Source: Verrucomicrobiales bacterium
GTDB taxonomy: Bacteria > Verrucomicrobiota > Verrucomicrobiia > Verrucomicrobiales > DEV007
Assembly (NCBI GenBank): GCA_002698785.1
Contig: PAAG01000047.1
Location: 372,001 to 436,000, forward strand
DNA: 64,000 nucleotides
Reading direction: 5' to 3'
Part shown: positions 1 through 64,000 of the stretch, piece by piece
Position numbering within the stretch: the first letter of the stretch is position 1
Layout of the letters: each line of letters starts with the position of its first letter
The notes under the pieces: model-generated
The model's database searches: none
Told to the model about the DNA's origin: nothing
What the model saw: the letters and a program-made list of their open reading frames with translations, nothing else
Translations under genes and position numbers: made by a program

Positions 1-543
1 ACGCACTTCCATCAGCGCGAAGCCAAGTAAATTTTCACCTCGCCATTTTGAAGGGGCCTCAGCACTTTCGTTACTCTTCCCCATCCCGATTCCCCAGATT
101 CGATCCCGCGGACTGGCTTCAACAATCACTTTATTTCCCGTCCGCTTCAACAGATCCCCCATTTCCGAATGCTGGGAGAATTTGGCCAGATTTCCTTCCA
201 CAACAATCGCAAAGCGCTCTCGATTCCAAACCGATTCATCAAACCCAGCCACCTTTCGCCCGAATGCCTTCGCCTTTCCCGGATCGGTACAGCCCAAAAT
301 GGCGTCTTCCATTTCCCGATCTCCGAAAAGGCGAGCTTTTTCCGCCATCATGAAATGCTCGGTGGTCGCATATTCATGTTCTCCCACCGAAAACGGAGCA
401 GGAAACCAATTGCTCAAACAGCTTTGGTCCACTTCTCCCGGCACTCGTGGTGTGTGCCCCCAGAAAAAGAGAAATTTGGGTTTCTCACCGAGAGCAATCG
501 CCTCGATCAGTTCTGCCCGACAGCGAACGTCTTCCAGATTCAT
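1..543 (-). CDS. NADAR family protein, 3' end cut by window edge
   Basis: An open frame starting at ATG 541-543 runs off the left edge after 181 codons. The translation has the NADAR (YbiA/RibX-like) pattern: FLFFWGH near residue 24, LSNWFPAPF near 43, TEHFMMAEKA near 61, GNLAKFSQ, then VEASPRDRIWGIG and a terminal WRGENLLGFALMEVR. Characterised members are N-glycosidases that remove reactive riboflavin-pathway intermediates; other members act on ADP-ribosylated substrates. The usual length is about 150-190 residues, so little is probably missing. It follows the 571-1359 gene on the same strand after 27 bp and is probably co-transcribed with it. ribBA and ribH lie 7 kb away, which fits the riboflavin role but does not prove it. 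Confidence 0.85.
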   Translation of the reverse strand, partial: MNLEDVRCRAELIEAIALGEKPKFLFFWGHTPRVPGEVDQSCLSNWFPAPFSVGEHEYATTEHFMMAEKARLFGDREMEDAILGCTDPGKAKAFGRKVAGFDESVWNRERFAIVVEGNLAKFSQHSEMGDLLKRTGNKVIVEASPRDRIWGIGMGKSNESAEAPSKWRGENLLGFALMEVR

Positions 544-570
544 GCTTCACAACAGAGAACGAAAGGATCG

Positions 571-1359
571 TTATTGAGCGGCAACCTCGCCTTCTCTAGG
601 CTGCTCCACTCTGAGCTCGATATCAAATCCCGCACCGTCCACGGTGATATCTGGAGTCGTCCGCATGCGATAGTCTCCCACCATCACCTCTGCATCCTCT
701 CCGGGAAGCACGAGGGCCTGAGGAGCTGTCAAAAGATCGACATCATTATAGGCTAGCAGCTCCTGTGTTACTTCCGCCATCTCGGCAGACTCCCAGGCCT
801 CGCCATGCTGAAGGGTGTTCCCAGCAGTCGTCTGGAGAGAATCGAGTCCCACCGACAACATGGCTTCCGCTCCCATCGAAAGATGCCTGGTCGCGAGATG
901 AATCGCCGTCTCTCCGTCCGCCATCGTCTGCAGAGTCGGCTCTACAATCGCGAATTGAAATCTACCATCTGCCGTCTGGTATCCACCGGTCACGAGAACT
1001 TCTCCTTTTCGAATCGTCGTCCGCAAAGTGGAACTCAGTATATCTTCCCTTAGCGGCTTCAGCACCTCATCCAGTTGCCCCCGCAATTTCTCTTTCTCCT
1101 CTTCCACCAGAATCAGGTCACTCGCCAGTCCACTGACATCCATCGTCACCCCTCCTTCTTCCCTGTCGAACTTCGAATATTGTCCGAGTCGATTTTCTAC
1201 CACCCTCCGGGAAGAACGCTCACCCAGAGCCAGCTCTTTTCTCAATTCCCTGTTTTCCGTGCGAAGACTCTCCACCTTCCCCTGATAGTAGGCGACTACG
1301 CCCACGACCACGGCAGCAGCCACGAGACTGATAGCAAAAACGGAAGAGTTGGACTTCAT
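571..1359 (-). CDS. Membrane-anchored coiled-coil protein, unknown function
   Basis: No family recognised. The chosen ATG (1357-1359) puts a hydrophobic segment at about residues 7-25 (AISLVAAAVVVGVVAYY), directly after a short polar start, so it is probably a signal anchor with the rest outside the cytoplasm. Residues about 28-105 are rich in Glu, Arg and Leu with heptad-like spacing (KVESLRTENRELRKELA), typical of a coiled coil. The rest looks globular and ends in a beta-rich stretch (FDIELRVEQP). A longer frame starts at 1425, but it adds a Arg-rich leader before the membrane segment and is less likely. It is probably first in an operon with the NADAR gene. Confidence 0.7.
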   Translation of the reverse strand: MKSNSSVFAISLVAAAVVVGVVAYYQGKVESLRTENRELRKELALGERSSRRVVENRLGQYSKFDREEGGVTMDVSGLASDLILVEEEKEKLRGQLDEVLKPLREDILSSTLRTTIRKGEVLVTGGYQTADGRFQFAIVEPTLQTMADGETAIHLATRHLSMGAEAMLSVGLDSLQTTAGNTLQHGEAWESAEMAEVTQELLAYNDVDLLTAPQALVLPGEDAEVMVGDYRMRTTPDITVDGAGFDIELRVEQPREGEVAAQ

Positions 1360-1643
1360 GTGCGGCAACCAATCGGGAATCCGATAACGACACCCTATTC
1401 TTGCCGGAAGTCGCCTCAGAGTCAATCATACCCTTAAGGAGGGTGAAACACTTCTTGTCTCGTTCTTCGCAAGTGTTTGGCAGCCAGAAACATTTCGACC
1501 CCACTACATTCTCACAGAATCCATTTTTTATCGCAGAACACCCCAGCACCGCCCTGTTTCGTAACTACCCATTGAAATACTATTCAAAAAATCACTTAAC
1601 TTTTCGCGAAAATCGGCGATCTTAGCAGCCCTCAGCCCCCGAT
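1360..1643. other. Divergent intergenic region upstream of infA
   Basis: This 284-bp region separates the minus-strand coiled-coil gene from infA, so it should carry promoters in both directions. It contains a perfect 8-bp inverted repeat, AAACACTT at 1446-1453 and AAGTGTTT at 1471-1478 (17-nt loop). A smaller repeat, TTGAA...TTCAA, lies at 1572-1587 in an AT-rich stretch about 60-70 bp before infA, where a promoter or operator would be expected. No convincing -35/-10 pair stands out. A 74-codon frame at 1401-1625 shows no recognisable family. Confidence 0.35.
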
Positions 1644-1997
1644 ATGGATAAAGACGAAACCGTAGAACTCGAAGGAACCATTCACACTGTCCTGCCCGGA
1701 ACAATGTTCCGAGTGGAGTTGGATAATGGTCACCTTGTGCTGGCCCACATCTCGGGCAAGATGAGAAAACGGTTCATTCGTTTGGTAGCTGGAGACCGGG
1801 TAAAAATTGAAATGTCTCCCTACGACACTGAGAAAGCTAGAATCGTTTACCGAGTCGACGCTCGTGGTCCCAGACAGGGAGGTCATCCAGGAAGACGCCG
1901 CTCACCGCGCAGTATGGCTCGCCCAGGTCAGCCCAAAAAGCGACCCAAGCCAAATCCAACACCCCGTCGTGGAGGTGGTGGCGGCAAGAAGAAGTAA
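1644..1997 (+). CDS. infA: Translation initiation factor IF-1 with basic C-terminal extension
   Basis: Residues about 5-72 match IF-1, an OB-fold protein that binds the ribosomal A site during initiation. Motifs include [20 protein letters not shown], the HISGKMRK segment, and [12 protein letters not shown] followed by RIVYR. Standard IF-1 is about 72 residues. This protein continues for a further 45 residues rich in Arg, Lys, Pro and Gly and ends GGGGGKKK, so it is 117 residues long. The tail is in frame, with no sign of fusion to another domain, and is probably disordered and able to bind RNA (inference). The ATG at 1644 is well placed for the core. hscB starts 61 bp downstream. Confidence 0.93.
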
Positions 1998-2058
1998 CCT
2001 TCTTCTCCTTTCCTTTTCTCATCCGGAATATTCCGGACCTGCTGAGGGTGCGTGACTC

Positions 2059-2622
2059 ATGAATCACTTCGCCACTCTCGAATTTCCGGTGTCACTGATT
2101 CTGGACACTTCCCTGGTTGAAGAAGCCTGGCGAAAGGCAACTTCGGAAAAACATCCCGACAGAGTTGCTGGAGAATCAAAAAGCGACCTGATCGGAGAAG
2201 TCAATCAAGCGAGGGCCATTCTCTCTGATCCGGTATCTCGCCTCGATCATTGGCTGACACTTCGCTCTCCCGAGCGAACTCCTGACAAGTCAATCGACCC
2301 CAGCTTGATGGATTTGTTTTCCGAAATTGATGCAAACCTGCGAAACGCCGATTCTGTATTGACCCGACACAAAGCAGCGACAACAGCACTCTCCCGCGCA
2401 CTTCTAACCAAAGAAGCTGTTGCCGCGCAACTTGCCCTGCAGTCAAACCTGCAAAAGATCACACTTGGGAAACAAGAGATATTCGATCAATTTTTCCACT
2501 TCGAAAAGCTGGCCGAAGAAGGAGACTTCAGGGAGGCAGAGAAAGGATTGAATCAGGTAAAATTTCTAAGAAAATGGGAGTCGCAATGCCAGGAGCGGCT
2601 CTTGTCCCTCATTGAATGCTAA
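2059..2622 (+). CDS. hscB: Fe-S cluster co-chaperone HscB (J-domain protein)
   Basis: A 187-residue protein with an N-terminal J domain (about residues 3-75). The HPD tripeptide that stimulates Hsp70 ATPase is at residues 32-34 (KHPDRVAG). The pattern FxLxxxxxxxxxxLxxxWRKATSEKHPD, followed by VNQARAILSDPVSRLDHWL, is typical of HscB, whose C-terminal helices (here about 80-187) bind the IscU scaffold. The neighbouring Hsp70 gene begins 9 bp downstream, which fits the classic hscB-hscA pair for Fe-S cluster transfer. iscS, iscU and ferredoxin genes are not in the window. IscU-contacting residues cannot be assigned by eye. Confidence 0.88.
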   Translation: MNHFATLEFPVSLILDTSLVEEAWRKATSEKHPDRVAGESKSDLIGEVNQARAILSDPVSRLDHWLTLRSPERTPDKSIDPSLMDLFSEIDANLRNADSVLTRHKAATTALSRALLTKEAVAAQLALQSNLQKITLGKQEIFDQFFHFEKLAEEGDFREAEKGLNQVKFLRKWESQCQERLLSLIEC

Positions 2623-2631
2623 ACTGTCGTG

Positions 2632-4437
2632 ATGACCGAAGACTTGATCATTGGAATTGATTTGGGAACAACCCACTCGCTCGTGGGAGTGGTTGATTCG
2701 GGTTTTCCAATCATCTTGGCAGATGAAAATGGCGACAGGCTTCTTCCTTCTGCCATTTCATACGGAGAAGGCCAGCATCCTCTTATCGGAAAGAATGCAC
2801 TGCGCAACCTGACTCTTTCACCTGACAAAACCCTGCTATCCATCAAGCGACTGATCGGGAGAAACTATTCCCAGCTAACAAGGGAAGAAATTGATGAATC
2901 AGACATCCCTCTGGAGCGAGGGGAAAACGATTCCATTTTACTCCGCGTCGACAAAGACACAGCGGTGACGCCCATTGCCGTCTCCGCCATGATCCTCGCG
3001 AAGCTCAAAGAAACGGCAGAGAAAGCTCTCGATTGCACGGTGAATCGAGCCGTAATAACCGTTCCCGCCTACTTCAACAACAGCCAGCGAGAGGCCACGA
3101 AAGAAGCTGCCACAGTAGCAGGCTTTGAAGTCGAACGAATCATCAACGAACCAACAGCAGCCGCGCTTGCCTACGGTTTGGATAAATTGGACGAAAGCCA
3201 GACGGTGGCCGTCTACGACTTGGGAGGTGGCACCTTTGACCTCTCGATCCTGCAAATGCAGGGAGGACTTTTCGAGGTCCTGTCAACGGCTGGTGACACT
3301 CGACTAGGGGGCGATGATTTCGACAGGGCCATCGTGTCCCACCTCTCGGAAAAGTGGAACCTCGGGGACCTGTCTCCTTCCGAATCCATCACGCTGAAGG
3401 CCGCTGCTCGTGATGCGAAAGAACAACTCAGCGACAAGGAGAACGTCGATATCCGCCTGCCGTTCTTCCGGGGCACGCAGAGTCTCGAAACGGCACTAAG
3501 CCGGACCGACTTGGAAAAGATTATTTCGCCCGTGCTGGAGAGAACTCACTCCATTTGCCGGAGAGCTTTTGCCGAAGCCAGCCACAAAGGCGTCGACTCC
3601 ATTGATCACCTGATTCTGGTGGGAGGGAGCACACGAACCCCACTGGTCCGCGAGAAGCTTCAAGAATGGTTCAAACTTGAACCAAACCTCACACAGCATC
3701 CGGATGAGGCCATCGCACTTGGCGCGGCCATCCAGGCCGGCATTCTATGTGGACGTGTCAGGAATGTAGTATTGGTGGATGTTACCCCTCTTTCCCTTGG
3801 CATCGAGACATTCGGGGGATTGATGAACGTCATAATTCCTCGAAACTCTACCATTCCCACCAAAGCGGGAGAAATGTTTACCAACGCAGTAGCCAATCAG
3901 GAGTCCATGGCGATCCGCGTGCTCCAGGGCGAGCGCGAGATGGCCCGCGACAACTGGTTGCTAGGCGAAGTGCTCGTTCCGTTTCAAAAAGGACCGAAAG
4001 GTAGTGCTCGAGTCGGCGTGCAGTTCGCGATCGATCAGGATGGAATCCTCGAGGTCCTCGCTCGCGACACCGAGACCGGCGAAGATCATATCCTCGAAAT
4101 CCGAAACTCGGCAGTCGATGTCGAAGACGAGGAAGTAGAGCGCATGGTAAACGAGTCGATTGACCACGCTTTCGATGACATGAATCAGCGCGTCTGGACC
4201 GAAGCAAAAATAAAAAGCGAGGAACTGCTTCCCGCAGTAGAAGTCGCACTGGAGCAGGTCGGCGAGAAACTCTCACCTGAAGAAAAGAACGAGATCGAAG
4301 CCGCGGTGGAGATTGTGAAACAGATTCTCGCGTCAGATAGTCAAGACGCCTCATTGCTAAAGAAGGCAAACTCCGATCTCGACGATGCCACGCAGACACT
4401 CGCAGCACTGCTCGTGGAAGAAGCCTTCGGCGGCTGA
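2632..4437 (+). CDS. hscA: Hsp70-type chaperone HscA
   Basis: About 601 residues. The ATPase domain (about 5-370) shows the Hsp70 phosphate and adenosine loops: GIDLGTTHS near the start, [10 protein letters not shown] near 195, and LVGGSTRTP near 330. The substrate-binding part follows, with [13 protein letters not shown] and a C-terminal helical lid. Pairing with hscB, and a length close to HscA rather than DnaK, support the Fe-S specialised Hsp70. HscA recognises the LPPVK motif of IscU. A GTG one codon upstream (2629) is an alternative start; ATG 2632 is preferred. No Shine-Dalgarno is visible. A DnaK paralogue role cannot be fully excluded. Confidence 0.88.
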
Positions 4438-4596
4438 CTCGAAGGTCGTAACAAAACCACCTTCACGGGATATCCGTGGTCACAAAGATTGTCCTTGTTG
4501 GCAATCAAAAGAAAGTGATACCGTTTTCTGCAATCAGAATTCGGTAACGATTTCGATTCCCCCTTTGGCCCCCAAAATCCCCCCTTCTTCTATTCT

Positions 4597-6480
4597 ATGG
4601 AAGATCGTCTTGATGCATTGCAGAAAAACCCTTCGAACTGGCAGATTCGTGGCGAATTGGTTTCAGAGCTTTACGAAGAAGCCAAATACGAAGAGGCTGC
4701 CGACCTTCTTTCTCAGGCACCCGAGATACCGGGAGATGAAGGAAATATCATCTTCGCCGCGACTGTATTAAGCGTAACCGACCCTGAGTCCTCCCGTGCT
4801 CTCCTAGATCATTTTGAATCGGCTCACGGCCCCACAGCAGCAACAGAACAACTCCGGGTTCACCTGTCTGACAAGCCCTCAGAGGTAGCTCCGGTCGCAC
4901 GGGCTACTCCCGAATCGGCACCTGTAGCAAACCGAGCAGAACCGATCCATGCGACTGAGGTAGAAACCCAATCCATCGAGGAAAGTGATTTCGAGCCTGT
5001 GGAGATCAGCTCTGGTAACCGAACATTTTCCATCGGTGCAGGGGAAGTAGTTCAGGCTGCGGAATTTCAAACGCGCCCGTTCGATAAGATTGGAGCCGTT
5101 CTCATCGCGGCAATGATCCACCTCGTCATCGTCGCTCTCCTTTTCATCTGGAAACTGTCCAGCCCTCCGAACTCCCCTCCTCAGATCACAGTCTCTTCCG
5201 TTGTTCAACCCCAGGAAGAAACCATTGAAAACGAAACCGTAACGAAACAGGAGCAGAAACAGGCAGCTGCGGCACCGACAGCACAGCCGGTGGTGACAAG
5301 CCAGGCGATTTCAAACTTCGCCATCCCAACTACCTTTGACGCAACCACAGACTTGAACATGGTAGCCATGTCGAACAGTGACGCGGGTTTCGGCATGTCA
5401 CTGACCGGTTTCGGCGACGTTTCCAATATGGACGCCATCCCGAAGTCGATGCAGTCTCGCTGCTCAATGTCGCAGCGCATGAAGCGCCTCCGAGAAAGCG
5501 GAGGTGAAGACCGTGCAGAACGTGCCGTCCGGGAAGGCCTGGAGTTTCTAGCCACGCAGCAAAACGACGACGGCTCGATCGGCACGGAATTCCCTGCCGC
5601 AATGACCGGCCTCTCGCTTCTTGCATTTCTTGGGCACTGCGAGACACCAGAGTCTCCAAAATTCGGAGACACCGTAGTGAATGCAACCCTCTACCTGATG
5701 GAGCGCTGCAACAAGAACGACGGCAAGATTACCAACGGGAAGTCTGGCAACCATCAGGCCTACGAACATGCCATCGCAACCTATGCGCTGAGCGAGCTCT
5801 ACACCATGACACGCGAGAGTGGAAAAGATATCCCTCGACTGGAGTCCACATTGAAAAAAGCAGTAGGCATCATCGTCGACGCCCAGGCCAAAGGTGGCGG
5901 CTGGGCCTATGGCTTCAAGCCAAACAACCGCATGGATATGTCCGTGTCAGGATGGCAAATTCAGGCACTGAAAGCAGCCCACAATACCGGGCGAAGATTT
6001 TCCGGGGTCGATCGGGCGCTCGACAAAGCGATAAAGGAATATCTCCCTTCCATCCAGGATTCGGCAGGTGCCTTCAAATACACTCCTGATCAGGCTAGCG
6101 GGAAGCAGACTCTCACAGGCGCTGCCCTTTTAGCGATGCAAATCTGGGAAGGTGGCGATCCAAATGTTTTCGACAAAGGGTTCGCTTACCTGAAATCAAA
6201 ATACTCGAATCCTGCACCCGGTAACGGATACTACGCTCCTTATTACAACACTCAGGTTTTCTTTCTCGCTGAAGGAAAAGCCTGGGAAAACTACAATAGT
6301 AAATTCCAGCCACGCCTTCTCGACGCTCAGAACGAAGACGGCTCCTGGCTGCGGCCCGGAATTTCACACGGTGGAAAGGATTCTCAGATCCTCAACACTG
6401 CATGGGCAATCCTCATGCTCGAAGTCTACTACCGCTACCTGCCAACGACGGACAAAGTCGACGGACTCAAGCCGAGGTAA
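4597..6480 (+). CDS. Membrane-anchored terpene-cyclase-like toroid protein with TPR-like N-terminus
   Basis: A 627-residue protein in three parts. Residues about 1-85 are helical and TPR-like (ELVSELYEEAKYEEAADLL). Residues about 164-188 form one transmembrane helix (IGAVLIAAMIHLVIVALLFIW), followed by a Pro/Gln/Thr-rich linker. Residues about 305-615 carry prenyltransferase/squalene-cyclase repeats with QN(D)GS-type turns (FLATQQNDDGSIG, DAQAKGGGWAYG, DAQNEDGSWLRPG), predicting an alpha/alpha toroid. PVC genomes carry many such proteins without known enzymatic activity, and I see no DxDD cyclase motif. The N-terminus should be cytoplasmic and the toroid periplasmic. A C/T-rich tract (4579-4596) precedes the ATG. 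A second toroid gene lies at 48624. Confidence 0.8.
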   Translation: MEDRLDALQKNPSNWQIRGELVSELYEEAKYEEAADLLSQAPEIPGDEGNIIFAATVLSVTDPESSRALLDHFESAHGPTAATEQLRVHLSDKPSEVAPVARATPESAPVANRAEPIHATEVETQSIEESDFEPVEISSGNRTFSIGAGEVVQAAEFQTRPFDKIGAVLIAAMIHLVIVALLFIWKLSSPPNSPPQITVSSVVQPQEETIENETVTKQEQKQAAAAPTAQPVVTSQAISNFAIPTTFDATTDLNMVAMSNSDAGFGMSLTGFGDVSNMDAIPKSMQSRCSMSQRMKRLRESGGEDRAERAVREGLEFLATQQNDDGSIGTEFPAAMTGLSLLAFLGHCETPESPKFGDTVVNATLYLMERCNKNDGKITNGKSGNHQAYEHAIATYALSELYTMTRESGKDIPRLESTLKKAVGIIVDAQAKGGGWAYGFKPNNRMDMSVSGWQIQALKAAHNTGRRFSGVDRALDKAIKEYLPSIQDSAGAFKYTPDQASGKQTLTGAALLAMQIWEGGDPNVFDKGFAYLKSKYSNPAPGNGYYAPYYNTQVFFLAEGKAWENYNSKFQPRLLDAQNEDGSWLRPGISHGGKDSQILNTAWAILMLEVYYRYLPTTDKVDGLKPR

Positions 6481-6485
6481 GGTGT

Positions 6486-7136
6486 CTATTCTTTCGGCGG
6501 ATAAGGAAGCTCCAGGCCCGAGTCACCAATAGTGACCGGTGATGGAGTCAGCTGTTTTCCCCAATAAAACAGGTGGAAAGTGGGTGTAGCCTTCGGAAAA
6601 GCATAAATCAGCAACCACCGACTGGCTCCGGGAAGTGAAACTGGAAACTGGTCGGCGGGCATGATTTTTCCGTCGAGCGTGAGAAACTCTGGGTGAGGAT
6701 CGCTCCCATAACTGATCAGAGAAATGCCGTCTACAATCTCGATATCATCGATATCGAAGTTTTCAGTATGCCCGGAAATAGTGACATCGACAGCCACCAA
6801 CCGAGCCTCAATCGCAGCATTTGGATCGGGGCTTAAGTAGCTGTAGCCCTTGTAGTTCCAAGCGCCATTCACCGTCACTTTCCCCGAACCAAGCCCTTCC
6901 GCCTGCTGACGCCCTTTCTCCTGCAGGATCTTATCGAGCACTTCTTTGCGCTGATCTGCCGTCATTTCCCCGTCCTCCGCCTGCACCGGGGGGCTGGTGG
7001 GAGCATTTTCTGGCAATGTGGACTCCGAACTCGCTGGTACTTGCGTTTCCGGGGGAGCCCCTTCTTCACATCCATTCAGGAATAGCAGGGCCAGAGGCAC
7101 CACGAGATGTAAGATTTTTGCGGTCTTCGACGTCAT
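6486..7136 (-). CDS. Predicted lipoprotein, unknown function
   Basis: The start is ATG 7134-7136; a TTG three codons earlier is possible. The protein opens with a lipoprotein signal, HLVVPLALLFLNGC, with a good lipobox (LNGC), followed by an acidic, Pro/Ser/Thr-rich linker (about residues 22-60). A helical segment (EVLDKILQEKGRQQAEGLG) precedes a beta-rich domain (about 80-216) containing NGAWNYKGYSYLS and IPL-type strands. No family recognised. It is convergent with the toroid gene (5-bp gap) and divergent from the cupin gene. Confidence 0.65.
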   Translation of the reverse strand: MTSKTAKILHLVVPLALLFLNGCEEGAPPETQVPASSESTLPENAPTSPPVQAEDGEMTADQRKEVLDKILQEKGRQQAEGLGSGKVTVNGAWNYKGYSYLSPDPNAAIEARLVAVDVTISGHTENFDIDDIEIVDGISLISYGSDPHPEFLTLDGKIMPADQFPVSLPGASRWLLIYAFPKATPTFHLFYWGKQLTPSPVTIGDSGLELPYPPKE

Positions 7137-7249
7137 TTTGATCAAATTGTTTTTCTACAACGGATTGTGACGAAAAGCACTGCTTCTGACGCCACAAAAA
7201 GTTGGAAAACAGGGCCTTTCCAACGGTAAGACCTTGCGTAGAGTATGGC

Positions 7250-7612
7250 ATGGAACAGGAAGTGATCGAAAAGAATTTTCAGATTGCGCGGCTCGCAGAC
7301 ATCGAACCGACTCCTTGCCCGTGTGGTCAGGCAAGAAGAGCATTCATGAACGATCAGAATGACGTGGCTTCAATGCACCTCGTCGAGATCAAGAAAGACA
7401 GTGAGCTTCATTACCACAAGAAAATGACCGAGATGTACTACGTTCTCGAAGGAGAAGGTCACATCGAGCTCGACGATCAGATCCATCCCCTCACTCCAGG
7501 CACCGCCGTCCTCATCAAACCCGGTTGTCGCCATCGAGCCGTCGGCTCAAACTTGAAGATTCTCAATATCCCCGTCCCCAAGTTTAATCCTGAGGACGAG
7601 CATCACGCGTAA
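7250..7612 (+). CDS. Small cupin-domain protein
   Basis: About 120 residues with a single cupin_2 barrel. The first metal-binding motif is visible as ELHYHKKMTEMYYVLEGEG (two His and one Glu), and the second as PGTAVLIKPGCRHRAVG (third His). The fold usually binds a divalent metal; the substrate is unknown. The start is set at ATG 7250 because the upstream in-frame TTG at 7202 adds a sequence unlike the family. ribBA follows after 18 bp, so the two are probably co-transcribed; whether the cupin acts in flavin metabolism is not known. Confidence 0.85.
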   Translation: MEQEVIEKNFQIARLADIEPTPCPCGQARRAFMNDQNDVASMHLVEIKKDSELHYHKKMTEMYYVLEGEGHIELDDQIHPLTPGTAVLIKPGCRHRAVGSNLKILNIPVPKFNPEDEHHA

Positions 7613-7630
7613 CCACAAATTCCCTCCATT

Positions 7631-8827
7631 ATGCCTTTCAGCCCAGTTGAAGAAGTAATCGCCGACATTCGTGCGGGAAAGATGGTCATCGTTGTTGATG
7701 ACGAGGACCGTGAGAATGAGGGAGATCTGGTTTGTGCTTCAGAAAAGATCACGCCAGAGATGGTCAACTTCATGGCCACCCACGGACGGGGGTTGATCTG
7801 TGCCCCACTGCTCCCCGCGGCCACAGAAAGGCTAGGCCTTCCTCTGATGGTTCGAAGGAATACCGAATCTCACGGCACCAATTTCACCGTAGCCGTCGAC
7901 GCCGCCCACGGAGTCACGACCGGCATCAGCGCCTCAGATCGCGCGACGACGATCCGTGTTCTCGCAAATCCGATGTCTGAGCCACAGGACCTCGTGCGCC
8001 CCGGGCATATCCTCCCCCTTCAAGCCATGCAGGGAGGAGTTCTCAGGCGCGCAGGCCATACCGAAGCGGCCGTAGATTTAGCCCGACTCGCCGGTTTGGA
8101 ACCCGCGGGCGTGATCTGCGAAATCCTCAACGAAGACGGCACCATGGCCCGCCTTCCTCAGTTGGTGGAATTCGCGAAGAAGCATGACCTGAAAGTCGCA
8201 ACAATCGAATCATTAATCGAATACCGTCGCCGCGAAGAAAAACTCGTCGAACGCGTCGAAACGATCAACATGCCCACCGACTACGGCGAATTTCTCCTTC
8301 ACCTTTACGAAAGTCGTCTCAATCCCAACGAGCAGCACATCGCTTTGGTGAAAGGAGATATCGATCCCACCACACCCGCCCTCGTCCGCGTTCACAGCGA
8401 ATGCCTCACGGGTGACGTGTTTGGATCACGTCGCTGCGACTGTGGATCCCAGCTCCACTCCGCTTTGGCACAGATCGAAGAGTCTGGAGCAGGTGTCCTT
8501 TTATACATGCGCCAGGAGGGCCGAGGAATCGGCCTCGCCAACAAGATCCGCGCATACAAACTCCAGGAGGAGGGACTCGACACCGTAGAAGCAAACGAAC
8601 GCCTTGGCTTCGGTTCAGATCTGCGAGATTACGGCATCGGCGCCCAGATTCTCCACGACGTAGGAGTCAGGAAAATTCGCCTTCTCACGAACAATCCAAG
8701 AAAGGTCGTCGGCCTCGACGGACACCATCTCGAAATCGTGGAGAAAGTCCCTATCAAAGTTTCTCCTAACCCGCACAACGAGAAATACTTGGAGACGAAA
8801 AGGGACAAGCTCGGCCACTTTTTATAG
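7631..8827 (+). CDS. ribBA: Bifunctional DHBP synthase / GTP cyclohydrolase II
   Basis: A 398-residue fusion for the two entry reactions of riboflavin synthesis. The N-terminal half (about 1-200) makes 3,4-dihydroxy-2-butanone 4-phosphate from ribulose 5-phosphate and shows the acidic loop [12 protein letters not shown], then [10 protein letters not shown] and [10 protein letters not shown]. The C-terminal half (about 205-398) opens GTP. It has the zinc ligands in [17 protein letters not shown], then [19 protein letters not shown] and LTNNPRKV. Length and order match standard RibBA. The leader has a TCCCTCC tract (7621-7627) and no Shine-Dalgarno. ribH is 33 bp downstream. ribD and ribE are not in the window. 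Confidence 0.96.
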
Positions 8828-8860
8828 ATTGTCTTTTCTTAACATTTTCCGATTCCTTCT

Positions 8861-9352
8861 ATGTCGAAAACCGCTCCAGAATCTCCAGAGGCAACCAGCA
8901 CGTCCGGCTCCGTTTGCATCGTTGCGTCGCGCTACAACAGCAAATACACGGACGCCCTCGTAGAGTCAGCCACCGCTACCTTGGCAAAACTGGCCCCCGA
9001 CCTACGAGTGAAAACAGTCCGCGTCCCGGGAGCATTCGAAATTCCCGTCGTGGTGGAAGCCGCCGCCTGTGGAGAAGAACAACCGCTCGCTATCATCGCC
9101 CTCGGTGTAATCATCCGGGGCTCAACCGCTCACGCCGATTTGATCGCAGAATCGATCACCAAGTCGCTGCAGGAAACGAGCGTAAGCCATTTGATTCCTG
9201 TCATTCACGAAGTCCTCCTCGTCGACAATTCCGAGCAGGCGGAAACACGCACACTGGGAGACGAACTGAATCGTGGTCGTGAAGCAGCCGAGGCCGCGAT
9301 CGCCATGGTCGATGTCATGGAATCACTCGACAACGCGGACAACGTTGTGTAA
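8861..9352 (+). CDS. ribH: 6,7-dimethyl-8-ribityllumazine synthase
   Basis: A 163-residue lumazine synthase. It condenses the butanone phosphate made by RibBA with 5-amino-6-ribitylaminouracil. Visible motifs are ASRYN (residues about 22-26), VPGAFEIPV (about 54-62), GVIIRGSTAHADLI with the conserved His, and a DNSEQAETR segment. The loop IPVIHEVLL departs from the usual PVxFGVLT, a modest variation. The N-terminal 16 residues are Ser/Thr/Pro-rich and probably flexible. A TTCCTTCT tract directly precedes the ATG. It is third in a probable cupin-ribBA-ribH operon. Confidence 0.95.
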   Translation: MSKTAPESPEATSTSGSVCIVASRYNSKYTDALVESATATLAKLAPDLRVKTVRVPGAFEIPVVVEAAACGEEQPLAIIALGVIIRGSTAHADLIAESITKSLQETSVSHLIPVIHEVLLVDNSEQAETRTLGDELNRGREAAEAAIAMVDVMESLDNADNVV

Positions 9353-9367
9353 GTCGACTCACTCCTT

Positions 9368-10324
9368 ATGACTGATACCATCATCTTCCTGGACCGCGAT
9401 ACGACCGACCGTGGTGACCTTGATTTCTCACGCCTCGATAGTCTGGGCAATCTCTTGAGTTACGGGGTCACCGGCCCCGGAGAAACCGCCTCTCGAATTG
9501 AGAATGCGGAGATCATCCTCACTAACAAAGTAGTCATCGGAGCCGAAGAGATGGATGCCGCACGGAACCTGAAACTCATTCAGGTCGTGGCCACAGGGAT
9601 CAACAACATCGACGTCGATGCAGCACGCGATCGCTCGCTGGCTGTTTGTAACGTGAGCGGCTACAGCACAGAATCCGTCGCACAGCACGTGTTTGCCAGC
9701 CTTTTGAATCTGGAAACAAACGTCCACCGCTTTGCAGCGGAGCCCAAGAAGTGGGCTGAATCTCCTATATTTACTCGCCTTGATTACCCAATCTCTGAGT
9801 TGGCTGGTAAGACAATCGGTATCGTCGGCTACGGATCGATCGGCCAAGCAGTGGCGCGTATCGCCAAGGCTTTCGGGATGGAAGTCGTCGCATTCTCACG
9901 AACCGGGCAAACCACTTGGGGAGAAGTACCGCGTCTGGCTGCAGATGAATTCTTTGAAAAAGCCGACGTTGTCACACTGCACTGTCCGCTGACTCCCGAC
10001 ACTAAAAATTTCATCAATCAGGAAACTCTTTCAAAAATGAAGGACAGCGCCATCCTGATTAACACAGGTCGTGGTGACCTCGTACACGAAGAAGACTTGG
10101 TAGCCGCTCTCAAAAATGGAACGATTCGCGGTGCAGCAGTTGACGTGCTCACACCCGAACCGCCTACCCCTGACCACCCATTTCTCAAAGCAGAACTGGA
10201 AAACCTGTTCATCACTCCTCACACGGCATGGAGTTCTCGGGAAGCTCGCCAGCGACTTCTCGACGGCATCGTGGCCAACATCGAAGCTTTCCGAAAAGGA
10301 CAGAAACGAAACCGAGTCGATTAA
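9368..10324 (+). CDS. D-2-hydroxyacid dehydrogenase (glycerate dehydrogenase-like)
   Basis: A 318-residue NAD(P)-dependent dehydrogenase. It has the Rossmann glycine motif GIVGYGSIGQAVA (about residues 149-161), the catalytic Arg in LINTGRGDLV (about 235), the Glu in VDVLTPEPP, and the His in FITPHTAWSS (about 286). These fit the 2-hydroxyacid dehydrogenase family. The overall pattern is closest to glycerate/hydroxypyruvate reductases, but the substrate cannot be fixed from sequence alone. It starts 15 bp after ribH with a CTCACTCCTT leader and is followed 15 bp later by the mannonate dehydratase-like gene, so a sugar-acid role is plausible. Confidence 0.88.
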   Translation: MTDTIIFLDRDTTDRGDLDFSRLDSLGNLLSYGVTGPGETASRIENAEIILTNKVVIGAEEMDAARNLKLIQVVATGINNIDVDAARDRSLAVCNVSGYSTESVAQHVFASLLNLETNVHRFAAEPKKWAESPIFTRLDYPISELAGKTIGIVGYGSIGQAVARIAKAFGMEVVAFSRTGQTTWGEVPRLAADEFFEKADVVTLHCPLTPDTKNFINQETLSKMKDSAILINTGRGDLVHEEDLVAALKNGTIRGAAVDVLTPEPPTPDHPFLKAELENLFITPHTAWSSREARQRLLDGIVANIEAFRKGQKRNRVD

Positions 10325-10339
10325 TTCGCTTCCAGTGAA

Positions 10340-11296
10340 ATGCGCATCGCACTTCTGGTCACCCCGTTTTCGGATGAAAATCTCCAACTGGCTGCCCAGA
10401 TCGGAGTTTCCGAGATCGTCTCGATCTATCCCGGACTGGAACTAGAAAACCTGCAGCAGATTCGAAAGCGGGTGGAGTCGTTCGGGATGAAACTTGGCGT
10501 TATCGAGCGCTACGTCCCAACACTTGAGTTTATCCACGCCACGGAGAAGCGAGACCAGCAGATAGAGGATTTCAAAACTCTCATACGAAATATGGGAGAA
10601 GCAGAAGTACCCGTTCTCTGTTACAGCTGGATGCCAAACGATGATTGGCAGCGAACCTCGCTCGACGCCAAAGAACGGGGAGGAGCACTGGTCTCCGAAT
10701 TCCGAATGTCAGATCCAGGCATAGCCGCGAATGCGACAGGCTTCGACTTTGCTCCGGAAAACCCTACTTCAGAAACGCAACTCTGGGACAACCTGGAGCA
10801 TTTCCTCAACGAAGTGATACCAGTCGCAGAAGACGCCGGAGTTCGACTTGCGATGCATCCGGACGACCCGCCTATCGCTCATCTCAACGGACAGGATCGA
10901 ATCCTGTCTACTCCGGAAGCTTTCGAGCGTCTGGTAAAATTAGTCGATTCCCCTGCAAACGGGATATGTTTCTGTCAGGGATCCTTCGCCTCCCATGCGA
11001 ACGATTACAATATCCCGGAATTAATTCGCCGCCTCTCCAATCACATCGTGTTCGCACACTTTCGCGATGTGATTGGAGCGGTCCCCGAGTTTCGTGAAAC
11101 TTTTCACGACACAGGGAAAACGAATATGGCAGAATGTCTGAAGGCCTACAAAAACGCAGGCATCGATTGCCCGATTCGCCCCGACCATGTTCCGACACTA
11201 GTTGGCGAATCGAATGAGTTCCCCGGTTACCACATGCTCGGACGTCTCTGGGCGGTCGGATACATGCGTGGCATCCTGGATTCAATTGCCCATTAA
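10340..11296 (+). CDS. Mannonate dehydratase-like TIM-barrel protein
   Basis: A 318-residue protein with motifs of the UxuA-type mannonate dehydratase family: LAMHPDDPP (about 172-180), GICFCQGSFA (about 212-221), IVFAHFRDV, then ETFHDTGKTNMAECLKAY and IRPDHVPTL, ending GYHMLGRLWAVGYMRG. The enzyme dehydrates D-mannonate to 2-keto-3-deoxygluconate in hexuronate breakdown. It is shorter than Escherichia coli UxuA (about 394), but shorter homologues are common and some have other sugar-acid substrates. It is the last gene of the plus-strand run and converges on the AsmA-like gene (9-bp gap). No other hexuronate genes are visible. Confidence 0.82.
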   Translation: MRIALLVTPFSDENLQLAAQIGVSEIVSIYPGLELENLQQIRKRVESFGMKLGVIERYVPTLEFIHATEKRDQQIEDFKTLIRNMGEAEVPVLCYSWMPNDDWQRTSLDAKERGGALVSEFRMSDPGIAANATGFDFAPENPTSETQLWDNLEHFLNEVIPVAEDAGVRLAMHPDDPPIAHLNGQDRILSTPEAFERLVKLVDSPANGICFCQGSFASHANDYNIPELIRRLSNHIVFAHFRDVIGAVPEFRETFHDTGKTNMAECLKAYKNAGIDCPIRPDHVPTLVGESNEFPGYHMLGRLWAVGYMRGILDSIAH

Positions 11297-11305
11297 GGCT
11301 GGAGC

Positions 11306-14300
11306 CTACTCTTCAGGCGTTGGGATCGCTCGGAGGATGTTGCGCACTTCACCTCCCAACTCCTCACCTACGGCTTCGTCGAGCGCCTCACCAATTTCTT
11401 CGATCACTTCCGAATCCGGCATCATCTCTTTTAGCCGCTCCAGAGTCTTCGGTGACGTCCCGAGAACTTCACTCAGCGCATCGGCAGCAAACTCTTTCGG
11501 AAACTCCTCAAGCGTCACTTCCGGCTCATAGAGAGATCCTTTCCCTTTCACCGTTATGGATTTGCCCTGCATTCCCGTTGCAGCGGCAAGCGCCTCTTCC
11601 AGGCTCGCTGTCGTTGTGAAATCAACCTCCTGTGTTTGAAGCATCAAATTTGCACTTGTGACCAACAGCGCTCCGCCTTGCGAAACGGTCAGGTCATTCG
11701 TGAGCAACATACCGCTATCGATGAGATAGGCACCCCGAACAGAACCTTCACCACTCAAGCCGAACGCGGGAACAACTCTGCCCAACAACTGCTGCACTTG
11801 CCCAATGATGGGAAACGACCGCAATTCCGCTTGTTCGATGCGCAGATTTCCTCCACCTCTGATCTTTTCCACTTCAGCATAGCCCACACCTCGGAAATTG
11901 AAGTAGACGTCTCCTGACATTCCGGAATCAGGTTTTCCAAAGAACGTTCCCAAGTTTTCCAAAGGAAGCTTGGACACTTCGATCAATCCGGAAAACGGCT
12001 TCGAATCCACGGTAAGGCGGGTAGCACCGTTGATCTCGACAATGCCACCGAGAAGATCTGCGGCAAAGTCATTCGACTCCAGGCTTCCCTTGTTCAGCAC
12101 AACCGTTCCGCGAATATCTTTGAGAGGGAGTAAACGTTCTCCCATTTGAATTTGCATTCCCAGGCGGTGCTTGTAGTCGAACTCCAGATTCGCACTCTCC
12201 AATGTGGACTCAAACGGAAGCGTCCCTTTCATACCAATCGAAGGTGCGTCCAGAAATTCGAACTGCGAAAAGTCCTCAGCAGACTCCGGCTTCCAGGCCG
12301 ACATCAAAGCCAGCAGATCAACCGTGGAGTTTGCCCGTTGGATGGTGAGCGTCTTGCTTGCGGTATCCACGTTGAAAGATCCGCCAATGGCACCTTGGCC
12401 ATATCCCAATTGGAAATTCGGCACGTTAGCGACTCCTAGAACAGGGTCATACACTCCGATCGCAGATACCATCGTGAAAGGAATCCCCTTCCAGGAAAAA
12501 TTCGTTCCGTTCAGTGTTCCCCTCAGCTCGGTTGGACCTTCGCTCTTGCTCGCAGCAAACTCGACCGACAACACTGGAGGCTCTCCCTCTGCTTCGAATG
12601 CAGATATCTCGGCCAACTTCTGCAATGGTGAAAAGTCCATCGCTAAAGAGGAGGCTTGCTCGGCTTCTTTCGCCTCGCCCTCTGGCTGAGAGGCGGGCTT
12701 TTTCGCTTCTCCGCCCAGCTCAAGCAAACCTGAGACCTCTACGCGCAAACCATTGATGATGGTGCTGAAGCGTTCGAACTCCACTTTCTCATTCGAGGCG
12801 AGAATTTCTCCATCTACCTCTGTCAGCGTCGTCAAAAGTTTACCATCCTGGTAGAGCGAAATCGCAGAGTCGTCGAACGTCACCTCTCCCGACTTGGACT
12901 GAGCGGCCCCTCGGGCCAGGCCAACAAAATCAACGTTCAAACCGAAATTGGAGGCAGAAACAACCATCTGCTCTTTTTTCTCGGTTTGGTAGAGCTTCAC
13001 ATTCTCCAGAACAAGCCCTCTAGGGAACTCATATTTCCAGGTTTCGTAGTCAAAGTAGATTCCTCGGTTCGCAAGTTCAGTACGAGCCCGCCCTTCTAAA
13101 TCACCGCGGATTCCGTCGATTTTAGTCCACGCAACAAAACCTGCCACTGCAACCAAAAGAAACACTAACAAACTCGCAAAGAAAAAGAAAGATGTGAACA
13201 TCGTCCAGCAGCCCGCCTTCTTTCGCGGAGCTTTTTCTTCCGCCACTGCCGGGAGTGCTTCTTCGGGCGCTTCGTCCTTTGAGGTGGATTCGCTTTTCTC
13301 CTCAGTTTCTCCTTCCGGTTCTTTCAATACGGGCGGTTTCACTTCTTTTGAAGCGTCCCCTTTTTCTTCTGCCTTAGTCTCTTCCGAAGCTGAGTCTTCT
13401 CCGGGAACTTCTTCTTTTTCTTCTTCATCAGCTCCCTCGTCATCGGGAACCTTCAGTTTGGGTGCCTTTTCTTTCTCCCCTGACAGGAGATCATCCAGCG
13501 TGTCGTCCTCAGTTTCTTCCACAACCGGCAGCATAGGCAGTACCGGCGGTTTCTTTCCCTCCTCTTTGTTTGATTCCGATTCGCTTTTGGGATCGCTCTC
13601 TTTCTCGGTAGCGAGCTCGATCGTTTCGAGAGATTCGTTTTCGAGTCCTGGCGGCGGAGAATCTGTTTTGCTCTTCTCATCTTCCTTGTCGAGCAGATCG
13701 AGAAAATCAGCCTCATTCTCAGGCTTCTTTTTCTCCTTCTTCTCTTCATCCTCAAAAAGAAATAGGGGCACAGGGGAATCCTCGTCTTCTTTTTCAGAAG
13801 AATCGCCAACTTCCTCCGGTTTGCTTGAATCAACAGTCGATTCCTCCCCTTTTTCCTCGTTTTCGCTAACCTCCGACTCCGGCGGTTCCGTCGCCTCTGG
13901 AAGCACTGGCGGCAATGCAGGAGGTTTCCCAGCACTCGCCCCCTCGGCCTTAGTTTCTAAAACCGCTTCCTCCTCTTCTCCATCCTCTGGATCATCACCC
14001 GTTTCTTTCTCTGCCTTCGCTTCTTCAGGCCCCGGTAAGTCTGGCAAAACTGGAGGCAACACAGGAGGGCCGGATTTCTCCGAACCTTCCTCGCCCTTTG
14101 TTTCAACTACGGGCACTTCTTCCTGTTTTGGCGGTTCTTCAATCTCAGCCGCAGATTTGTCTTCTTCCGGGGAGGCATCCGGCGAAAAAGGAGGTAGCGA
14201 CGGCGGTCCCTGCTTCTCAGCAACGGGGACTTCCTCTTCATCTTTTGGTGGATCCTCTTCCTCGGCGATCACAGGCGGCCCAGCCTCTTCGGGCTCCTCT

Positions 14301-14563
14301 TTCTTGGCCACGGCCTCCTCTGCGGCCTCAGCCGCTTTCTTCGCAGCTTGTTTGCGATCCTCAGGATCCAGTTTCCGATTCGCGGGACCTTCTTCCTTTT
14401 TCCGATCTCCATCATCCCACCAGCGATCGACAGGATCGATAAGTTCACCAGAATCCGGATCGATCGTCAGTTCCTCCCCTTCCGGAATTCCTGCCGGCAT
14501 GTCATCGACATTACTGTATGCCGTGCTCGAAGGTGACTGGTTACCGCTTGCGTTTTCCTTCAT
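11306..14563 (-). CDS. Giant AsmA-like membrane protein with acidic Pro-rich N-terminal half
   Basis: A 1085-residue protein. Residues about 1-445 are low complexity, dominated by Glu, Asp, Lys, Ser and Pro, with recurring PPVLPPVLP-like cassettes (GPPSLPPFSP, PPVLPPVLPDLP, PPALPPVLPE, PPVLPMLPVV) separated by acidic stretches. One transmembrane helix follows at about 452-478 (FFFFASLLVFLLVAVAGFVAW). The C-terminal 600 residues are beta-rich and resemble AsmA/DUF3971-type bridge proteins (GGNLRIEQAELRSFPIIGQ, SGEGSVRGAYLIDSG, FTTTASLEEAL). Such proteins span the periplasm and are implicated in lipid transport or outer-membrane assembly. The acidic half should be cytoplasmic. It diverges from the SMP-30 gene by 44 bp. 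Confidence 0.8.
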   Translation of the reverse strand: MKENASGNQSPSSTAYSNVDDMPAGIPEGEELTIDPDSGELIDPVDRWWDDGDRKKEEGPANRKLDPEDRKQAAKKAAEAAEEAVAKKEEPEEAGPPVIAEEEDPPKDEEEVPVAEKQGPPSLPPFSPDASPEEDKSAAEIEEPPKQEEVPVVETKGEEGSEKSGPPVLPPVLPDLPGPEEAKAEKETGDDPEDGEEEEAVLETKAEGASAGKPPALPPVLPEATEPPESEVSENEEKGEESTVDSSKPEEVGDSSEKEDEDSPVPLFLFEDEEKKEKKKPENEADFLDLLDKEDEKSKTDSPPPGLENESLETIELATEKESDPKSESESNKEEGKKPPVLPMLPVVEETEDDTLDDLLSGEKEKAPKLKVPDDEGADEEEKEEVPGEDSASEETKAEEKGDASKEVKPPVLKEPEGETEEKSESTSKDEAPEEALPAVAEEKAPRKKAGCWTMFTSFFFFASLLVFLLVAVAGFVAWTKIDGIRGDLEGRARTELANRGIYFDYETWKYEFPRGLVLENVKLYQTEKKEQMVVSASNFGLNVDFVGLARGAAQSKSGEVTFDDSAISLYQDGKLLTTLTEVDGEILASNEKVEFERFSTIINGLRVEVSGLLELGGEAKKPASQPEGEAKEAEQASSLAMDFSPLQKLAEISAFEAEGEPPVLSVEFAASKSEGPTELRGTLNGTNFSWKGIPFTMVSAIGVYDPVLGVANVPNFQLGYGQGAIGGSFNVDTASKTLTIQRANSTVDLLALMSAWKPESAEDFSQFEFLDAPSIGMKGTLPFESTLESANLEFDYKHRLGMQIQMGERLLPLKDIRGTVVLNKGSLESNDFAADLLGGIVEINGATRLTVDSKPFSGLIEVSKLPLENLGTFFGKPDSGMSGDVYFNFRGVGYAEVEKIRGGGNLRIEQAELRSFPIIGQVQQLLGRVVPAFGLSGEGSVRGAYLIDSGMLLTNDLTVSQGGALLVTSANLMLQTQEVDFTTTASLEEALAAATGMQGKSITVKGKGSLYEPEVTLEEFPKEFAADALSEVLGTSPKTLERLKEMMPDSEVIEEIGEALDEAVGEELGGEVRNILRAIPTPEE

Positions 14564-14607
14564 CGGTTTGCTAGAAATTAGGTGTTCGATACAATCAACC
14601 CTTCCAC

Positions 14608-15657
14608 ATGATGCGCAAATTGATCCTTATCTTTCCAATCGTCGCTCTTTTGAGCAATACAGCCCTTGAAAGAACACTTCACGCTCAAGATTCAACCAAT
14701 TTTCCGACGATAGGGGAAGTCCTACGTTTTGATCCTGCTTTTGACGAATTGATCGCAGAAGACGCAAAAATCGAAGTGCTCACTTCGGGTTTCATCTGGG
14801 CCGAAGGGCCAGTCTGGGTAGCTGACGCATCACTGGAGCAAGGCGGCTACGTTCTCTTTTCGGATATTCCCAACAATCGCATCGTACAGTGGGTGGAAGG
14901 CCGTGGCGCAGAGACCTGGATGAAGCCATCCGGATACACCGGAGTCGAGCCCTACGGAAGCGAACCTGGCTGCAATGGGCTTCTGCTCGACAAGAAAGGC
15001 CAACTGATTTCCTGTGAACACGGCGACCGCCGTATTTCTCTCCTCACCAAAGGCGGAGGAAAAATGACTCTCGCAGACCGCTACGAAGGAAAGCGCCTGA
15101 ACAGCCCGAACGACGTTTGCCTAGGAGCGGATGGAGAGACGCTGTATTTCACCGATCCTCCGTATGGGCTGCCGGAACGATGGGAAGACCCGCGCCGCGA
15201 ACTGGACTTTTGCGGAGTCTACCGCCTCTCTCCTGATGGCGAATTAACACTGATGACCGAGGAAATGACTCGGCCCAACGGGATTGCCTTTTCCCCGGAC
15301 TTCAAAACGCTTTACGTCGCACAGTCTGACCCGGAAGCCGCTATATGGAAGGCTTTTCCCGTGAAAGAAGACGGCACACTGGGTGAAAGCCGTGTTCTCC
15401 ACGATGCGACCGCGGCCTTCAAAGAAGGATTACCCGGCCTTCCTGATGGATTGAAAGTCGATGCGAAAGGCAACCTCTGGGCAACAGGTCCCGGCGGCGT
15501 CTATGTCTTCTCTCCAGAGGGCAAATTACTCGGCAGGATTTCCACAGGAGAAAAGACAGCGAACTGTGGCTGGGGCGACGACGGCTCCACTCTCTACCTT
15601 ACGGCAGACACCTACCTTTGCCGAATCCAGACACTCACAAAGGGAGCCGGGTGGTAG
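14608..15657 (+). CDS. Secreted SMP-30/gluconolactonase family protein
   Basis: A 349-residue six-bladed beta-propeller protein with a signal peptide (LILIFPIVALLSNTALERTLHAQ). Metal-site motifs of SMP-30 lactonases are present: FIWAEGPVWV (Glu), LNSPNDVCLGADG (Asn), and GLPDGLKVDAKGNLW (Asp). Family members hydrolyse sugar lactones such as gluconolactone; the exact lactone is unknown. Two ATGs in tandem (14608, 14611) could serve as start. A hairpin overlaps the stop codon (15642-15668). The PVC cytochrome gene follows on the same strand. Confidence 0.88.
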   Translation: MMRKLILIFPIVALLSNTALERTLHAQDSTNFPTIGEVLRFDPAFDELIAEDAKIEVLTSGFIWAEGPVWVADASLEQGGYVLFSDIPNNRIVQWVEGRGAETWMKPSGYTGVEPYGSEPGCNGLLLDKKGQLISCEHGDRRISLLTKGGGKMTLADRYEGKRLNSPNDVCLGADGETLYFTDPPYGLPERWEDPRRELDFCGVYRLSPDGELTLMTEEMTRPNGIAFSPDFKTLYVAQSDPEAAIWKAFPVKEDGTLGESRVLHDATAAFKEGLPGLPDGLKVDAKGNLWATGPGGVYVFSPEGKLLGRISTGEKTANCGWGDDGSTLYLTADTYLCRIQTLTKGAGW

Positions 15658-15668
15658 AACCCGCTCCC
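15642..15668 (+). terminator. Hairpin over the stop codon of the SMP-30 gene
   Basis: An imperfect inverted repeat GGGAGC(C)GGGT / ACCCGCTCCC, with a 6-nt loop and one bulged C, spans the TAG at 15655-15657. It is GC-rich enough to act as a terminator or mRNA 3' stabiliser. No T-run follows, so intrinsic termination is uncertain. Confidence 0.4.
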
Positions 15669-15709
15669 GGATTCCAATGAGATTCCCTCGATAAAGGAGG
15701 GCTAGCCGC

Positions 15710-18700
15710 TTGCGGATGAGCATCCGGTTTGGCATCTTGGTGTACCCCATGCCCTACATCCGATCTCTCTGCGCATTCCTTTTATTTTCCTCTTCTGTTT
15801 TCGGAGAGGAGTTCGAAGTTGCCGACGGCCTGACTGCCACCTCCGCCGTGCTGCCGGGTTTGGTTCAGCATCCTGTCATGGCCTGCCTCGACGATCAGGG
15901 CAGACTGTTCGTCGCCGAAGCCTCCGGGGAGAATCTGAAAAAGGACGAATTGCTCGCCCAGACCCCGGCTCTCATCCGATTGCTGGAGGACACAGACAAG
16001 GACGGCGTCTTCGACAAACAGACCGTTTTCGCAGAAGGACTCACCTTTCCACAGGGAGCCCTCTGGATCTACGATTCCCTCTACGTCATGTCTCCTCCCG
16101 GTCTATGGCGATTCACCGATACTGACGGAGATGGGAAAGCGGACGAACGAGAAGAGTTAGTCACCGGCTTCGATTTCACCGGTAACGCCGCCGATGTTCA
16201 CGGTCCGTTTCTACACCCCAACGGTCGACTCTTTTGGTGCCATGGCAGGAAAGGATTTGCCGTGCCAGATTCTGATACAGGCCAGATTTTATACGAAGGC
16301 AAAGGAGCGCGAATTTGGTCCTCTTCGCTGAGTGGAGGCGATGTCGAACCATTCGCCGGTGGTGGAATGGACAATCCAGTGGAAATTGATTTCACTGACG
16401 AAGGGGAGATTCTCGGGACGGTCAACCTCTTCTACGGTCGTCCTCGAGGGGACGTCCTCAACTTTTGGGCATACGGGGGAGCCTATCCAAGGCACGACCA
16501 GGGGCAGGTCGTAGCAGAGTTCACACGAACGGGAGACCTTCTTCCCCCTGTTCACAATTTTGGTCACGTAGCTGTATCCGGAATGTGCCGATACCGAAGT
16601 GGTCGGCTCAATCGCAGTTGGCAAGACGGGTGGCTGGTCTCACATTTCAATACCTCCCAGATTACCCTGACAAAAACTGAGCGAAAGGGAGCCGGCTTCA
16701 CAGCCCCTGACACACAGACCATATTCCAATTGCTGAAGCCCGATGCACATCTGACTGATGTGCTGGAAGATCACAATGGCGACCTGCTCGCAATCGACAC
16801 AGGCGGATGGTTCCGAATTGGTTGTCCCACCTCTCAAATAGCCAAGCCAGATGTGGCAGGCGGAATCTATCGAATTTCGCAAGACGGAGAATCCTACCTT
16901 CCTCCCAGCTACCCGAACTGGAATCGCATCACCAGCGAAAGGGTATCTCAATTCCTATCTTCCAAAAAGGATTGGATCGCTGAGCGGGCAATCACCGAGT
17001 TGGCAGTTCGCGGGGATCCGGCCATTCCGGAGCTACGTCGAATCATAAATTCACAAGACTCCTCCCCTACCGCTCGGCGCAATGCCATCTGGACAATGGC
17101 TCGCATGAAATTTTCTGAAGCCACCGATCTTCTCTACGAATCTCTCACGGATCCTGACCCAGGCGTCCGTCAAGCTGCGTGCAATGCTATCAGCGTTACC
17201 CGTACCTGGCAAAGCATCGCGGCCAACGAACCTGCAGAAAGGGATATTGAGCTTGAGCGGAACCGGACGATCTCCGGAGCACTCGCACTAATCGTTCGCG
17301 GCGACGAACCCCAAGTGGCTCGCGAAGCCGCTGTTGCTCTTGGCAGAATGGGAGAAGCTAGGGCGATTGGGGCTATCGCCGGAAGACTTGGCCGTGCAGG
17401 AGACGATCGATTCCTTCAACATTCTCTTATCTACGCGCTCATCGAGATCGATGACTATCAGGGAACACACAATCTCCTGACTTCTGAGAACCCTGCCGTC
17501 GTCAGTGGGGTGCTCTGGGCACTGGAGGAAATGCCATCGAGCAAACTCCAAGTCCTCGACGTTCTGCCGTTTCTTGAGTCGCGCGACGACAAGCTGCGCG
17601 AGACCGTCTACACGCTCGCCCTTCGGCACCACGAGTGGGATGCTGCTCTGGCAAACCAGTTTTTTCGCTGGCGAGAGAACTGGAGCGACGGTCAGAAGAG
17701 TGCAATGGAGTCGATTGTTCCCGCTTTTCTCGACCATCCTCCCATGCGGGATTTCCTAACGAGTCTGTTCACCTCACCCGATACTGAACGACAAGAGTTC
17801 GGACTCTCTTTGCTCTCTGAGTCCCCTTCCAAAGTTCCTTTTTCCAAAGAGTGGAAACCTGTATTTGTAGCTAGCCTGGCACCCGACGCATCGCCCGATA
17901 CACTTTCACTTGCTCTCGATGCTGCACTTCGCGTGGAAACACAGGACCTGACACCACATCTGGAGTCCCTGCTTACTTCACCCGATTTGTCTAGAATTCA
18001 ACGGGTCCAGGCCACACGCGCTCTTGCCACCCAGGATTCCGCGATTTCCGCCCCTGCCTTCGATCTTCTTGTTGAGATTCTGAGAGATGAGACCGACCCC
18101 ATTCCTCGTAGAGAAGCCATTTCCATACTTAGCGGCTCCAAGCTCAATAGCGCGAGGCGGGAGCGCATTGCTGAAGTAATCCATACTTTCGGTCCGCTGG
18201 AAATGGCATCGCTTTTCGACCTGTTTCCTGTCCTGCATACTCCAGAACAAGCAAAAGCGGTTGCCGATGCCGTCGTCGCGTCTCCGGCGTTCGCCAATCT
18301 CTCCGTATCTCGATTGCGAAAACTCTTTGAGCCATACCAAGAACTGGTCGGTACCCAAATCGAAAACAAGATCAAGGAAGTCGAAGAACAACAGGCTCAG
18401 AGGGAAGAGCGAATCGAATCCCTCATCGCCGGAATGGAAGAAGCCGACGCAGAAAACGGGAAGAAGCTTTTCGCCAGCGGAAAAGGCACGTGCATGGTAT
18501 GTCACGCCATAGGCGATATTGGCGGTAAAGTCGGACCGAATCTCACGACAATTGGTCGCATCCGAAACTCACGAGACCTGTTCGAATCCATCCTCTTCCC
18601 GAGCGAGTCCATTGCTCGGGATTTCAACACCTTCGAAGTAACACTCGAGCCATCTGGCGAAAAGCAAATCGGCATCATTGCCAGCCGTTCCGATCGTGAA

Positions 18701-18862
18701 ATCGAATTGATCGATCCTGCAAGTCAGTCCCATTTTCTCCCAGCGGATGACATTCAGTCCATCAAGCCTCTATCCATGTCACTCATGCCCATGGGCTTAG
18801 ACCAGACAATGACGCAGGATGAGCTCCGTGACCTTGTCTCCTATCTCCTCTCCCTGAAATAG
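15710..18862 (+). CDS. Secreted PVC-type propeller/HEAT/cytochrome c protein
   Basis: About 1050 residues. After a signal peptide (SLCAFLLFSSSVFG) comes a sorbosone-dehydrogenase-like beta-propeller (about 30-400; EDTDKDGVFDKQ, LWRFTDTDGDGKAD). Helical HEAT-like repeats follow (about 420-860; RREAISILSG). The C-terminal haem domain has CMVCH (about residue 927) and GPNLTTIG, and ends DELRDLVSYLLSLK. This order is typical of the large PVC membrane-bound dehydrogenase/cytochrome proteins, thought to oxidise sugars or alcohols in the periplasm. The start is ambiguous. AAGGAGG at 15694-15700 suits TTG 15710 (9-nt spacing), ATG 15716 is also in frame, and ATG 15749 gives a more compact signal peptide. 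Confidence 0.88.
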   Translation: MRMSIRFGILVYPMPYIRSLCAFLLFSSSVFGEEFEVADGLTATSAVLPGLVQHPVMACLDDQGRLFVAEASGENLKKDELLAQTPALIRLLEDTDKDGVFDKQTVFAEGLTFPQGALWIYDSLYVMSPPGLWRFTDTDGDGKADEREELVTGFDFTGNAADVHGPFLHPNGRLFWCHGRKGFAVPDSDTGQILYEGKGARIWSSSLSGGDVEPFAGGGMDNPVEIDFTDEGEILGTVNLFYGRPRGDVLNFWAYGGAYPRHDQGQVVAEFTRTGDLLPPVHNFGHVAVSGMCRYRSGRLNRSWQDGWLVSHFNTSQITLTKTERKGAGFTAPDTQTIFQLLKPDAHLTDVLEDHNGDLLAIDTGGWFRIGCPTSQIAKPDVAGGIYRISQDGESYLPPSYPNWNRITSERVSQFLSSKKDWIAERAITELAVRGDPAIPELRRIINSQDSSPTARRNAIWTMARMKFSEATDLLYESLTDPDPGVRQAACNAISVTRTWQSIAANEPAERDIELERNRTISGALALIVRGDEPQVAREAAVALGRMGEARAIGAIAGRLGRAGDDRFLQHSLIYALIEIDDYQGTHNLLTSENPAVVSGVLWALEEMPSSKLQVLDVLPFLESRDDKLRETVYTLALRHHEWDAALANQFFRWRENWSDGQKSAMESIVPAFLDHPPMRDFLTSLFTSPDTERQEFGLSLLSESPSKVPFSKEWKPVFVASLAPDASPDTLSLALDAALRVETQDLTPHLESLLTSPDLSRIQRVQATRALATQDSAISAPAFDLLVEILRDETDPIPRREAISILSGSKLNSARRERIAEVIHTFGPLEMASLFDLFPVLHTPEQAKAVADAVVASPAFANLSVSRLRKLFEPYQELVGTQIENKIKEVEEQQAQREERIESLIAGMEEADAENGKKLFASGKGTCMVCHAIGDIGGKVGPNLTTIGRIRNSRDLFESILFPSESIARDFNTFEVTLEPSGEKQIGIIASRSDREIELIDPASQSHFLPADDIQSIKPLSMSLMPMGLDQTMTQDELRDLVSYLLSLK

Positions 18863-18881
18863 CTTTAGGGAAAAGAGGAAA

Positions 18882-19766
18882 TTACTGAGGGTTTCCTGAC
18901 TCGCTTTCTTCCTCTCCGAAGGAATCGCGAAATCGGTTGGTCACTTTGATCTCGATCTGATCTTCGTTGTCCCAACTCAGACTCTTCATGAAAGCCTCGT
19001 TGCTGCGAAACTCGGCGATTACTTCGTCATAACGAAGCACACGCACCCAGATCCCCTTGATTTCGTCCTTCAGGAATTCACGGTCTCCCCGCGTTGGCTC
19101 GTATTCGTAGGTATGGATTTCTATGGGTGGGGTCGTAAATTCCACCTCATCATTGAAGACCAACACCGGTAGATCTACTGCTTGACCGTCCTGACAATTC
19201 TCACCTTCACCAGGCATGGGAGTGGTCCTGAGAAACTCAACGTTGTCGTCGTAGACAATCCGATATTCAACCTGTGCGTGATTCAGCTCATTCCTGGTTT
19301 GGTTTGCCAAGGTGACGCGATAAGCCCATTTCGACTTTTTATACATCTTCCCAGAGATTTTGAACTCACTGGAATCGACAAGGACTCGCTGAGTTTTAAT
19401 ATCCATGGCGTACTGAATGGCGGTCGGGTCTTCATCCATCCAATTCCGGATCCGATCCTGCGTGTGAGAATCAAAAGTCTCAATTGGTACATCAAATTCC
19501 CGCTCGTCTTCTACCCGTTGAATCTTAACGGTTTCCCCGTGTGCAGAAACAAGGTGGGCCTGGATCTCCTGTCCATCGTCGTTACGAAGCGTCATGGACC
19601 CGTCTTGAGCCCACGGACTACGCATCTTCGCACGATCGACCGAAGCGACCTTCAACTTTCGTTTCTGGTCCGCCTTGTCTTCCGCAATTCCTTGTGATGT
19701 GATAAATGCTGCAATCGCCAGGAGGGCAAACATCACGCCACGAAACGAGCTGGATTCCGTTTTCAC
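18882..19766 (-). CDS. Secreted protein with SHD1-like N-terminal region, unknown function
   Basis: About 294 residues with a signal peptide (GVMFALLAIAAFITSQGIA). The start is GTG 19764-19766, or ATG 19733 inside the signal. Residues about 47-110 resemble the SHD1-like domain frequent in PVC proteins: SPWAQDGSMTLRNDDGQEIQAHLVSA with VKIQ and a DVPIETFDSHTQDRI ending. The remainder looks beta-rich (WAYRVTLANQTRNELNHAQVEY) with an Asn-rich tail. It converges on the preceding gene with a 19-bp gap that includes a weak AGGAAA/TTTCCT repeat (18876-18897), and diverges from prfC. Confidence 0.7.
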   Translation of the reverse strand: MKTESSSFRGVMFALLAIAAFITSQGIAEDKADQKRKLKVASVDRAKMRSPWAQDGSMTLRNDDGQEIQAHLVSAHGETVKIQRVEDEREFDVPIETFDSHTQDRIRNWMDEDPTAIQYAMDIKTQRVLVDSSEFKISGKMYKKSKWAYRVTLANQTRNELNHAQVEYRIVYDDNVEFLRTTPMPGEGENCQDGQAVDLPVLVFNDEVEFTTPPIEIHTYEYEPTRGDREFLKDEIKGIWVRVLRYDEVIAEFRSNEAFMKSLSWDNEDQIEIKVTNRFRDSFGEEESESGNPQ

Positions 19767-19953
19767 CCTACAATATGGGGTCCTACACCGTTATGAACAA
19801 TGGCGTCTAGGCGGATCACTCGATTACGGCACTAACAAAAGCCAGAAGCTACTTGCAGCAACGGATATTGAAGTTCGGCTGTCCAAATCCACGATTGCGG
19901 TTCCTCCGACAAGGCAGTATCGGTCTCTCCCCTTTTCGAAATTCTGTGATCCC

Positions 19954-21591
19954 GTGACGATTCCTACAAAGACAGTATCCCCCGACACCGCCCGCGAAAT
20001 CGATCGCAGGCGTACTTTTGCCATCATTTCTCACCCGGATGCCGGGAAAACAACGCTCACGGAGAAACTGCTTCTCTATGGTGGGGCGATTCACTTGGCC
20101 GGTAGTGTTACGGCGCGAAAAAACCAGAATGCGACTGCCAGTGACTGGATGGATATGGAAAAGGAACGCGGTATTTCCGTGTCTTCGACTGTCCTGCAGT
20201 TCGAATACGAGGGAAAACGTGTCAATCTGCTCGACACTCCCGGTCACCACGATTTCTCGGAGGACACGTATCGAGTCCTCTCTGCGGTCGACGCCGCTGT
20301 CATGGTGATCGACGCCGGTAAAGGTATCGAGGCCCAGACGCTGAAGCTATTCGAGGTTTGCAGAAAACGTGGAGTTCCCATCTTCGTGTTCATCAACAAG
20401 ATGGACCGCCCCTCTCGTCCACCTCTCGAATTGATCGACGAACTGGAACGAGTTCTTGGACTGGCACCGGTCCCTCTGAACTGGCCATTGGGTGATGGAC
20501 CTCGCTTCCGGGGAATTTTCGATCGAGAGAAAAACGAAGTGAATCTCTTCGAACGTACTCCGCATGGATCGTTCAAAGCCCCCCTTTCCGTCGGAGGTAT
20601 CGAGGACGAAAAAGTCGCAGAGGCACTGGATCCGGAGATCTACGAAGCCGTGCAGCAGGAGATTGACCTTCTTGATGGAGTCACGGAAGAGCTGGATTTC
20701 GAAAGAGTTCTGGCAGGCGAACAGATGCCGATCTTCTTCGGAAGTGCGATGAACAATTTTGGTGTGCAGCTCATGCTGGAGCGTTTCCTCGCGCTCGCTC
20801 CAAAACCGGCTGCAAGAGAGACCGAAAATGGTTCAGTCGATCCCCACGTCGACGCGTTTTCCGGATTTGTTTTCAAGATCCAGGCAAACATGAATCCCCG
20901 TCACCGGGACCGTGCGGTTTTCATTCGAATCGTTTCCGGCGTTTTCGAACGTGACATGCAGGTCAATGACGTTCGCACTGGCAAAAAAGTGCGACTTGGA
21001 AACGCACAAAAGTTGTTTGGTAAGGATCGTGAAACTCTGGACGAAGCGTACGCCGGAGACATCCTCGCTCTCGTTGGAAACTACGACTTCCTTATCGGAG
21101 ATACCGTTACGAGCGACCAGCGTCTCGTTTACAACGAGATGCCTCGTTTCAAACCGGAATGTTTTTCCTACCTTTTCAACAACGACACCACAAACATCAA
21201 GCGCTATCGAGCAGGTCTGGAGCAGTTGCTCAAAGAGGGAGTTGCTCAAGCCTACGACGTTCACGGAAGCGCACAGAGAGTGCCTTTGTTGGGAGCCGTC
21301 GGCCCCCTCCAGTTCGAAGTCTTTAAGGCACGTTTGGAAAACGAATACAATGTGGACTGCCGCCTGGAAGGCTGCCCGTGGAGTGTAGCGCAGTGGGCTC
21401 GCCCAAAGAATCCACCCGAAGACTACAATGCAAGGGATGTCCCACCACTCACTCTTCCATCCGGCTGCTCTCTCGCCCGCGACGAAGAAGAGCAATGGCT
21501 GGTCCTTTTGCCTGCCGAGTATTTGGTAAGCATTCTCCACGACAGAAACGAAGATTACGAATTTCAATCCAGCCCATTCTACAGGCAATAG
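19954..21591 (+). CDS. prfC: Peptide chain release factor 3
   Basis: About 545 residues from GTG 19954. RF3 is the GTPase that recycles RF1/RF2 after termination. Its G motifs are visible: ISHPDAGKTTLTEKLL (P-loop), DWMDMEKERGISV, DTPGHHDF, and INKMDRP. The C-terminal half has RHRDRAVFIRIVSG and GPLQFEVFKARLENEYN. The frame stays open upstream to a TTG at 19675, but that part overlaps the divergent gene and resembles nothing in RF3. No in-frame ATG exists before the G domain. mtfA follows 6 bp downstream. Confidence 0.95.
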   Translation: MTIPTKTVSPDTAREIDRRRTFAIISHPDAGKTTLTEKLLLYGGAIHLAGSVTARKNQNATASDWMDMEKERGISVSSTVLQFEYEGKRVNLLDTPGHHDFSEDTYRVLSAVDAAVMVIDAGKGIEAQTLKLFEVCRKRGVPIFVFINKMDRPSRPPLELIDELERVLGLAPVPLNWPLGDGPRFRGIFDREKNEVNLFERTPHGSFKAPLSVGGIEDEKVAEALDPEIYEAVQQEIDLLDGVTEELDFERVLAGEQMPIFFGSAMNNFGVQLMLERFLALAPKPAARETENGSVDPHVDAFSGFVFKIQANMNPRHRDRAVFIRIVSGVFERDMQVNDVRTGKKVRLGNAQKLFGKDRETLDEAYAGDILALVGNYDFLIGDTVTSDQRLVYNEMPRFKPECFSYLFNNDTTNIKRYRAGLEQLLKEGVAQAYDVHGSAQRVPLLGAVGPLQFEVFKARLENEYNVDCRLEGCPWSVAQWARPKNPPEDYNARDVPPLTLPSGCSLARDEEEQWLVLLPAEYLVSILHDRNEDYEFQSSPFYRQ

Positions 21592-21597
21592 CGAGAA

Positions 21598-22428
21598 ATG
21601 AGCACAGCGGCCATCGTCTCCCTGGTCGTAGCGATTTTGATCGCACTGCCGATTGCTTTTCGAATTCGGAAGGCAGCCAGGCGTAAACACTGGATCGACG
21701 CTCCCATTCTTCCAGAGTGGCAGAAAGTCGCGGAGAAATACTTTCCCCGGCTGGAAGGAATCCCGAAAGGAACTCGGAAGAAAATCCGTGGCATCGCACG
21801 AGTCCTTGCCGAAGAGAAAAATTTCGAGGCCTGTGGTGGTCTGGAAGAAGTCACCGAGGAGATGAAAGCATTGATCTGCTTCCAGGCTGCGCTTCTGATC
21901 GCAGAAATACCAAAGCACAAATTCTACCCCAAACTCCGATCCATACTCGTGTATCCCGGTGCCTTTCGAGATCGAGGAAAAAGGCGATTTGGGCTGCCCT
22001 CAGAGGACCGAGGCACCTTGCTTGGCGAATCGTGGCAGACTGGTTCTGTCATCCTTTCCTGGGAAAACGTGAAAGCCGGTGCAAAAAACGACGACGATGG
22101 GATGAACGTGGTCATTCACGAATTCGCGCATCAGCTCGATCAAGCTGACGGAGCTGCCGACGGAGTTCCTATTTTGAAGAATCGCGAAGCCTACCGTCAA
22201 TGGGCAGAAGTATTTGAGCGAAACTACGAGGAATTCGTAGAAGATCTGGAATCCCGCCGTGGTCCTGAACCACTGATCGATCCCTACGGAGCGACAAACC
22301 CGGCCGAGTTTTTTGCTGTATCGTCAGAGACCTTTTTCGAAGAAGCGGAGGACCTGAAAAAAGAACATCCTGACCTATACGAGCAACTGAGTAACTTTTA
22401 CCACGTCGATCCCGCATCGTGGCGGTAG
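21598..22428 (+). CDS. mtfA: MtfA-family zinc peptidase, membrane-anchored
   Basis: A 276-residue protein with an N-terminal transmembrane helix (about 4-22, IVSLVVAILIALPIAF) and an MtfA domain. The zinc-protease motif HEFAHQLD (about 180-187) carries the HExxH-like ligands, and the downstream NPAEFFAVSSETFFE supplies the Glu. In enterobacteria MtfA binds the repressor Mlc and has peptidase activity; no Mlc homologue is seen here, so the local role is unknown. It starts 6 bp after prfC, and the SDR gene begins 2 bp after its stop, so a prfC-mtfA-SDR operon is likely. Confidence 0.88.
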   Translation: MSTAAIVSLVVAILIALPIAFRIRKAARRKHWIDAPILPEWQKVAEKYFPRLEGIPKGTRKKIRGIARVLAEEKNFEACGGLEEVTEEMKALICFQAALLIAEIPKHKFYPKLRSILVYPGAFRDRGKRRFGLPSEDRGTLLGESWQTGSVILSWENVKAGAKNDDDGMNVVIHEFAHQLDQADGAADGVPILKNREAYRQWAEVFERNYEEFVEDLESRRGPEPLIDPYGATNPAEFFAVSSETFFEEAEDLKKEHPDLYEQLSNFYHVDPASWR

Positions 22429-22430
22429 AA

Positions 22431-23234
22431 ATGAGCAAAACCATTCTCATCACAGGCGCATCGAGCGGCATTGGCGAAGCGGCATGCTTCGAGTTGCTCC
22501 GCCGTGGCCACAAGGTGCATGCCTGCGCAAGGCGTGTGGAGAAGATGCAACCACTCGAAAAAGCAGGAGCCACGATTCATTTCCTCGACGTCACAGACGA
22601 AACTTCGATGAACGAAGTAGTCGAGTCGGTCGGCCCTGTCGATGTTCTCATCAACAACGCTGGATTCGGCCTCTACGGAGCGGTAGAGGACGTCACCATT
22701 GATGAAGCACGAAAACAGTTCGAGGTGAATCTTTTCGGCCTCGCCCGGATGACGCAGTTGGTGACTCCCGGCATGCGGGAACGCGGATCAGGTCTGATCA
22801 TGAATATCTCATCAATGGGCGGAAAAGTTTTCACACCCCTCGGGGCCTGGTATCATGCTTCCAAGCATGCATTGGAAGGATGGTCTGACTGCCTTCGCAT
22901 CGAACTCGCACCGTTCGACATCGACGTGGCAATTGTAGAACCAGGGGCAATCGAGACCGAATTCTGCGAGCAGTTGATTCCTCCTCTTTTGGAGAGATCA
23001 AAGAGCGGCTCCTACGAAGAATTGGCAGAAAAAATGGCGGAAGCGACTCGCCGCACCTACGCCGGAGGAAAAACGACACCGGCGTCAAAAACGGGAAAAG
23101 TCCTCGCAGATATCGTAGATTCGAAGCGGCGCAAAACTCGATACGTGACCGGCTACCTCGCGAAGCCAATCATCATGATGCGTCGACTGATGCCAGATCG
23201 TCTGTTCGACTGGATCATTCGAAAGTTCATGTAG
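22431..23234 (+). CDS. Short-chain dehydrogenase/reductase
   Basis: About 267 residues of the classical SDR type. Cofactor motif TGASSGIGEAA (about 8-18), NNAG (about 77-80), catalytic Ser in NISSMGG and YHASK (Tyr/Lys) are present, with VEPGAIETEF after them. The substrate is not evident. The C-terminal tail (AKPIIMMRRLMPDRLFDWIIRKFM) is hydrophobic/basic and may lie on the membrane. ATG 22431 follows the mtfA stop by 2 bp; an in-frame GTG at 22419 is less likely. Confidence 0.9.
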   Translation: MSKTILITGASSGIGEAACFELLRRGHKVHACARRVEKMQPLEKAGATIHFLDVTDETSMNEVVESVGPVDVLINNAGFGLYGAVEDVTIDEARKQFEVNLFGLARMTQLVTPGMRERGSGLIMNISSMGGKVFTPLGAWYHASKHALEGWSDCLRIELAPFDIDVAIVEPGAIETEFCEQLIPPLLERSKSGSYEELAEKMAEATRRTYAGGKTTPASKTGKVLADIVDSKRRKTRYVTGYLAKPIIMMRRLMPDRLFDWIIRKFM

Positions 23235-23237
23235 TGA

Positions 23238-23837
23238 TCACTCTTCTTTCAGAGCCGCCTGGCTCTCGGCCGAAAGATCCGCGATGGGATACTTGTAGAC
23301 TTGGCCATTCGACATCCTATGCACAGCAAGGTCGCCTTCCACCTTCAAGAGAGTAGCTACAATCTTTTTTCCCTCCTTATTCGTCCACTCTTTCGGAACC
23401 GGCGCTTTCTCCATTCCGAACTGCTCAGGTTTTTCCGGCATTTCCTCGGGCATTGTTCCCTTCTCCCCACGCTCCCCATTGATGGGGGCACCCTCCGTAA
23501 TCCATTTCTGAACCAGGGTTACTTCCTCTGGAGTAAGGCGCTCGCCCCCCTTTCCCTTCGGCGGCATAGCATCTGGATCCCCCTCTGGACGATAGATAGT
23601 GATGAACAGGTAACTCGCATCCCAGTCGCCGGGAACCACGACGCTATTCTTCGCAAACCGCCCGTGGAAATGCTCGGGATCGTCAAACTTCAGCCCGCCT
23701 TTCGCCTTCCCGGAAGCGTTGCTATGGCACTCGCCGCACTTCTTCTCAAAGATAGGCATGATATCTCTCTCATACTCCACAGCCCACGAGGAGAGTGGAT
23801 AGAAAAGTGCCAGGAGTGCTAAAACGAAATGTCGCAT
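23238..23837 (-). CDS. Secreted cytochrome-c (PSCyt1-like) protein with SHD1-like tail
   Basis: About 199 residues. The signal peptide FVLALLALFYPLSSWA is followed by a planctomycete-type cytochrome c domain: YERDIMPIFEKKCGECH (haem CxxCH), SNASGKAKGGLKFDD, then MPPKGKGGERLTPEEVTLVQKWI. The C-terminal 50 residues look SHD1-like (EWTNKEGKKIVATLLKVEG, then YPIADLSAESQAAL). This combination is typical of PVC secreted proteins of unknown redox partner. The start is set at ATG 23835-23837, just before the signal; the frame continues 30 codons further upstream. It converges on the SDR gene (3-bp gap). Confidence 0.82.
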   Translation of the reverse strand: MRHFVLALLALFYPLSSWAVEYERDIMPIFEKKCGECHSNASGKAKGGLKFDDPEHFHGRFAKNSVVVPGDWDASYLFITIYRPEGDPDAMPPKGKGGERLTPEEVTLVQKWITEGAPINGERGEKGTMPEEMPEKPEQFGMEKAPVPKEWTNKEGKKIVATLLKVEGDLAVHRMSNGQVYKYPIADLSAESQAALKEE

Positions 23838-23950
23838 GTCATCGGGTATAGCAACAGGCGCGTCATCCGTTACAAGCTTCCATCCGCAGAAACAAAATCC
23901 GAAGATGAATTTTTGTAGGGAATTCAAACTCGACTGCTACGAATAGGACA

Positions 23951-24454
23951 GTGACAGAAAGCGAACAGAATTCCCGATTTCGCGAATGGTATGAAAACCA
24001 TCGTGGGATCATCGTGAAGATTTCAAAATCCTTCACTAACACAATTCAGGACCAACAGGATCTCATCCAGGAGATATCCGTTCAGCTATGGAAATCCGTC
24101 CCATCGTTCCGCGACAAATGCAAAGAGTCCACCTGGATCTATCGAGTCGCCCTGAACACGGCCATCGCATGGAGCCGGAAAGAAAAACGGCAGAAGAATA
24201 AGGAACGGAACTTTGCCGATGACGCCTTCATTTTTTCCCAGCAGGAGAATCCCGAGAACAAGAGGCTGGATTGGCTTTTCGAACAACTTCGGAAACTCGA
24301 CGTAGTCGACCGTTCGCTCCTTCTCTTGCATCTGGAAGGGCAAAGTTATTCCGAGATCGCCGGGATTCTCGGGACCACCGAAAAGAATGTCGGAGTCAAA
24401 CTCTCACGACTCCGCAAAAAACTCTCACAAACTGCTACACGCGATGGAATTTGA
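23951..24454 (+). CDS. ECF-type RNA polymerase sigma factor
   Basis: 167 residues. Region 2 is recognisable (DQQDLIQEISVQLWKSVPSFRDKCKESTWIYRVALNTAIAW in scattered form, about 35-78), and region 4 as LLLLHLEGQSYSEIAGILGTTEKNVGVKLSRLRKKL (about 117-152), a helix-turn-helix for the -35 element. The start is GTG 23951 with AGGA at about 23945-23949. Its last 11 bases overlap the start of the next gene, so the two are translationally coupled. The membrane-protein partner may act as its anti-sigma factor (inference). The promoter target is unknown. Confidence 0.88.
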   Translation: MTESEQNSRFREWYENHRGIIVKISKSFTNTIQDQQDLIQEISVQLWKSVPSFRDKCKESTWIYRVALNTAIAWSRKEKRQKNKERNFADDAFIFSQQENPENKRLDWLFEQLRKLDVVDRSLLLLHLEGQSYSEIAGILGTTEKNVGVKLSRLRKKLSQTATRDGI

Positions 24455-25070
24455 CGAACTTCAGATCGTTTGGAACCAGGCGGATTCCAAACCTCAGTAT
24501 CAACTCAACGAGGAGGCGATGTTCCGAATCGTGACGAAAGATAGGGAAAATTTTCACTCCATGATCTCGAATCGAGATCTTCGAGAAGCCGGGATCGGAA
24601 TCATTCTATTTTTCGTTTTTCTCGGTTTCGGTATCGCTCGGAGCGTAGAAGAAGGCATTCATTCTCTCGAAGCGCTGTCGATGTATGTCTCTGCCATTGG
24701 GGTTGCCTTTGTCGTTTCTTACCTGCTGATCACACGCTCTCGCCAGGCCAGACGAGAGAGGGAATTCGATACCGATACGGTGAAGGGCACACTGCTCCGG
24801 CTCCATTCGAACGTCTCGTTTCAAGCACGCCTTCTGAAGGGCGTGGCGTGGTGGTATCTACTGCCTCTCGTTCCCGGTCTCGTCTTGTTCAATATTTCGG
24901 GAGCAATTGAATATGGGACGAACATGTTCGACGACATGCTCATCCCGGTGGGAATTTTCCTTTTTGTCTTATGGTTGAACCTCCACTGCGTGAAGACCTA
25001 CCTGACTCCCAAGAAGATTGAGCTGGAGGATTTCCTTGAGAAACTGTCAGATGGCGAGCCTGCAGAATAA
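24444..25070 (+). CDS. Multi-pass membrane protein coupled to ECF sigma factor
   Basis: About 208 residues from ATG 24444, which lies inside the sigma gene (11-bp overlap). A short cytoplasmic N-terminus (about 1-50, FDELQIVWNQADSKPQYQ) is followed by two pairs of hydrophobic helices: IGIILFFVFLGFGIA, ALSMYVSAIGVAFVVSYLLI, VAWWYLLPLVPGLVLF and ILIPVGIFLFVLWLNL. The position suggests an anti-sigma or sensing role, but no zinc HxxxCxxC anti-sigma motif is visible. The last 73 bases overlap, on the opposite strand, the end of the DUF817 gene. Confidence 0.75.
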   Translation: MEFDELQIVWNQADSKPQYQLNEEAMFRIVTKDRENFHSMISNRDLREAGIGIILFFVFLGFGIARSVEEGIHSLEALSMYVSAIGVAFVVSYLLITRSRQARREREFDTDTVKGTLLRLHSNVSFQARLLKGVAWWYLLPLVPGLVLFNISGAIEYGTNMFDDMLIPVGIFLFVLWLNLHCVKTYLTPKKIELEDFLEKLSDGEPAE

Positions 25071-25879
25071 CCCTGCGATTTCTGTCGCCGAAACTGCACC
25101 AGCGAAACGAGGACAAAGCTCAAGATCATCAGTAGATACCAAGCCCAGAATTTCTGAAACGAGACGAGGTGCCATCCATCACTCTGGGTGGGATACACCC
25201 ATCCACGGGCAAAGGTTCCTACATTCTCTGCCACCCAGATGGCAAGCGCTACTAACATGAGCCCAACGGCCAAAGGCATCTTCCGGTATTTTGCCCCGGT
25301 TCTGAAACTCAGCTCGCAACGACCAAACATGATCAAAGAAGCCACAATCAAAACCCATCTAATGTCCCAGATGAAGTGATGCGTGAAGAAATTGGCATAA
25401 GCAAGAAATGCCACGGCTACAGTCATCCACACCGGCGGGTAATTACGGAATCGAAAATCAAACAGTCGCCATGCTCGCGCGATGTAACTTCCCACCGCAG
25501 AATAGAGGAATCCAGCAAACATGGGGACCTGATAAATCCGGAATATCACTCCTTCATCCGGGTAATGCCACGAACCGATCGCCGGTGAAGTCTTAAACCA
25601 CTCCATCACAGTCGCGAGAATGTGGAACGCGAAGATCACGATCAACTCGTCTTTGTGCTCCAATCGGAAAACCACTAGAGCCACCTGTAGCAGGAGCGCA
25701 TAGAGAAAAAGAATGTCAGAGCGGGAAAGGTCAACATCGGGCACCCAGAACTTTGTCAGGAGTAACCCGGCCAACATCAAGCCCCCAAACAGGCAAGCGA
25801 GCACCTGCGTTTTCCCAAACCATATCAATTCCCGAAGCTGATACGGCCCTTTGTTAATCGAAATCTCCGAAGCTTTCAT
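24998..25879 (-). CDS. DUF817 multi-pass membrane protein
   Basis: 293 residues with about eight predicted transmembrane helices. Motifs resembling DUF817 are FRLEHKDELIVIFAFHILATVMEWFK split over helices 3-4, GSWHYPDEG, the HHFIWDIRW segment, then ENVGTFARGWVYP and VSFQKFWAWYLLMILSFVLV. The family is a predicted integral-membrane protein of unknown function with conserved His and acidic residues. The hydrophilic Ser/Lys tail (about 265-293) lies in the convergent overlap and may not be conserved; an earlier functional end is possible. Confidence 0.85.
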   Translation of the reverse strand: MKASEISINKGPYQLRELIWFGKTQVLACLFGGLMLAGLLLTKFWVPDVDLSRSDILFLYALLLQVALVVFRLEHKDELIVIFAFHILATVMEWFKTSPAIGSWHYPDEGVIFRIYQVPMFAGFLYSAVGSYIARAWRLFDFRFRNYPPVWMTVAVAFLAYANFFTHHFIWDIRWVLIVASLIMFGRCELSFRTGAKYRKMPLAVGLMLVALAIWVAENVGTFARGWVYPTQSDGWHLVSFQKFWAWYLLMILSFVLVSLVQFRRQKSQGYSAGSPSDSFSRKSSSSIFLGVR

Positions 25880-26001
25880 GCAGAGACCTTCACGCGACTC
25901 TGTGAAGGGCTGATGAACCGAAAATGAAAACTCCGTGAAATCCCTACCGGAGCTGATCCCGGCAATCTGCCTCGCTATGCAACCAAAAACTCCACTACAA
26001 G

Positions 26002-26030
26002 ATTGTCACGATATTGTCATTGATTGGTCA
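26002..26030 (+). promoter_or_regulatory. Three helically phased direct repeats upstream of the SBP-VWA operon
   Basis: ATTGTCA occurs at 26002-26008 and 26013-26019, followed by the related ATTGGTCA at 26023-26030. The start-to-start distances are 11 and 10 bp, close to one helical turn, so the same face of DNA is presented. The block ends 28 bp before the ATG at 26059. This is the form expected of a direct-repeat operator or a response-regulator site. The bound protein is unknown. Confidence 0.45.
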
Positions 26031-26058
26031 CCCGTTCGTTCTCAGTCTAGTCCCGACA

Positions 26059-27756
26059 ATGAACTCCCGCCAATTTCCCAACGCTTGCCGGCTATCACTC
26101 GGCCTGTCTCTCCTTGTGACCCCTCTAACATTGCTTGTCTCGTGCTTTGAGAAACCAGCAACAAGTGAAACGCCACCAGCATCCGATTCCAAGAATCTGG
26201 TTCTCACTTTCACCTACGGATCTGAGAAAGAAAAGTGGATCGACGCACTGACAAAAGAATTCAATACCGCCAAGCACGAGACATCTGACGGACGAGCTAT
26301 CTTCGTCGATGCCATTCCCATGGGTTCGGGAGAATGCGTAGAAGAGATTATTTCCAAGAAGCGGGAAACTCACCTTGTAAGCCCGGCTTCCGCAGTGTTC
26401 ATCGCTCTCGGCAACGCGGAATCCACCGCAACCACAGGCGAACCACTGGTCGGTGATACCGAGGACCTCGTCCTTTCGCCGGTTGTCATTGCGATGTGGA
26501 AACCAATGGCAGAAGCACTTGGGTGGCCAGATAAATCCATCGGCTGGAAAGAAATCCACGACCTCGCCCTGAACGAGCAGGGATGGGCCTCACTCGGGCA
26601 TCCCGAATGGGGTCGCTTCCGCTTTGGCCACACTCATCCCGAGTATTCCAATAGCGGGATCATTTCACTGATAGCGGAAACCTACGCCGGAGCCGGAAAG
26701 TCACGAGACCTTACCTTGGAGAACGTTACCAGCCCTGAAGTGGGAACCTATCTGGAAGAGATCGAGAGAGCTGTTGTCCACTATGGCAGATCGACGGGGT
26801 TCTTCGGCCGTAAAATGTTCAGCACGGGCCCCAATTATTTGAGTGCGGCCGTACTCTACGAGAACATGATTATCGAAAGCTACGGAATGGATAACCTCCC
26901 GTTTCCCGTCGTAGCACTCTACCCGACAGAGGGCACATTCTACTCGGACCACCCTATCGGGATTGTGGAGAGGGACTACGTCACAGACTCCCATCGCGAA
27001 GCAGCGGAAAAGTATATCGAGTTTCTCACCAGTTCCAAGCAACAGAACCGGGCCATGGAATTCGGTTTTCGTCCCGCGGACGTTTCAATTCCCCTTTCGG
27101 ACACTTTCTCGAGCGCTTACGGCGTAGACCCACAACAACCACAAACAACTCTGGAGGTGCCTCCCGTACCTGTCGTGAACAGCATTCTGGACCTATGGCA
27201 CGAGAGAAAGAAAAAATCCAACGTAGCCCTCGTCCTCGACATTTCCGGAAGCATGTCTGAGCAGGGAAAGATGCAGAACGCGAAAGCTGGCGCCTTGCAA
27301 TTTCTTAACATGCTAGGCGAAAAGGACCAAATTTCCGTCAATGTCTTCAACCACGTTCCTGTGTGGCTAGGGCAGGACATGCCTGTTGGGAAAAATCGAA
27401 ATGCGATGCGCGAAAAAATCAACGGCCTGTTTCCCGATGGAGGCACGTCTTTATATGACGCGATATCAGTATCTCACCAGCATCTCACCGCCTCCCCTGA
27501 CAAGGAGCGAATCGTAGCGATGGTGGTTCTATCTGACGGTCAGGACCAGAGCAGCAAAACGGACCTGAACCGGGTTTTACAAACCATTCAGTCCGGTGAA
27601 GAAGGTGGAAGTGTCAGAATATTCACCATCGGATATGGCTCTGGGGCCAGCGCAGAAGTCCTTGAACAGATTGCCAACGCGACTCGCTCGAAATACTATC
27701 AGGGAACCACCGAAAACATCGAAAAGATCTTCAAAGAGATCTCCACATTTTTCTAA
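26059..27756 (+). CDS. Solute-binding / VWA fusion lipoprotein
   Basis: About 565 residues. The signal LSLGLSLLVTPLTLLVSC has a lipobox-like VSC, so a lipoprotein is likely. Residues about 45-365 form a type-2 periplasmic binding-protein-like domain (LTFTYGSEKEKWIDALTKEF, IPMGSGECVEEI, VSPASAVFIAL, SNSGIISLIAETYAGAG, FRPADVSIPL). Residues about 385-565 are a von Willebrand A domain with an intact MIDAS, DISGSMS, plus VLSDGQDQSS. The start at ATG 26059 begins the signal cleanly. The next gene, 12 bp downstream, is a paralogue of the binding domain without VWA. No permease or ATPase is nearby, so capture or signalling rather than import is inferred. Confidence 0.82.
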   Translation: MNSRQFPNACRLSLGLSLLVTPLTLLVSCFEKPATSETPPASDSKNLVLTFTYGSEKEKWIDALTKEFNTAKHETSDGRAIFVDAIPMGSGECVEEIISKKRETHLVSPASAVFIALGNAESTATTGEPLVGDTEDLVLSPVVIAMWKPMAEALGWPDKSIGWKEIHDLALNEQGWASLGHPEWGRFRFGHTHPEYSNSGIISLIAETYAGAGKSRDLTLENVTSPEVGTYLEEIERAVVHYGRSTGFFGRKMFSTGPNYLSAAVLYENMIIESYGMDNLPFPVVALYPTEGTFYSDHPIGIVERDYVTDSHREAAEKYIEFLTSSKQQNRAMEFGFRPADVSIPLSDTFSSAYGVDPQQPQTTLEVPPVPVVNSILDLWHERKKKSNVALVLDISGSMSEQGKMQNAKAGALQFLNMLGEKDQISVNVFNHVPVWLGQDMPVGKNRNAMREKINGLFPDGGTSLYDAISVSHQHLTASPDKERIVAMVVLSDGQDQSSKTDLNRVLQTIQSGEEGGSVRIFTIGYGSGASAEVLEQIANATRSKYYQGTTENIEKIFKEISTFF

Positions 27757-27768
27757 CATACCAAAGAC

Positions 27769-28977
27769 GTGAGTGCAGTAGAAGATCAGGGACCAAGACT
27801 AACTATACTGGGGAAGCTGTTTCTCCTCGTATTTATGGGCGCATGTGGTTTCGGCGCCTGGTGGTTGATTACGAAACGTGGTTCAGAAGACCCTGGGACC
27901 GGTAAGCCGAAAACAGGAGAGGTAGACCCGAAGCCAACCGGAAAGAAAACCGAACTCCGAATCGCATACGGAACCGAAAAGAAAAATTGGCTCAAATGGG
28001 CCGTCGAAGAATTCGAAGCCACGAAAGAGGGCAAAGATATTCAAGTGACGCTCATTCCCATGGGCTCGCTGGAAGGTGCCCGAGCCACAGTAAAAGGAGA
28101 GGAAGAGATTCACGTCTGGAGTCCCGCAAGCTCGGCCTACAGAGATGTCTTTGTCACTGACTGGCAGTTGGAGCACTCGGGCAACCCAATCGCACGAGAA
28201 GAAACACTGGCACTGTCTCCAATGGTTTTTGTTATGTGGAAGGAACGATACGACGCGTTTGTTTCTCAATATAATGCCTTGGACTTTGAGACACTTTCCG
28301 AAGCCATGGTAGCACCGGGAGGTTGGAACGACATTGCCCAGAAGCCTGAGTGGGGATTCTTTAAGTTCGGTCATACCAACCCGACTCAATCCAACAGTGG
28401 CCTGATTTCTCTCACATTGATGGCTCACCACTACTATGACAAAACCACGCCTCTGGAAGCACAGGACATAGTGAACGCTCCATTCCAGACGTGGCTCAAA
28501 CAAATCGAAGGCTCTGTATCTGGCTTGATTAACAGTACCGGCAACATGATGCGAGACATGGTTTTGAAAGGACCCGCCAGCTATGATGTTGTGCTGGTTT
28601 ACGAGAACCTCGCGATCGATTACCTCAAGAATGCGGAAGGTCGATGGGGACAGCTCTATGTTGTCTATCCGAAAATAAACCTGTGGAATGACAATCCTTA
28701 CTACATCATCGATGCCCCATGGGTAGAAAAGAATGAGAAAAAAGCAGCAGAAACATTCCTCGAGTTTCTTATGTCAGAGCCGATTCAGCAACAGTCGCTC
28801 GTTCATGGATTTCGCCCGGGGAATCCATCCGTTCCTGTCATCGGCCCGGAAAGCCCATTCGAGAAATACAAGAAGTATGGGCTCCAGATCGCGATCGATA
28901 CAATTGCAGAACCACCAAGGGCAGACGCCATCAACAACCTCCTCACAGGTTGGCAGAGGTTGAGAAGTTCGCAATAA
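27769..28977 (+). CDS. Membrane-tethered solute-binding protein, paralogue of upstream gene
   Basis: 402 residues, start GTG 27769. One N-terminal transmembrane helix (about 13-35, LTILGKLFLLVFMGACGFGAWWL) lacks an obvious cleavage site and should anchor it. A Gly/Pro/Lys linker follows, then a binding-protein-like domain. Its motifs mirror the upstream protein: RIAYGTEKKNWLKWAVEEFE, IPMGSLEGA, HVWSPASSAY, GFFKFGHTNPTQSNSGLISL, LVYENLAIDY, GFRPGNPSVPV. The ligand is unknown. It shares the operon with the VWA fusion and the coiled-coil gene. Confidence 0.82.
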   Translation: MSAVEDQGPRLTILGKLFLLVFMGACGFGAWWLITKRGSEDPGTGKPKTGEVDPKPTGKKTELRIAYGTEKKNWLKWAVEEFEATKEGKDIQVTLIPMGSLEGARATVKGEEEIHVWSPASSAYRDVFVTDWQLEHSGNPIAREETLALSPMVFVMWKERYDAFVSQYNALDFETLSEAMVAPGGWNDIAQKPEWGFFKFGHTNPTQSNSGLISLTLMAHHYYDKTTPLEAQDIVNAPFQTWLKQIEGSVSGLINSTGNMMRDMVLKGPASYDVVLVYENLAIDYLKNAEGRWGQLYVVYPKINLWNDNPYYIIDAPWVEKNEKKAAETFLEFLMSEPIQQQSLVHGFRPGNPSVPVIGPESPFEKYKKYGLQIAIDTIAEPPRADAINNLLTGWQRLRSSQ

Positions 28978-28993
28978 TTCTACCGCCTCGCCT

Positions 28994-29806
28994 GTGAACA
29001 GAGCGTTCAAATATCTAAAGGCTGCCTTCTTGGTCAGGGAGAAGATTCCACTGCTCGGTCATGTTCCCGTAAACGTGCTGATGCTTTCAGGCTTTGCCGT
29101 TCTAGGTTTCGGACATCCGGCATTCTGGTTGATAGGCCTGATTGGAGAAATCGGTTTTCTTTGGTCCATGGCAGGTTCCAAGCGATTTCGAAAATGGGTC
29201 GATGCTGTTGACGTTGTTGAGAATCAGAAAAAAGATCTCAGCGAAAAGGAAACCTTGTTGTCTCGCCTCACTCCACCGAATCGAAAGCGATTTGATTCTC
29301 TCGAATCGCAATATGGAACGATTCGATCCGATTATGAGAAATCCCATGTGGGTGAATCTCTCTATGATAACAACCTGGCAAACTTGAAGAATTTGAAGCG
29401 GGTCTATCTGCGACTTCTCGTCGCCTCTCAAAAGCTGGAAGTGAAAGATCAGGGAGAGAACCTTCGATCCATTCGTTCGAGAATCGAAGAGATCGATGCT
29501 GAACTCTCATCTCCTGGTCTGACCAACGCCTCGCGCGAGAGTCGGACTCAGATCCGCAGCCTACTCGAAAAGAGGATCGACGTATTGGAAAACAGGAGCC
29601 GGTCGTTAGACGAGATCCACACCGATCTTGAACAAATAGAAACACAATTTCAACTCTCCCTCGAAAGCACCGCTCTCAATGATTCTCTCACCGAGGAAAA
29701 ACTTGATCTGGATTTGGCGAGAAATATGATCACCACTCCCGGCTACACAGCTTTTCTTGCAGACGACAACGAGCCGGATCCATTGGTCGAATGGGAGTTA
29801 GATTAG
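28994..29806 (+). CDS. Membrane coiled-coil protein of the SBP-VWA operon
   Basis: 270 residues, start GTG 28994. One or two hydrophobic helices at about 25-60 (VNVLMLSGFAVLGFG, FWLIGLIGEIGFLWSMAG) precede a long charged helical region (about 75-235) with coiled-coil character (IRSRIEEIDAELS, DEIHTDLEQIETQFQLS). The C-terminus is acidic (DDNEPDPLVEWELD). No family recognised. With no long periplasmic domain, it probably signals or scaffolds on the cytoplasmic side of the two binding proteins (inference). It converges on the thioredoxin-like gene (19-bp gap). Confidence 0.75.
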   Translation: MNRAFKYLKAAFLVREKIPLLGHVPVNVLMLSGFAVLGFGHPAFWLIGLIGEIGFLWSMAGSKRFRKWVDAVDVVENQKKDLSEKETLLSRLTPPNRKRFDSLESQYGTIRSDYEKSHVGESLYDNNLANLKNLKRVYLRLLVASQKLEVKDQGENLRSIRSRIEEIDAELSSPGLTNASRESRTQIRSLLEKRIDVLENRSRSLDEIHTDLEQIETQFQLSLESTALNDSLTEEKLDLDLARNMITTPGYTAFLADDNEPDPLVEWELD

Positions 29807-29825
29807 CTGGATTGCCCCGCCTCTT

Positions 29826-30758
29826 TCATCGTCGCAGTGTAGCAACCTGCGACGGGCTCAACCATTCCAGAGCAGCCTCTGGATTGGTTCGCGCGAAAGA
29901 ATTTACTTTCGTCGCCTGAACTGGCGAGAGTTTTAATTCTTCGAATGGGGTTCCCTGCAATTGCTTCTTTTGATCCGAATCACTTGCTCGTCGATAGTCG
30001 TCTGTAAGTGTAGCAACAGACAATCGCGATTTTCGAGCAGCAGTAAGGTCATCCTCATTCAAGGCATACACTTTGTCGGCGCAATCATACTGAGCAGCTG
30101 CACCGACCAGTTCCTCGAAAGGCAGCTTCTCTCGGTCAAACGAGACGAGTGTCACTTCCCTACCATCCAGCCACCCAGCCTCGGTAGTCAGAACTCCTTC
30201 AATACTTCCCAAACGAAGTTCTCCCGTCCAGAAGCAATACATGGCAAAAGCAGCAGTTCCTGTTTCTGCCGCGACTTCGCTTCCTGCAAGCGCTCGAAGA
30301 TACTTTGGAGCATCTTGCCCAAACGCCTTGAGAGCTTCCACCATACGCGCCGCTATTCCTTGCAGGGACCAAACTCTGTCTTTTCGCTCGATGATGTCTT
30401 TCCCCTCCTTATCGAGAAATCTGACGACTTGAAAGTTCCAGGCCGGTTCACGGTATTTTTTCAGAATTTCTGCATCTTTCCCCGGTTGGTTGTTATAGAC
30501 CACTACGGGAACGAACTCTGTCTCAATAGCTTCAACCAGTTGAGGGTGGCTCAGCACTTCACGTCCAAATTTCTGACAACCAGCACAACCTGGGACTTCC
30601 TGAAACAAAACGAAAACAGGTTTTCCGGTCTCAGCGGCTTCGACAAAACCAGCTTCCCAGTCTCGCTTCCAATCTACTTCACCCACTTCAATCCGCCTCT
30701 CGCCGGAACAGGCAATCGTTGGCAGATAATACAAAATCGCAATCAAGAACCACCTCAT
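29826..30758 (-). CDS. Secreted thioredoxin-like protein with VPGC motif and MsrA-like second domain
   Basis: About 310 residues. A signal peptide (FLIAILYYLPTIACSG) precedes a thioredoxin-fold domain (about 25-150) with FVLFQEVPGCAGCQ, a CxxC redox pair at about Cys58/Cys61. VPG followed by Cys (or selenocysteine) marks a known thioredoxin-like family. A second part (about 165-260) resembles peptide methionine sulfoxide reductase A: FAMYCFW (Cys about 175), GVLTTEAGWLDGREVTLVSFD, then FEELVGAAAQYDC. The GCFW Gly is replaced by Tyr. A periplasmic methionine-repair role is inferred. The start is ATG 30758; a longer frame begins with TTG 30809. Confidence 0.75.
   Translation of the reverse strand: MRWFLIAILYYLPTIACSGERRIEVGEVDWKRDWEAGFVEAAETGKPVFVLFQEVPGCAGCQKFGREVLSHPQLVEAIETEFVPVVVYNNQPGKDAEILKKYREPAWNFQVVRFLDKEGKDIIERKDRVWSLQGIAARMVEALKAFGQDAPKYLRALAGSEVAAETGTAAFAMYCFWTGELRLGSIEGVLTTEAGWLDGREVTLVSFDREKLPFEELVGAAAQYDCADKVYALNEDDLTAARKSRLSVATLTDDYRRASDSDQKKQLQGTPFEELKLSPVQATKVNSFARTNPEAALEWLSPSQVATLRR
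29830..29854. terminator. Perfect 8-bp hairpin between convergent genes
   Basis: CGTCGCAG (29830-29837) and CTGCGACG (29847-29854) form a perfect inverted repeat with a 9-nt loop. It lies inside the last codons of the minus-strand thioredoxin-like gene and 24 bp after the coiled-coil gene. It could end transcription in either direction. No T-run follows on either strand. Confidence 0.35.
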
Positions 30759-30854
30759 CTCATCATTCACAGACGTGCAGAGAAGAGGGTTTCTTACCGT
30801 TTTCTTCAATCTTATTGATCGGGTAGCTCAAAATCTGCGTAACACTTTTTACGA

Positions 30855-31469
30855 ATGAATGTTTTTCTCCTAAGCCTAATCGTTTCTGTCAGCTTGGCGC
30901 TTTCTGCTGGCTCTGGATGGGAGACTTTGCAATTCGATGGAGTTCAGGAGAATCAGGTTCGCTTTACTGGCTCCCAAATCACCGTATCAGTGAATGATTC
31001 TGCGTCTCCGATTATCTATCCTTTCAGCAACACGAGAACGGTCACAGAGATTTTGGTTTCTGGTTCTGTCTCCGGGGAACTGAAAGCCGGCACATGGGAC
31101 GATTCTCTCCTTCGAGTCGGAGTGATCGAAACGGGAACCAGGAAACTCACACCTCTCGAACGTATTTCAGCTCCTGACTGGGTGAAACAGCTCTCCAGTA
31201 GAATGAGCGGCGGCGTAGAACGAATACACTGCTTCCTTTTGATGCCCGAAAAAGAGCGAATTGGTGAAATAAGAACCAATCCCGACATGAAACTCTTTCG
31301 GGAGACAATCACGTCTGCACCGAACGCTGATGGCTCGTTCACAATGCAAATCGAACTTTCCCATCCGGTTGAGTCTCCGGGCCTTTGGATTCTCTCCGAT
31401 GGAGATGACACCAGCTCGCAGTTCACCATTTCGATCAACCAGATCGAATTGAAGTCTTCGAAGAGATAG
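30855..31469 (+). CDS. Secreted protein, unknown function
   Basis: 204 residues starting at ATG 30855 with a clear signal peptide (VFLLSLIVSVSLALSAGSG). The mature part is beta-rich and Ser/Thr-rich (VRFTGSQITVSVNDSASP, ISVTVLV-like strands), with a single Cys near residue 126 and an SSQFTISINQIEL end that suggests a jelly-roll or immunoglobulin-like fold. No family recognised. It diverges from the thioredoxin-like gene (96-bp gap, which should hold promoters) and is followed 94 bp later by the PPOX-like gene. Confidence 0.6.
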   Translation: MNVFLLSLIVSVSLALSAGSGWETLQFDGVQENQVRFTGSQITVSVNDSASPIIYPFSNTRTVTEILVSGSVSGELKAGTWDDSLLRVGVIETGTRKLTPLERISAPDWVKQLSSRMSGGVERIHCFLLMPEKERIGEIRTNPDMKLFRETITSAPNADGSFTMQIELSHPVESPGLWILSDGDDTSSQFTISINQIELKSSKR

Positions 31470-31563
31470 ACATATCAGAGGAATTGCGGCATTCTTGTGA
31501 GGAAACCTATCGCTCAGACTGAGTTTCTCCCACCCACCTGTCAGCGTATTCTCTTGAGAAATC

Positions 31564-32049
31564 ATGAAGCCTCCCGAGTCTCCCGTCCAAGCAGCAGCCG
31601 ATGTCCTGAATTCGATCATGACAGGACAAAGGGAAGCCATACTCAGCACCGTATCCAGTGACGGACGCCCACATGCGACATGGATGTCCACGATGACGAA
31701 CGATGATATCTCAAAAATTATCACCCTGACATCGCCAGATAGCCACAAGGTGGAAAATATCGAGTTCAACCCAGAAGTAGAATGGCTGTTCACTGCGCCG
31801 AATAAGCGCGAGCTTGTTTACTTGCACGGAACTGCTGAGATCATCCGGGATGTGGCAAAGATGAAAAAAGCGTGGCAGGCGGTGCCCAACAAGCAGCGAG
31901 CGTTCTTTTTGAATTTCTTCACTTCCGCCCCCGGCTATGCAGTAATCGAAACCACGGTTCGGAAAGTAGTGTACGGAATGCCCGCGCACAATTTTTTCCA
32001 CGAGTTCGATCCCGAAGAACTCGCATCGCAGGCAGTGGGACAGTCTTAA
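31564..32049 (+). CDS. Pyridoxamine 5'-phosphate oxidase-like (FMN-binding split barrel) protein
   Basis: 161 residues with the split-barrel pattern of PPOX-like proteins: REAILSTVSSDGRPHATWMS (about 23-42), then IITLTSPDSHKVENIEFNPEVEWLF in pieces, and VYLHGTAEIIRD. Similar proteins bind FMN or F420 or act as general stress proteins; the substrate is unknown. It shares 4 bp with the convergent macro-domain gene. The start at ATG 31564 suits the family. Confidence 0.82.
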   Translation: MKPPESPVQAAADVLNSIMTGQREAILSTVSSDGRPHATWMSTMTNDDISKIITLTSPDSHKVENIEFNPEVEWLFTAPNKRELVYLHGTAEIIRDVAKMKKAWQAVPNKQRAFFLNFFTSAPGYAVIETTVRKVVYGMPAHNFFHEFDPEELASQAVGQS

Positions 32050-32675
32050 TCCACAGTGCTTCTCGGGTTTTCGAATCCCCAATTACTCCCGTAGTGAACA
32101 CTCTCGTGCCGTCGCTGCGCGAAAGATCCGTTTATGAACTCTGGTACGGAAAGGTAATTTGTGTAGGCCAGGCGAATCTGCAGGGCAGCTTCCATCGGGT
32201 CCATACCTCCCGTTCCCGTCCCTAATCCGGGACAAACGACAGACTTGATCTTTTTCTCTTTATCCCGGTTGTGCTGATGGATAGCACATAGCGTAGCCCA
32301 GAAAGCGAGATAGACATTGTCTGTTCGGCTGATATTTAGAGGCACACGCATGGTCGGACTATGGGCCACCCAGGGATGTGAAGAATTGCCAGATTCAACG
32401 AGGATGGAAGTGCCGACCGGCTGCTCCCCCAGGAAATCGCTTAGAATGCGATCTTGAATTCTATCCTGAAGATCTCGGCCGAAAAACTTTAAGACAGCGA
32501 GATCCATTCCCGCGTCCATCAGTCCGAATGAATTACCTGCGGTAATGACACAGTCGTAATAAGGAAGTTCCTCAAACTTCCCACGTACGACCTCGACCTC
32601 AGGGAAATCACGAAATCTCCACTGAGCCGCTTCGTAGAAAGAAGAATCCGGAGAGACCAGGATCAGGTGCAACAT
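32046..32675 (-). CDS. Macro domain protein
   Basis: 209 residues. The ADP-ribose-binding pattern of macro domains is visible: DCVITAGNSFGLMDAGMDLAV (about 41-61), VGTSILVES, and VVCPGLGTGTGGMDP (about 146-160). Macro domains bind ADP-ribose derivatives, and some hydrolyse ADP-ribose from proteins or nucleic acids. The specific activity is unknown. It begins 57 bp downstream of the DUF1552 gene end on the same strand, and its 3' end overlaps the PPOX-like gene by 4 bp. Confidence 0.85.
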   Translation of the reverse strand: MLHLILVSPDSSFYEAAQWRFRDFPEVEVVRGKFEELPYYDCVITAGNSFGLMDAGMDLAVLKFFGRDLQDRIQDRILSDFLGEQPVGTSILVESGNSSHPWVAHSPTMRVPLNISRTDNVYLAFWATLCAIHQHNRDKEKKIKSVVCPGLGTGTGGMDPMEAALQIRLAYTNYLSVPEFINGSFAQRRHESVHYGSNWGFENPRSTVD

Positions 32676-32731
32676 ACAATCAGTATGCTGCCCCCAGCTT
32701 ACAACAGGCGAGAACTAAATCAGAGTATTAC

Positions 32732-33991
32732 CTAAACCGACAGACCATCCATTTCGCCCGCACTAGTCGCGAAACTTTCGTTCTGCAAACCAAGCCGGTG
32801 AAGCGCACTGAGGTAAAGGTTGGGGAGTGGATAGTTGTTCTTCTTATCAAAGGCCAGGTGCCGGCCATGTTTGAACCCACCTCCCGCAAAGAGCACCGGC
32901 ATATTCTTGTTATCGTGTGCCGAGGCATTTCCCAGATTGGAAGTAAGCAGCACCATCGTCTCGTCGAGAAGGGAATCATCCTTCAGCCTGCGAATGAAAT
33001 CGCCCCAAGCATTCACCACGCCCTGCTCCACGATTGCAAGTTGAGCGAGCTTTTCTTCATCCATGCCATGGTGGCTGAGTCCGTGGTAACTTTCATCGAC
33101 CCCTTTGAGTCCGGTGACCGAGTTCCCGGTCACGTGCAGCGTCACGAAGCGAGTTGAATCCGTCGACAAGGCCATGTGAATGATATCCAGAAAGATACGG
33201 TCAACTTCGACCTCGTTGTCTCTTGGTATCTTGCTAGGCTTCGCGAGTGATACTTTTGGTTTTGGCTTATGGATCCAGTCCTCGTTGGCCACCATTCGCT
33301 GTTCCAGTTCACGAACACTGGTAAACCATGCATCCAGCTTGTCGCGATCTGCGGAACCCACTTCTCGCTGGAGTGCTTTTGCTTCTGCGCCGACGACATC
33401 CATAACACTGCGCCCCTGACGGATCAGGTCGGCCTGACGCTCCTGCTCCTCTGGCGTGTCATCAACAAAGAGTTTTGTGAACAATCTAACCGCGCTGTTC
33501 TCGGCGGGGATCATGGCACCGTTGTCTGTGTAGGACGGGCTGGTCTGACTGTTCGTGTTAAGAACGAGTGAAGGAAAACGGGTTTCGTGCCCCAGGTGTT
33601 TTGCCATCAGCTGGTCCAGCGAGATCGTGTTTCGCGAAGTCGCTCCACGCTGGTTAGGACATGCGGAAAAGATACTACCTTCCGCTGAGTGTCCCCCTGT
33701 CACACCAGGATGCGACGATCCGGAGACCACGGAAAACTCCTCCCGTATATCCTGCAACGATTTCAGGTAACGCGACGGCTTGTAGTTTCTCCCTTCTCCC
33801 TCAGGAACGAGGTTCGGGTTGTGCAGACCAAGAGCCAGGCTCATCCCCACAAATCTCTTTGCCGATGTTGCTTCGCGAGTTGCGGCAAACGCCGGTGACA
33901 TGGCATCGAGTAACGGCAACCCTAACGAAATCCCGGCTCCCCGGAGGACTTCACGCCTTGATAGGTGCTTCTTGGTGGCAATGTAACTCAT
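32732..33991 (-). CDS. DUF1552 family protein with Tat-type signal
   Basis: 419 residues. A twin-arginine-like leader (HLSRREVLRGAGISLGLPLLDA) suggests folded export. The body matches DUF1552: GLHNPNLVPEGEGRNY, SRYLKSLQDIREEFSVVSGSSHPG, GHSAEGSIFSA, then TRFVTLHVTGNSV, SYHGLSHHG and VLLTSNLGNASAHDNKNMPVLFAGGG in pieces. In PVC genomes this family is nearly always encoded beside a DUF1592 cytochrome protein, as here (34069-36426); the pair is presumed to work together in the periplasm. The leader has a purine-rich AAGGAAAGAG, one of the few SD-like sites here. Confidence 0.9.
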   Translation of the reverse strand: MSYIATKKHLSRREVLRGAGISLGLPLLDAMSPAFAATREATSAKRFVGMSLALGLHNPNLVPEGEGRNYKPSRYLKSLQDIREEFSVVSGSSHPGVTGGHSAEGSIFSACPNQRGATSRNTISLDQLMAKHLGHETRFPSLVLNTNSQTSPSYTDNGAMIPAENSAVRLFTKLFVDDTPEEQERQADLIRQGRSVMDVVGAEAKALQREVGSADRDKLDAWFTSVRELEQRMVANEDWIHKPKPKVSLAKPSKIPRDNEVEVDRIFLDIIHMALSTDSTRFVTLHVTGNSVTGLKGVDESYHGLSHHGMDEEKLAQLAIVEQGVVNAWGDFIRRLKDDSLLDETMVLLTSNLGNASAHDNKNMPVLFAGGGFKHGRHLAFDKKNNYPLPNLYLSALHRLGLQNESFATSAGEMDGLSV

Positions 33992-34068
33992 AACTCTTTC
34001 CTTTTTCTCTTCACTATTTGAGACAGCGAAGGGTCTCTTTTGATCAAATCCGCACAGGTCGTGCCAAA

Positions 34069-36426
34069 TTATTTTCGGAGGAACACGTCACTCGAGAGTG
34101 AGTCGCGGATCAACGATCTGATTCCATGGTCGCTCTTCGCCGACAGTTTCACAATCTCCTCAATTGCGCCGGTTTCGCTGAATCTGGGTGCAGCTCCCGT
34201 GGCGTAGGTCAAAAACTGTCGCACAAAACCCTTGGCGAGCTGCTTATCGCGATTCTTGTAAATCGATTTCCACTGCCTCAAGCCGGCAAACTCTTCTCCA
34301 TCTCGGGTGACTCCGCTTGGATCGATCGGCTTCCCCTTCCCTCCAATTCCATATTTCGATCTCCAACCGCCGATTGGGTCAAAATTCTCCAGAGCAAACC
34401 CCGGAGGATCAATCGTCTTGTGACAAGAGGCGCACGATTCGTTATTGCGATGCTTATCCAGTTGATCCCGAATCGAAGTCGCCCCGCGAATATCTGGTTC
34501 GATCGCAGGAACCCCAGGAGGAGGTGGCGGAATATGCACGCCGAGGATCCGCTCGTTCATAAATACCCCACGCACGACCGGCGATGTCGTCGTTCCATCT
34601 GCTGTCACTTTCAGAATGGCACCTTGAGTCACCAATCCACCGCGAACCCCGCGCTGTTTCTCCGGAAGGGAAACCTTTTGCAGCCCATTTCCAGCCTTCA
34701 GTTGAGCATCCATCTTATAATGCCTCGCCAGCCTTCCATTGAGGAAAACGAAATTCGAATCCACCAGATGAGACACATCGCGATTCGACTTCACCAGTTC
34801 TGCAAAATACGCCCGAGTCTCCTGTAAAAGACTTTCCTGCAGAACAGAATCGAACGTCTTAAACTGCCTCGGATCAGGAGCAGTAAAATCGATCTGTTTC
34901 ATCTTCAACCACTGGTCGGTGAAGCTCTTCACAAATCGCTCCGAACGTTGGTCCTTGAGCATTCGCTCGATCTGCTGGTCTAGCACCTGCGGATCCTTCA
35001 GCTTCTTCTCTTTGGCGAGCTTCCGTAGCGTCCAATCGGGATTACTGACCCAAAGAGTGTAACTCAGCCGCGTAGCGATGGCATAATCATCCAGTCTACC
35101 CGGTTTCTCCACAAACGTCAGGAATCGAGGGGAACAGAGAATCGCGCGGTAGCTTGCCCGAAGTGCCTCAAAGAGAGATTCTCCATCATCCAGAGCCGCT
35201 TTGCCAATCTGCTGATATGGAGCCAATTGCTCCTGACTGATGGGTCGTCTGAAGGCCCGATTCGCAAATCGAGCGACCAGCTCATCAACCGCTTTCTTTG
35301 GCTCGGCCTTCAGATCATCCCACCTTCGGTCTCCCAACAGGTTCTTTCTTACCGTATTTCGATCGGCATTTGGATAAATCCTCTCGATATCGATTCCAGA
35401 GTTGGCAATACCCGAGAAGCCCTGCTTCGCCAGGTCGCGCCCCTTGAAAGAAACATTTCCTCCAGTTGCTCCCGACGGAGCACGTTTCAGGGTCGCGTCG
35501 TTGGGTTTCAGCTCCAGCTTATGCCCGCCCTGGATCCACGCTTCATAGACCATGTCCCTGGGCTCTTTTGTCGCCTCAACGAGTCCCATCATGTAGAGAA
35601 TGGGCGCATTGGACTCGCATTCTCCGGAACGCAATGTCCCCCATACAGCTCCATCCGAACCGGGGTTGATGGCATGCACATCCTTCAACGTCACCCGATA
35701 CCAACCGCTCTCTGGAACTTCGGTTTTCCGCATTCTCCCGAAGAATTGCAGTGAAATCGGCCAGCTGATGCTTTTGCCATTTTTGAGATCAGGCCCCCTG
35801 TAATTGCCTCGCTTATTGAAAGTGAGATCCTCGGGCGTCAGAGACACTTTATATTTCTTATCCCCTTTCGACACCCTATGAAACGCCTCTTCCAGCGCGA
35901 GATCAGCGGCATCGAGATACCTTGCCAGTTGGTGATGGGACAGTTGCTGCCCCTCCGCAACCGTCTCGAAACCATGGGATTCCGGATCTTCAGGTAGCAA
36001 CTCTACTAAAGGGATATCGATTCCGAGAAGATCATGAATCGAGTACTCGTACTCACGTCTCGTGAGCCTGCGGCTGCGAACCCGGCCATTTTTTTCAATA
36101 TCAGCCTGATCCCAAGCCACCATTGGTTTCGATAAGTCAGTGAGAAACTCGTGTTTTTCCTTCTCTTCCGGCTGTGGCTTCTTTTCCGGCGGCATTTCCC
36201 CGAGCTCCACGCGCTCAAACACTCTCTGCCAACGAGCGAAGTTCGCGGGATTTGCCGGATCAAACTCCAGATCGAGGAGATTCAGCTCGGCCTTACTGAC
36301 CACATCGTCGTGACACTCGATGCAGTGCTGGTCGAGAAACGAAAAGACGGGCTCAGGCAGATCAGCCGCCGAGATAAGATTAGCCGTGGCCAGAACAGCC
36401 AGGAAACACATGAAAAATTGTCGCAT
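34069..36426 (-). CDS. DUF1592-type secreted cytochrome c protein
   Basis: 785 residues with a signal peptide (FFMCFLAVLATANLISA). The order fits PSCyt1-DUF1587-DUF1592-DUF1588-DUF1585: haem motif CIECHDDVVSKAELNL (about 35-50), RLTRREYEYSIHDLLGID (about 119-136), RFLTFVEKPGRLDDYAIATRLSY (about 440-462), RGVRGGLVTQGAILKVTADGT, a second CASCH (about 664) with KTIDPPGFALENFDPIGGWR, and a terminal DUF1585 segment. It is the partner of the DUF1552 gene 77 bp downstream. The function is unproven; periplasmic electron transfer during polysaccharide breakdown has been suggested. A hairpin sits just before its ATG. Confidence 0.92.
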   Translation of the reverse strand: MRQFFMCFLAVLATANLISAADLPEPVFSFLDQHCIECHDDVVSKAELNLLDLEFDPANPANFARWQRVFERVELGEMPPEKKPQPEEKEKHEFLTDLSKPMVAWDQADIEKNGRVRSRRLTRREYEYSIHDLLGIDIPLVELLPEDPESHGFETVAEGQQLSHHQLARYLDAADLALEEAFHRVSKGDKKYKVSLTPEDLTFNKRGNYRGPDLKNGKSISWPISLQFFGRMRKTEVPESGWYRVTLKDVHAINPGSDGAVWGTLRSGECESNAPILYMMGLVEATKEPRDMVYEAWIQGGHKLELKPNDATLKRAPSGATGGNVSFKGRDLAKQGFSGIANSGIDIERIYPNADRNTVRKNLLGDRRWDDLKAEPKKAVDELVARFANRAFRRPISQEQLAPYQQIGKAALDDGESLFEALRASYRAILCSPRFLTFVEKPGRLDDYAIATRLSYTLWVSNPDWTLRKLAKEKKLKDPQVLDQQIERMLKDQRSERFVKSFTDQWLKMKQIDFTAPDPRQFKTFDSVLQESLLQETRAYFAELVKSNRDVSHLVDSNFVFLNGRLARHYKMDAQLKAGNGLQKVSLPEKQRGVRGGLVTQGAILKVTADGTTTSPVVRGVFMNERILGVHIPPPPPGVPAIEPDIRGATSIRDQLDKHRNNESCASCHKTIDPPGFALENFDPIGGWRSKYGIGGKGKPIDPSGVTRDGEEFAGLRQWKSIYKNRDKQLAKGFVRQFLTYATGAAPRFSETGAIEEIVKLSAKSDHGIRSLIRDSLSSDVFLRK

Positions 36427-36433
36427 GGAGGAG

Positions 36434-36453
36434 TCGCCCGTCTTTACGGGTGA
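36434..36453 (-). promoter_or_regulatory. Leader hairpin directly upstream of the DUF1592 gene
   Basis: TCGCCCGT and ACGGGTGA pair over 8 bp (one G-T wobble) around a 4-nt loop, 7 bp before the minus-strand ATG at 36424-36426. The bases between hairpin and start read CTCCTCC on the coding strand. It could limit ribosome access or stabilise the message; no known riboswitch class is recognised. Confidence 0.3.
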
Positions 36454-36707
36454 TGAGGAGGATCGAAGAAAACAAAACTCCTGATTTTCCGCGATTCAAA
36501 TACGTAATCACACACGGCAAAGATGCGGAATAGGGCCATTTCGAGACCGCTCTGGCCCGAAAGAACCAGCCCGTTAGAGCAATCACGCAGAAACGCTATC
36601 ACGCAAAAAACCCTGTCGACATGCAGAATCGGTCCAGCTTATGCTCTCCGGAGCGGAAAACGGCGAATTTTGATCGGATCGCCCATTTTCCCTACCAAAT
36701 TGACATC
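36454..36707. other. Divergent intergenic region upstream of the moxR operon
   Basis: About 254 bp between the DUF1592 gene and moxR that must hold promoters for both. ATCACGCA occurs twice (36582-36589 and 36598-36605), 16 bp apart. No clear -35/-10 pair was recognised. The frame of moxR continues upstream to a non-ATG codon at 36621 without family resemblance. Confidence 0.3.
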
Positions 36708-37748
36708 ATGGCGGATACAGCAACTTCCTCAACCAAAGAGCTAGGCGGCTCGGATAAAGAAATCGTAGAAGAACTCAAGCAGGCCTACGAGGCCATGCGG
36801 GAACAACTCGATCTTGTCATTGTGGGCCAGAACGAGGTAATCGAGCAGCTCCTCATCTCCATTTTCTGTCGCTCCCACGCCCTTCTAGTGGGCGTTCCCG
36901 GATTGGCGAAGACACTTCTCGTCTCCACTCTCTCCGAAGTTCTGGATTTGAGCTTCAAACGCATCCAGTTCACCCCCGACCTGATGCCAGCTGACATCAC
37001 CGGCACCGAAGTGCTCGAAGAAGATATGGGAACCGGAAAGAGGATCTTCAAGTTCGTCAAAGGCCCCATCTTCGCCAACATGATTTTGGCAGACGAGATC
37101 AACCGAACTCCACCAAAAACACAGGCCGCCCTGCTCGAAGCAATGCAAGAGCACCACGTGACCATCGGAGACGAGACCTACCCGCTGCCCGAACCCTTTT
37201 TCGTTCTCGCGACCCAGAACCCGATTGAGCAGGAAGGCACTTACCCTCTACCAGAGGCCCAGCTCGACCGATTTATGTTCAACATCCGTGTCGACTACCC
37301 CACTGTTGAAGAGGAAGAAGCGATCATCAAAAGGGTCACAGGCACCTACAAGGCAAAGATCGAAAGCCAGATTACCGGAGAAACGGTCCTGAAACTCCAG
37401 GACGTAGTTCGCCGAGTTCCTGTGGCCGACCACGTCGTTTCGTATGCGGCCCAGATCGCCCGGGCGTCACGCCCCCGAGAAGCCGATGCTCCCGATTTCG
37501 TCCAGGAGATGGTGTCATGGGGAGCCGGCCCCCGAGCAGGGATTTACCTGATTCTCGCAGCAAAAGCCAGAGCCATCCTCCAGGGACGCTACCACACGAC
37601 GACAGCCGATGTCAGGGCCGTTGCTCTTCCAGTGCTTCGTCACCGCGTCCTAACGACATTCAATGCCGAAGCCGCCGGAGTGACCAGCGATGAAATCGTG
37701 AAAATGCTCGTTGAGAAATTTCAGCCCAGCGCTGACCTGGACATTTGA
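36708..37748 (+). CDS. MoxR-family AAA+ ATPase
   Basis: About 346 residues. The AAA+ core has Walker A GVPGLAKT (about 62-69), Walker [10 protein letters not shown] (about 124-132) and sensor-1 [24 protein letters not shown] in pieces (about 166-189), all typical of MoxR. The C-terminal lid includes [12 protein letters not shown] and [14 protein letters not shown]. MoxR ATPases act as chaperones that mature metal- or VWA-containing partners, and the partners are usually encoded next door: here DUF58 and two VWA proteins. The start is ATG 36708. It heads a run of nine same-strand genes. Confidence 0.93.
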
Positions 37749-37766
37749 TCCGACCTCCCTCCTCCC

Positions 37767-38699
37767 ATGTCGGATACGACAGATACCGAATTTTCCCGCC
37801 TCCTGCCGCCCGAGATCATCCAGATGATCGGTCGTCTTGAGTTCCTTGCCCGATCGGCAAAGGAAGGGACAATCAACGGAAGACACAGCAGCCCGCACAA
37901 AGGGTTCTCCGTGGAATTCGCGGAGCACCGCCAATATGTCTCCGGAGACGACTTGAGAAACCTCGACTGGAGAGTTTTCGGAAAAAGCGATCGGTACTAC
38001 ATCAAGCAGTATATCGAGGAGACTAATATGCGCGTCACCCTGCTGGTCGATGCCTCAGGATCCATGGCTTACTCCGGTGATCACTCTACTTCCCTCGGAG
38101 ACAACAAGAACCTTTCGAAATTCGAATACGCTCAGTACTTGGCGTCCGCCCTTGCCTATTTGCTCATTCGACAGCAGGACGCCGTTGGATTGGTAACCTT
38201 TGCTGATGGCATCAAGCGGTACCTTCGACCGGCGGCCAAACCCAGCCAGGTCAGAGCCATTCTCGAAGAACTCACCGAGACGGAGCCCACCGAAGTCACT
38301 CGATGCGCAGACACTTTCCACGAGATCGCCGAGCGTATTCCCTCTCGCGGACTGGTCGTAATCATCAGTGACCTTTTCGACGATGCAGAAAAAATCAAAA
38401 AAGCCCTGCACCACTTTCGTTTCAAAAACCATGAACTGGTCGTCTTCCACCTGATGGCGGAAGAGGAGCTGACTTTCCCCTTCGAGAAATTCGATGATTT
38501 CCGATGCCTCGAAGTCGAAGGACGAAGACTCAACATCGATCCATCAACCATCAAGGCATCTTATCTGGAACGAGTTCGCTCGCACCTGAAGTCGATCGAA
38601 CTCGCGTGCGGCCAAATGAAAGCCGACTACGTGCCCATCAACACAAAGACGCCCGTCCCCTCGGCGCTTTTCTCCTACTTCTCTCAGCGAAAAACCTGA
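37767..38699 (+). CDS. DUF58 protein with VWA-like domain
   Basis: 310 residues. DUF58 signature segments are GRHSSPHKGFSVEFAEHRQY (about 33-52) and GDDLRNLDWRVFGKSDRYYIKQY in pieces (about 54-76). They lead into a VWA-like fold with an intact MIDAS, LLVDASGSMAYSG (about 92-104), VGLVTFADG, and VIISDLFDD. DUF58 proteins are the usual partners of MoxR ATPases. No transmembrane helix is visible, so it is probably cytoplasmic. A strongly pyrimidine-rich leader, ACCTCCCTCCTCCC (37753-37766), abuts the ATG. Confidence 0.92.
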   Translation: MSDTTDTEFSRLLPPEIIQMIGRLEFLARSAKEGTINGRHSSPHKGFSVEFAEHRQYVSGDDLRNLDWRVFGKSDRYYIKQYIEETNMRVTLLVDASGSMAYSGDHSTSLGDNKNLSKFEYAQYLASALAYLLIRQQDAVGLVTFADGIKRYLRPAAKPSQVRAILEELTETEPTEVTRCADTFHEIAERIPSRGLVVIISDLFDDAEKIKKALHHFRFKNHELVVFHLMAEEELTFPFEKFDDFRCLEVEGRRLNIDPSTIKASYLERVRSHLKSIELACGQMKADYVPINTKTPVPSALFSYFSQRKT

Positions 38700-38742
38700 C
38701 CAAGAATACCGGGAACGGTAAAACAATCCTCCTCACAATCGC

Positions 38743-41700
38743 GTGCTCTTCCTGAATACAGCTCTTCTCCTCGGTGCTCTTGGAATCTCCATTCCAATTG
38801 TCATTCATTTGCTCAACCGTCGCTCAAGTCGCGTTGTCGAGTGGGGAGCGATGAATTTTCTCCTCGAATCCCTCGCGATTCGCAATCGGCGGATCCGTCT
38901 GGAAGAAGCCCTGCTCATGGCCACACGCTGCCTTGTAGTAGGTTTGTTAGCTCTAGCCCTGGCTCGCCCTTTCATCCCACCCGGCTCTACGATTCCCTGG
39001 CTTCTCGTCTTACCACTTGGCCTGCTCGGAGTCGTCGGGATAGGAGTAGCCACGGTCCTTCACGATGAGAAAAAGTGGCAGCGCCGAATCGCGGCTATCT
39101 CCATTCTATTACTACTCAGTTGCGTCGGATTGGTACTCTTTGAAAAATACCTGAACCTTTCCCGATTCTCGCTCGGCTCCAGACAGGACATCGCTTTGAT
39201 TATTGACGGTTCTACATCGATGTCGGTTACGACTGATGGCGAGACCAATTTCGAACGAGCTGTCGAAGAAGCAAGGACATTAATTAAGCGCGCCCCGCGC
39301 GGGCATGCCTTCAGTCTGATTGTAGGAGGCCCCTCGCCCAACGCCAAGGTTCTCGATCCAACAACCGACCGGGCAACCCTAGAAGAAGCCCTCGACGATC
39401 TCGCTCCTCTCGACGGAGCAATGACGACCTACCAGGCGCTGACTCTTGCTTCCTTGAGCTTGGCACGTGGTGACCACCCAGCAAAACAAATCGTCATCCT
39501 GACAGACCAACAGAATGTGGGCTGGGAGATTGGTAAAAGCGGGAGGTGGAATTTCCTCGCCGATGCTCTTCGAAATCTCCCCTCAGAACCCCAGATCATG
39601 ATCCGAAAAATGCCACTTCCCGACTACGTTAGGAATCTGGCAATCACAAACATCTCCCTTTCTCGCGAAATCGTTGGTGTGGATCGCCCTGTCGATATTG
39701 CTGTGACCGTCGAAAATACCGGGAATGAATCAGTAACTCCAGAGGCCCTGATTCTGAAATCAGATGGCAGTAGAGAGCTTCGTGACGAGTCCCTAGGGCA
39801 GCTCAAACCCGGAGAAGAACAAGTAGTCCATTTCTCCTACCAATTCTCCGAACCCGGAGCGCATTCCTTCTCTGCCACTCTCGATGTGACAGACGATATA
39901 GGGAAAGACAACACCGGATATTCGGCCCTGAACGTCGCAAGCGAATTAAAGACTCTCATCGTCGACGGCAGGCCATCTGGCCGCCCATTCGATAGAGCAT
40001 CAAGCTTCGCCGCAGTAGCACTGGCTCCTTCCTCACTCACTCTTGATCCCACGCTAGACCCGAACACTCCCGGAACGAGCGACGAAGAATCGGACGACTT
40101 CGATATCTACTACGACCCGACACTCGACCCGATCGAATTCCTTGTCGATCCACAAGTGATCGATCTTCCCGACGTGGTTACCATCCACGATTTCAGTGCA
40201 TTCGACGCAATTATCCTGGCCGATGTTCCACGCCTGCCGAATGCCACAGCCTCTGCAATCTCGGAGTATGTCAGAAATGGAGGAGGGCTACTCGTGGCAG
40301 CTGGAGGTCGAGTCGATCCAGAGTTTTACAATAGTTGGAAGGTAGCGGACGACGCCCCACTTCTACCGGCATCCATTGGGGATCAAAATGTATCTCCTTC
40401 CCTTCAGGAGGCGTTTTTCCCTTCCAGCAGGAGTCTCACCCACCCCGCTCTCAGCAAGGTGGCTGACCCGACGAAGAGCGACTTCGCTTCCACACTGATC
40501 ACGAACTACCGGAAGCAGCAGATTCCTGAGAAACTGGCATCGGAATCATCCGTGGGAGCACGGTTGAACAACGGCGACATTCTCATCTCCTCTCGAAATG
40601 CAGGCGAAGGCCATGTCGTTTTAATGGGTATGCCAGTCGATCTCTCAGCAGGAAATTTTGTGACTCGTCAGGCGTTCCTCCCCTTCCTGCACGAGATGGT
40701 CTATTACCTAGCAAACCCAGCCGCGTACCACCTCAACCTGGACCCCGGTTGGGAAGTAACCATAGGTCTCACGAACTCTCGCGGTCAGGCAATCGGAGAA
40801 GGGCTCATTGGAAATTACTACGCCGACCATGGCTCCGACGAACCCGTATTCTCCCGTCAGGACGGCTCAATTCAATTCAATTGGTTGAACGGGAATCCCG
40901 CTCCCGGAGTTCCTGCGGATGGATTTCGAGTCGAGTGGTCAGGAAAAATCCAATTTCCCCATACGGATCGCTATGCCTTCACTGCCGAAGTCGACGACCA
41001 ATTAACTGTATGGATCGACGGAAAACAAATCGTCGACTTTCGCTATCCGGGAGGAAAGAAAAGAATCGGTGACAAATTCGAAGCAGGACGTTGGTACGAT
41101 TTCCGTGCAGTCATGAAAGAATCAGGAGGAGATGCCAAAGCGGTCCTGATGTGGGAAACCAACGACGTTCCCCTTCAACCGATTCCATCCACTGCATTCA
41201 GGAGCTTTTCCGCGCAACAGCAAACTACCGGCCGAGCTTCTGCCCTGACCTCTTACGAAGTGACCGGACCAGACGGTCGACTGAGAACAGCACAGCTGAG
41301 TTCGACCGACCGCGGCTCTATTCTGAAACTGCAGGGCGAAATCTCGTCGGGGCTCTACCACTTGAACGTCCCGAAAGACCAGACCCCCTTCTTTTCTTCC
41401 TTCCTGCAACCGGACTCGTTGGAAATTCCGTTCACTGTAAAGCGCGATCCCGCAGAAAGCAGGCTCACTGCCTTGAATGAATCGGATTTCTCTTTCATGG
41501 AGAACTTTGTCACCATAGCACAGCCACAAACACTGGAAGAATTGATAGGCTTCCTCAACGGAAACCAATTCGGACAAGAACTCTGGAAATACCTCGCTCT
41601 GGCAGCATTCTTCTTTCTCCTGATTGAGATACTCCTCTCTCGTTGGATTTCTCGTAGCCGCAAAATGGGTGAAGAAATTCTCATCAAGTTTGAAGCGAAA

Positions 41701-41772
41701 GACGCCCCCACCTCCAGTTTTCACGAACAGCTCGCCCGATTCAAAAAGCCAGCCTCGGGCGCGACAAGCTGA
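38743..41772 (+). CDS. BatA-like VWA membrane protein with GATase-like and PA14 domains
   Basis: 1009 residues, start GTG 38743. The N-terminus is BatA-like (LLLGALGISIPIVIHLLNRR) with helices at about 5-24, 58-78, 85-105 and 115-135. A VWA domain follows with intact MIDAS DGSTSMS (about 155-161) and VILTDQQNVGWE. A CARDB-like beta domain (about 305-395) precedes a glutamine-amidotransferase-like Rossmann region (about 485-545, AIILADVPRLPNA, GGGLLVAAGG). A PA14 domain lies at about 685-820 (GNYYADHGSDEPVFS, HTDRYAFTAEVDDQLTVWIDG). The final helix is at about 945-968. PA14 domains bind glycans, so wall or sugar sensing is possible (inference). Confidence 0.85.
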   Translation: MLFLNTALLLGALGISIPIVIHLLNRRSSRVVEWGAMNFLLESLAIRNRRIRLEEALLMATRCLVVGLLALALARPFIPPGSTIPWLLVLPLGLLGVVGIGVATVLHDEKKWQRRIAAISILLLLSCVGLVLFEKYLNLSRFSLGSRQDIALIIDGSTSMSVTTDGETNFERAVEEARTLIKRAPRGHAFSLIVGGPSPNAKVLDPTTDRATLEEALDDLAPLDGAMTTYQALTLASLSLARGDHPAKQIVILTDQQNVGWEIGKSGRWNFLADALRNLPSEPQIMIRKMPLPDYVRNLAITNISLSREIVGVDRPVDIAVTVENTGNESVTPEALILKSDGSRELRDESLGQLKPGEEQVVHFSYQFSEPGAHSFSATLDVTDDIGKDNTGYSALNVASELKTLIVDGRPSGRPFDRASSFAAVALAPSSLTLDPTLDPNTPGTSDEESDDFDIYYDPTLDPIEFLVDPQVIDLPDVVTIHDFSAFDAIILADVPRLPNATASAISEYVRNGGGLLVAAGGRVDPEFYNSWKVADDAPLLPASIGDQNVSPSLQEAFFPSSRSLTHPALSKVADPTKSDFASTLITNYRKQQIPEKLASESSVGARLNNGDILISSRNAGEGHVVLMGMPVDLSAGNFVTRQAFLPFLHEMVYYLANPAAYHLNLDPGWEVTIGLTNSRGQAIGEGLIGNYYADHGSDEPVFSRQDGSIQFNWLNGNPAPGVPADGFRVEWSGKIQFPHTDRYAFTAEVDDQLTVWIDGKQIVDFRYPGGKKRIGDKFEAGRWYDFRAVMKESGGDAKAVLMWETNDVPLQPIPSTAFRSFSAQQQTTGRASALTSYEVTGPDGRLRTAQLSSTDRGSILKLQGEISSGLYHLNVPKDQTPFFSSFLQPDSLEIPFTVKRDPAESRLTALNESDFSFMENFVTIAQPQTLEELIGFLNGNQFGQELWKYLALAAFFFLLIEILLSRWISRSRKMGEEILIKFEAKDAPTSSFHEQLARFKKPASGATS

Positions 41773-41791
41773 CACCAATTAATAGAGTCGA

Positions 41792-44700
41792 TTGAACCCG
41801 GAAGATTACAGCAGAGACGATATCATCGCAGGGCTGAACCCTGTCGTTGCAATAATTTGTGCAGTTGTTTGCGCGACCTTGTGGGTAGGCCTCGTTGCAT
41901 TGCGCCATCGAATTCCAGCAACACGCATCCTTTCCTCAATTGCTGGTTTAGCTATTGCAACCGTAGCCTGGTGGTTCCTGTTTCAGTTTTTGAGTTTCAT
42001 TTTTTCCCTCGCTACATCGTGGCCTCTCATAGCGATCGCGGGACTGGGTGGCCTGGGCAGCGAGATTCTGGTCTGGCTGTATCAATTTGAGAGAGAGTTG
42101 GTCTCTCCCATGAAAGGCCGGGCCTTACTAACGCTTCGCCTCGCTTCTCTCGCTGTTCTCATCTTGATCCTCGTTCAGCCCGTCCGATCATTTGTGGAAG
42201 AGCGAGAAATCGATCGTGAAGTCGCCATTCTCATCGACGAGTCCGACTCCATGCGCCTCGCAGACCAGCGGCTCAATCCATCTCAAAAACTTGATCGAGC
42301 GGCACTGTTCGGACTCGGCGCCCTGGAAAAAAGACCGCCGCTACGTTCAATTGAGCAGACAGCTTCAGAGTTGAATGAGAGCTTTCAGCGCGAAAGCGAC
42401 GCAATACGATCGGCGCCCAATCTGGAAGCTGGTGTGGAAAGCCGTTCGGCCGCTCTTCCCGACTTCTTCTCTCAAACCATAGAGTCGAATGAAACGCTCA
42501 CCGCCCTTCTGGAGGAAGCTAAATCAAAGGCGACGGAAGATTCCGTAAGATCGAAATTGGACAATTATTTGAAGCGAAGTCGGGACGGCCTCGCCAGAAT
42601 CCTGTCAAGAGCACAATCAGCATTCGAATCGAACTCTCCGGAAGAACTAATTAAGCAATTGGATGTCGCCCAGAAAGAACTGAAAGGCATTTTCGACACA
42701 CTCACTGCAACGATTTCAGAATCAGACAAAGCGTTCTACGAGAGCCTGACTGAGTCCGAGAGAAGCGAAATCGATACCGCCTCGTCCACTTCCCGAGTCG
42801 AAGTCGCCGAACGAACGCTGAATACTCCCGTGACAGTCACAGACGAAAACGGCGACTCGATCGAGTTGACCCTCCTCAGCGCTCTTGAGGAAAAATACAA
42901 CCTTCGCCTGTATCGTTTCGCTCAGGATATCTCTCAACTTTCGGACGAAGAAAACATTTCCCTGAGCGAAGAACCCGGTATCAATTCCGAACTCACTCAG
43001 ACAGATGTCACCCGCGCCCTCGAGTATGTTCTCGAAAATACATCCTCGGAGTCTCTAGCAGGTGTACTTCTTCTCAGCGATGGCAGACACACGGGAAGTT
43101 CGCTACCCGAAGACAGCCTCAGGCAGCTGGCCATCCAGAATTCCCCACTTTCGGCAGTTCCTATTGGGGGTGATCTCGGGCCCGTGGATATATCACTGCT
43201 CAGCCTCAAGGCTCCGGAATCGATTTATCTTGATGACCGGGTTGTCGTAACGGCGGAAGCAAAGCTGGACGGTTTCCTGGGTCAAAAAATCGAAGCGAAA
43301 CTGATCTGTGGCACCGAGACCGTCGACACCTTGCCGATCGACGTCACCGATGTCGATTTTCGAACAGAACTTCGGTTCGTCCATCAGCCAAAAGCAAAAG
43401 GCATCATCGATTACAAGATCGTCTTGGAGCCGGACGAGCGTGAGATATTTACGAACAACAACGAATGGGATTTCAAGGTTGCCGTTACCGATGATCGTAC
43501 CAACGTCCTGCTCGTTGATAGCTTTCCCCGTTGGGAGTTTCGTTATCTTCGAAATCTGTTCTACGGCCGAGACAAATCAGTGCACCTTCAGTATGTCCTG
43601 ACCAATCCTGACCAGATTTATCGATCCAGCAAACAGGGCCATGTGAGAGCCAGTGCAACCCGACCTTTCGGCGAAGCCGAAGCTACCGACCTGCCGAACT
43701 CTGCTGAGGAATGGAAACTGTTTGACGTGATCATCTTGGGCGACATCAGCCCGGGAACGCTATCTTATGACGATTGGGCCGCAATCGACGAAGCGGTTAC
43801 TCGTCAAGGCGCCATGCTCATTTGCATTTCCGGTCCGCGATTTATGCCTCACGCGCATGACTCGGAGATCTTACAGAAACTCCTACCCGTCACTTACACA
43901 CCTTCGTCCTCCGCTCAATTTGGAAGCCCTGAACCGGCTTACCACATCGAGCTGACATCCCCTGGCCGCAATCATCCTGTTACTTCGCAATCCACCAGTA
44001 GGGCATTGAATCTAGAGCGCTGGTCTCAATTTCCTGCTATGCGATGGAGATATGTTCCTGAGGATATGAAGAGCACGGCAGAGGTGCTCGCATTTGCTCG
44101 CCCGCTTGGCACTCCGTCACTCAATAGTTCCGTAGAGTTGGATGGTTCGCCGGGTTCTGTAGAAGCCGCCATCGAAAGACTCGCCAACCAGGATTCCCTT
44201 GAGAAAGAGAATGCGCTCATTTCCACGATCCGAGCTGGTTTGGGTAAAGTCTTGCTTCTTCATTTCGATCAAACCTGGCGTTTCCGATACGGCGTTGGCG
44301 ATACGTATCACCATCGTTTTTGGGGACAAGCTACGAGGTGGGGAGCTGGCCCGAATCTGCGGTCTGGCAACGAAACCACACGACTCGGCACGGATCGCCT
44401 CAGCTACACACCTGACGATTCCATCGAAGTCACGGCAAAGCTTCTTGGCCAGGATCGGAGCCCCCTTACGGAAGCAGATGTCTCGGTGGAAGTATGGAAA
44501 GAGGGAAATCGCCTTCGCAGTCAAAAACTGAGTTATCGCTCTGGTTCTTCCGGCCTGTTTGAAACGAGTCTCTCGGGACTTTCTGAAGAAGGCGACTATG
44601 AATTCAAATTGGTCGGGGACGAAGTTGATTCCTCTCTTGCAGCCAATCCAGATGGCCCCTCGGAAATCGCGACAGAGATCCTTGTCGTCTCGACTCGAAA

Positions 44701-44944
44701 TCCTGTTGAGCTTGCAGAACTGACAGCCGATCGCGACTTCCTGAATCGAGCGACGCAACTGACTGGAGGCAAACTTGCGGAACTCTATGATCTCGACGCC
44801 CTCGTTTCCTCTTTTGGAGCGCCCAAAGAAACCCTCCGAGAACGTCACTCCGTTTCTCTCTGGGATACTTGGCCTCTTCTTGTTACATTTTTTGGATTCC
44901 TAACGGCTGAATGGATCGTTCGCCGCCGAAGTGGACTTGTCTAA
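41792..44944 (+). CDS. Giant VWA-like membrane protein of the moxR operon
   Basis: 1050 residues, start TTG 41792. Four hydrophobic segments occur within residues 15-135 (VVAIICAVVCATLWVGLVAL, LATSWPLIAIAGLGGLG, LTLRLASLAVLILILVQPV). A VWA-like domain follows with DESDSM (about 148-153, DxSxS intact), interrupted by a long helical insertion (about 190-330, EELIKQLDVAQKELKGIFD). A Rossmann GATase-like region (about 640-690, DVIILGDISPGTLSYDDW) and LLHFDQTWRFRYGVGDTYHHRFW lead to a final helix (about 1022-1040). It belongs to the large PVC membrane proteins encoded with MoxR; the role is unknown. Confidence 0.78.
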   Translation: MNPEDYSRDDIIAGLNPVVAIICAVVCATLWVGLVALRHRIPATRILSSIAGLAIATVAWWFLFQFLSFIFSLATSWPLIAIAGLGGLGSEILVWLYQFERELVSPMKGRALLTLRLASLAVLILILVQPVRSFVEEREIDREVAILIDESDSMRLADQRLNPSQKLDRAALFGLGALEKRPPLRSIEQTASELNESFQRESDAIRSAPNLEAGVESRSAALPDFFSQTIESNETLTALLEEAKSKATEDSVRSKLDNYLKRSRDGLARILSRAQSAFESNSPEELIKQLDVAQKELKGIFDTLTATISESDKAFYESLTESERSEIDTASSTSRVEVAERTLNTPVTVTDENGDSIELTLLSALEEKYNLRLYRFAQDISQLSDEENISLSEEPGINSELTQTDVTRALEYVLENTSSESLAGVLLLSDGRHTGSSLPEDSLRQLAIQNSPLSAVPIGGDLGPVDISLLSLKAPESIYLDDRVVVTAEAKLDGFLGQKIEAKLICGTETVDTLPIDVTDVDFRTELRFVHQPKAKGIIDYKIVLEPDEREIFTNNNEWDFKVAVTDDRTNVLLVDSFPRWEFRYLRNLFYGRDKSVHLQYVLTNPDQIYRSSKQGHVRASATRPFGEAEATDLPNSAEEWKLFDVIILGDISPGTLSYDDWAAIDEAVTRQGAMLICISGPRFMPHAHDSEILQKLLPVTYTPSSSAQFGSPEPAYHIELTSPGRNHPVTSQSTSRALNLERWSQFPAMRWRYVPEDMKSTAEVLAFARPLGTPSLNSSVELDGSPGSVEAAIERLANQDSLEKENALISTIRAGLGKVLLLHFDQTWRFRYGVGDTYHHRFWGQATRWGAGPNLRSGNETTRLGTDRLSYTPDDSIEVTAKLLGQDRSPLTEADVSVEVWKEGNRLRSQKLSYRSGSSGLFETSLSGLSEEGDYEFKLVGDEVDSSLAANPDGPSEIATEILVVSTRNPVELAELTADRDFLNRATQLTGGKLAELYDLDALVSSFGAPKETLRERHSVSLWDTWPLLVTFFGFLTAEWIVRRRSGLV

Positions 44945-44947
44945 CCT

Positions 44948-47900
44948 GTGAACACCACCCCCATGAGCAGTCTCGAAGCAGCATTCAACCAGCTCCCCGC
45001 TCCGATCGTCGACAAACTGCAGTCGATGATCAACCGGGTGCGCCGGCTTCTCTTCATTCGGGGATTATGCGCAACCATTGCTTCAGCACTGGTCTGCCTC
45101 CTGCTGATCATGGCGATCGACGCCTCGTTTACCCTCTTCTCTTCTTCAGCTCGCTGGGCGCTCAGCCTCGCCGCTCTCGGCGTGACTCTCGCGACAGCAT
45201 GGTGGTTTCTAATCCGCCCCCTCTCTCGCAAATTCACCCTGACTCACATGGCGAGAATTCTGGAAATTCGCCATCCTGAACTACAGGAGCGGATCTCTAC
45301 CGCAGTAGAACTTCTCTCAAGTGAAGACCCGGAATCCGTTCGAGGCTCGGAAGAACTCATTGGTGCTGTCGTCGAGTCGGCGGTGGAAGATGTCGACACG
45401 GTAGACCCACGTTCTGAATTCCGTCCTGCCAAAGCGACAAAATTCATCATTGCTTCAGGAATTTGCCTCGCGATTGTCCTCCTTCTCCTCGCCATCTGGC
45501 CTCGCCAGTCATGGACACTACTCACTCGGGCGCTGGCACCTCATCTCGACATAGGAAACGCGTGGGCCAGCTCACTCGTGATCGCCCCCGGTGATATCCG
45601 TATTGCAAAAAGCAGCCCTGTAACGATTGAAGTTTCAGTAAAGCACAAACGCCTCAAGCGGGCAGAAGTTCGACGGAAACTGGAAGACGGTACAGAATCG
45701 ATCGAGAGAATGACACTGATCGGGGAAGAGCCCGATGGCACGAAAAAGTTCTCACTCACTTTTCCAAATGTTGACGAAAACTTTGACTATCGTGTTCGTG
45801 CCGGGTCGGCGGTCAGTGAGTTCTATCAAGTCTCTACAGTAGATCCTCCAGCGGTGGAACACCTCACGGTAACCTACGACTACCCGGAATACACAGGTCT
45901 CGAAGACGGTGCCTCCCAATCGGAAACCGGCGAAATTCGAGCCGTGCAACATACGAGGGTAAAAGTGACCGCCCAGCTCAATAAACCGGCATGGACCGCA
46001 AAACTCTACGTGAACGAAGCGAACGAAATGGGCACCCCCCTGGTAGAGGAGAACACTGCCACTTGGGAATTTGAACTGCTCGCAGGACTGAATGGAACAT
46101 GGCGCATTGAACTCACGGACGAAGAGGGGTTTTCCAATGAGCCCGTCGAGCACCCAATCACTTCCCTTCCTGACAAGCCCCCTATCGTACAGATTTACAA
46201 CCCCGTTCTCAGGGAACTTCGCCTTAAACCTACCGAACGCCTCCCTATCGAATCAACCGTAGTCGAAGATTTCGGATTTTCAGATGTGGCACTCCTCGTC
46301 ACACCACAAGGAGCCAAAGAACCACAGGTTATACTGCAATCACTCCCGACCACGACAAACCGGGCGGAAAACTATCAAAGCAGCGCCTCACTTGACCTTT
46401 CTTCCCTCGAGCTAGAGGAAGGTCAAAACAGGATCGGCGTTCAAGTCCAGGTCCGCGACAATCGCCCAACGGACTACGAGGGCCCCGGAACAGGAACCAG
46501 CGAAACCATTTTCATCACCTTGGACAAGAAAGCTCGCTCGCTCGCGGATCAAGCCATCGAAGCGCAACGCCGGGAGATCGAAGAACAGGTCCGCGAAGCC
46601 AAACGTGAACTGGAGCGTGCTCAAGATGAGATGCGAAGAACTGAACAGGAACTGAGCAGATCCAACGAGGTAAACGAACGAGCCCGCGAACGACTGGACG
46701 AGTTCAGTGAACGAACTGACTCCGCTCGCAATAAACTGGATCAAATCGCAGCGACGCTGAACAACTCCATGTTTCAACCGCAATCGGACAAAGCTCGATC
46801 GCTGGCCGAAAATCCTGTCAGCGAAGCACGTGAGAAAGCCGACCTCATCCCTGTTACCGACGAAAAGCAGGAGCGTCTTGCGGAAGCTCGTCAGTCACGG
46901 GAAAAAATCGAAGAAGCCATCCGAGGCGTCGACGAGTTGGCTAAAGAAATGAAAAGCGCCGAAGATGACTATCGCGCCATTTCCAAGCTCAACGACTTGG
47001 CCAATCGCCAACAGGAACTGGCCATGCAGGCAAATGACCTCGCCGAGAAAAACCGCGAGGAGTCTAGTCAAAATTCGCAACGCGACGAACAAGCCCAACG
47101 CCAGATCGACCAGCAGCAGCGTCGAGAACTGGAACAGTTTCGGAAGCAGCAGCAACAGGTGGCTCAGCAACTTGGCCAGATGTTAAAGGATAATCAGGCT
47201 GCCTTGGCAGAAGTTCTCGAACAGGAGAAACAGCGAGCTGAAAACCTGGCACAACAGGCACAGGCACTCGCAGAGCAGCAGGAGAATCTTCGCAACATCA
47301 ACGAAGCCGCGCTGTCCGAAAAAGGTGACGCCCAGACTCCGCTCACAGAGGAGTTGCTGAATCAGCTTGAGAAAATGCAGTCAGCATTGGCAGAAGATGC
47401 AGCAGCCAAAGCCGCCGCCGAAAAAGAAGCTGCTTCCAACACAGCGGAACAGAATACTGAAGACTCGGCAAAGCAACAGCAGGAGCTTACTGCATCACTT
47501 GAACAATCGGCGGAACAAGCCAAACAAGCCGCAGAAGGACTGAAAGAAAGAAACCTCGATCAGGCAAAACAGGCGGCATCACAGGCGAAAGACTCCCTCG
47601 CTCAGGCGGCACAGCAAGAAGCAAGCAAAGAAACCACGCAAGACGCGTCTTCGACCGAGGGAGAAAAAGGAGAACCAGAATCAAAATCGAATGAAGCCTC
47701 TTCCTCCTCAGAACTCGCAGAAAGACAAGAAGCCATCTCTGAGCAGATCGAAGCGATCCAGCGCGGCGACCTTCAGGAAGCGCTCGCAGCAATGGAGGAG
47801 CAGTTGAACAGAGAGGCCGAGTCACTTCAGGATCAGACAGATGGATTTGAAGAGACTCTCCAAAACCTTCAACAGAACGCAGCAAAGTCCCAGGCCGACC

Positions 47901-48613
47901 GAGCCGAGAAACTCGTAGACCAGGGCGGAAAAAAAGCCTCCGAGGCATCAAAACAGTTCAGTCAGGCCCAGCAAAGCCAGTCTCGATCCGAGGAGCGAGG
48001 CGAAGTTCAGGAAGGCGAGATTTCTCGTGATACCCGAAACTCAATGCAACGCGGCAAGGGTTCTCAAGAGCAATCGCAAAACCTCTTTCAACAAGCAGCT
48101 CAATCGCTTGCCCAAACATCTGAGTCCATTGGCCAGACCATGGATGGCCTTGAACCCTCAGACATGGACGAGCGGATCACCAACAGTGAAGATCTCGCGA
48201 AGGGATTTGATGAAGTCTCCGAATCATCCCAGTCCGAGAACTCTTCGGAAGCTGCTCAAAAATCCCAGCAGGCAGCTTCCTCTCTCCAACAGCTTGCTCA
48301 AGCCGCGATGCAGCAACTGGGTAATCCCCCGAATCCGAACCAGCCACAGGGCCAACCGCAGCCGCCCATGACCATGGGAGAGCCTGATACACTAACATTA
48401 AACGAAAGCGGCGAGAAAACTGCCGATATCGACGGAAGCGGAATTCCCCCAGAGCTGCAGAACATGGGAATCAGCGCAGAAGACTGGGCCCGCTTCAAAG
48501 GGGCCCTGATCGGAGGAAATGCCACCGCCATCGAGACAGAACTTCCCGCCGAATATCGAGAGCTGGTGGGCAGGTATTTCCAAGTGATCGCAAAAGAAGC
48601 AGCCGCCCGTTAG
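44948..48613 (+). CDS. DUF4175-like membrane protein with long Gln/Glu-rich coiled coil
   Basis: 1221 residues; start GTG 44948 (3 bp after the previous stop) or ATG 44963. Hydrophobic helices are at about 38-56, 68-88 and 160-180. A region of beta-sandwich-like repeats (about 200-510) contains VTYDYPEYTGLEDG, as in DUF4175 proteins. From about 535 to 1110 the sequence is almost entirely charged and Gln-rich, with strong coiled-coil character (RREIEEQVREAKRELERAQDEM, QQQQVAQQLGQMLKDN). A low-complexity Pro/Gln stretch (NPPNPNQPQGQPQPP) precedes a short C-terminal helix with AEYRELVGRYFQVIA. It is probably a long periplasmic rod or scaffold (inference). Confidence 0.8.
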   Translation: MNTTPMSSLEAAFNQLPAPIVDKLQSMINRVRRLLFIRGLCATIASALVCLLLIMAIDASFTLFSSSARWALSLAALGVTLATAWWFLIRPLSRKFTLTHMARILEIRHPELQERISTAVELLSSEDPESVRGSEELIGAVVESAVEDVDTVDPRSEFRPAKATKFIIASGICLAIVLLLLAIWPRQSWTLLTRALAPHLDIGNAWASSLVIAPGDIRIAKSSPVTIEVSVKHKRLKRAEVRRKLEDGTESIERMTLIGEEPDGTKKFSLTFPNVDENFDYRVRAGSAVSEFYQVSTVDPPAVEHLTVTYDYPEYTGLEDGASQSETGEIRAVQHTRVKVTAQLNKPAWTAKLYVNEANEMGTPLVEENTATWEFELLAGLNGTWRIELTDEEGFSNEPVEHPITSLPDKPPIVQIYNPVLRELRLKPTERLPIESTVVEDFGFSDVALLVTPQGAKEPQVILQSLPTTTNRAENYQSSASLDLSSLELEEGQNRIGVQVQVRDNRPTDYEGPGTGTSETIFITLDKKARSLADQAIEAQRREIEEQVREAKRELERAQDEMRRTEQELSRSNEVNERARERLDEFSERTDSARNKLDQIAATLNNSMFQPQSDKARSLAENPVSEAREKADLIPVTDEKQERLAEARQSREKIEEAIRGVDELAKEMKSAEDDYRAISKLNDLANRQQELAMQANDLAEKNREESSQNSQRDEQAQRQIDQQQRRELEQFRKQQQQVAQQLGQMLKDNQAALAEVLEQEKQRAENLAQQAQALAEQQENLRNINEAALSEKGDAQTPLTEELLNQLEKMQSALAEDAAAKAAAEKEAASNTAEQNTEDSAKQQQELTASLEQSAEQAKQAAEGLKERNLDQAKQAASQAKDSLAQAAQQEASKETTQDASSTEGEKGEPESKSNEASSSSELAERQEAISEQIEAIQRGDLQEALAAMEEQLNREAESLQDQTDGFEETLQNLQQNAAKSQADRAEKLVDQGGKKASEASKQFSQAQQSQSRSEERGEVQEGEISRDTRNSMQRGKGSQEQSQNLFQQAAQSLAQTSESIGQTMDGLEPSDMDERITNSEDLAKGFDEVSESSQSENSSEAAQKSQQAASSLQQLAQAAMQQLGNPPNPNQPQGQPQPPMTMGEPDTLTLNESGEKTADIDGSGIPPELQNMGISAEDWARFKGALIGGNATAIETELPAEYRELVGRYFQVIAKEAAAR

Positions 48614-48623
48614 GACCCCTGAA

Positions 48624-49682
48624 ATGAAATCTCTCCTCCCCCTCCTCACCTGCCTCTCCCTCACCTGCGGCATTGCCCGTTCGCAATCTCAATCGAATGC
48701 GGTATTCCTCCGTCATCAGAAAGATGTGGAGAACGCAGTGGAAAACGCTCTTGTTTTTCTCGCTTCCAATCAGGCCGAGGATGGAACGTACAACGACTCG
48801 TATGGGCGTTCGGTGGGGGTAGTCTCCCTTGTGGGAATGGCGTTTCTCTCCGCGGGCCATACACCCGGTTACGGAAAATACGCGGAGAACCTGGAAAGAT
48901 GCATCAATTACGTCCTCGACAGCCAGCGCCCTAACAATCTCCTCGACAAGGGCGACTCCGGACATGGATTGATGTATGCGCACACCATCGCCACCCTCTT
49001 CCTTTCCGAGTGCAGCGGCATGGTCGAGCCTGAATTGCAGGAACGAATGGACTCCATCTTATCGAAATCGACAAAGCTGATTCTTGAAGCCCAGTCCGTC
49101 CCTAAGAACGACAAGCACGAAGGCGGATGGCGCTACAAGCCCGATTCCCGGGATTCCGACCTTTCCTGCAGCGGCTGGGCCCTCATGGCCCTTCGATCCG
49201 CGAAACTCAACGGAGCAAATGTGCCTGACGAAGCCATAGAGAAAGCGGTAGGATATGTGTTAAGCAACCATTCTCCTGAAGAAGGTCGATTTGGATACAC
49301 CGATCCCTGGGGACACTCCGAGACCCTGACAGGTTGCGGATTACTTTGCCTCGAATTGTGCGGTTACCACGGCACTGACTCTACCTATCGATCCGGCGAC
49401 TTTATACTGAAACATCGCCAGCAGATTTTGAACAACGCGCACGAATACTACGCAAATTACTACAACTCCCAGGCCATGTTTCAATTGGGAGGAAAGTTCT
49501 GGGCGCAATATGCCGACTGGATGTACACGGAATACCTCTCAAAACAGCAATCAAACGGGTCATGGACAAACGGCCGAAACGGAGCCACCTACAGCACATC
49601 GATGATGGTGCTGTCATTCACCGTCCCTTATCGTCAATTGCCAATTTATCAGCGTGACGAGACCGTTGACGAAACCCCGTGA
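48624..49682 (+). CDS. Secreted terpene-cyclase-like toroid protein of the moxR operon
   Basis: 352 residues with a signal peptide (LLPLLTCLSLTCGIARS). The mature protein consists of prenyltransferase/squalene-cyclase-like repeats: NALVFLASNQAEDGTYND, INYVLDSQRPNNLLDKGDSGHG, GWALMALRSAKLNG, YVLSNHSPEEGRFGYTDPWG, and WTNGRNGATYSTSMMVLSFT. A periplasmic alpha/alpha toroid is predicted, with no DxDD or DxxD prenyl-pyrophosphate motif, so catalysis is doubtful. It resembles the C-terminal part of the 4597-6480 protein. It starts 11 bp after the DUF4175-like gene and overlaps the GTG of lipB's longer frame. Confidence 0.85.
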   Translation: MKSLLPLLTCLSLTCGIARSQSQSNAVFLRHQKDVENAVENALVFLASNQAEDGTYNDSYGRSVGVVSLVGMAFLSAGHTPGYGKYAENLERCINYVLDSQRPNNLLDKGDSGHGLMYAHTIATLFLSECSGMVEPELQERMDSILSKSTKLILEAQSVPKNDKHEGGWRYKPDSRDSDLSCSGWALMALRSAKLNGANVPDEAIEKAVGYVLSNHSPEEGRFGYTDPWGHSETLTGCGLLCLELCGYHGTDSTYRSGDFILKHRQQILNNAHEYYANYYNSQAMFQLGGKFWAQYADWMYTEYLSKQQSNGSWTNGRNGATYSTSMMVLSFTVPYRQLPIYQRDETVDETP

Positions 49683-49699
49683 TTCAGGATTGTTCCATC

Positions 49700-50326
49700 A
49701 TGGATTTCAAATGGTTAGGAAGAGTCTCCTACTCTGATGGGCTGGAGCTACAAACCGAGTTGGTCGAAAAACGGCAACGGGGCGAGGTTGAGGACACGGT
49801 ACTCCTCCTCGAGCACGAACCCGTCTACACCATTGGCAGAACGCGAGACCGCTCCAGCCTTCGGGACGCGCAGAGCCTCCCCCACCCGGTTTTCGAGATA
49901 AACAGGGGCGGACAAGCCACTTTCCACGGCCCCGGGCAGCTAGTCGGCTACCTGATCCTGGACCTCACCGAGTATGGAAAAGACCTGCATACCTATCTTC
50001 GACAGATAGAGCGCTTCCTGATTGATTTTACCTCCGAATTTGGTATGGATGCGGTGAGCAGGGAAGGTCTTACCGGCGTCTGGATCGAGAATCGAAAACT
50101 GGCGTCCATTGGGGTTGGAGTGCGGAAGTGGGTGTCTATGCACGGCTTCGGGTTGAACGTCTCCAGCGACCTGTCCGGTTACGCGGCCATCACCCCCTGC
50201 GGTATATCCGATGTCACAATGACTTCCATTGAAATTGAATCCAAGCAATCCCTGACCGTGCAAGACGCAGCGGCCAGGATTCAACCGCACATCAGGCAGG
50301 CTCTGGATCAGCTTCGGGGCGCGTAA
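49700..50326 (+). CDS. lipB: Octanoyltransferase LipB
   Basis: About 208 residues from ATG 49700; the longer frame starts at GTG 49679, overlapping the previous stop as GTGA. LipB moves octanoate from acyl carrier protein to lipoyl domains. Motifs: LLEHEPVYTIGR, RGGQATFHGPGQLVGYLILDL in pieces, the catalytic Lys in NRKLASIGVG, and the catalytic Cys in ITPCGISDVTMTS. Length is usual. It is encoded at the end of the moxR run, with no lipA nearby, so co-transcription may be incidental. Confidence 0.95.
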   Translation: MDFKWLGRVSYSDGLELQTELVEKRQRGEVEDTVLLLEHEPVYTIGRTRDRSSLRDAQSLPHPVFEINRGGQATFHGPGQLVGYLILDLTEYGKDLHTYLRQIERFLIDFTSEFGMDAVSREGLTGVWIENRKLASIGVGVRKWVSMHGFGLNVSSDLSGYAAITPCGISDVTMTSIEIESKQSLTVQDAAARIQPHIRQALDQLRGA

Positions 50327-50372
50327 TTCCGTCTGTAAGAATTTCGCGCGTAATCCGTATTTTGGGCATCGA

Positions 50373-52289
50373 ATGTATTTGGTCGCGGTAAATCTGGAAA
50401 ATCCACGAGAAATGACGGTCGCTCAGGCCGTCAATGGCCGCCCTATCCGCGTCGGAAGAAAACCCGAAAGTCTCCCCGAAGAAAACGTCGACCTTCTCCG
50501 TATCACTTGGAATGACCGGCTCGTGAGCCGAAATCACCTGAAGGTTCTGCGCGACGGTCAGTCTCTGTCGCTGGAACGCCTTCCAGCTCTGACTGGGCGA
50601 AGTACCCCGAACGGATTGTATACCAATTGCGCACCACAAGACCGAAAATTACTGGAAGAGCCATATCAACTCGGTTTGGGGGATTCCGTCGTCATCGGCG
50701 CGAAAGGATCGACTGCAATCTACTGGCTTCAATCGCTGAAGGATCTTGATCAGGCCATCGAGGAATACAGGGATCAACTTGAGAAAGAAAAAGAACAGTT
50801 CGAAGATTCCACCGTCCAGATTCAGGACTACGACGAGGTCGAATTGTTGGACGAATACAGCCTACGGCTCCAGCTCAAGCTCCTTCAGCAGGAACTCCCC
50901 GAGCAGGTCCTGGCAGGATGGTCCGACGATGAGGACTTGTACAGTCGAGCCTCAGTCTTTCTGGAAAACGCTCTCCCTGGCCAGAAAGGAGTTTCCGCCA
51001 TTTTTATCGCTCTCGAACAAACCGAAGACGGAGTTGGTTTTGAAGTTCTGAATCGCGATCCCCTTGCCAGAGCGGATTTTCGGCCCAGCCGAACGCTCCT
51101 GAGAAAAATCAATATCGCGTCAAATTCCGCCACAGACCTCCACATCTGGCAATCCAAAGACAATTCCCAGGTGTTCACCGCAGATAGCCTCGGGGATGAA
51201 GTCGACTGGGTCATCATTCTCCCGGTAGCTGGCCTGAACGAGAGTGCCCGTATCTACAAGGACCAGGCCCGTCGTCCGGTCTATCTCTATGTCGAAACGC
51301 GACTCGCTTCCGAAACAGCTGCGGCTGCTTTTGTCCCGTTCCTTCGCCTCATTGGCTCACTGGTCGCCAGCCTCCTGTCCGCACGGGCAGACCAGAAATT
51401 GCAGGACCAGATGTCAGCATACTTCTCGCCAGGACTCAGAAAGGTCCTTCGAGTGCAGGACCAATCCGTCCTCGAGCCCGCCATGGTCGATTGTACCGTC
51501 ATGTTTGCTGACCGACGGGGCCACTCGCGCATGCTCGAACTGGCAAAATCCGACGAAGAGATCCTGGATCGCCTCGAGGAAAACCAAAGGGTTGTCGGCA
51601 TGATCACCGAAGAGATTTTCAACAGCCGTGGGGTGGTGACCGATTTTGCGGGAGACGGCGCATTGGGCCTCTGGGGCTGGCCGAATATCGGAGCTTCCGA
51701 TGAAATCCACGCAGTCGCTGCTGTAGAAGCAGCGGAAAAGATCATCCAGCAACTCTCCGACCGGGTGATCTACGAAGAAGAACAGGACCGGAAAATGGCC
51801 GCAGTTCGTATCGGCCTCAGCTCCGGAAGAATCGCGGTCGGTAAAACAGGCCCGGCTCAACAGTGGCACATTTCAGTGTTCGGCTCAGTTGCGAATCTGG
51901 GAGCGCGACTCGAGCGAATTGCCAAGGAATTCAGAATTCCAGTTCTGCTATCCGACGAAACCTACCAACGGGTCCTCAACCACGGGAAGCGCCAGTTTCG
52001 GAGACTTTGCCTGATTCGCCCGGCTGGGTTTGAGGAGTCATACCCGATTTACGAGCTCGTATTGCCCAAAAAGTTGGGTGGATCCGGTATTTCCAAAGCG
52101 GATGCCAAACGATACGATTCCGCACTCGATCTCTTTCTCGACGAAAAATGGGACGATGCCATCGACACTCTAGATTCACTACCCGACGATGATCCTGCAA
52201 CCGCATGGCTCAAATCTCGAGCGATCTCGTTCCGCCACACCCCTCCTCCCCCCGGATGGGACGGCTCAATTCAAAGCCTTACAAAATAG
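50373..52289 (+). CDS. FHA domain / class III nucleotide cyclase
   Basis: 638 residues. The N-terminus (about 10-115) reads as an FHA domain (IRVGRKPESLP, DRLVSRNHLKVL), which binds phosphothreonine. A short coiled coil (about 122-150) and a GAF-like segment (about 180-340) precede a class III cyclase domain (about 368-560): TVMFADRRGHSRM and DFAGDGALGLWG give the two metal Asp; VFGSVANLGARLERIA gives the transition-state Asn and Arg. The usual Lys/Asp substrate pair appears changed (Asp and Ser), so the product nucleotide is uncertain. It lacks transmembrane helices. The kinase gene overlaps its 3' end; the kinase may phosphorylate the FHA ligand (inference). Confidence 0.88.
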   Translation: MYLVAVNLENPREMTVAQAVNGRPIRVGRKPESLPEENVDLLRITWNDRLVSRNHLKVLRDGQSLSLERLPALTGRSTPNGLYTNCAPQDRKLLEEPYQLGLGDSVVIGAKGSTAIYWLQSLKDLDQAIEEYRDQLEKEKEQFEDSTVQIQDYDEVELLDEYSLRLQLKLLQQELPEQVLAGWSDDEDLYSRASVFLENALPGQKGVSAIFIALEQTEDGVGFEVLNRDPLARADFRPSRTLLRKINIASNSATDLHIWQSKDNSQVFTADSLGDEVDWVIILPVAGLNESARIYKDQARRPVYLYVETRLASETAAAAFVPFLRLIGSLVASLLSARADQKLQDQMSAYFSPGLRKVLRVQDQSVLEPAMVDCTVMFADRRGHSRMLELAKSDEEILDRLEENQRVVGMITEEIFNSRGVVTDFAGDGALGLWGWPNIGASDEIHAVAAVEAAEKIIQQLSDRVIYEEEQDRKMAAVRIGLSSGRIAVGKTGPAQQWHISVFGSVANLGARLERIAKEFRIPVLLSDETYQRVLNHGKRQFRRLCLIRPAGFEESYPIYELVLPKKLGGSGISKADAKRYDSALDLFLDEKWDDAIDTLDSLPDDDPATAWLKSRAISFRHTPPPPGWDGSIQSLTK

Positions 52290-54484
52290 CGACCGTGCAA
52301 CCGATCGATAACGTCAAGATCAAAGACTATCAGATACACCTTCCTCCACTTGGGGAAGGTGCCTATGGTCAGGTCTATCGCGCGACCTATCGAGGCCTCT
52401 CGGAGCGCGCCTTGAAGATCTTTCGTCCCGGAGCAGTCGATCTCGCCACCATGGCGCGGGAACTTGAGAAACTTTCCCAGGTCGCCGAGCACCCGGGCAT
52501 CGTTACCCTTCACGATTTTGATCTACTCAGCGATTTCCCATACTATGCGATGGGGCTTCATGCTGATCAACGCTCCGACGGCACATGGGAAACTCGAACG
52601 CTCGAGCGACTCTGCGGCCACGTCGATCACCGCGAAGGCTGGAGACTGCTCAGAGACATTGCCGACTCCCTCGCCTATCTGCACCGGCACCATATTGTCC
52701 ACTGCGACATTAAGCCATCTAACATTCTACTAACAGACGAGACTCCACTCCATACCAAGATCTGTGACTTTGGCCAGAGCAGAGGGAACGCCGCAGAAGG
52801 TTTTCAGCCGGTCGGAACTCCTCTCTATGCCAGTCCCGAACAGCTGAGAAACCCTCGCGAATCATCCGAGGGAAGAGGTTTCCGCTGGGACGTTTACAGC
52901 TTTGGAGTGGTCTCCTTTAAACTCCTCACCGGTCAGCTTCCCCGACTGCAGGCCCTTGCCGAAGCAGAAAGAAAGAGCTTCGATCCTGACTCCACTCTCA
53001 CCGAGGCCAGCCTCGAAGCTACTCTCGCTGAAAGCGGTGAGCCGATTAAAGGCGAGCAGCTTGCAACGCTAACCGAAGCGGTCGAAGAGATCACATGGCC
53101 GTCAGATTTCTACGTCCCATCCTCTCGTAAGGAGCTAATCGAACAATGCCTCAGCCTCGATCCTCAGGACCGTCCTGCGGACATGCGGGAAGTCCTCAGC
53201 CGCATGCAGGAGATCGAACAGCAGCAGGTCGTAAAACGCGCCCGTCGCCTGAACACGATTTTCGCCACCCTCTTGGTGGTTGCTATCTGGGCCTCCGGCT
53301 TTGCCTTTGTTCAAGCCCAGCGAGCGAAAACCGCGAACGAAGAAATGATCGTCAAGAAACAGGAGTCAGATAAGAATGCCGATGCAGCATTCGATTTGAT
53401 GCTTCTGTTCATGGACGAACTGAACAAGGGAGATTTCTCCGTAGGTAGCGACGGGGAGCAGCGTCTTCACGCAATCGTCGCAGAAAATGCCTCTACCTTT
53501 CTGGAGAAGCGCTCGAAGGATCGGCAAAACTCGACTCCTATCCTGCGCCTTTCCGCACAGACCGCCTCGACTCAGGGGAAAACAGCCTTGGCACAGGGCG
53601 ATCTCGATACGGCCTTGAAGCATTTCACCAATGCCTACGAGATCCGCTCCAAACTCGCAGATGATGCAAACCTTTCTTCAAGCCTCGGCCACGCCGCGGC
53701 CAGGGACTTGATGGAAATTGGGCGAATCCACGAAGCGAACCGCGATTATAAAAAAGCGGTGAAAGCCTATTCCGAAGCCCTGGAGTGGAGATCTCACATT
53801 GTGTCCGAAGACGGTATATTCTCACTGTCACAAATCAGAGAATTCGCCGGTCCTTACAAAGCACTCGCCCGGGTGTATGCGCTCGAAGGCGAGACCAAAC
53901 TCGGCGTCACTACCTTGGATGAATTCCTTGCCATTCTGGATGACCGAATTGAAGACGGAGAACCAGCAGACATTCCCGGTTACGCCATCGTCGCAATCAG
54001 CGTTCTGGAATTAAAGGGAGCAATTCAGTTCGGCGCTGACGACCTCGTAGGAGCTTCTGCCACCTATCAGGACATGATGGAACTGGCAGAATCACTGGAT
54101 GAGGCACCCCCGACAATCGAAGAAGAGGCCCGGAACAATTTTGTAAAGGCAGTCCACTATCTTGGCCAGATCCAGTTGAAACAGAAACAACCGGAGGCAG
54201 CTCTGGCTCTCTTTCGACGGGAAATCGAACTCCTCGAAGAAGAATCACGCCGGCGACCCTACAATCCGGATATCAAGGTCTCACTCGCAGAAGCATTCTA
54301 TCTCGCGTCTCAATGCCTCGATCTCACAGATCCTACCTCGCGGTCCCTGGCTATTTTCTACCTCGAACAAGCCGTCTCCCTTACGACTAGCCTGCCTTCA
54401 GAGGTCCGCAACCGCCCCGAAGTCCAGGCCAGCATGCTCCGCTACAACGATCGTTTATCTACGATTCTGGAAAAAGACGAGTAG
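52256..54484 (+). CDS. Ser/Thr protein kinase with transmembrane helix and TPR-like region
   Basis: About 742 residues from ATG 52256, which overlaps the cyclase gene by 34 bp; in-frame ATG 52205 and GTG 52295 are alternatives. Kinase domain about 24-305: GEGAYGQVYR (Gly loop), RALKIF (Lys), VHCDIKPSNILL (catalytic Asp), CDFGQS and GTPLYASPEQL. The catalytic loop is HCD rather than HRD. One helix at about 335-355 (TLLVVAIWASGFAFVQ) leads to a TPR-like helical region (about 440-730; KAVKAYSEALEWRSHI). The domain after the helix should be periplasmic. Its end overlaps the convergent gene by 26 bp. Confidence 0.9.
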   Translation: MGRLNSKPYKIATVQPIDNVKIKDYQIHLPPLGEGAYGQVYRATYRGLSERALKIFRPGAVDLATMARELEKLSQVAEHPGIVTLHDFDLLSDFPYYAMGLHADQRSDGTWETRTLERLCGHVDHREGWRLLRDIADSLAYLHRHHIVHCDIKPSNILLTDETPLHTKICDFGQSRGNAAEGFQPVGTPLYASPEQLRNPRESSEGRGFRWDVYSFGVVSFKLLTGQLPRLQALAEAERKSFDPDSTLTEASLEATLAESGEPIKGEQLATLTEAVEEITWPSDFYVPSSRKELIEQCLSLDPQDRPADMREVLSRMQEIEQQQVVKRARRLNTIFATLLVVAIWASGFAFVQAQRAKTANEEMIVKKQESDKNADAAFDLMLLFMDELNKGDFSVGSDGEQRLHAIVAENASTFLEKRSKDRQNSTPILRLSAQTASTQGKTALAQGDLDTALKHFTNAYEIRSKLADDANLSSSLGHAAARDLMEIGRIHEANRDYKKAVKAYSEALEWRSHIVSEDGIFSLSQIREFAGPYKALARVYALEGETKLGVTTLDEFLAILDDRIEDGEPADIPGYAIVAISVLELKGAIQFGADDLVGASATYQDMMELAESLDEAPPTIEEEARNNFVKAVHYLGQIQLKQKQPEAALALFRREIELLEEESRRRPYNPDIKVSLAEAFYLASQCLDLTDPTSRSLAIFYLEQAVSLTTSLPSEVRNRPEVQASMLRYNDRLSTILEKDE

Positions 54485-55019
54485 TCGTAGTCTCTTTCCA
54501 GAGCAGCGATTCGCCCTCCAACCCATGCTCTTGGAGAGCTTCAAAGATCTGATCAAAGGTGGGTTCTACAATACCTTCCTCTTCCAGCTGTTTATCGTCT
54601 GCAGGTTGGTCGGGCAGCACTTCCCTGGCAATCCACCAACAGGCCCAGGCACGCCAACTGCGGAGGTCTCTCCGAGGCTCGACCATCCGAGTTGCGAGAT
54701 GTTGAAAGTGCCGACGCGGATTCCCCAGGAACCAATCGTCACGCGAATTCTCCAGAATGTACCGCATCGCCTGATAAGGAAGCGGCCACTCCAGTAGTTC
54801 CACTTCATCCCCCCGAAGGTCCGCGGAGAAAGCCCGATTCAACATCAAAATCGCCTGAGCAGGCAGGCCCTGTCGCCACAACGACTGCCCACACTCCAAA
54901 GCTTTCAGATAAAAAGCACCGCCCCTATCTTTGCCACATACCTTCATCGAAGAGGCCCGAAGAACCTCCGATGACACAGGTAAAGCCGGACAAGTAGGAA
55001 CATCTTCGAGAAAACCCAT
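54459..55019 (-). CDS. Conserved-looking helical protein, unknown function
   Basis: About 186 residues; ATG 55017-55019 overlaps the stop of the LOG gene (TGATG), indicating translational coupling. Helical, Trp- and Arg-rich, with motif-like stretches GGAFYLKALECGQSLWRQGLPAQ, NPRRHFQHLATRMVEPRRDLRSWRAW in pieces, and a short acidic end. Family not recognised. It is last in the seven-gene minus-strand operon, and its stop region overlaps the kinase gene by 26 bp on the other strand. Confidence 0.65.
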   Translation of the reverse strand: MGFLEDVPTCPALPVSSEVLRASSMKVCGKDRGGAFYLKALECGQSLWRQGLPAQAILMLNRAFSADLRGDEVELLEWPLPYQAMRYILENSRDDWFLGNPRRHFQHLATRMVEPRRDLRSWRAWACWWIAREVLPDQPADDKQLEEEGIVEPTFDQIFEALQEHGLEGESLLWKETTTTRLFPES

Positions 55020-56140
55020 CAATTCGAAACCTCCTTTGGCGAATGCGATACAATCGCCTCAACAACCTCATCTGGTTCTTCACAGAGCAACAACATCGAC
55101 TCATATTGTTGCCCTGACGCCAGGCTCGCCAGTGTAGAGAAAATCCCGGTTGTCTCTTCATACCTCTCCCGCCCAAGGAAAACCATCGGACTGACACAGC
55201 CAAATGTCGCATAATGGTTCTGTGCAGCGTCCATAAAGATCTCCTGCGTCGTTCCCGCGCTGCCAGGAGCATAAATAACACCGTAAGTCGCCACCGCCAG
55301 CAGCCCATCTTCTCGCAGCCCATTGCTGAAATATTTCGCAATGTAACGAGAAAACAGATTACTCGGCTCGTGCCCATAGAACCAGGTAGGAATAGCAACA
55401 CTCGAAGCACCATCAGGATGCAGATCGAGCACTCGTAGAGCAGCATCCGTGTATCCCCTGTCCGAATACACAGGTGCTGAAGACAACTCTCCCAAGGCCT
55501 CCTCTAGCAAATCGTCCTCCGCATTCGAAATCCAAGCGCCGAGATTGGCAGCCTCCATGATTCCCGGGCCACCTCCACTTGCGATAAAGTATCCTCGCCG
55601 TGTCAGTGCACGTGCGATACGAACCACCTTTTTATAGAAAGGATCAGTTCGTGGGGTCCCATGACCTCCCATGATCGCAACGACCTTTTTCTGCCCTCCG
55701 TCCTCTATCCGACCTTCCAACAGATCGTTTAGACCGTCATCGACCGCATGGTCATGCAAGCGCTGGCATAAAGCTTCCATAACATTTGGTCGATGCCGCC
55801 CCCTTTCGACAAAGTGGTCGTAGATCCTCTTATCGAGAGACTTATCTTCTTCTGTTGTCCACCCCTCCGAGAGTTCTTCCCGCGTATACAGTTTTGGACG
55901 ATAGGGATTGTACGGTAGTCGCGGCAAACGGGGAAAAATCATGCCCCCGCCTTCCCGAATCCTTTCTTGAAATGCCAATGAAGGAAACCGGCACCCGAGA
56001 AACACAGCCCCTGCCAGACGAACGTGAGACCAGTCTATCGTGACGTCACCAAGGTTTAGCCCCTGAATAACACAATCGGTCAGCTCATGCTCTCGCTCCA
56101 GAAAGGCGATAAGATCGTCAATCTCGTGAATTTCTCTCAT
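55019..56140 (-). CDS. LOG-family-like Rossmann nucleotide-binding protein
   Basis: 373 residues. The core (about 150-340) has LOG/lysine-decarboxylase-like motifs: VVAIMGGHGTPRTD, YFIASGGGPGIMEAANLGA (about 208-226) and YAPGSAGTTQEIF (about 291-303, normally PGGxGTxxE). LOG proteins release cytokinin bases or more generally cleave ribose-5'-phosphate from nucleotide monophosphates. The N-terminal 130 residues form an extra domain. The Gly to Ser change in the PGG motif may alter activity. It lies between the CBM9-like gene and the helical protein, with 9-bp and overlapping junctions. Confidence 0.82.
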   Translation of the reverse strand: MREIHEIDDLIAFLEREHELTDCVIQGLNLGDVTIDWSHVRLAGAVFLGCRFPSLAFQERIREGGGMIFPRLPRLPYNPYRPKLYTREELSEGWTTEEDKSLDKRIYDHFVERGRHRPNVMEALCQRLHDHAVDDGLNDLLEGRIEDGGQKKVVAIMGGHGTPRTDPFYKKVVRIARALTRRGYFIASGGGPGIMEAANLGAWISNAEDDLLEEALGELSSAPVYSDRGYTDAALRVLDLHPDGASSVAIPTWFYGHEPSNLFSRYIAKYFSNGLREDGLLAVATYGVIYAPGSAGTTQEIFMDAAQNHYATFGCVSPMVFLGRERYEETTGIFSTLASLASGQQYESMLLLCEEPDEVVEAIVSHSPKEVSN

Positions 56141-56149
56141 CCAACCAAT

Positions 56150-56749
56150 TCAGCGAATAAAATCAAAAATTCCAAAAGAAGAAGGGACATGAAAATCTGG
56201 AGTTTCCGTTTCCGGGTCCACCCAGCTGATCCAATTCTCTTCGACTCCGCTCTCACTGTGAGAGAACTCTGCCCGGTAGACTCCAGTAATCATCCTTCCA
56301 TCGGCCAGACATCCTAGGTCCCGCAGCATCGATAGCGAAAATTTACCCTCCACTGAATACCCGTCTTCGTAAGTTCTTCCAGCCAGTTCCAAGTGAGGAA
56401 ATGTCCAGCTATCATCAAACTGACGATAGCTGGTAGCCAGATAGTCATAGACCCACCCCCTCGGATCCATTTCAGCACCGAAGTAGGGTTGCTCCAAGTC
56501 AGCCGAAGAAGCGAAAAACAATTCCACCCTGTCCGAACCTAACACAGCCTCATCTTGATCACTCGATGAGTTAAGCACAATATCATGATCATCCACATCG
56601 AATTGAAATTTCATCCACTCTTCATTCCAGACCGCCCGAAATTCGGTTGAGGGTGCCGGCTGGTCTTTCCAGGGGAATTGAAAGTCGGTGAGAACGTTTG
56701 AGAGAGTTAGATCCAGATGTTCGGAGAAAACGACGGAATAGTGCTTCAT
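56150..56749 (-). CDS. Carbohydrate-binding (CBM9-like) protein
   Basis: About 199 residues from ATG 56747-56749, which overlaps the HAD stop as ATGA. The pattern FRAVWNEEWMKFQFDVDDHDIV, SDRVELFFAS, WVYDYLATSYRQFDD and GYSVEGKFSLSMLR resembles the CBM9-like beta-sandwich found in PVC and Bacteroidetes proteins. There is no signal peptide, so it is probably cytoplasmic. Because it is within the glucosylglycerate operon it may bind sugar or the compatible solute (inference). A longer start at 56785 is less likely. Confidence 0.75.
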   Translation of the reverse strand: MKHYSVVFSEHLDLTLSNVLTDFQFPWKDQPAPSTEFRAVWNEEWMKFQFDVDDHDIVLNSSSDQDEAVLGSDRVELFFASSADLEQPYFGAEMDPRGWVYDYLATSYRQFDDSWTFPHLELAGRTYEDGYSVEGKFSLSMLRDLGCLADGRMITGVYRAEFSHSESGVEENWISWVDPETETPDFHVPSSFGIFDFIR

Positions 56750-57621
56750 GGATTTATACCTAGAATCGGGGGAATTTGTTTCCATTCTGTGACTACGACA
56801 TCAGCCGCGTCAATGGCCTCCTCAAGCGTAGCGTCACCGAGGCGAAGACTTCTTGCGTCTCCGGCGAACAGACCTGTTCGGAATCCAACAGCAGCAGCCG
56901 GGAGAACGTCTTTGATCAAATCGTTACCCAGGTAAAACACTTGTTCCGGAGATATGCCCAAATTCTGCAGCCGACTTGCCTCACTTTTGTAGAGTCGTTC
57001 CGAAGGCTTCCCCTCTCGGAGGTTGTAGGACATCACCGTGAGGTTTTCCTCAAATCCAATCGTTTCCAGATCTTCTCCTAACACACCCTCGCATACTGCT
57101 GTGGTGTAAAACTGCGCATTGGAGATGACTCCCATTCGAAGCCCGGCTTCTCGAATCGATTGAGCCGCCTTGATCGCTCCTGTCATTTCCCAGACAGGAT
57201 TCACCGCACATTCATAAATGAGCGCAATTTCCTCGATACTTCTCATCGAGATCGCTTCCTCAGAATGTGGCCTCAACACATCCAGCCAGACCTCGCGAAT
57301 CTCGACTTCAGGGAACTTCGTTCCATTTCTCTTTGATACATCCTGGTATCGACGGATACCAGATTCGTAGTCAGCAGCCAACTCAAGCGGATTAGCATCA
57401 GCGAAGTCTTCGCCTAGCGCCTTGATCACTTTACGCATGGCCTTCGTCGATGCCGTCTCCTGGCTGACGCTGATATCGCCAGCCGCAGAGATAATCAGAG
57501 TCCCGTAGATATCCGTAACGAATGCTTTGATCCCCGGTAAATCCGGCAAGACCGGTTCGACCTCCGTTGATTCCGGGAGGAGCTTTTTCATCACTCCCTT
57601 TACATAATCAGCAGCATCCAT
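56746..57621 (-). CDS. HAD-family hydrolase
   Basis: 291 residues with HAD motifs: FVTDIYGTL (nucleophile Asp; Tyr at D+2 as in haloacid-dehalogenase-like members), VISNAQ (motif II), EGKPSERLY (Lys, motif III) and YLGNDLIKDVLPAA (motif IV). The cap region lies at about 60-150. The usual HAD activity is phosphate hydrolysis. Next to gpgS, glucosyl-3-phosphoglycerate phosphatase is the obvious candidate role, but it is unproven. It starts 4 bp after the GT4 gene end. Confidence 0.85.
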   Translation of the reverse strand: MDAADYVKGVMKKLLPESTEVEPVLPDLPGIKAFVTDIYGTLIISAAGDISVSQETASTKAMRKVIKALGEDFADANPLELAADYESGIRRYQDVSKRNGTKFPEVEIREVWLDVLRPHSEEAISMRSIEEIALIYECAVNPVWEMTGAIKAAQSIREAGLRMGVISNAQFYTTAVCEGVLGEDLETIGFEENLTVMSYNLREGKPSERLYKSEASRLQNLGISPEQVFYLGNDLIKDVLPAAAVGFRTGLFAGDARSLRLGDATLEEAIDAADVVVTEWKQIPPILGINP

Positions 57622-57625
57622 TCAG

Positions 57626-59092
57626 TTAGTTTCGCAGTAAGTTCAACCTCTTCGGGTGCAGGAACTGCTTCAATACCTTTTTTGTCGCGAGGTGCTTCAC
57701 CTTCCCGATTTTTTCCTGAGCTACAGCGGTATACATATCGTCGAGTGCCACACCATATCTCTCCAGGTTGTAGGCACTCCTGACCGCTTCGGAACTCTCA
57801 TCGATCTCGCGTTTTGTGCTCAAGGAGAGAGGCGGAATGGCGATTTGATCCAGAAGCGATGCATCACTCTTCAGTTTGCGTAGAATCTCAATTTGAAATC
57901 CTTCGTTCAACACACCAAAATCGATTCTCTTATCCTTTATCCAGGCTTTCAGCGTTTGCTTCACCGCCCCCTTGGGCATTCCGCAATCATAAGCCAGATA
58001 ACTGCGGCGCAACATCGACTCTACTTCCGATTCCAGAGCTGCCATATCCAGCCATTCGATGGGAATATCGATTCGTTTGTACAATCCATCCAGGCGTACT
58101 CCGTTCTTTGAAAAATCCCTGGTTATCTCGGGCAGATCTCTTCCGATTACACATTTCCCGATGATCCAGGGCTCGAGAAACGCAAGACCGAAGCCCTCAC
58201 CAATACTCGTCGTGACGATGAAATCAGACCAGCCTAACAGGTCAAAAAAGTTCTGTTTTCCATCATCGGCAACTCCCAGACTCACGGGCAAATCGAGCTC
58301 GGAGATCGCATCTCTCCACATCTCGTGAGTCTCTTTCCACTCAGGATTGTCGGGGCTCAACGTGGTGGCGAAATCCACCCTGTCTCCGTAGATCAGAGCA
58401 AGCAGAAGAAGTTCTCCGATATTCTTTCGCCGAATTCCCCTTGTCGGATATAGGGCAAACAACTTGTCTTTCGAGAAAGGCCGGTCTTCAGGTTTGGTTC
58501 TCACTCGCAGCTCAGGGATCGCATTAGCAATGACATGCACGTTTTTCTCTTTCACACCGGCAGCGCGAAGAAAGTCATGGTCTCTGCAATTGATAGTCGC
58601 GTAGTGAATCTGTCGAGCCGTCGGATACAGCGTTTCTTCGAAACTGGATTCGGAATCGAAAAATGATCGCTGGCTGGTGTAATTGCTAGGTCGACCATCT
58701 TCCGCAAAGTCATGCAACTGAAGAACGATCCTTTCCCCCTCGTTTGCCAATTCCCGAATCACCGTGGGGATCATGACATTCTTTGCGAGAGTCGGATTGT
58801 GAAAATGCCAGACATCGGGCAAATCTCCAAAATGAGCCTTTGCTTCCTGCTTCAATTTCTCCGCCAGGTTTTCAGCAACAACGGAACTGCCTGTCTTCCG
58901 ATAATTTAGCGCACTGACCACCCTTACTCCCACCTGCTTCGCATCGCCGAGTGGAGGCTCTCCGGAAAGAATCAAGACCTCATGCCCGCGAGACTCCATT
59001 GCCTCTCGTGCCGCTTCGATGACCCTGGTCACTCCCCCACGTCGAAGATGGTAGTGAACGATCGCGATCTTTCTTCCCATTTTATCTACCAT
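57626..59092 (-). CDS. Glycosyltransferase family 4-like protein
   Basis: 488 residues, start ATG 59090-59092, or ATG 59080 where IAIVHYHLRRGGVTRVIE begins the GT-B fold cleanly. N-terminal domain about 5-190; C-terminal donor-sugar domain about 205-400 with PTRGIRRKNIGELLLLALI and the EGFGLAFLEPW loop (E/GFGxxxxE) that binds the nucleotide sugar. The substrate is unknown. It overlaps the end of gpgS by 11 bp, so coupled expression with that glucosyltransferase is likely. It could add a second sugar to glucosylglycerate (inference). Confidence 0.85.
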   Translation of the reverse strand: MVDKMGRKIAIVHYHLRRGGVTRVIEAAREAMESRGHEVLILSGEPPLGDAKQVGVRVVSALNYRKTGSSVVAENLAEKLKQEAKAHFGDLPDVWHFHNPTLAKNVMIPTVIRELANEGERIVLQLHDFAEDGRPSNYTSQRSFFDSESSFEETLYPTARQIHYATINCRDHDFLRAAGVKEKNVHVIANAIPELRVRTKPEDRPFSKDKLFALYPTRGIRRKNIGELLLLALIYGDRVDFATTLSPDNPEWKETHEMWRDAISELDLPVSLGVADDGKQNFFDLLGWSDFIVTTSIGEGFGLAFLEPWIIGKCVIGRDLPEITRDFSKNGVRLDGLYKRIDIPIEWLDMAALESEVESMLRRSYLAYDCGMPKGAVKQTLKAWIKDKRIDFGVLNEGFQIEILRKLKSDASLLDQIAIPPLSLSTKREIDESSEAVRSAYNLERYGVALDDMYTAVAQEKIGKVKHLATKKVLKQFLHPKRLNLLRN

Positions 59093-60068
59093 GTCTTTCT
59101 CGATACTCCGGCAAAGTAATCATCGGCGGTCTCTCCTCCTCTTCAATGCTTAAGACCCGTTGTTCGTAACGTCTGCCCTCGGCTAAAAGCTGTCGAAAAA
59201 TACCGTTCATTTCAGGCATGTCGGTAACAAGATCGTAGCCCTTCAAACGGTTCAGGAAACTCTGTAGAATGCCAAAGGCCATTTTTCCGAGGCTCGCCGT
59301 GGACTGATTCCTATGAACCCGCTTATCCAGGTCAACCTGGGCAAAGGACTGCAGGCCATATGCCTGGTAGACGTCGATCAAGTGCGATGTCTCCACACCG
59401 TATCCAATCGGAAACGGGAGTGCCTCAAGAACCTCCCGCCTTACGGCATACTCGCCGGACAAAGGCTGCATCAATGCTGTGAGTTCAGGAAAGAAGACAG
59501 AAAACAAAGGCCTGACAAGAATCTCCGTCACCCGGCCGCCACCAGATGCACGCAACTCGTTCGAAACGGCGAGCGGACGATCGTAAAACGCCTTCACATA
59601 CTGAATCTCCTGCCGATAGATCAAAGGAGCCACCAGGGCGCTCGCAAACTTGGAATGGATGTTTTTGATATCCGCATCCACGTAGCAGATGATATCCCCT
59701 TTCAATTGATAAATCGCCTTCCACAGGTTTTCTCCTTTTCCAGGTTTGAATCCGTGATTCGGCAGAATATCTGCAGAAAGATAAGTGTCTGCACCGTAAC
59801 TGGCAGCAATTTCCAGCGTGCGGTCCGTCGAGCCGGAATCAATCACAGCGATCTCGTCGAGGAGCGGGTAGCGATCCATCAACTCGCTTTTGAACACAAT
59901 GATTTCCTTCCCGATGGTATTCTCCTCATTCAGAGTAGGAATACACAGACTGATCGATACTCCTGCCTTCTCCTTGGCTCGTACCAACTCTTTCAAATCC
60001 CAGAATTCACTGTGATGAAAGGTGTTTGTGTTGAGCCACTTGGCGATCTTCTCTTCGAGATCAGACAT
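59082..60068 (-). CDS. gpgS: Glucosyl-3-phosphoglycerate synthase (GpgS-like)
   Basis: About 328 residues. A GT-A fold of the GT81/GpgS type: SLCIPTLNEENTIG, DSGSTDRTLEIAASYGA, the metal motif CYVDADIKN, and ALMQPLSGEYAVRREVLEALPF in pieces with GYGVETSHLID and QVDLDKRVHRNQS. The enzyme joins glucose from an NDP-glucose to 3-phosphoglycerate, giving the precursor of glucosylglycerate, a compatible solute. ATG 60066-60068 comes 1 bp after the peptidase-like gene; 22 further residues upstream are possible but unlikely. The HAD gene may supply the phosphatase. Confidence 0.9.
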   Translation of the reverse strand: MSDLEEKIAKWLNTNTFHHSEFWDLKELVRAKEKAGVSISLCIPTLNEENTIGKEIIVFKSELMDRYPLLDEIAVIDSGSTDRTLEIAASYGADTYLSADILPNHGFKPGKGENLWKAIYQLKGDIICYVDADIKNIHSKFASALVAPLIYRQEIQYVKAFYDRPLAVSNELRASGGGRVTEILVRPLFSVFFPELTALMQPLSGEYAVRREVLEALPFPIGYGVETSHLIDVYQAYGLQSFAQVDLDKRVHRNQSTASLGKMAFGILQSFLNRLKGYDLVTDMPEMNGIFRQLLAEGRRYEQRVLSIEEEERPPMITLPEYRERHGR

Positions 60069-60069
60069 G

Positions 60070-61242
60070 TCAGTTGGTAAAATCGGTGGTGTCCATAAAT
60101 AGCAGGACCGAAACCAACTGGGCCAGCCCGTCAAATATGGGATCCAGCTGTATCGTTTCTTCGGGCGAATGGCGATGTTGCCCTTTAGTGATGCCCAACG
60201 TCAACGCCGGAATTCCCTGATCGAGGAGCGCAGCCAACTCCGAAACACTCGGCTCCACAGTAGGCTCTATGTCCAGTGCACGCATCGCGCGCTGGGCCGT
60301 GGAAGCCAGCGGATGCCGTTTCCCCAAATTACCCGGCTGGCGGTGGGCGATCATCTCCACTGAGGCTGTTACATCCGGCTGAGAACTTACCGCTTCCACC
60401 ATGGCAGTGATCTCTCGCTCCATCCTCTTTACTTTTCCGGCTCCCGTACTTCGGATTTCAAAATGGATTCGTCCGCCTCTTGGGGGAACGTTGTAGCCAG
60501 ACCCCGCCTCCATCGTCCCGGTGCGAATAACAGTATTCGGATAGTCTCGGCGGCTCATCTCCAGCAACCGCTCCATAATCTCCGTCAAAACAGGGATCGC
60601 ACCAGCAACGGCCAGGTCCGGAGTTTCTGCGTCCTCCGGAACCGTCACCACAATTTCACCACGCGCCATTCCCAGGCTTGAATAGCTCAAGCGCCCCAGA
60701 TCAATCCCCTCGACGCATAGGGCCGAGGCCACTTCCCAATCAGAGTTTTCCAGGAAAAACCGCATTCCGCCCAGATCTCCCCGACCGAGACTCTTTGTTG
60801 TCCCGAGAAGAATAAGATCGGATTCCAGCTCGACTCCGAGACTCTCCAGCATCAGCGGCAAAGTCGCCAGCACGGCCACGCCAAGGGCATTATCCGCAAT
60901 CCCCCGGCCACTCATCTCACCCACACCAACGGAAACGGTATGATCCTCTGAATCAGCCCAGATCTTGTCGACGTGAGCTGCCACTAGGAGATTTCGTTTT
61001 CCAGATGAACCCGCGAGAACCCCTGCGACGTTTCCAGCCTCATCACGACTGATATTATTGAGCCCAAACTCGGTAAAACGATCACTCAGAAACCGAGTCA
61101 AATTCCCTTCATCCCCCGTGGGAGCAGGGATTTCGGCGGCCATAACGATGTTCGCCAGCAAGATTTCACGAATCGACCGCAGATGCTCTCGTATGGAAAG
61201 CACCTTTTCACCAGACAGCACGTTTCCCACGATGACTCCCAT
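60070..61242 (-). CDS. M20-like peptidase-fold protein with altered active site
   Basis: About 390 residues; ATG 61240-61242 is preferred because the longer frame (to 61383) adds an unrelated Cys/Phe-rich stretch. M20 features: VAAHVDKIWAD (HxD), GRGIADNALGVAVLA (bridging Asp), EGIDLG, and a late His in GQHRHSPEETI. The dimerisation domain is at about 195-300. However, the catalytic/metal Glu-Glu expected after the third strand (TVGEEGxGD type) reads TTKSLGRGD, so Glu-Glu is replaced by Ser-Leu. It may have lost hydrolysis or use different chemistry. It is first gene of the gpgS operon. Confidence 0.82.
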   Translation of the reverse strand: MGVIVGNVLSGEKVLSIREHLRSIREILLANIVMAAEIPAPTGDEGNLTRFLSDRFTEFGLNNISRDEAGNVAGVLAGSSGKRNLLVAAHVDKIWADSEDHTVSVGVGEMSGRGIADNALGVAVLATLPLMLESLGVELESDLILLGTTKSLGRGDLGGMRFFLENSDWEVASALCVEGIDLGRLSYSSLGMARGEIVVTVPEDAETPDLAVAGAIPVLTEIMERLLEMSRRDYPNTVIRTGTMEAGSGYNVPPRGGRIHFEIRSTGAGKVKRMEREITAMVEAVSSQPDVTASVEMIAHRQPGNLGKRHPLASTAQRAMRALDIEPTVEPSVSELAALLDQGIPALTLGITKGQHRHSPEETIQLDPIFDGLAQLVSVLLFMDTTDFTN

Positions 61243-61415
61243 TGGACAAAATATGCAGAACGTAGGAGGAAAGAACCCCGAAGAAAGTAGTTTTCCGCAA
61301 AAAACTTGGCTCAGATCATGCACTTTCAGCGGAAAAAGAATCTCCTGCATTTCATACTGACTCGTATTTTTCAAAACAGCCATTGTGATGTTAATTGCGG
61401 TTTCACCTGCTCCTC
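61243..61415. other. Divergent promoter region between the gpgS operon and GT4 gene
   Basis: 173 bp separating the M20-like gene (minus) and the GT4 gene (plus); promoters for both should lie here. No clear consensus sites or repeats were found by eye. Both flanking frames remain open into it, but without family resemblance. Confidence 0.3.
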
Positions 61416-62642
61416 ATGCATATTGGCTTCCTATCCACCCGATTTCATGGCACCGACGGGGTCTCTCTCGAGTCCGCGAAATGGGCAGAAGTGTTTGGTA
61501 ACCAAGGGCACCTGAACTTCTGGTTCAGCGGCTTGAGTGACCGTGAAGAGTCTATTTCCTCCGTCGTTCTTGAGGCCCATTTCGAGCATCCCAGAAATGT
61601 GGCCATCAACGAAAATTTCTGGAAAAGGGCTCACCTTGATCCAGGAGTCACCGCCGAAATCGAGTCGCTTCGGAGCTTCCTGCGATCGGAAATTCTTGAG
61701 TTCATTGAGCGCTACCAAATCGACTTTCTGGTCCCGCAAAACGCCATCACTATCCCCATGCATATTCCGCTGGGCCTGGCGATCACGGACGTTCTCAGGG
61801 AAACCGGAATCCCGGCCCTCGCTCATCACCATGATTTCTACTGGGAACGAGAGCGGTTCACTGGCTCTGCCGCGCAGCCCTACCTCGACGCGGCATTTCC
61901 CCCGTCCGGCCTTCCCAATCTCCGCCACGCCGTGATCAACACCGCCGCCCAACAGGAGCTGAAACGCCGATTTGGTCTCGATGCCATCTACGCTCCCAAC
62001 GTGATGGATTTCGACGCCCCACTTCCAGAGCCCGACGAATATGTTGTCGGAATCCGTGAAGACCTGGGATTTTCGCCCACGGACCGAATCATCCTCCAAC
62101 CAACCCGAGTCGTTCCCAGGAAAGGAATCGAACTCGCCATCGAACTCGTCGGAGCCCTCGGAGATCCTGCGAATAAGCTGGTGATTTCTCATGGTTCTGG
62201 TGATGAGGGGCATGATTATCTGGAATCGCTGGAAAAACTGGCGTCCGAGAAAGGTGTCGACCTTCGACTGATCTCGGATCGCATTGCAGACAAACGCGGA
62301 AACAACTCACAAGGCCAGAAGCTCTACACCCTCTGGGACCTTTATCCGCTGGCCGATTTCGTCACCTATCCCAGTCTCTACGAGGGATTCGGGAACGCGC
62401 TGCTGGAAGCGATCTATTTCAAAAAGCCGATTCTGGTCAATCGCTACTCTGTATATATCGACGACATCGAGCCTCACGGATTCGATTTCGTAACACTCGA
62501 CGGAGTCGTTTCTGAAGATGCCGTCGAGCAAGTCCGACGGATACTCAGCGAACCCGAGCAGTTCGCCGGTTCTACCGAAAAGAACTTCCGAATCGCACAG
62601 GGAGCATTCGGCCTGGGTCAGCTCACAGGTCTGCTTTCGTGA
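61416..62642 (+). CDS. Glycosyltransferase family 4, possible mannosylglucosylglycerate synthase
   Basis: About 408 residues from ATG 61416. GT-B fold: the N-terminus GFLSTRFHGTDGVSLESAKWAEV carries the donor-site Gly loop, and the C-terminal domain shows QPTRVVPRKGIELAIELV and PSLYEGFGNALLEAIYFKKP. This N-terminal pattern is, as I recall, shared with GT4 enzymes that mannosylate glucosylglycerate; I could not check it. Its divergence from a gpgS operon supports a compatible-solute role. A TTG at 61395 would extend it by 7 residues. It converges on the phosphoesterase gene (1-bp gap). Confidence 0.8.
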   Translation: MHIGFLSTRFHGTDGVSLESAKWAEVFGNQGHLNFWFSGLSDREESISSVVLEAHFEHPRNVAINENFWKRAHLDPGVTAEIESLRSFLRSEILEFIERYQIDFLVPQNAITIPMHIPLGLAITDVLRETGIPALAHHHDFYWERERFTGSAAQPYLDAAFPPSGLPNLRHAVINTAAQQELKRRFGLDAIYAPNVMDFDAPLPEPDEYVVGIREDLGFSPTDRIILQPTRVVPRKGIELAIELVGALGDPANKLVISHGSGDEGHDYLESLEKLASEKGVDLRLISDRIADKRGNNSQGQKLYTLWDLYPLADFVTYPSLYEGFGNALLEAIYFKKPILVNRYSVYIDDIEPHGFDFVTLDGVVSEDAVEQVRRILSEPEQFAGSTEKNFRIAQGAFGLGQLTGLLS

Positions 62643-62643
62643 G

Positions 62644-63138
62644 TTACCCCAGCAGGATGTGAGAAAAAGTCCCCTCTCCCGCATCATATACCCCAAACGA
62701 AGGCTCGCCAAAACGTCCCATGATTTCTCCGGGATTCGCCCAGACCGTTTTCCCCATCTGATGCACATACTTCTGATGGTCGTGACCACTGAAGACCGCA
62801 TCAAACGCTCTCGACTCCGCGATTCTTTTGGAGATGTCAGGATAGTGATTGATCGCAATTTTCTTCTCTCCAAGATCCAGTTCCGCATATTGACCATGCA
62901 AAGTCACGTGATCGAAACCTGATGCGATTTGGCTCAACAGAAATGGATCCCCATCATTGTTTCCGAAAACGGCATGTATCGGCCCAGAAAATCCCTCCGC
63001 TATCTGTTTCAAAGTAAACGGCGCACAAAAATCGCCAAGGAAGAGAAGAACTTCACATTCCAACTCGGAGACTTGCTTCAAGGCTTTCTCCAGATTCCAG
63101 ATGTTGTCGTGACTGTCGGAAAGAACGGCGATCTTCAT
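62644..63138 (-). CDS. YfcE/MJ0936-type metallophosphoesterase
   Basis: 164 residues with complete calcineurin-like motifs: AVLSDSHDN (about 4-12), LFLGDF (about 33-38), VFGNNDGD (about 56-63), INHYPD (about 95-100) and FSGHDHQKY (about 115-123), giving the dinuclear metal site. These proteins are phosphodiesterases, with cyclic or artificial substrates in vitro. The biological target is unknown. The start ATG 63136-63138 lies 32 bp from the nearby palindrome. Confidence 0.92.
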   Translation of the reverse strand: MKIAVLSDSHDNIWNLEKALKQVSELECEVLLFLGDFCAPFTLKQIAEGFSGPIHAVFGNNDGDPFLLSQIASGFDHVTLHGQYAELDLGEKKIAINHYPDISKRIAESRAFDAVFSGHDHQKYVHQMGKTVWANPGEIMGRFGEPSFGVYDAGEGTFSHILLG

Positions 63139-63170
63139 GATTCAAAATGGCCCAGATAGAGGCGTTTGGC

Positions 63171-63213
63171 AAAATGATGGGAAATGATGGCGTTTTCCGT
63201 TTCCCATCATTTT
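63171..63213. repeat. Perfect 14-bp inverted repeat
   Basis: AAAATGATGGGAAA (63171-63184) and its exact complement TTTCCCATCATTTT (63200-63213) flank a 15-nt loop. The left arm is followed by a second copy of AAATGATGG (63182-63190), making an internal direct repeat. It sits 32 bp upstream of the phosphoesterase ATG and 146 bp after the AbiEii-like gene end, so it may be a terminator of the latter or an operator of the former. On the minus strand a four-T run ends the stem. Confidence 0.55.
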
Positions 63214-63359
63214 CCCGATAACATGTTGTTCACCAGTGATATAAAATGTTTTCGAGGTCATCATTCTGTGTTTTACCACTCATCTTTGACAATCCAGACG
63301 AGCACCCCAGAATCCTAACAAAACGCTTTAAAGATGTCGAGACAGAAGATTTTATCGGA

Positions 63360-64000
63360 TCAATCATTCTGCCTGCGGAAACGATCTTCAGCCGTGGATA
63401 CACGCCAGCTTTGAATGGCAGTTTTCAATCCTTCCTTCACCTCATCAAGAGTCGGCAAGCCATCGCCTAGCGATTCGTATCCCGGATCGGAGACACCAAT
63501 CTTCCCCGAAAGTATTCGGTCCAATCCGATATCGAGCTCAAGCCTCGCCCCCAATGATAGGTAGCAGGAGGCATAGTCTTCGATGGTGAATCCGTGATCC
63601 CGAATCAGCATATACAGGTCAAGCCAGTCCCTCGACGTGGACCGGCTTGAAGTGACCAAGGCTTTCGACTGGAACAGAAATTCCAATTTCGGAACAACAA
63701 TCTTTTCGCTACCGGAAGGCTGCAACAACCGGTCCAAAAGCCCTGATGCGGTGAAAAAGCTGAGCCTGACACTGTCGCCACCAACCGAAGCAATGAAGTC
63801 CTGCTGATAATCGTGAAGTTCCATTCCCGCGATCAGGAACTCTTCGTACGATTCCTGTGAGTCGTTGCGCTCCAGCTTCCAGCCTTCCGACTGCAACGCA
63901 TTCCGCAAAGCTTTCACCCGCTCATTCGGTAACTTCAACCCTGGCCACGCGAGATCTAGGTCTTCGCTTCTCCGATGTTGAATAGACAGACTCAGCGCCG
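63360..64000 (-). CDS. AbiEii-type nucleotidyltransferase, 5' end beyond window
   Basis: The open frame continues past the first candidate start (TTG 63938) to the right edge. In the last 62 bases it reads ALSLSIQHRRSEDLDLAW, which matches the nucleotidyltransferase signature of AbiEii/AbiGii toxins (GGTALSLxxxHRxSxDLDL). So the gene is 5'-truncated, not a 192-residue protein. Further support is DYQQDFI, the PKLEFLFQSKALVTSSR segment and SRDWLDLYMLI, as in this family. AbiEii proteins nucleotidylate tRNA and are partnered with an AbiEi antitoxin, which would lie outside the window. Whether this is an active toxin or a housekeeping member is unknown. Confidence 0.78.
   Translation of the reverse strand, partial: ALSLSIQHRRSEDLDLAWPGLKLPNERVKALRNALQSEGWKLERNDSQESYEEFLIAGMELHDYQQDFIASVGGDSVRLSFFTASGLLDRLLQPSGSEKIVVPKLEFLFQSKALVTSSRSTSRDWLDLYMLIRDHGFTIEDYASCYLSLGARLELDIGLDRILSGKIGVSDPGYESLGDGLPTLDEVKEGLKTAIQSWRVSTAEDRFRRQND

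Follow-up and report, generated by a model that had tools for sequence, protein, structure and literature searches.

A transporter-free operon of solute-binding and VWA proteins in a Verrucomicrobiales bacterium and its probable relation to PspA and AAA+ ATPase genes

Three adjacent genes encode two solute-binding proteins and a coiled-coil membrane protein

The window analysed here, a stretch of 64,000 nucleotides from a Verrucomicrobiales bacterium, contains a group of three genes on the plus strand (positions 26059-29806), separated by spacers of 12 bp (genes 1 and 2) and 16 bp (genes 2 and 3). These coordinates agree exactly with those of the initial annotation of this DNA. The features of the locus were as follows (SBP, solute-binding protein; TM, transmembrane).

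26059..27756, + strand: gene 1, predicted SBP-VWA lipoprotein, 565 aa, ATG start (PF13531, PF00092, AlphaFold model, PDB matches)
26134..26145, + strand: lipobox LVSC, gene 1 residues 26-29 (sequence motif)
26191..27213, + strand: solute-binding domain, gene 1 residues 45-385 (Pfam, structure matches)
27214..27744, + strand: VWA domain of gene 1, MIDAS complete (Pfam, conservation, structure matches)
27769..28977, + strand: gene 2, paralogue of the gene 1 binding domain with a membrane anchor, 402 aa, GTG start (PF13531, identity to gene 1)
27805..27873, + strand: N-terminal transmembrane anchor of gene 2, single TM (hydropathy peak, residues 17-35)
28994..29806, + strand: gene 3, coiled-coil membrane protein with two TM helices, 270 aa, GTG start (AlphaFold model, operon position in homologues)
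29069..29176, + strand: two transmembrane helices, gene 3 residues 26-61 (hydropathy, AlphaFold model)
29180..29674, + strand: helical coiled coil, gene 3 residues 63-227 (AlphaFold model)

A terminator-like hairpin was found 3' of gene 3 (29905-29931), and a promoter scan gave chance-level results. The ORF list and Pfam annotation of the locus showed no ABC permease or ATPase gene adjoining genes 1-3, as the initial annotation had stated; in this the locus differs from the SBP operons of ABC importers, in which permease and ATPase genes are adjacent. Nor did any histidine-kinase or regulator gene adjoin the operon.

Gene 1 is predicted from its lipobox to encode a lipoprotein, and a crude scan detected a lipobox-like motif in 57 of 84 homologue ORFs. 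Pfam matches to SBP_bac_11 (PF13531, E=1.2e-12) and VWA (PF00092, E=4.8e-15) were accompanied by structural matches of the AlphaFold model (pLDDT 88.6) to the type II binding proteins 2qry (thiamin-binding, Z 27.9) and 1sbp (sulfate-binding, Z 26.5) and, for the VWA domain, to 4fx5 (Z 26.7). Judged from the model, the binding domain is a two-lobed type II solute-binding fold. The lipobox and the Pfam and structure matches thus bear out the earlier description of gene 1 as a lipoprotein in which a type-2 solute-binding domain is fused to a VWA domain, and the periplasmic-binding fold is that of 2qry and 1sbp. The MIDAS, described before as intact, conforms to the pattern DxSxS, T, D (D394, S396, S398, T463 and D493), with all five residues invariant in 41 homologues. 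Invariant in the same homologues were E56, K57, S90, P109, H191, T192, S197, H241, Y242, T246 and E268 of the binding domain. The complete, invariant MIDAS and profile matches of the VWA domain to adhesive VWA domains (e.g. integrin, TRAP) would fit a metal-dependent adhesin or assembly chaperone, periplasmic or on the cell surface, that has a regulatory SBP and no cytoplasmic partner. We consider this improbable, since it leaves unexplained the conservation of gene 3 and the linkage to PspA and AAA+ genes described below.

The product of gene 2 also matched SBP_bac_11 (PF13531, E=3.4e-15) and was 30% identical to that of gene 1 over 370 aa (E=2e-47), which, together with its single N-terminal TM, agrees with its earlier description as a membrane-tethered paralogue. 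Three motifs had been listed as shared by the two binding domains; SNSG and IPMG do occur in both, but GFRPG is confined to gene 2, gene 1 having GFRPA. Because putative ligand-pocket residues (EK, SPAS, HT, SNSG, STG and YEN) are common to the two sequences, the proteins are likely to bind a similar ligand.

In the AlphaFold model of gene 3 (pLDDT 81.5) two hydrophobic helices, also seen in the hydropathy profile, precede a long coiled coil, in keeping with the coiled-coil membrane protein expected from the initial annotation; the coiled coil would lie on the cytoplasmic side. Gene 3 had no accepted Pfam or NCBIfam match, and 18 homologues occupied the same operon position. A Foldseek search with its fold returned nothing at E<=0.001, and VIA-align matches were of the strength that helical bundles generally give (Asgard ESCRT-IIIB, Z 7.1, weak). 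No accepted Pfam match to Snf7/ESCRT-III was found among 14 members of the gene 3 family.

Relatives of the operon occur in at least six phyla

A scan of genome contigs revealed 80 loci related to the window operon, which by record titles belong to at least six phyla (Verrucomicrobiota, Planctomycetota, Acidobacteriota, Chloroflexota, Myxococcota and Gammaproteobacteria). In all, 81 loci were compared by clustering the ORFs around each and by profile annotation, the neighbouring ORFs being called mechanically without a gene finder. Relatives of genes 1 and 2 were mutually adjacent in most of these loci, so their pairing is not due to chance. The order SBP-VWA, SBP, gene 3 was found at ten loci, the window included. 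Two loci had a PspA gene inserted (SBP-VWA, SBP, PspA, gene 3) and seven a further AAA+ ATPase gene at the end (SBP-VWA, SBP-TM, PspA, gene 3, AAA+ ATPase); gaps in these nine PspA-bearing operons were mostly short. Two other forms, mostly from Chloroflexota and Myxococcota, contained a two-TM coiled-coil protein, in the order SBP, SBP-VWA, coiled coil (twelve loci) or SBP-VWA, coiled coil, SBP (ten loci). Comparison of profiles (probability 94.6, E 7e-8) suggests that this family is likely, although not certain, to be homologous to gene 3. The remaining loci were partial and often at contig ends.

ORF clustering across the 81 loci yielded no permease family conserved beside SBP-VWA, which speaks against the broken ABC operon that the initial annotation had named as a contrary outcome of such a survey. 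Gene 1 was rare, with 3 carriers among 388 genomes of the phylum and 3 among 57 near relatives (the window genome is counted in both). Mirror-tree correlations among genes 1, 2 and 3 (Spearman 0.73, 0.60 and 0.47), which are confounded by species phylogeny, agree with a common history of the three genes.

PspA and AAA+ genes accompany the operon, linked or in trans

The inserted gene of the larger operons matched PspA_IM30 (PF04012) above the cut-off (E 1e-11), and the last gene matched AAA (E 2e-23) with profile matches to CDC48/FtsH-type ATPases. PspA/ESCRT-III-type proteins, which coat membranes and reshape them, accompany the operon in several phyla. Profiles of gene 3 and of the operonic PspA were unrelated. 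With PADLOC, gene 3 and PspA gave weak coiled-coil matches only, and a match of the AAA+ protein to IetA (up to 42 bits, 1.9e-11) was taken as general AAA similarity. The window genome contained a single PF04012 match, which is of the operonic PspA subfamily (G000:C2:426939, 360 bits) and lies outside the window. It also encoded a full-length orthologue of the AAA+ protein with one intact Walker A/B (G000:C48:176927, 749 bits). The two genes were at separate loci, both away from genes 1-3. Given the nine related operons with PspA, seven of them with AAA+ as well, and the presence of both genes elsewhere in the window genome, genes 1-3 do not appear to be an isolated three-gene device.

We then compared the distribution of these genes at thresholds of >700 bits for AAA+ and >350 bits for the PspA subfamily, both set by eye. 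The two occurred in the identical nine genomes of 388 in the phylum (hypergeometric p 2e-18); both were present in 10 of 12 gene-1-positive Verrucomicrobiota MAGs as against 7 of 385 gene-1-negative genomes (p 5e-14) and, when only unlinked cases were counted, in 6 of 8 gene-1-positive MAGs (p 9e-9), where the p-values ignore kinship among genomes and are hence overstated, and incompleteness of the MAGs hides members in the counts. Among the nine genomes PspA and AAA+ were adjacent in one (G399), and three gene-1-positive genomes had them as neighbours at a site apart from genes 1-3 (L139, L141 and L145). One genome (G135) carried gene 1 and neither of the other two, and the Chloroflexota and Thiotrichaceae gene-1 genomes searched were without both subfamilies at the thresholds used. 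The presence of both genes in seven gene-1-negative genomes indicates that PspA and AAA+ have other roles too.

Sister operons resemble a published PspA/Snf7/AAA+ arrangement

Relatives of gene 3 adjoined PspA and/or AAA+ genes in many loci, including sister loci in which they scored 51-106 bits with the HMM; the counterpart of gene 3 in the ABC/OmpA operons scored 54-106 bits (HMM A2), which relates the two. They were accompanied by AAA+ in L159, L163 and L164 and by both PspA and AAA+ in L151, L152 and L154. L162 contained gene 3, AAA+, a gene resembling PspA (23 bits, without a Pfam match) and a separate VWA gene with a Pfam score just below the cut-off. L152 and L163 encoded an anchored SBP-like/OmpA protein with an adjoining BPD permease and/or ABC ATPase; the SBPs of the sister operons were of the NMT1 type and not of the SBP_bac_11 type. 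L152, L159 and L163 look like operons described by Ravi et al. 2024 (PMC11237479), which combine PspA, a TM-Snf7 protein and a double AAA+ protein with an ABC transporter and a PBPB-OmpA protein. There the TM protein is called a Snf7 homologue, an identity that the Pfam and structure comparisons of the gene 3 family given above did not confirm, and the AAA+ protein has two domains, of which the N-terminal copy is inactive.

The window operon and its partners share with the operons of Ravi et al. a PspA (here in the same genome, outside the window), an AAA+ ATPase, a coiled-coil protein anchored by TM segments and a binding protein that is likewise anchored. They differ in that no ABC permease or ATPase lies by genes 1-3, there is no OmpA domain, and an SBP-VWA lipoprotein with an SBP-TM paralogue, from another SBP family, stands in place of PBPB-OmpA. 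The main text of that paper (PMC11237479) nowhere uses the terms vWA or von Willebrand, and our literature search for SBP/VWA together with PspA gave nothing usable beyond it. If genes 1-3 were left over from an ABC uptake system that has lost its permease and ATPase or obtains them from genes elsewhere, its counterpart would be the sister operons, where a BPD permease and ABC ATPase do occur with gene 3 relatives, PspA and AAA+ (PMC11237479). We give this explanation little credence: no permease cluster is conserved around the 81 SBP-VWA loci, the sister SBPs belong to another type, and one would hardly expect a broken operon to retain both SBPs, and the MIDAS without change, in several phyla. 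The window operon is most likely, by comparison of sequences, an undescribed transporter-free variant of a known PspA/AAA+ operon type. The initial proposal of an undescribed system thus holds for the transporter-free variant, but not for the wider arrangement of gene 3, PspA, AAA+ and ABC genes, which that publication already describes (PMC11237479).

Neighbouring genes favour a sensory role

In six Chloroflexota loci a histidine-kinase and/or response-regulator gene was found 3' of the operon on the same strand.

L049, same strand: kinase after the operon (Pfam)
L061, same strand: regulator after the operon (Pfam)
L056, same strand: regulator, then kinase (regulator by Pfam, kinase by sequence cluster only)
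L080, same strand: kinase, then receiver-only regulator (Pfam)
L082 and L091, same strand: kinase, then receiver-only regulator (both genes by sequence cluster only)

A Band 7 protein was encoded upstream of the operon in L045, and a close look-alike, by sequence resemblance, upstream in L056. Thiotrichaceae and one other gammaproteobacterial locus had a PstS-like binding protein beside gene 1 (L024 assigned by Pfam, L025 and L041 by clustering), which indicates that various binding-protein families occur in the same setting. These kinase/regulator, Band 7 and PstS-like contexts favour a sensory role over uptake, and the six Chloroflexota loci lend weight to the original suggestion that binding domains without a transporter point to ligand sensing. 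They might also be taken to mean that the SBPs form a free-standing sensor that signals the presence of a solute through a histidine kinase or another signalling protein, with PspA and AAA+ as a lineage-specific add-on. Such a sensor would agree with the lack of these PspA/AAA+ subfamilies in the searched Chloroflexota genomes and with the match of the gene 1 model to 6lkg, the binding protein of a two-component signalling system (Z 25.2). We regard it as rather unlikely, however, given that kinase neighbours are limited to six loci, that none adjoins the window operon and that Verrucomicrobiota show a strong association with PspA/AAA+.

A model for ligand-controlled membrane remodelling

We favour the reading that genes 1-3 probably make up one half, sensor and anchor, of a PspA/ESCRT-III-like envelope system driven by an AAA+ ATPase, and that its other half is encoded in trans in the same genome. 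Their partnership with PspA and AAA+ is suggested by comparative genomics, and control of PspA by ligand sensing would be a further step. For this scheme we infer a topology, protein-protein contacts, a ligand and a direction of control as follows. The two binding domains, of the lipoprotein and of the anchored SBP, would close on a small periplasmic ligand, and the VWA domain would grip a partner through its metal site in one of the two states, closed or open. This switch would be relayed through the TM anchors of genes 2 and 3 to the gene 3 coiled coil at the cytoplasmic face, which could seed or restrain PspA assembly at the inner membrane, while the AAA+ ATPase would disassemble or remodel PspA polymers. 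In its full form the model is a tentative one: a machine spanning the envelope, free of any transporter, would read a periplasmic ligand with SBP-VWA and the anchored SBP and thereby gate a PspA/ESCRT-III-like polymer and an AAA+ disassembly motor via the two-TM coiled-coil protein. A ligand outside the membrane may thereby control membrane repair inside. According to Ravi et al. (PMC11237479), it is unknown by what means PspA homologues that lack an associated AAA ATPase control their assembly. The model bears on the question of when bacterial PspA/ESCRT-III polymers assemble and which AAA+ motor dismantles them, and the five-gene set of a conserved transporter-free binding module, the PspA subfamily and AAA+ offers a direct test case for ligand-controlled membrane remodelling.

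Comparison with other known systems

To our knowledge, the SBP and VWA parts are not components of the classical Psp system or of Bacillus PspA/YdjGHI-type systems. Both (PMC8581546) resemble the present case in having PspA with anchors, and the Band 7 protein by the L045 operon is a further likeness. Two-component systems with an SBP-type sensor (6lkg) likewise use a binding fold for sensing, and Chloroflexota homologues lie by kinase/regulator genes; the window operon differs from these systems in lacking an adjacent kinase or regulator and in its fused VWA domain. SBP and VWA domains also occur together in the TelA-linked operons mentioned in the initial annotation, but a link to TelA was not supported here: a TelA gene (PF05816) was present in 1 of 36 genomes with the operon family and on a different contig. 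MoxR AAA+/VWA pairs, e.g. RavA-ViaA, also bring together a VWA protein and an AAA+ ATPase as one system. In contrast to RavA-ViaA, the AAA+ protein of the present set matches CDC48/FtsH-type models and the VWA domain is carried by a predicted lipoprotein.

Related loci and gene neighbourhoods

An operon-like gene run with a separate VWA-like gene was detected at L162, one of the loci carrying relatives of the operon genes in other genomes or contigs.

L162:5830-12362, minus strand: VWA-like gene, PspA-like gene, anchored SBP-OmpA (solute-binding protein), gene 3 relative and AAA+ gene

This run comprises the same kinds of parts as the fuller SBP-VWA operons, its VWA-like part being a separate gene and its SBP belonging to another family. 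The VWA-like gene scored narrowly below the Pfam cut-offs, and the PspA-like gene, which had no match in the Pfam search, scored 23 bits against the profile of the operonic PspA subfamily.

In the Chloroflexota loci L049, L056, L061, L080, L082 and L091, same-strand histidine-kinase and/or response-regulator genes were observed downstream of the SBP/SBP-VWA operon. Within the stretch examined downstream of gene 1, L049 showed a kinase without a regulator and L061 a regulator without a kinase. In a gammaproteobacterial MAG, a PstS-like binding protein (PBP_like_2; L024:8608-9735) with a hydrophobic N-terminal stretch adjoins SBP-VWA.

An ECF-type sigma factor gene (Pfam Sigma70_r2, r4_2) followed by that of a small multi-TM protein (window 23951-25070) lies approximately 1 kb upstream of the operon, and is a possible regulator. 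A DUF817 membrane protein gene (window 24998-25879, minus strand) is divergent to gene 1, the SBP-VWA lipoprotein gene, and shares with it an intergenic region of about 180 bp.
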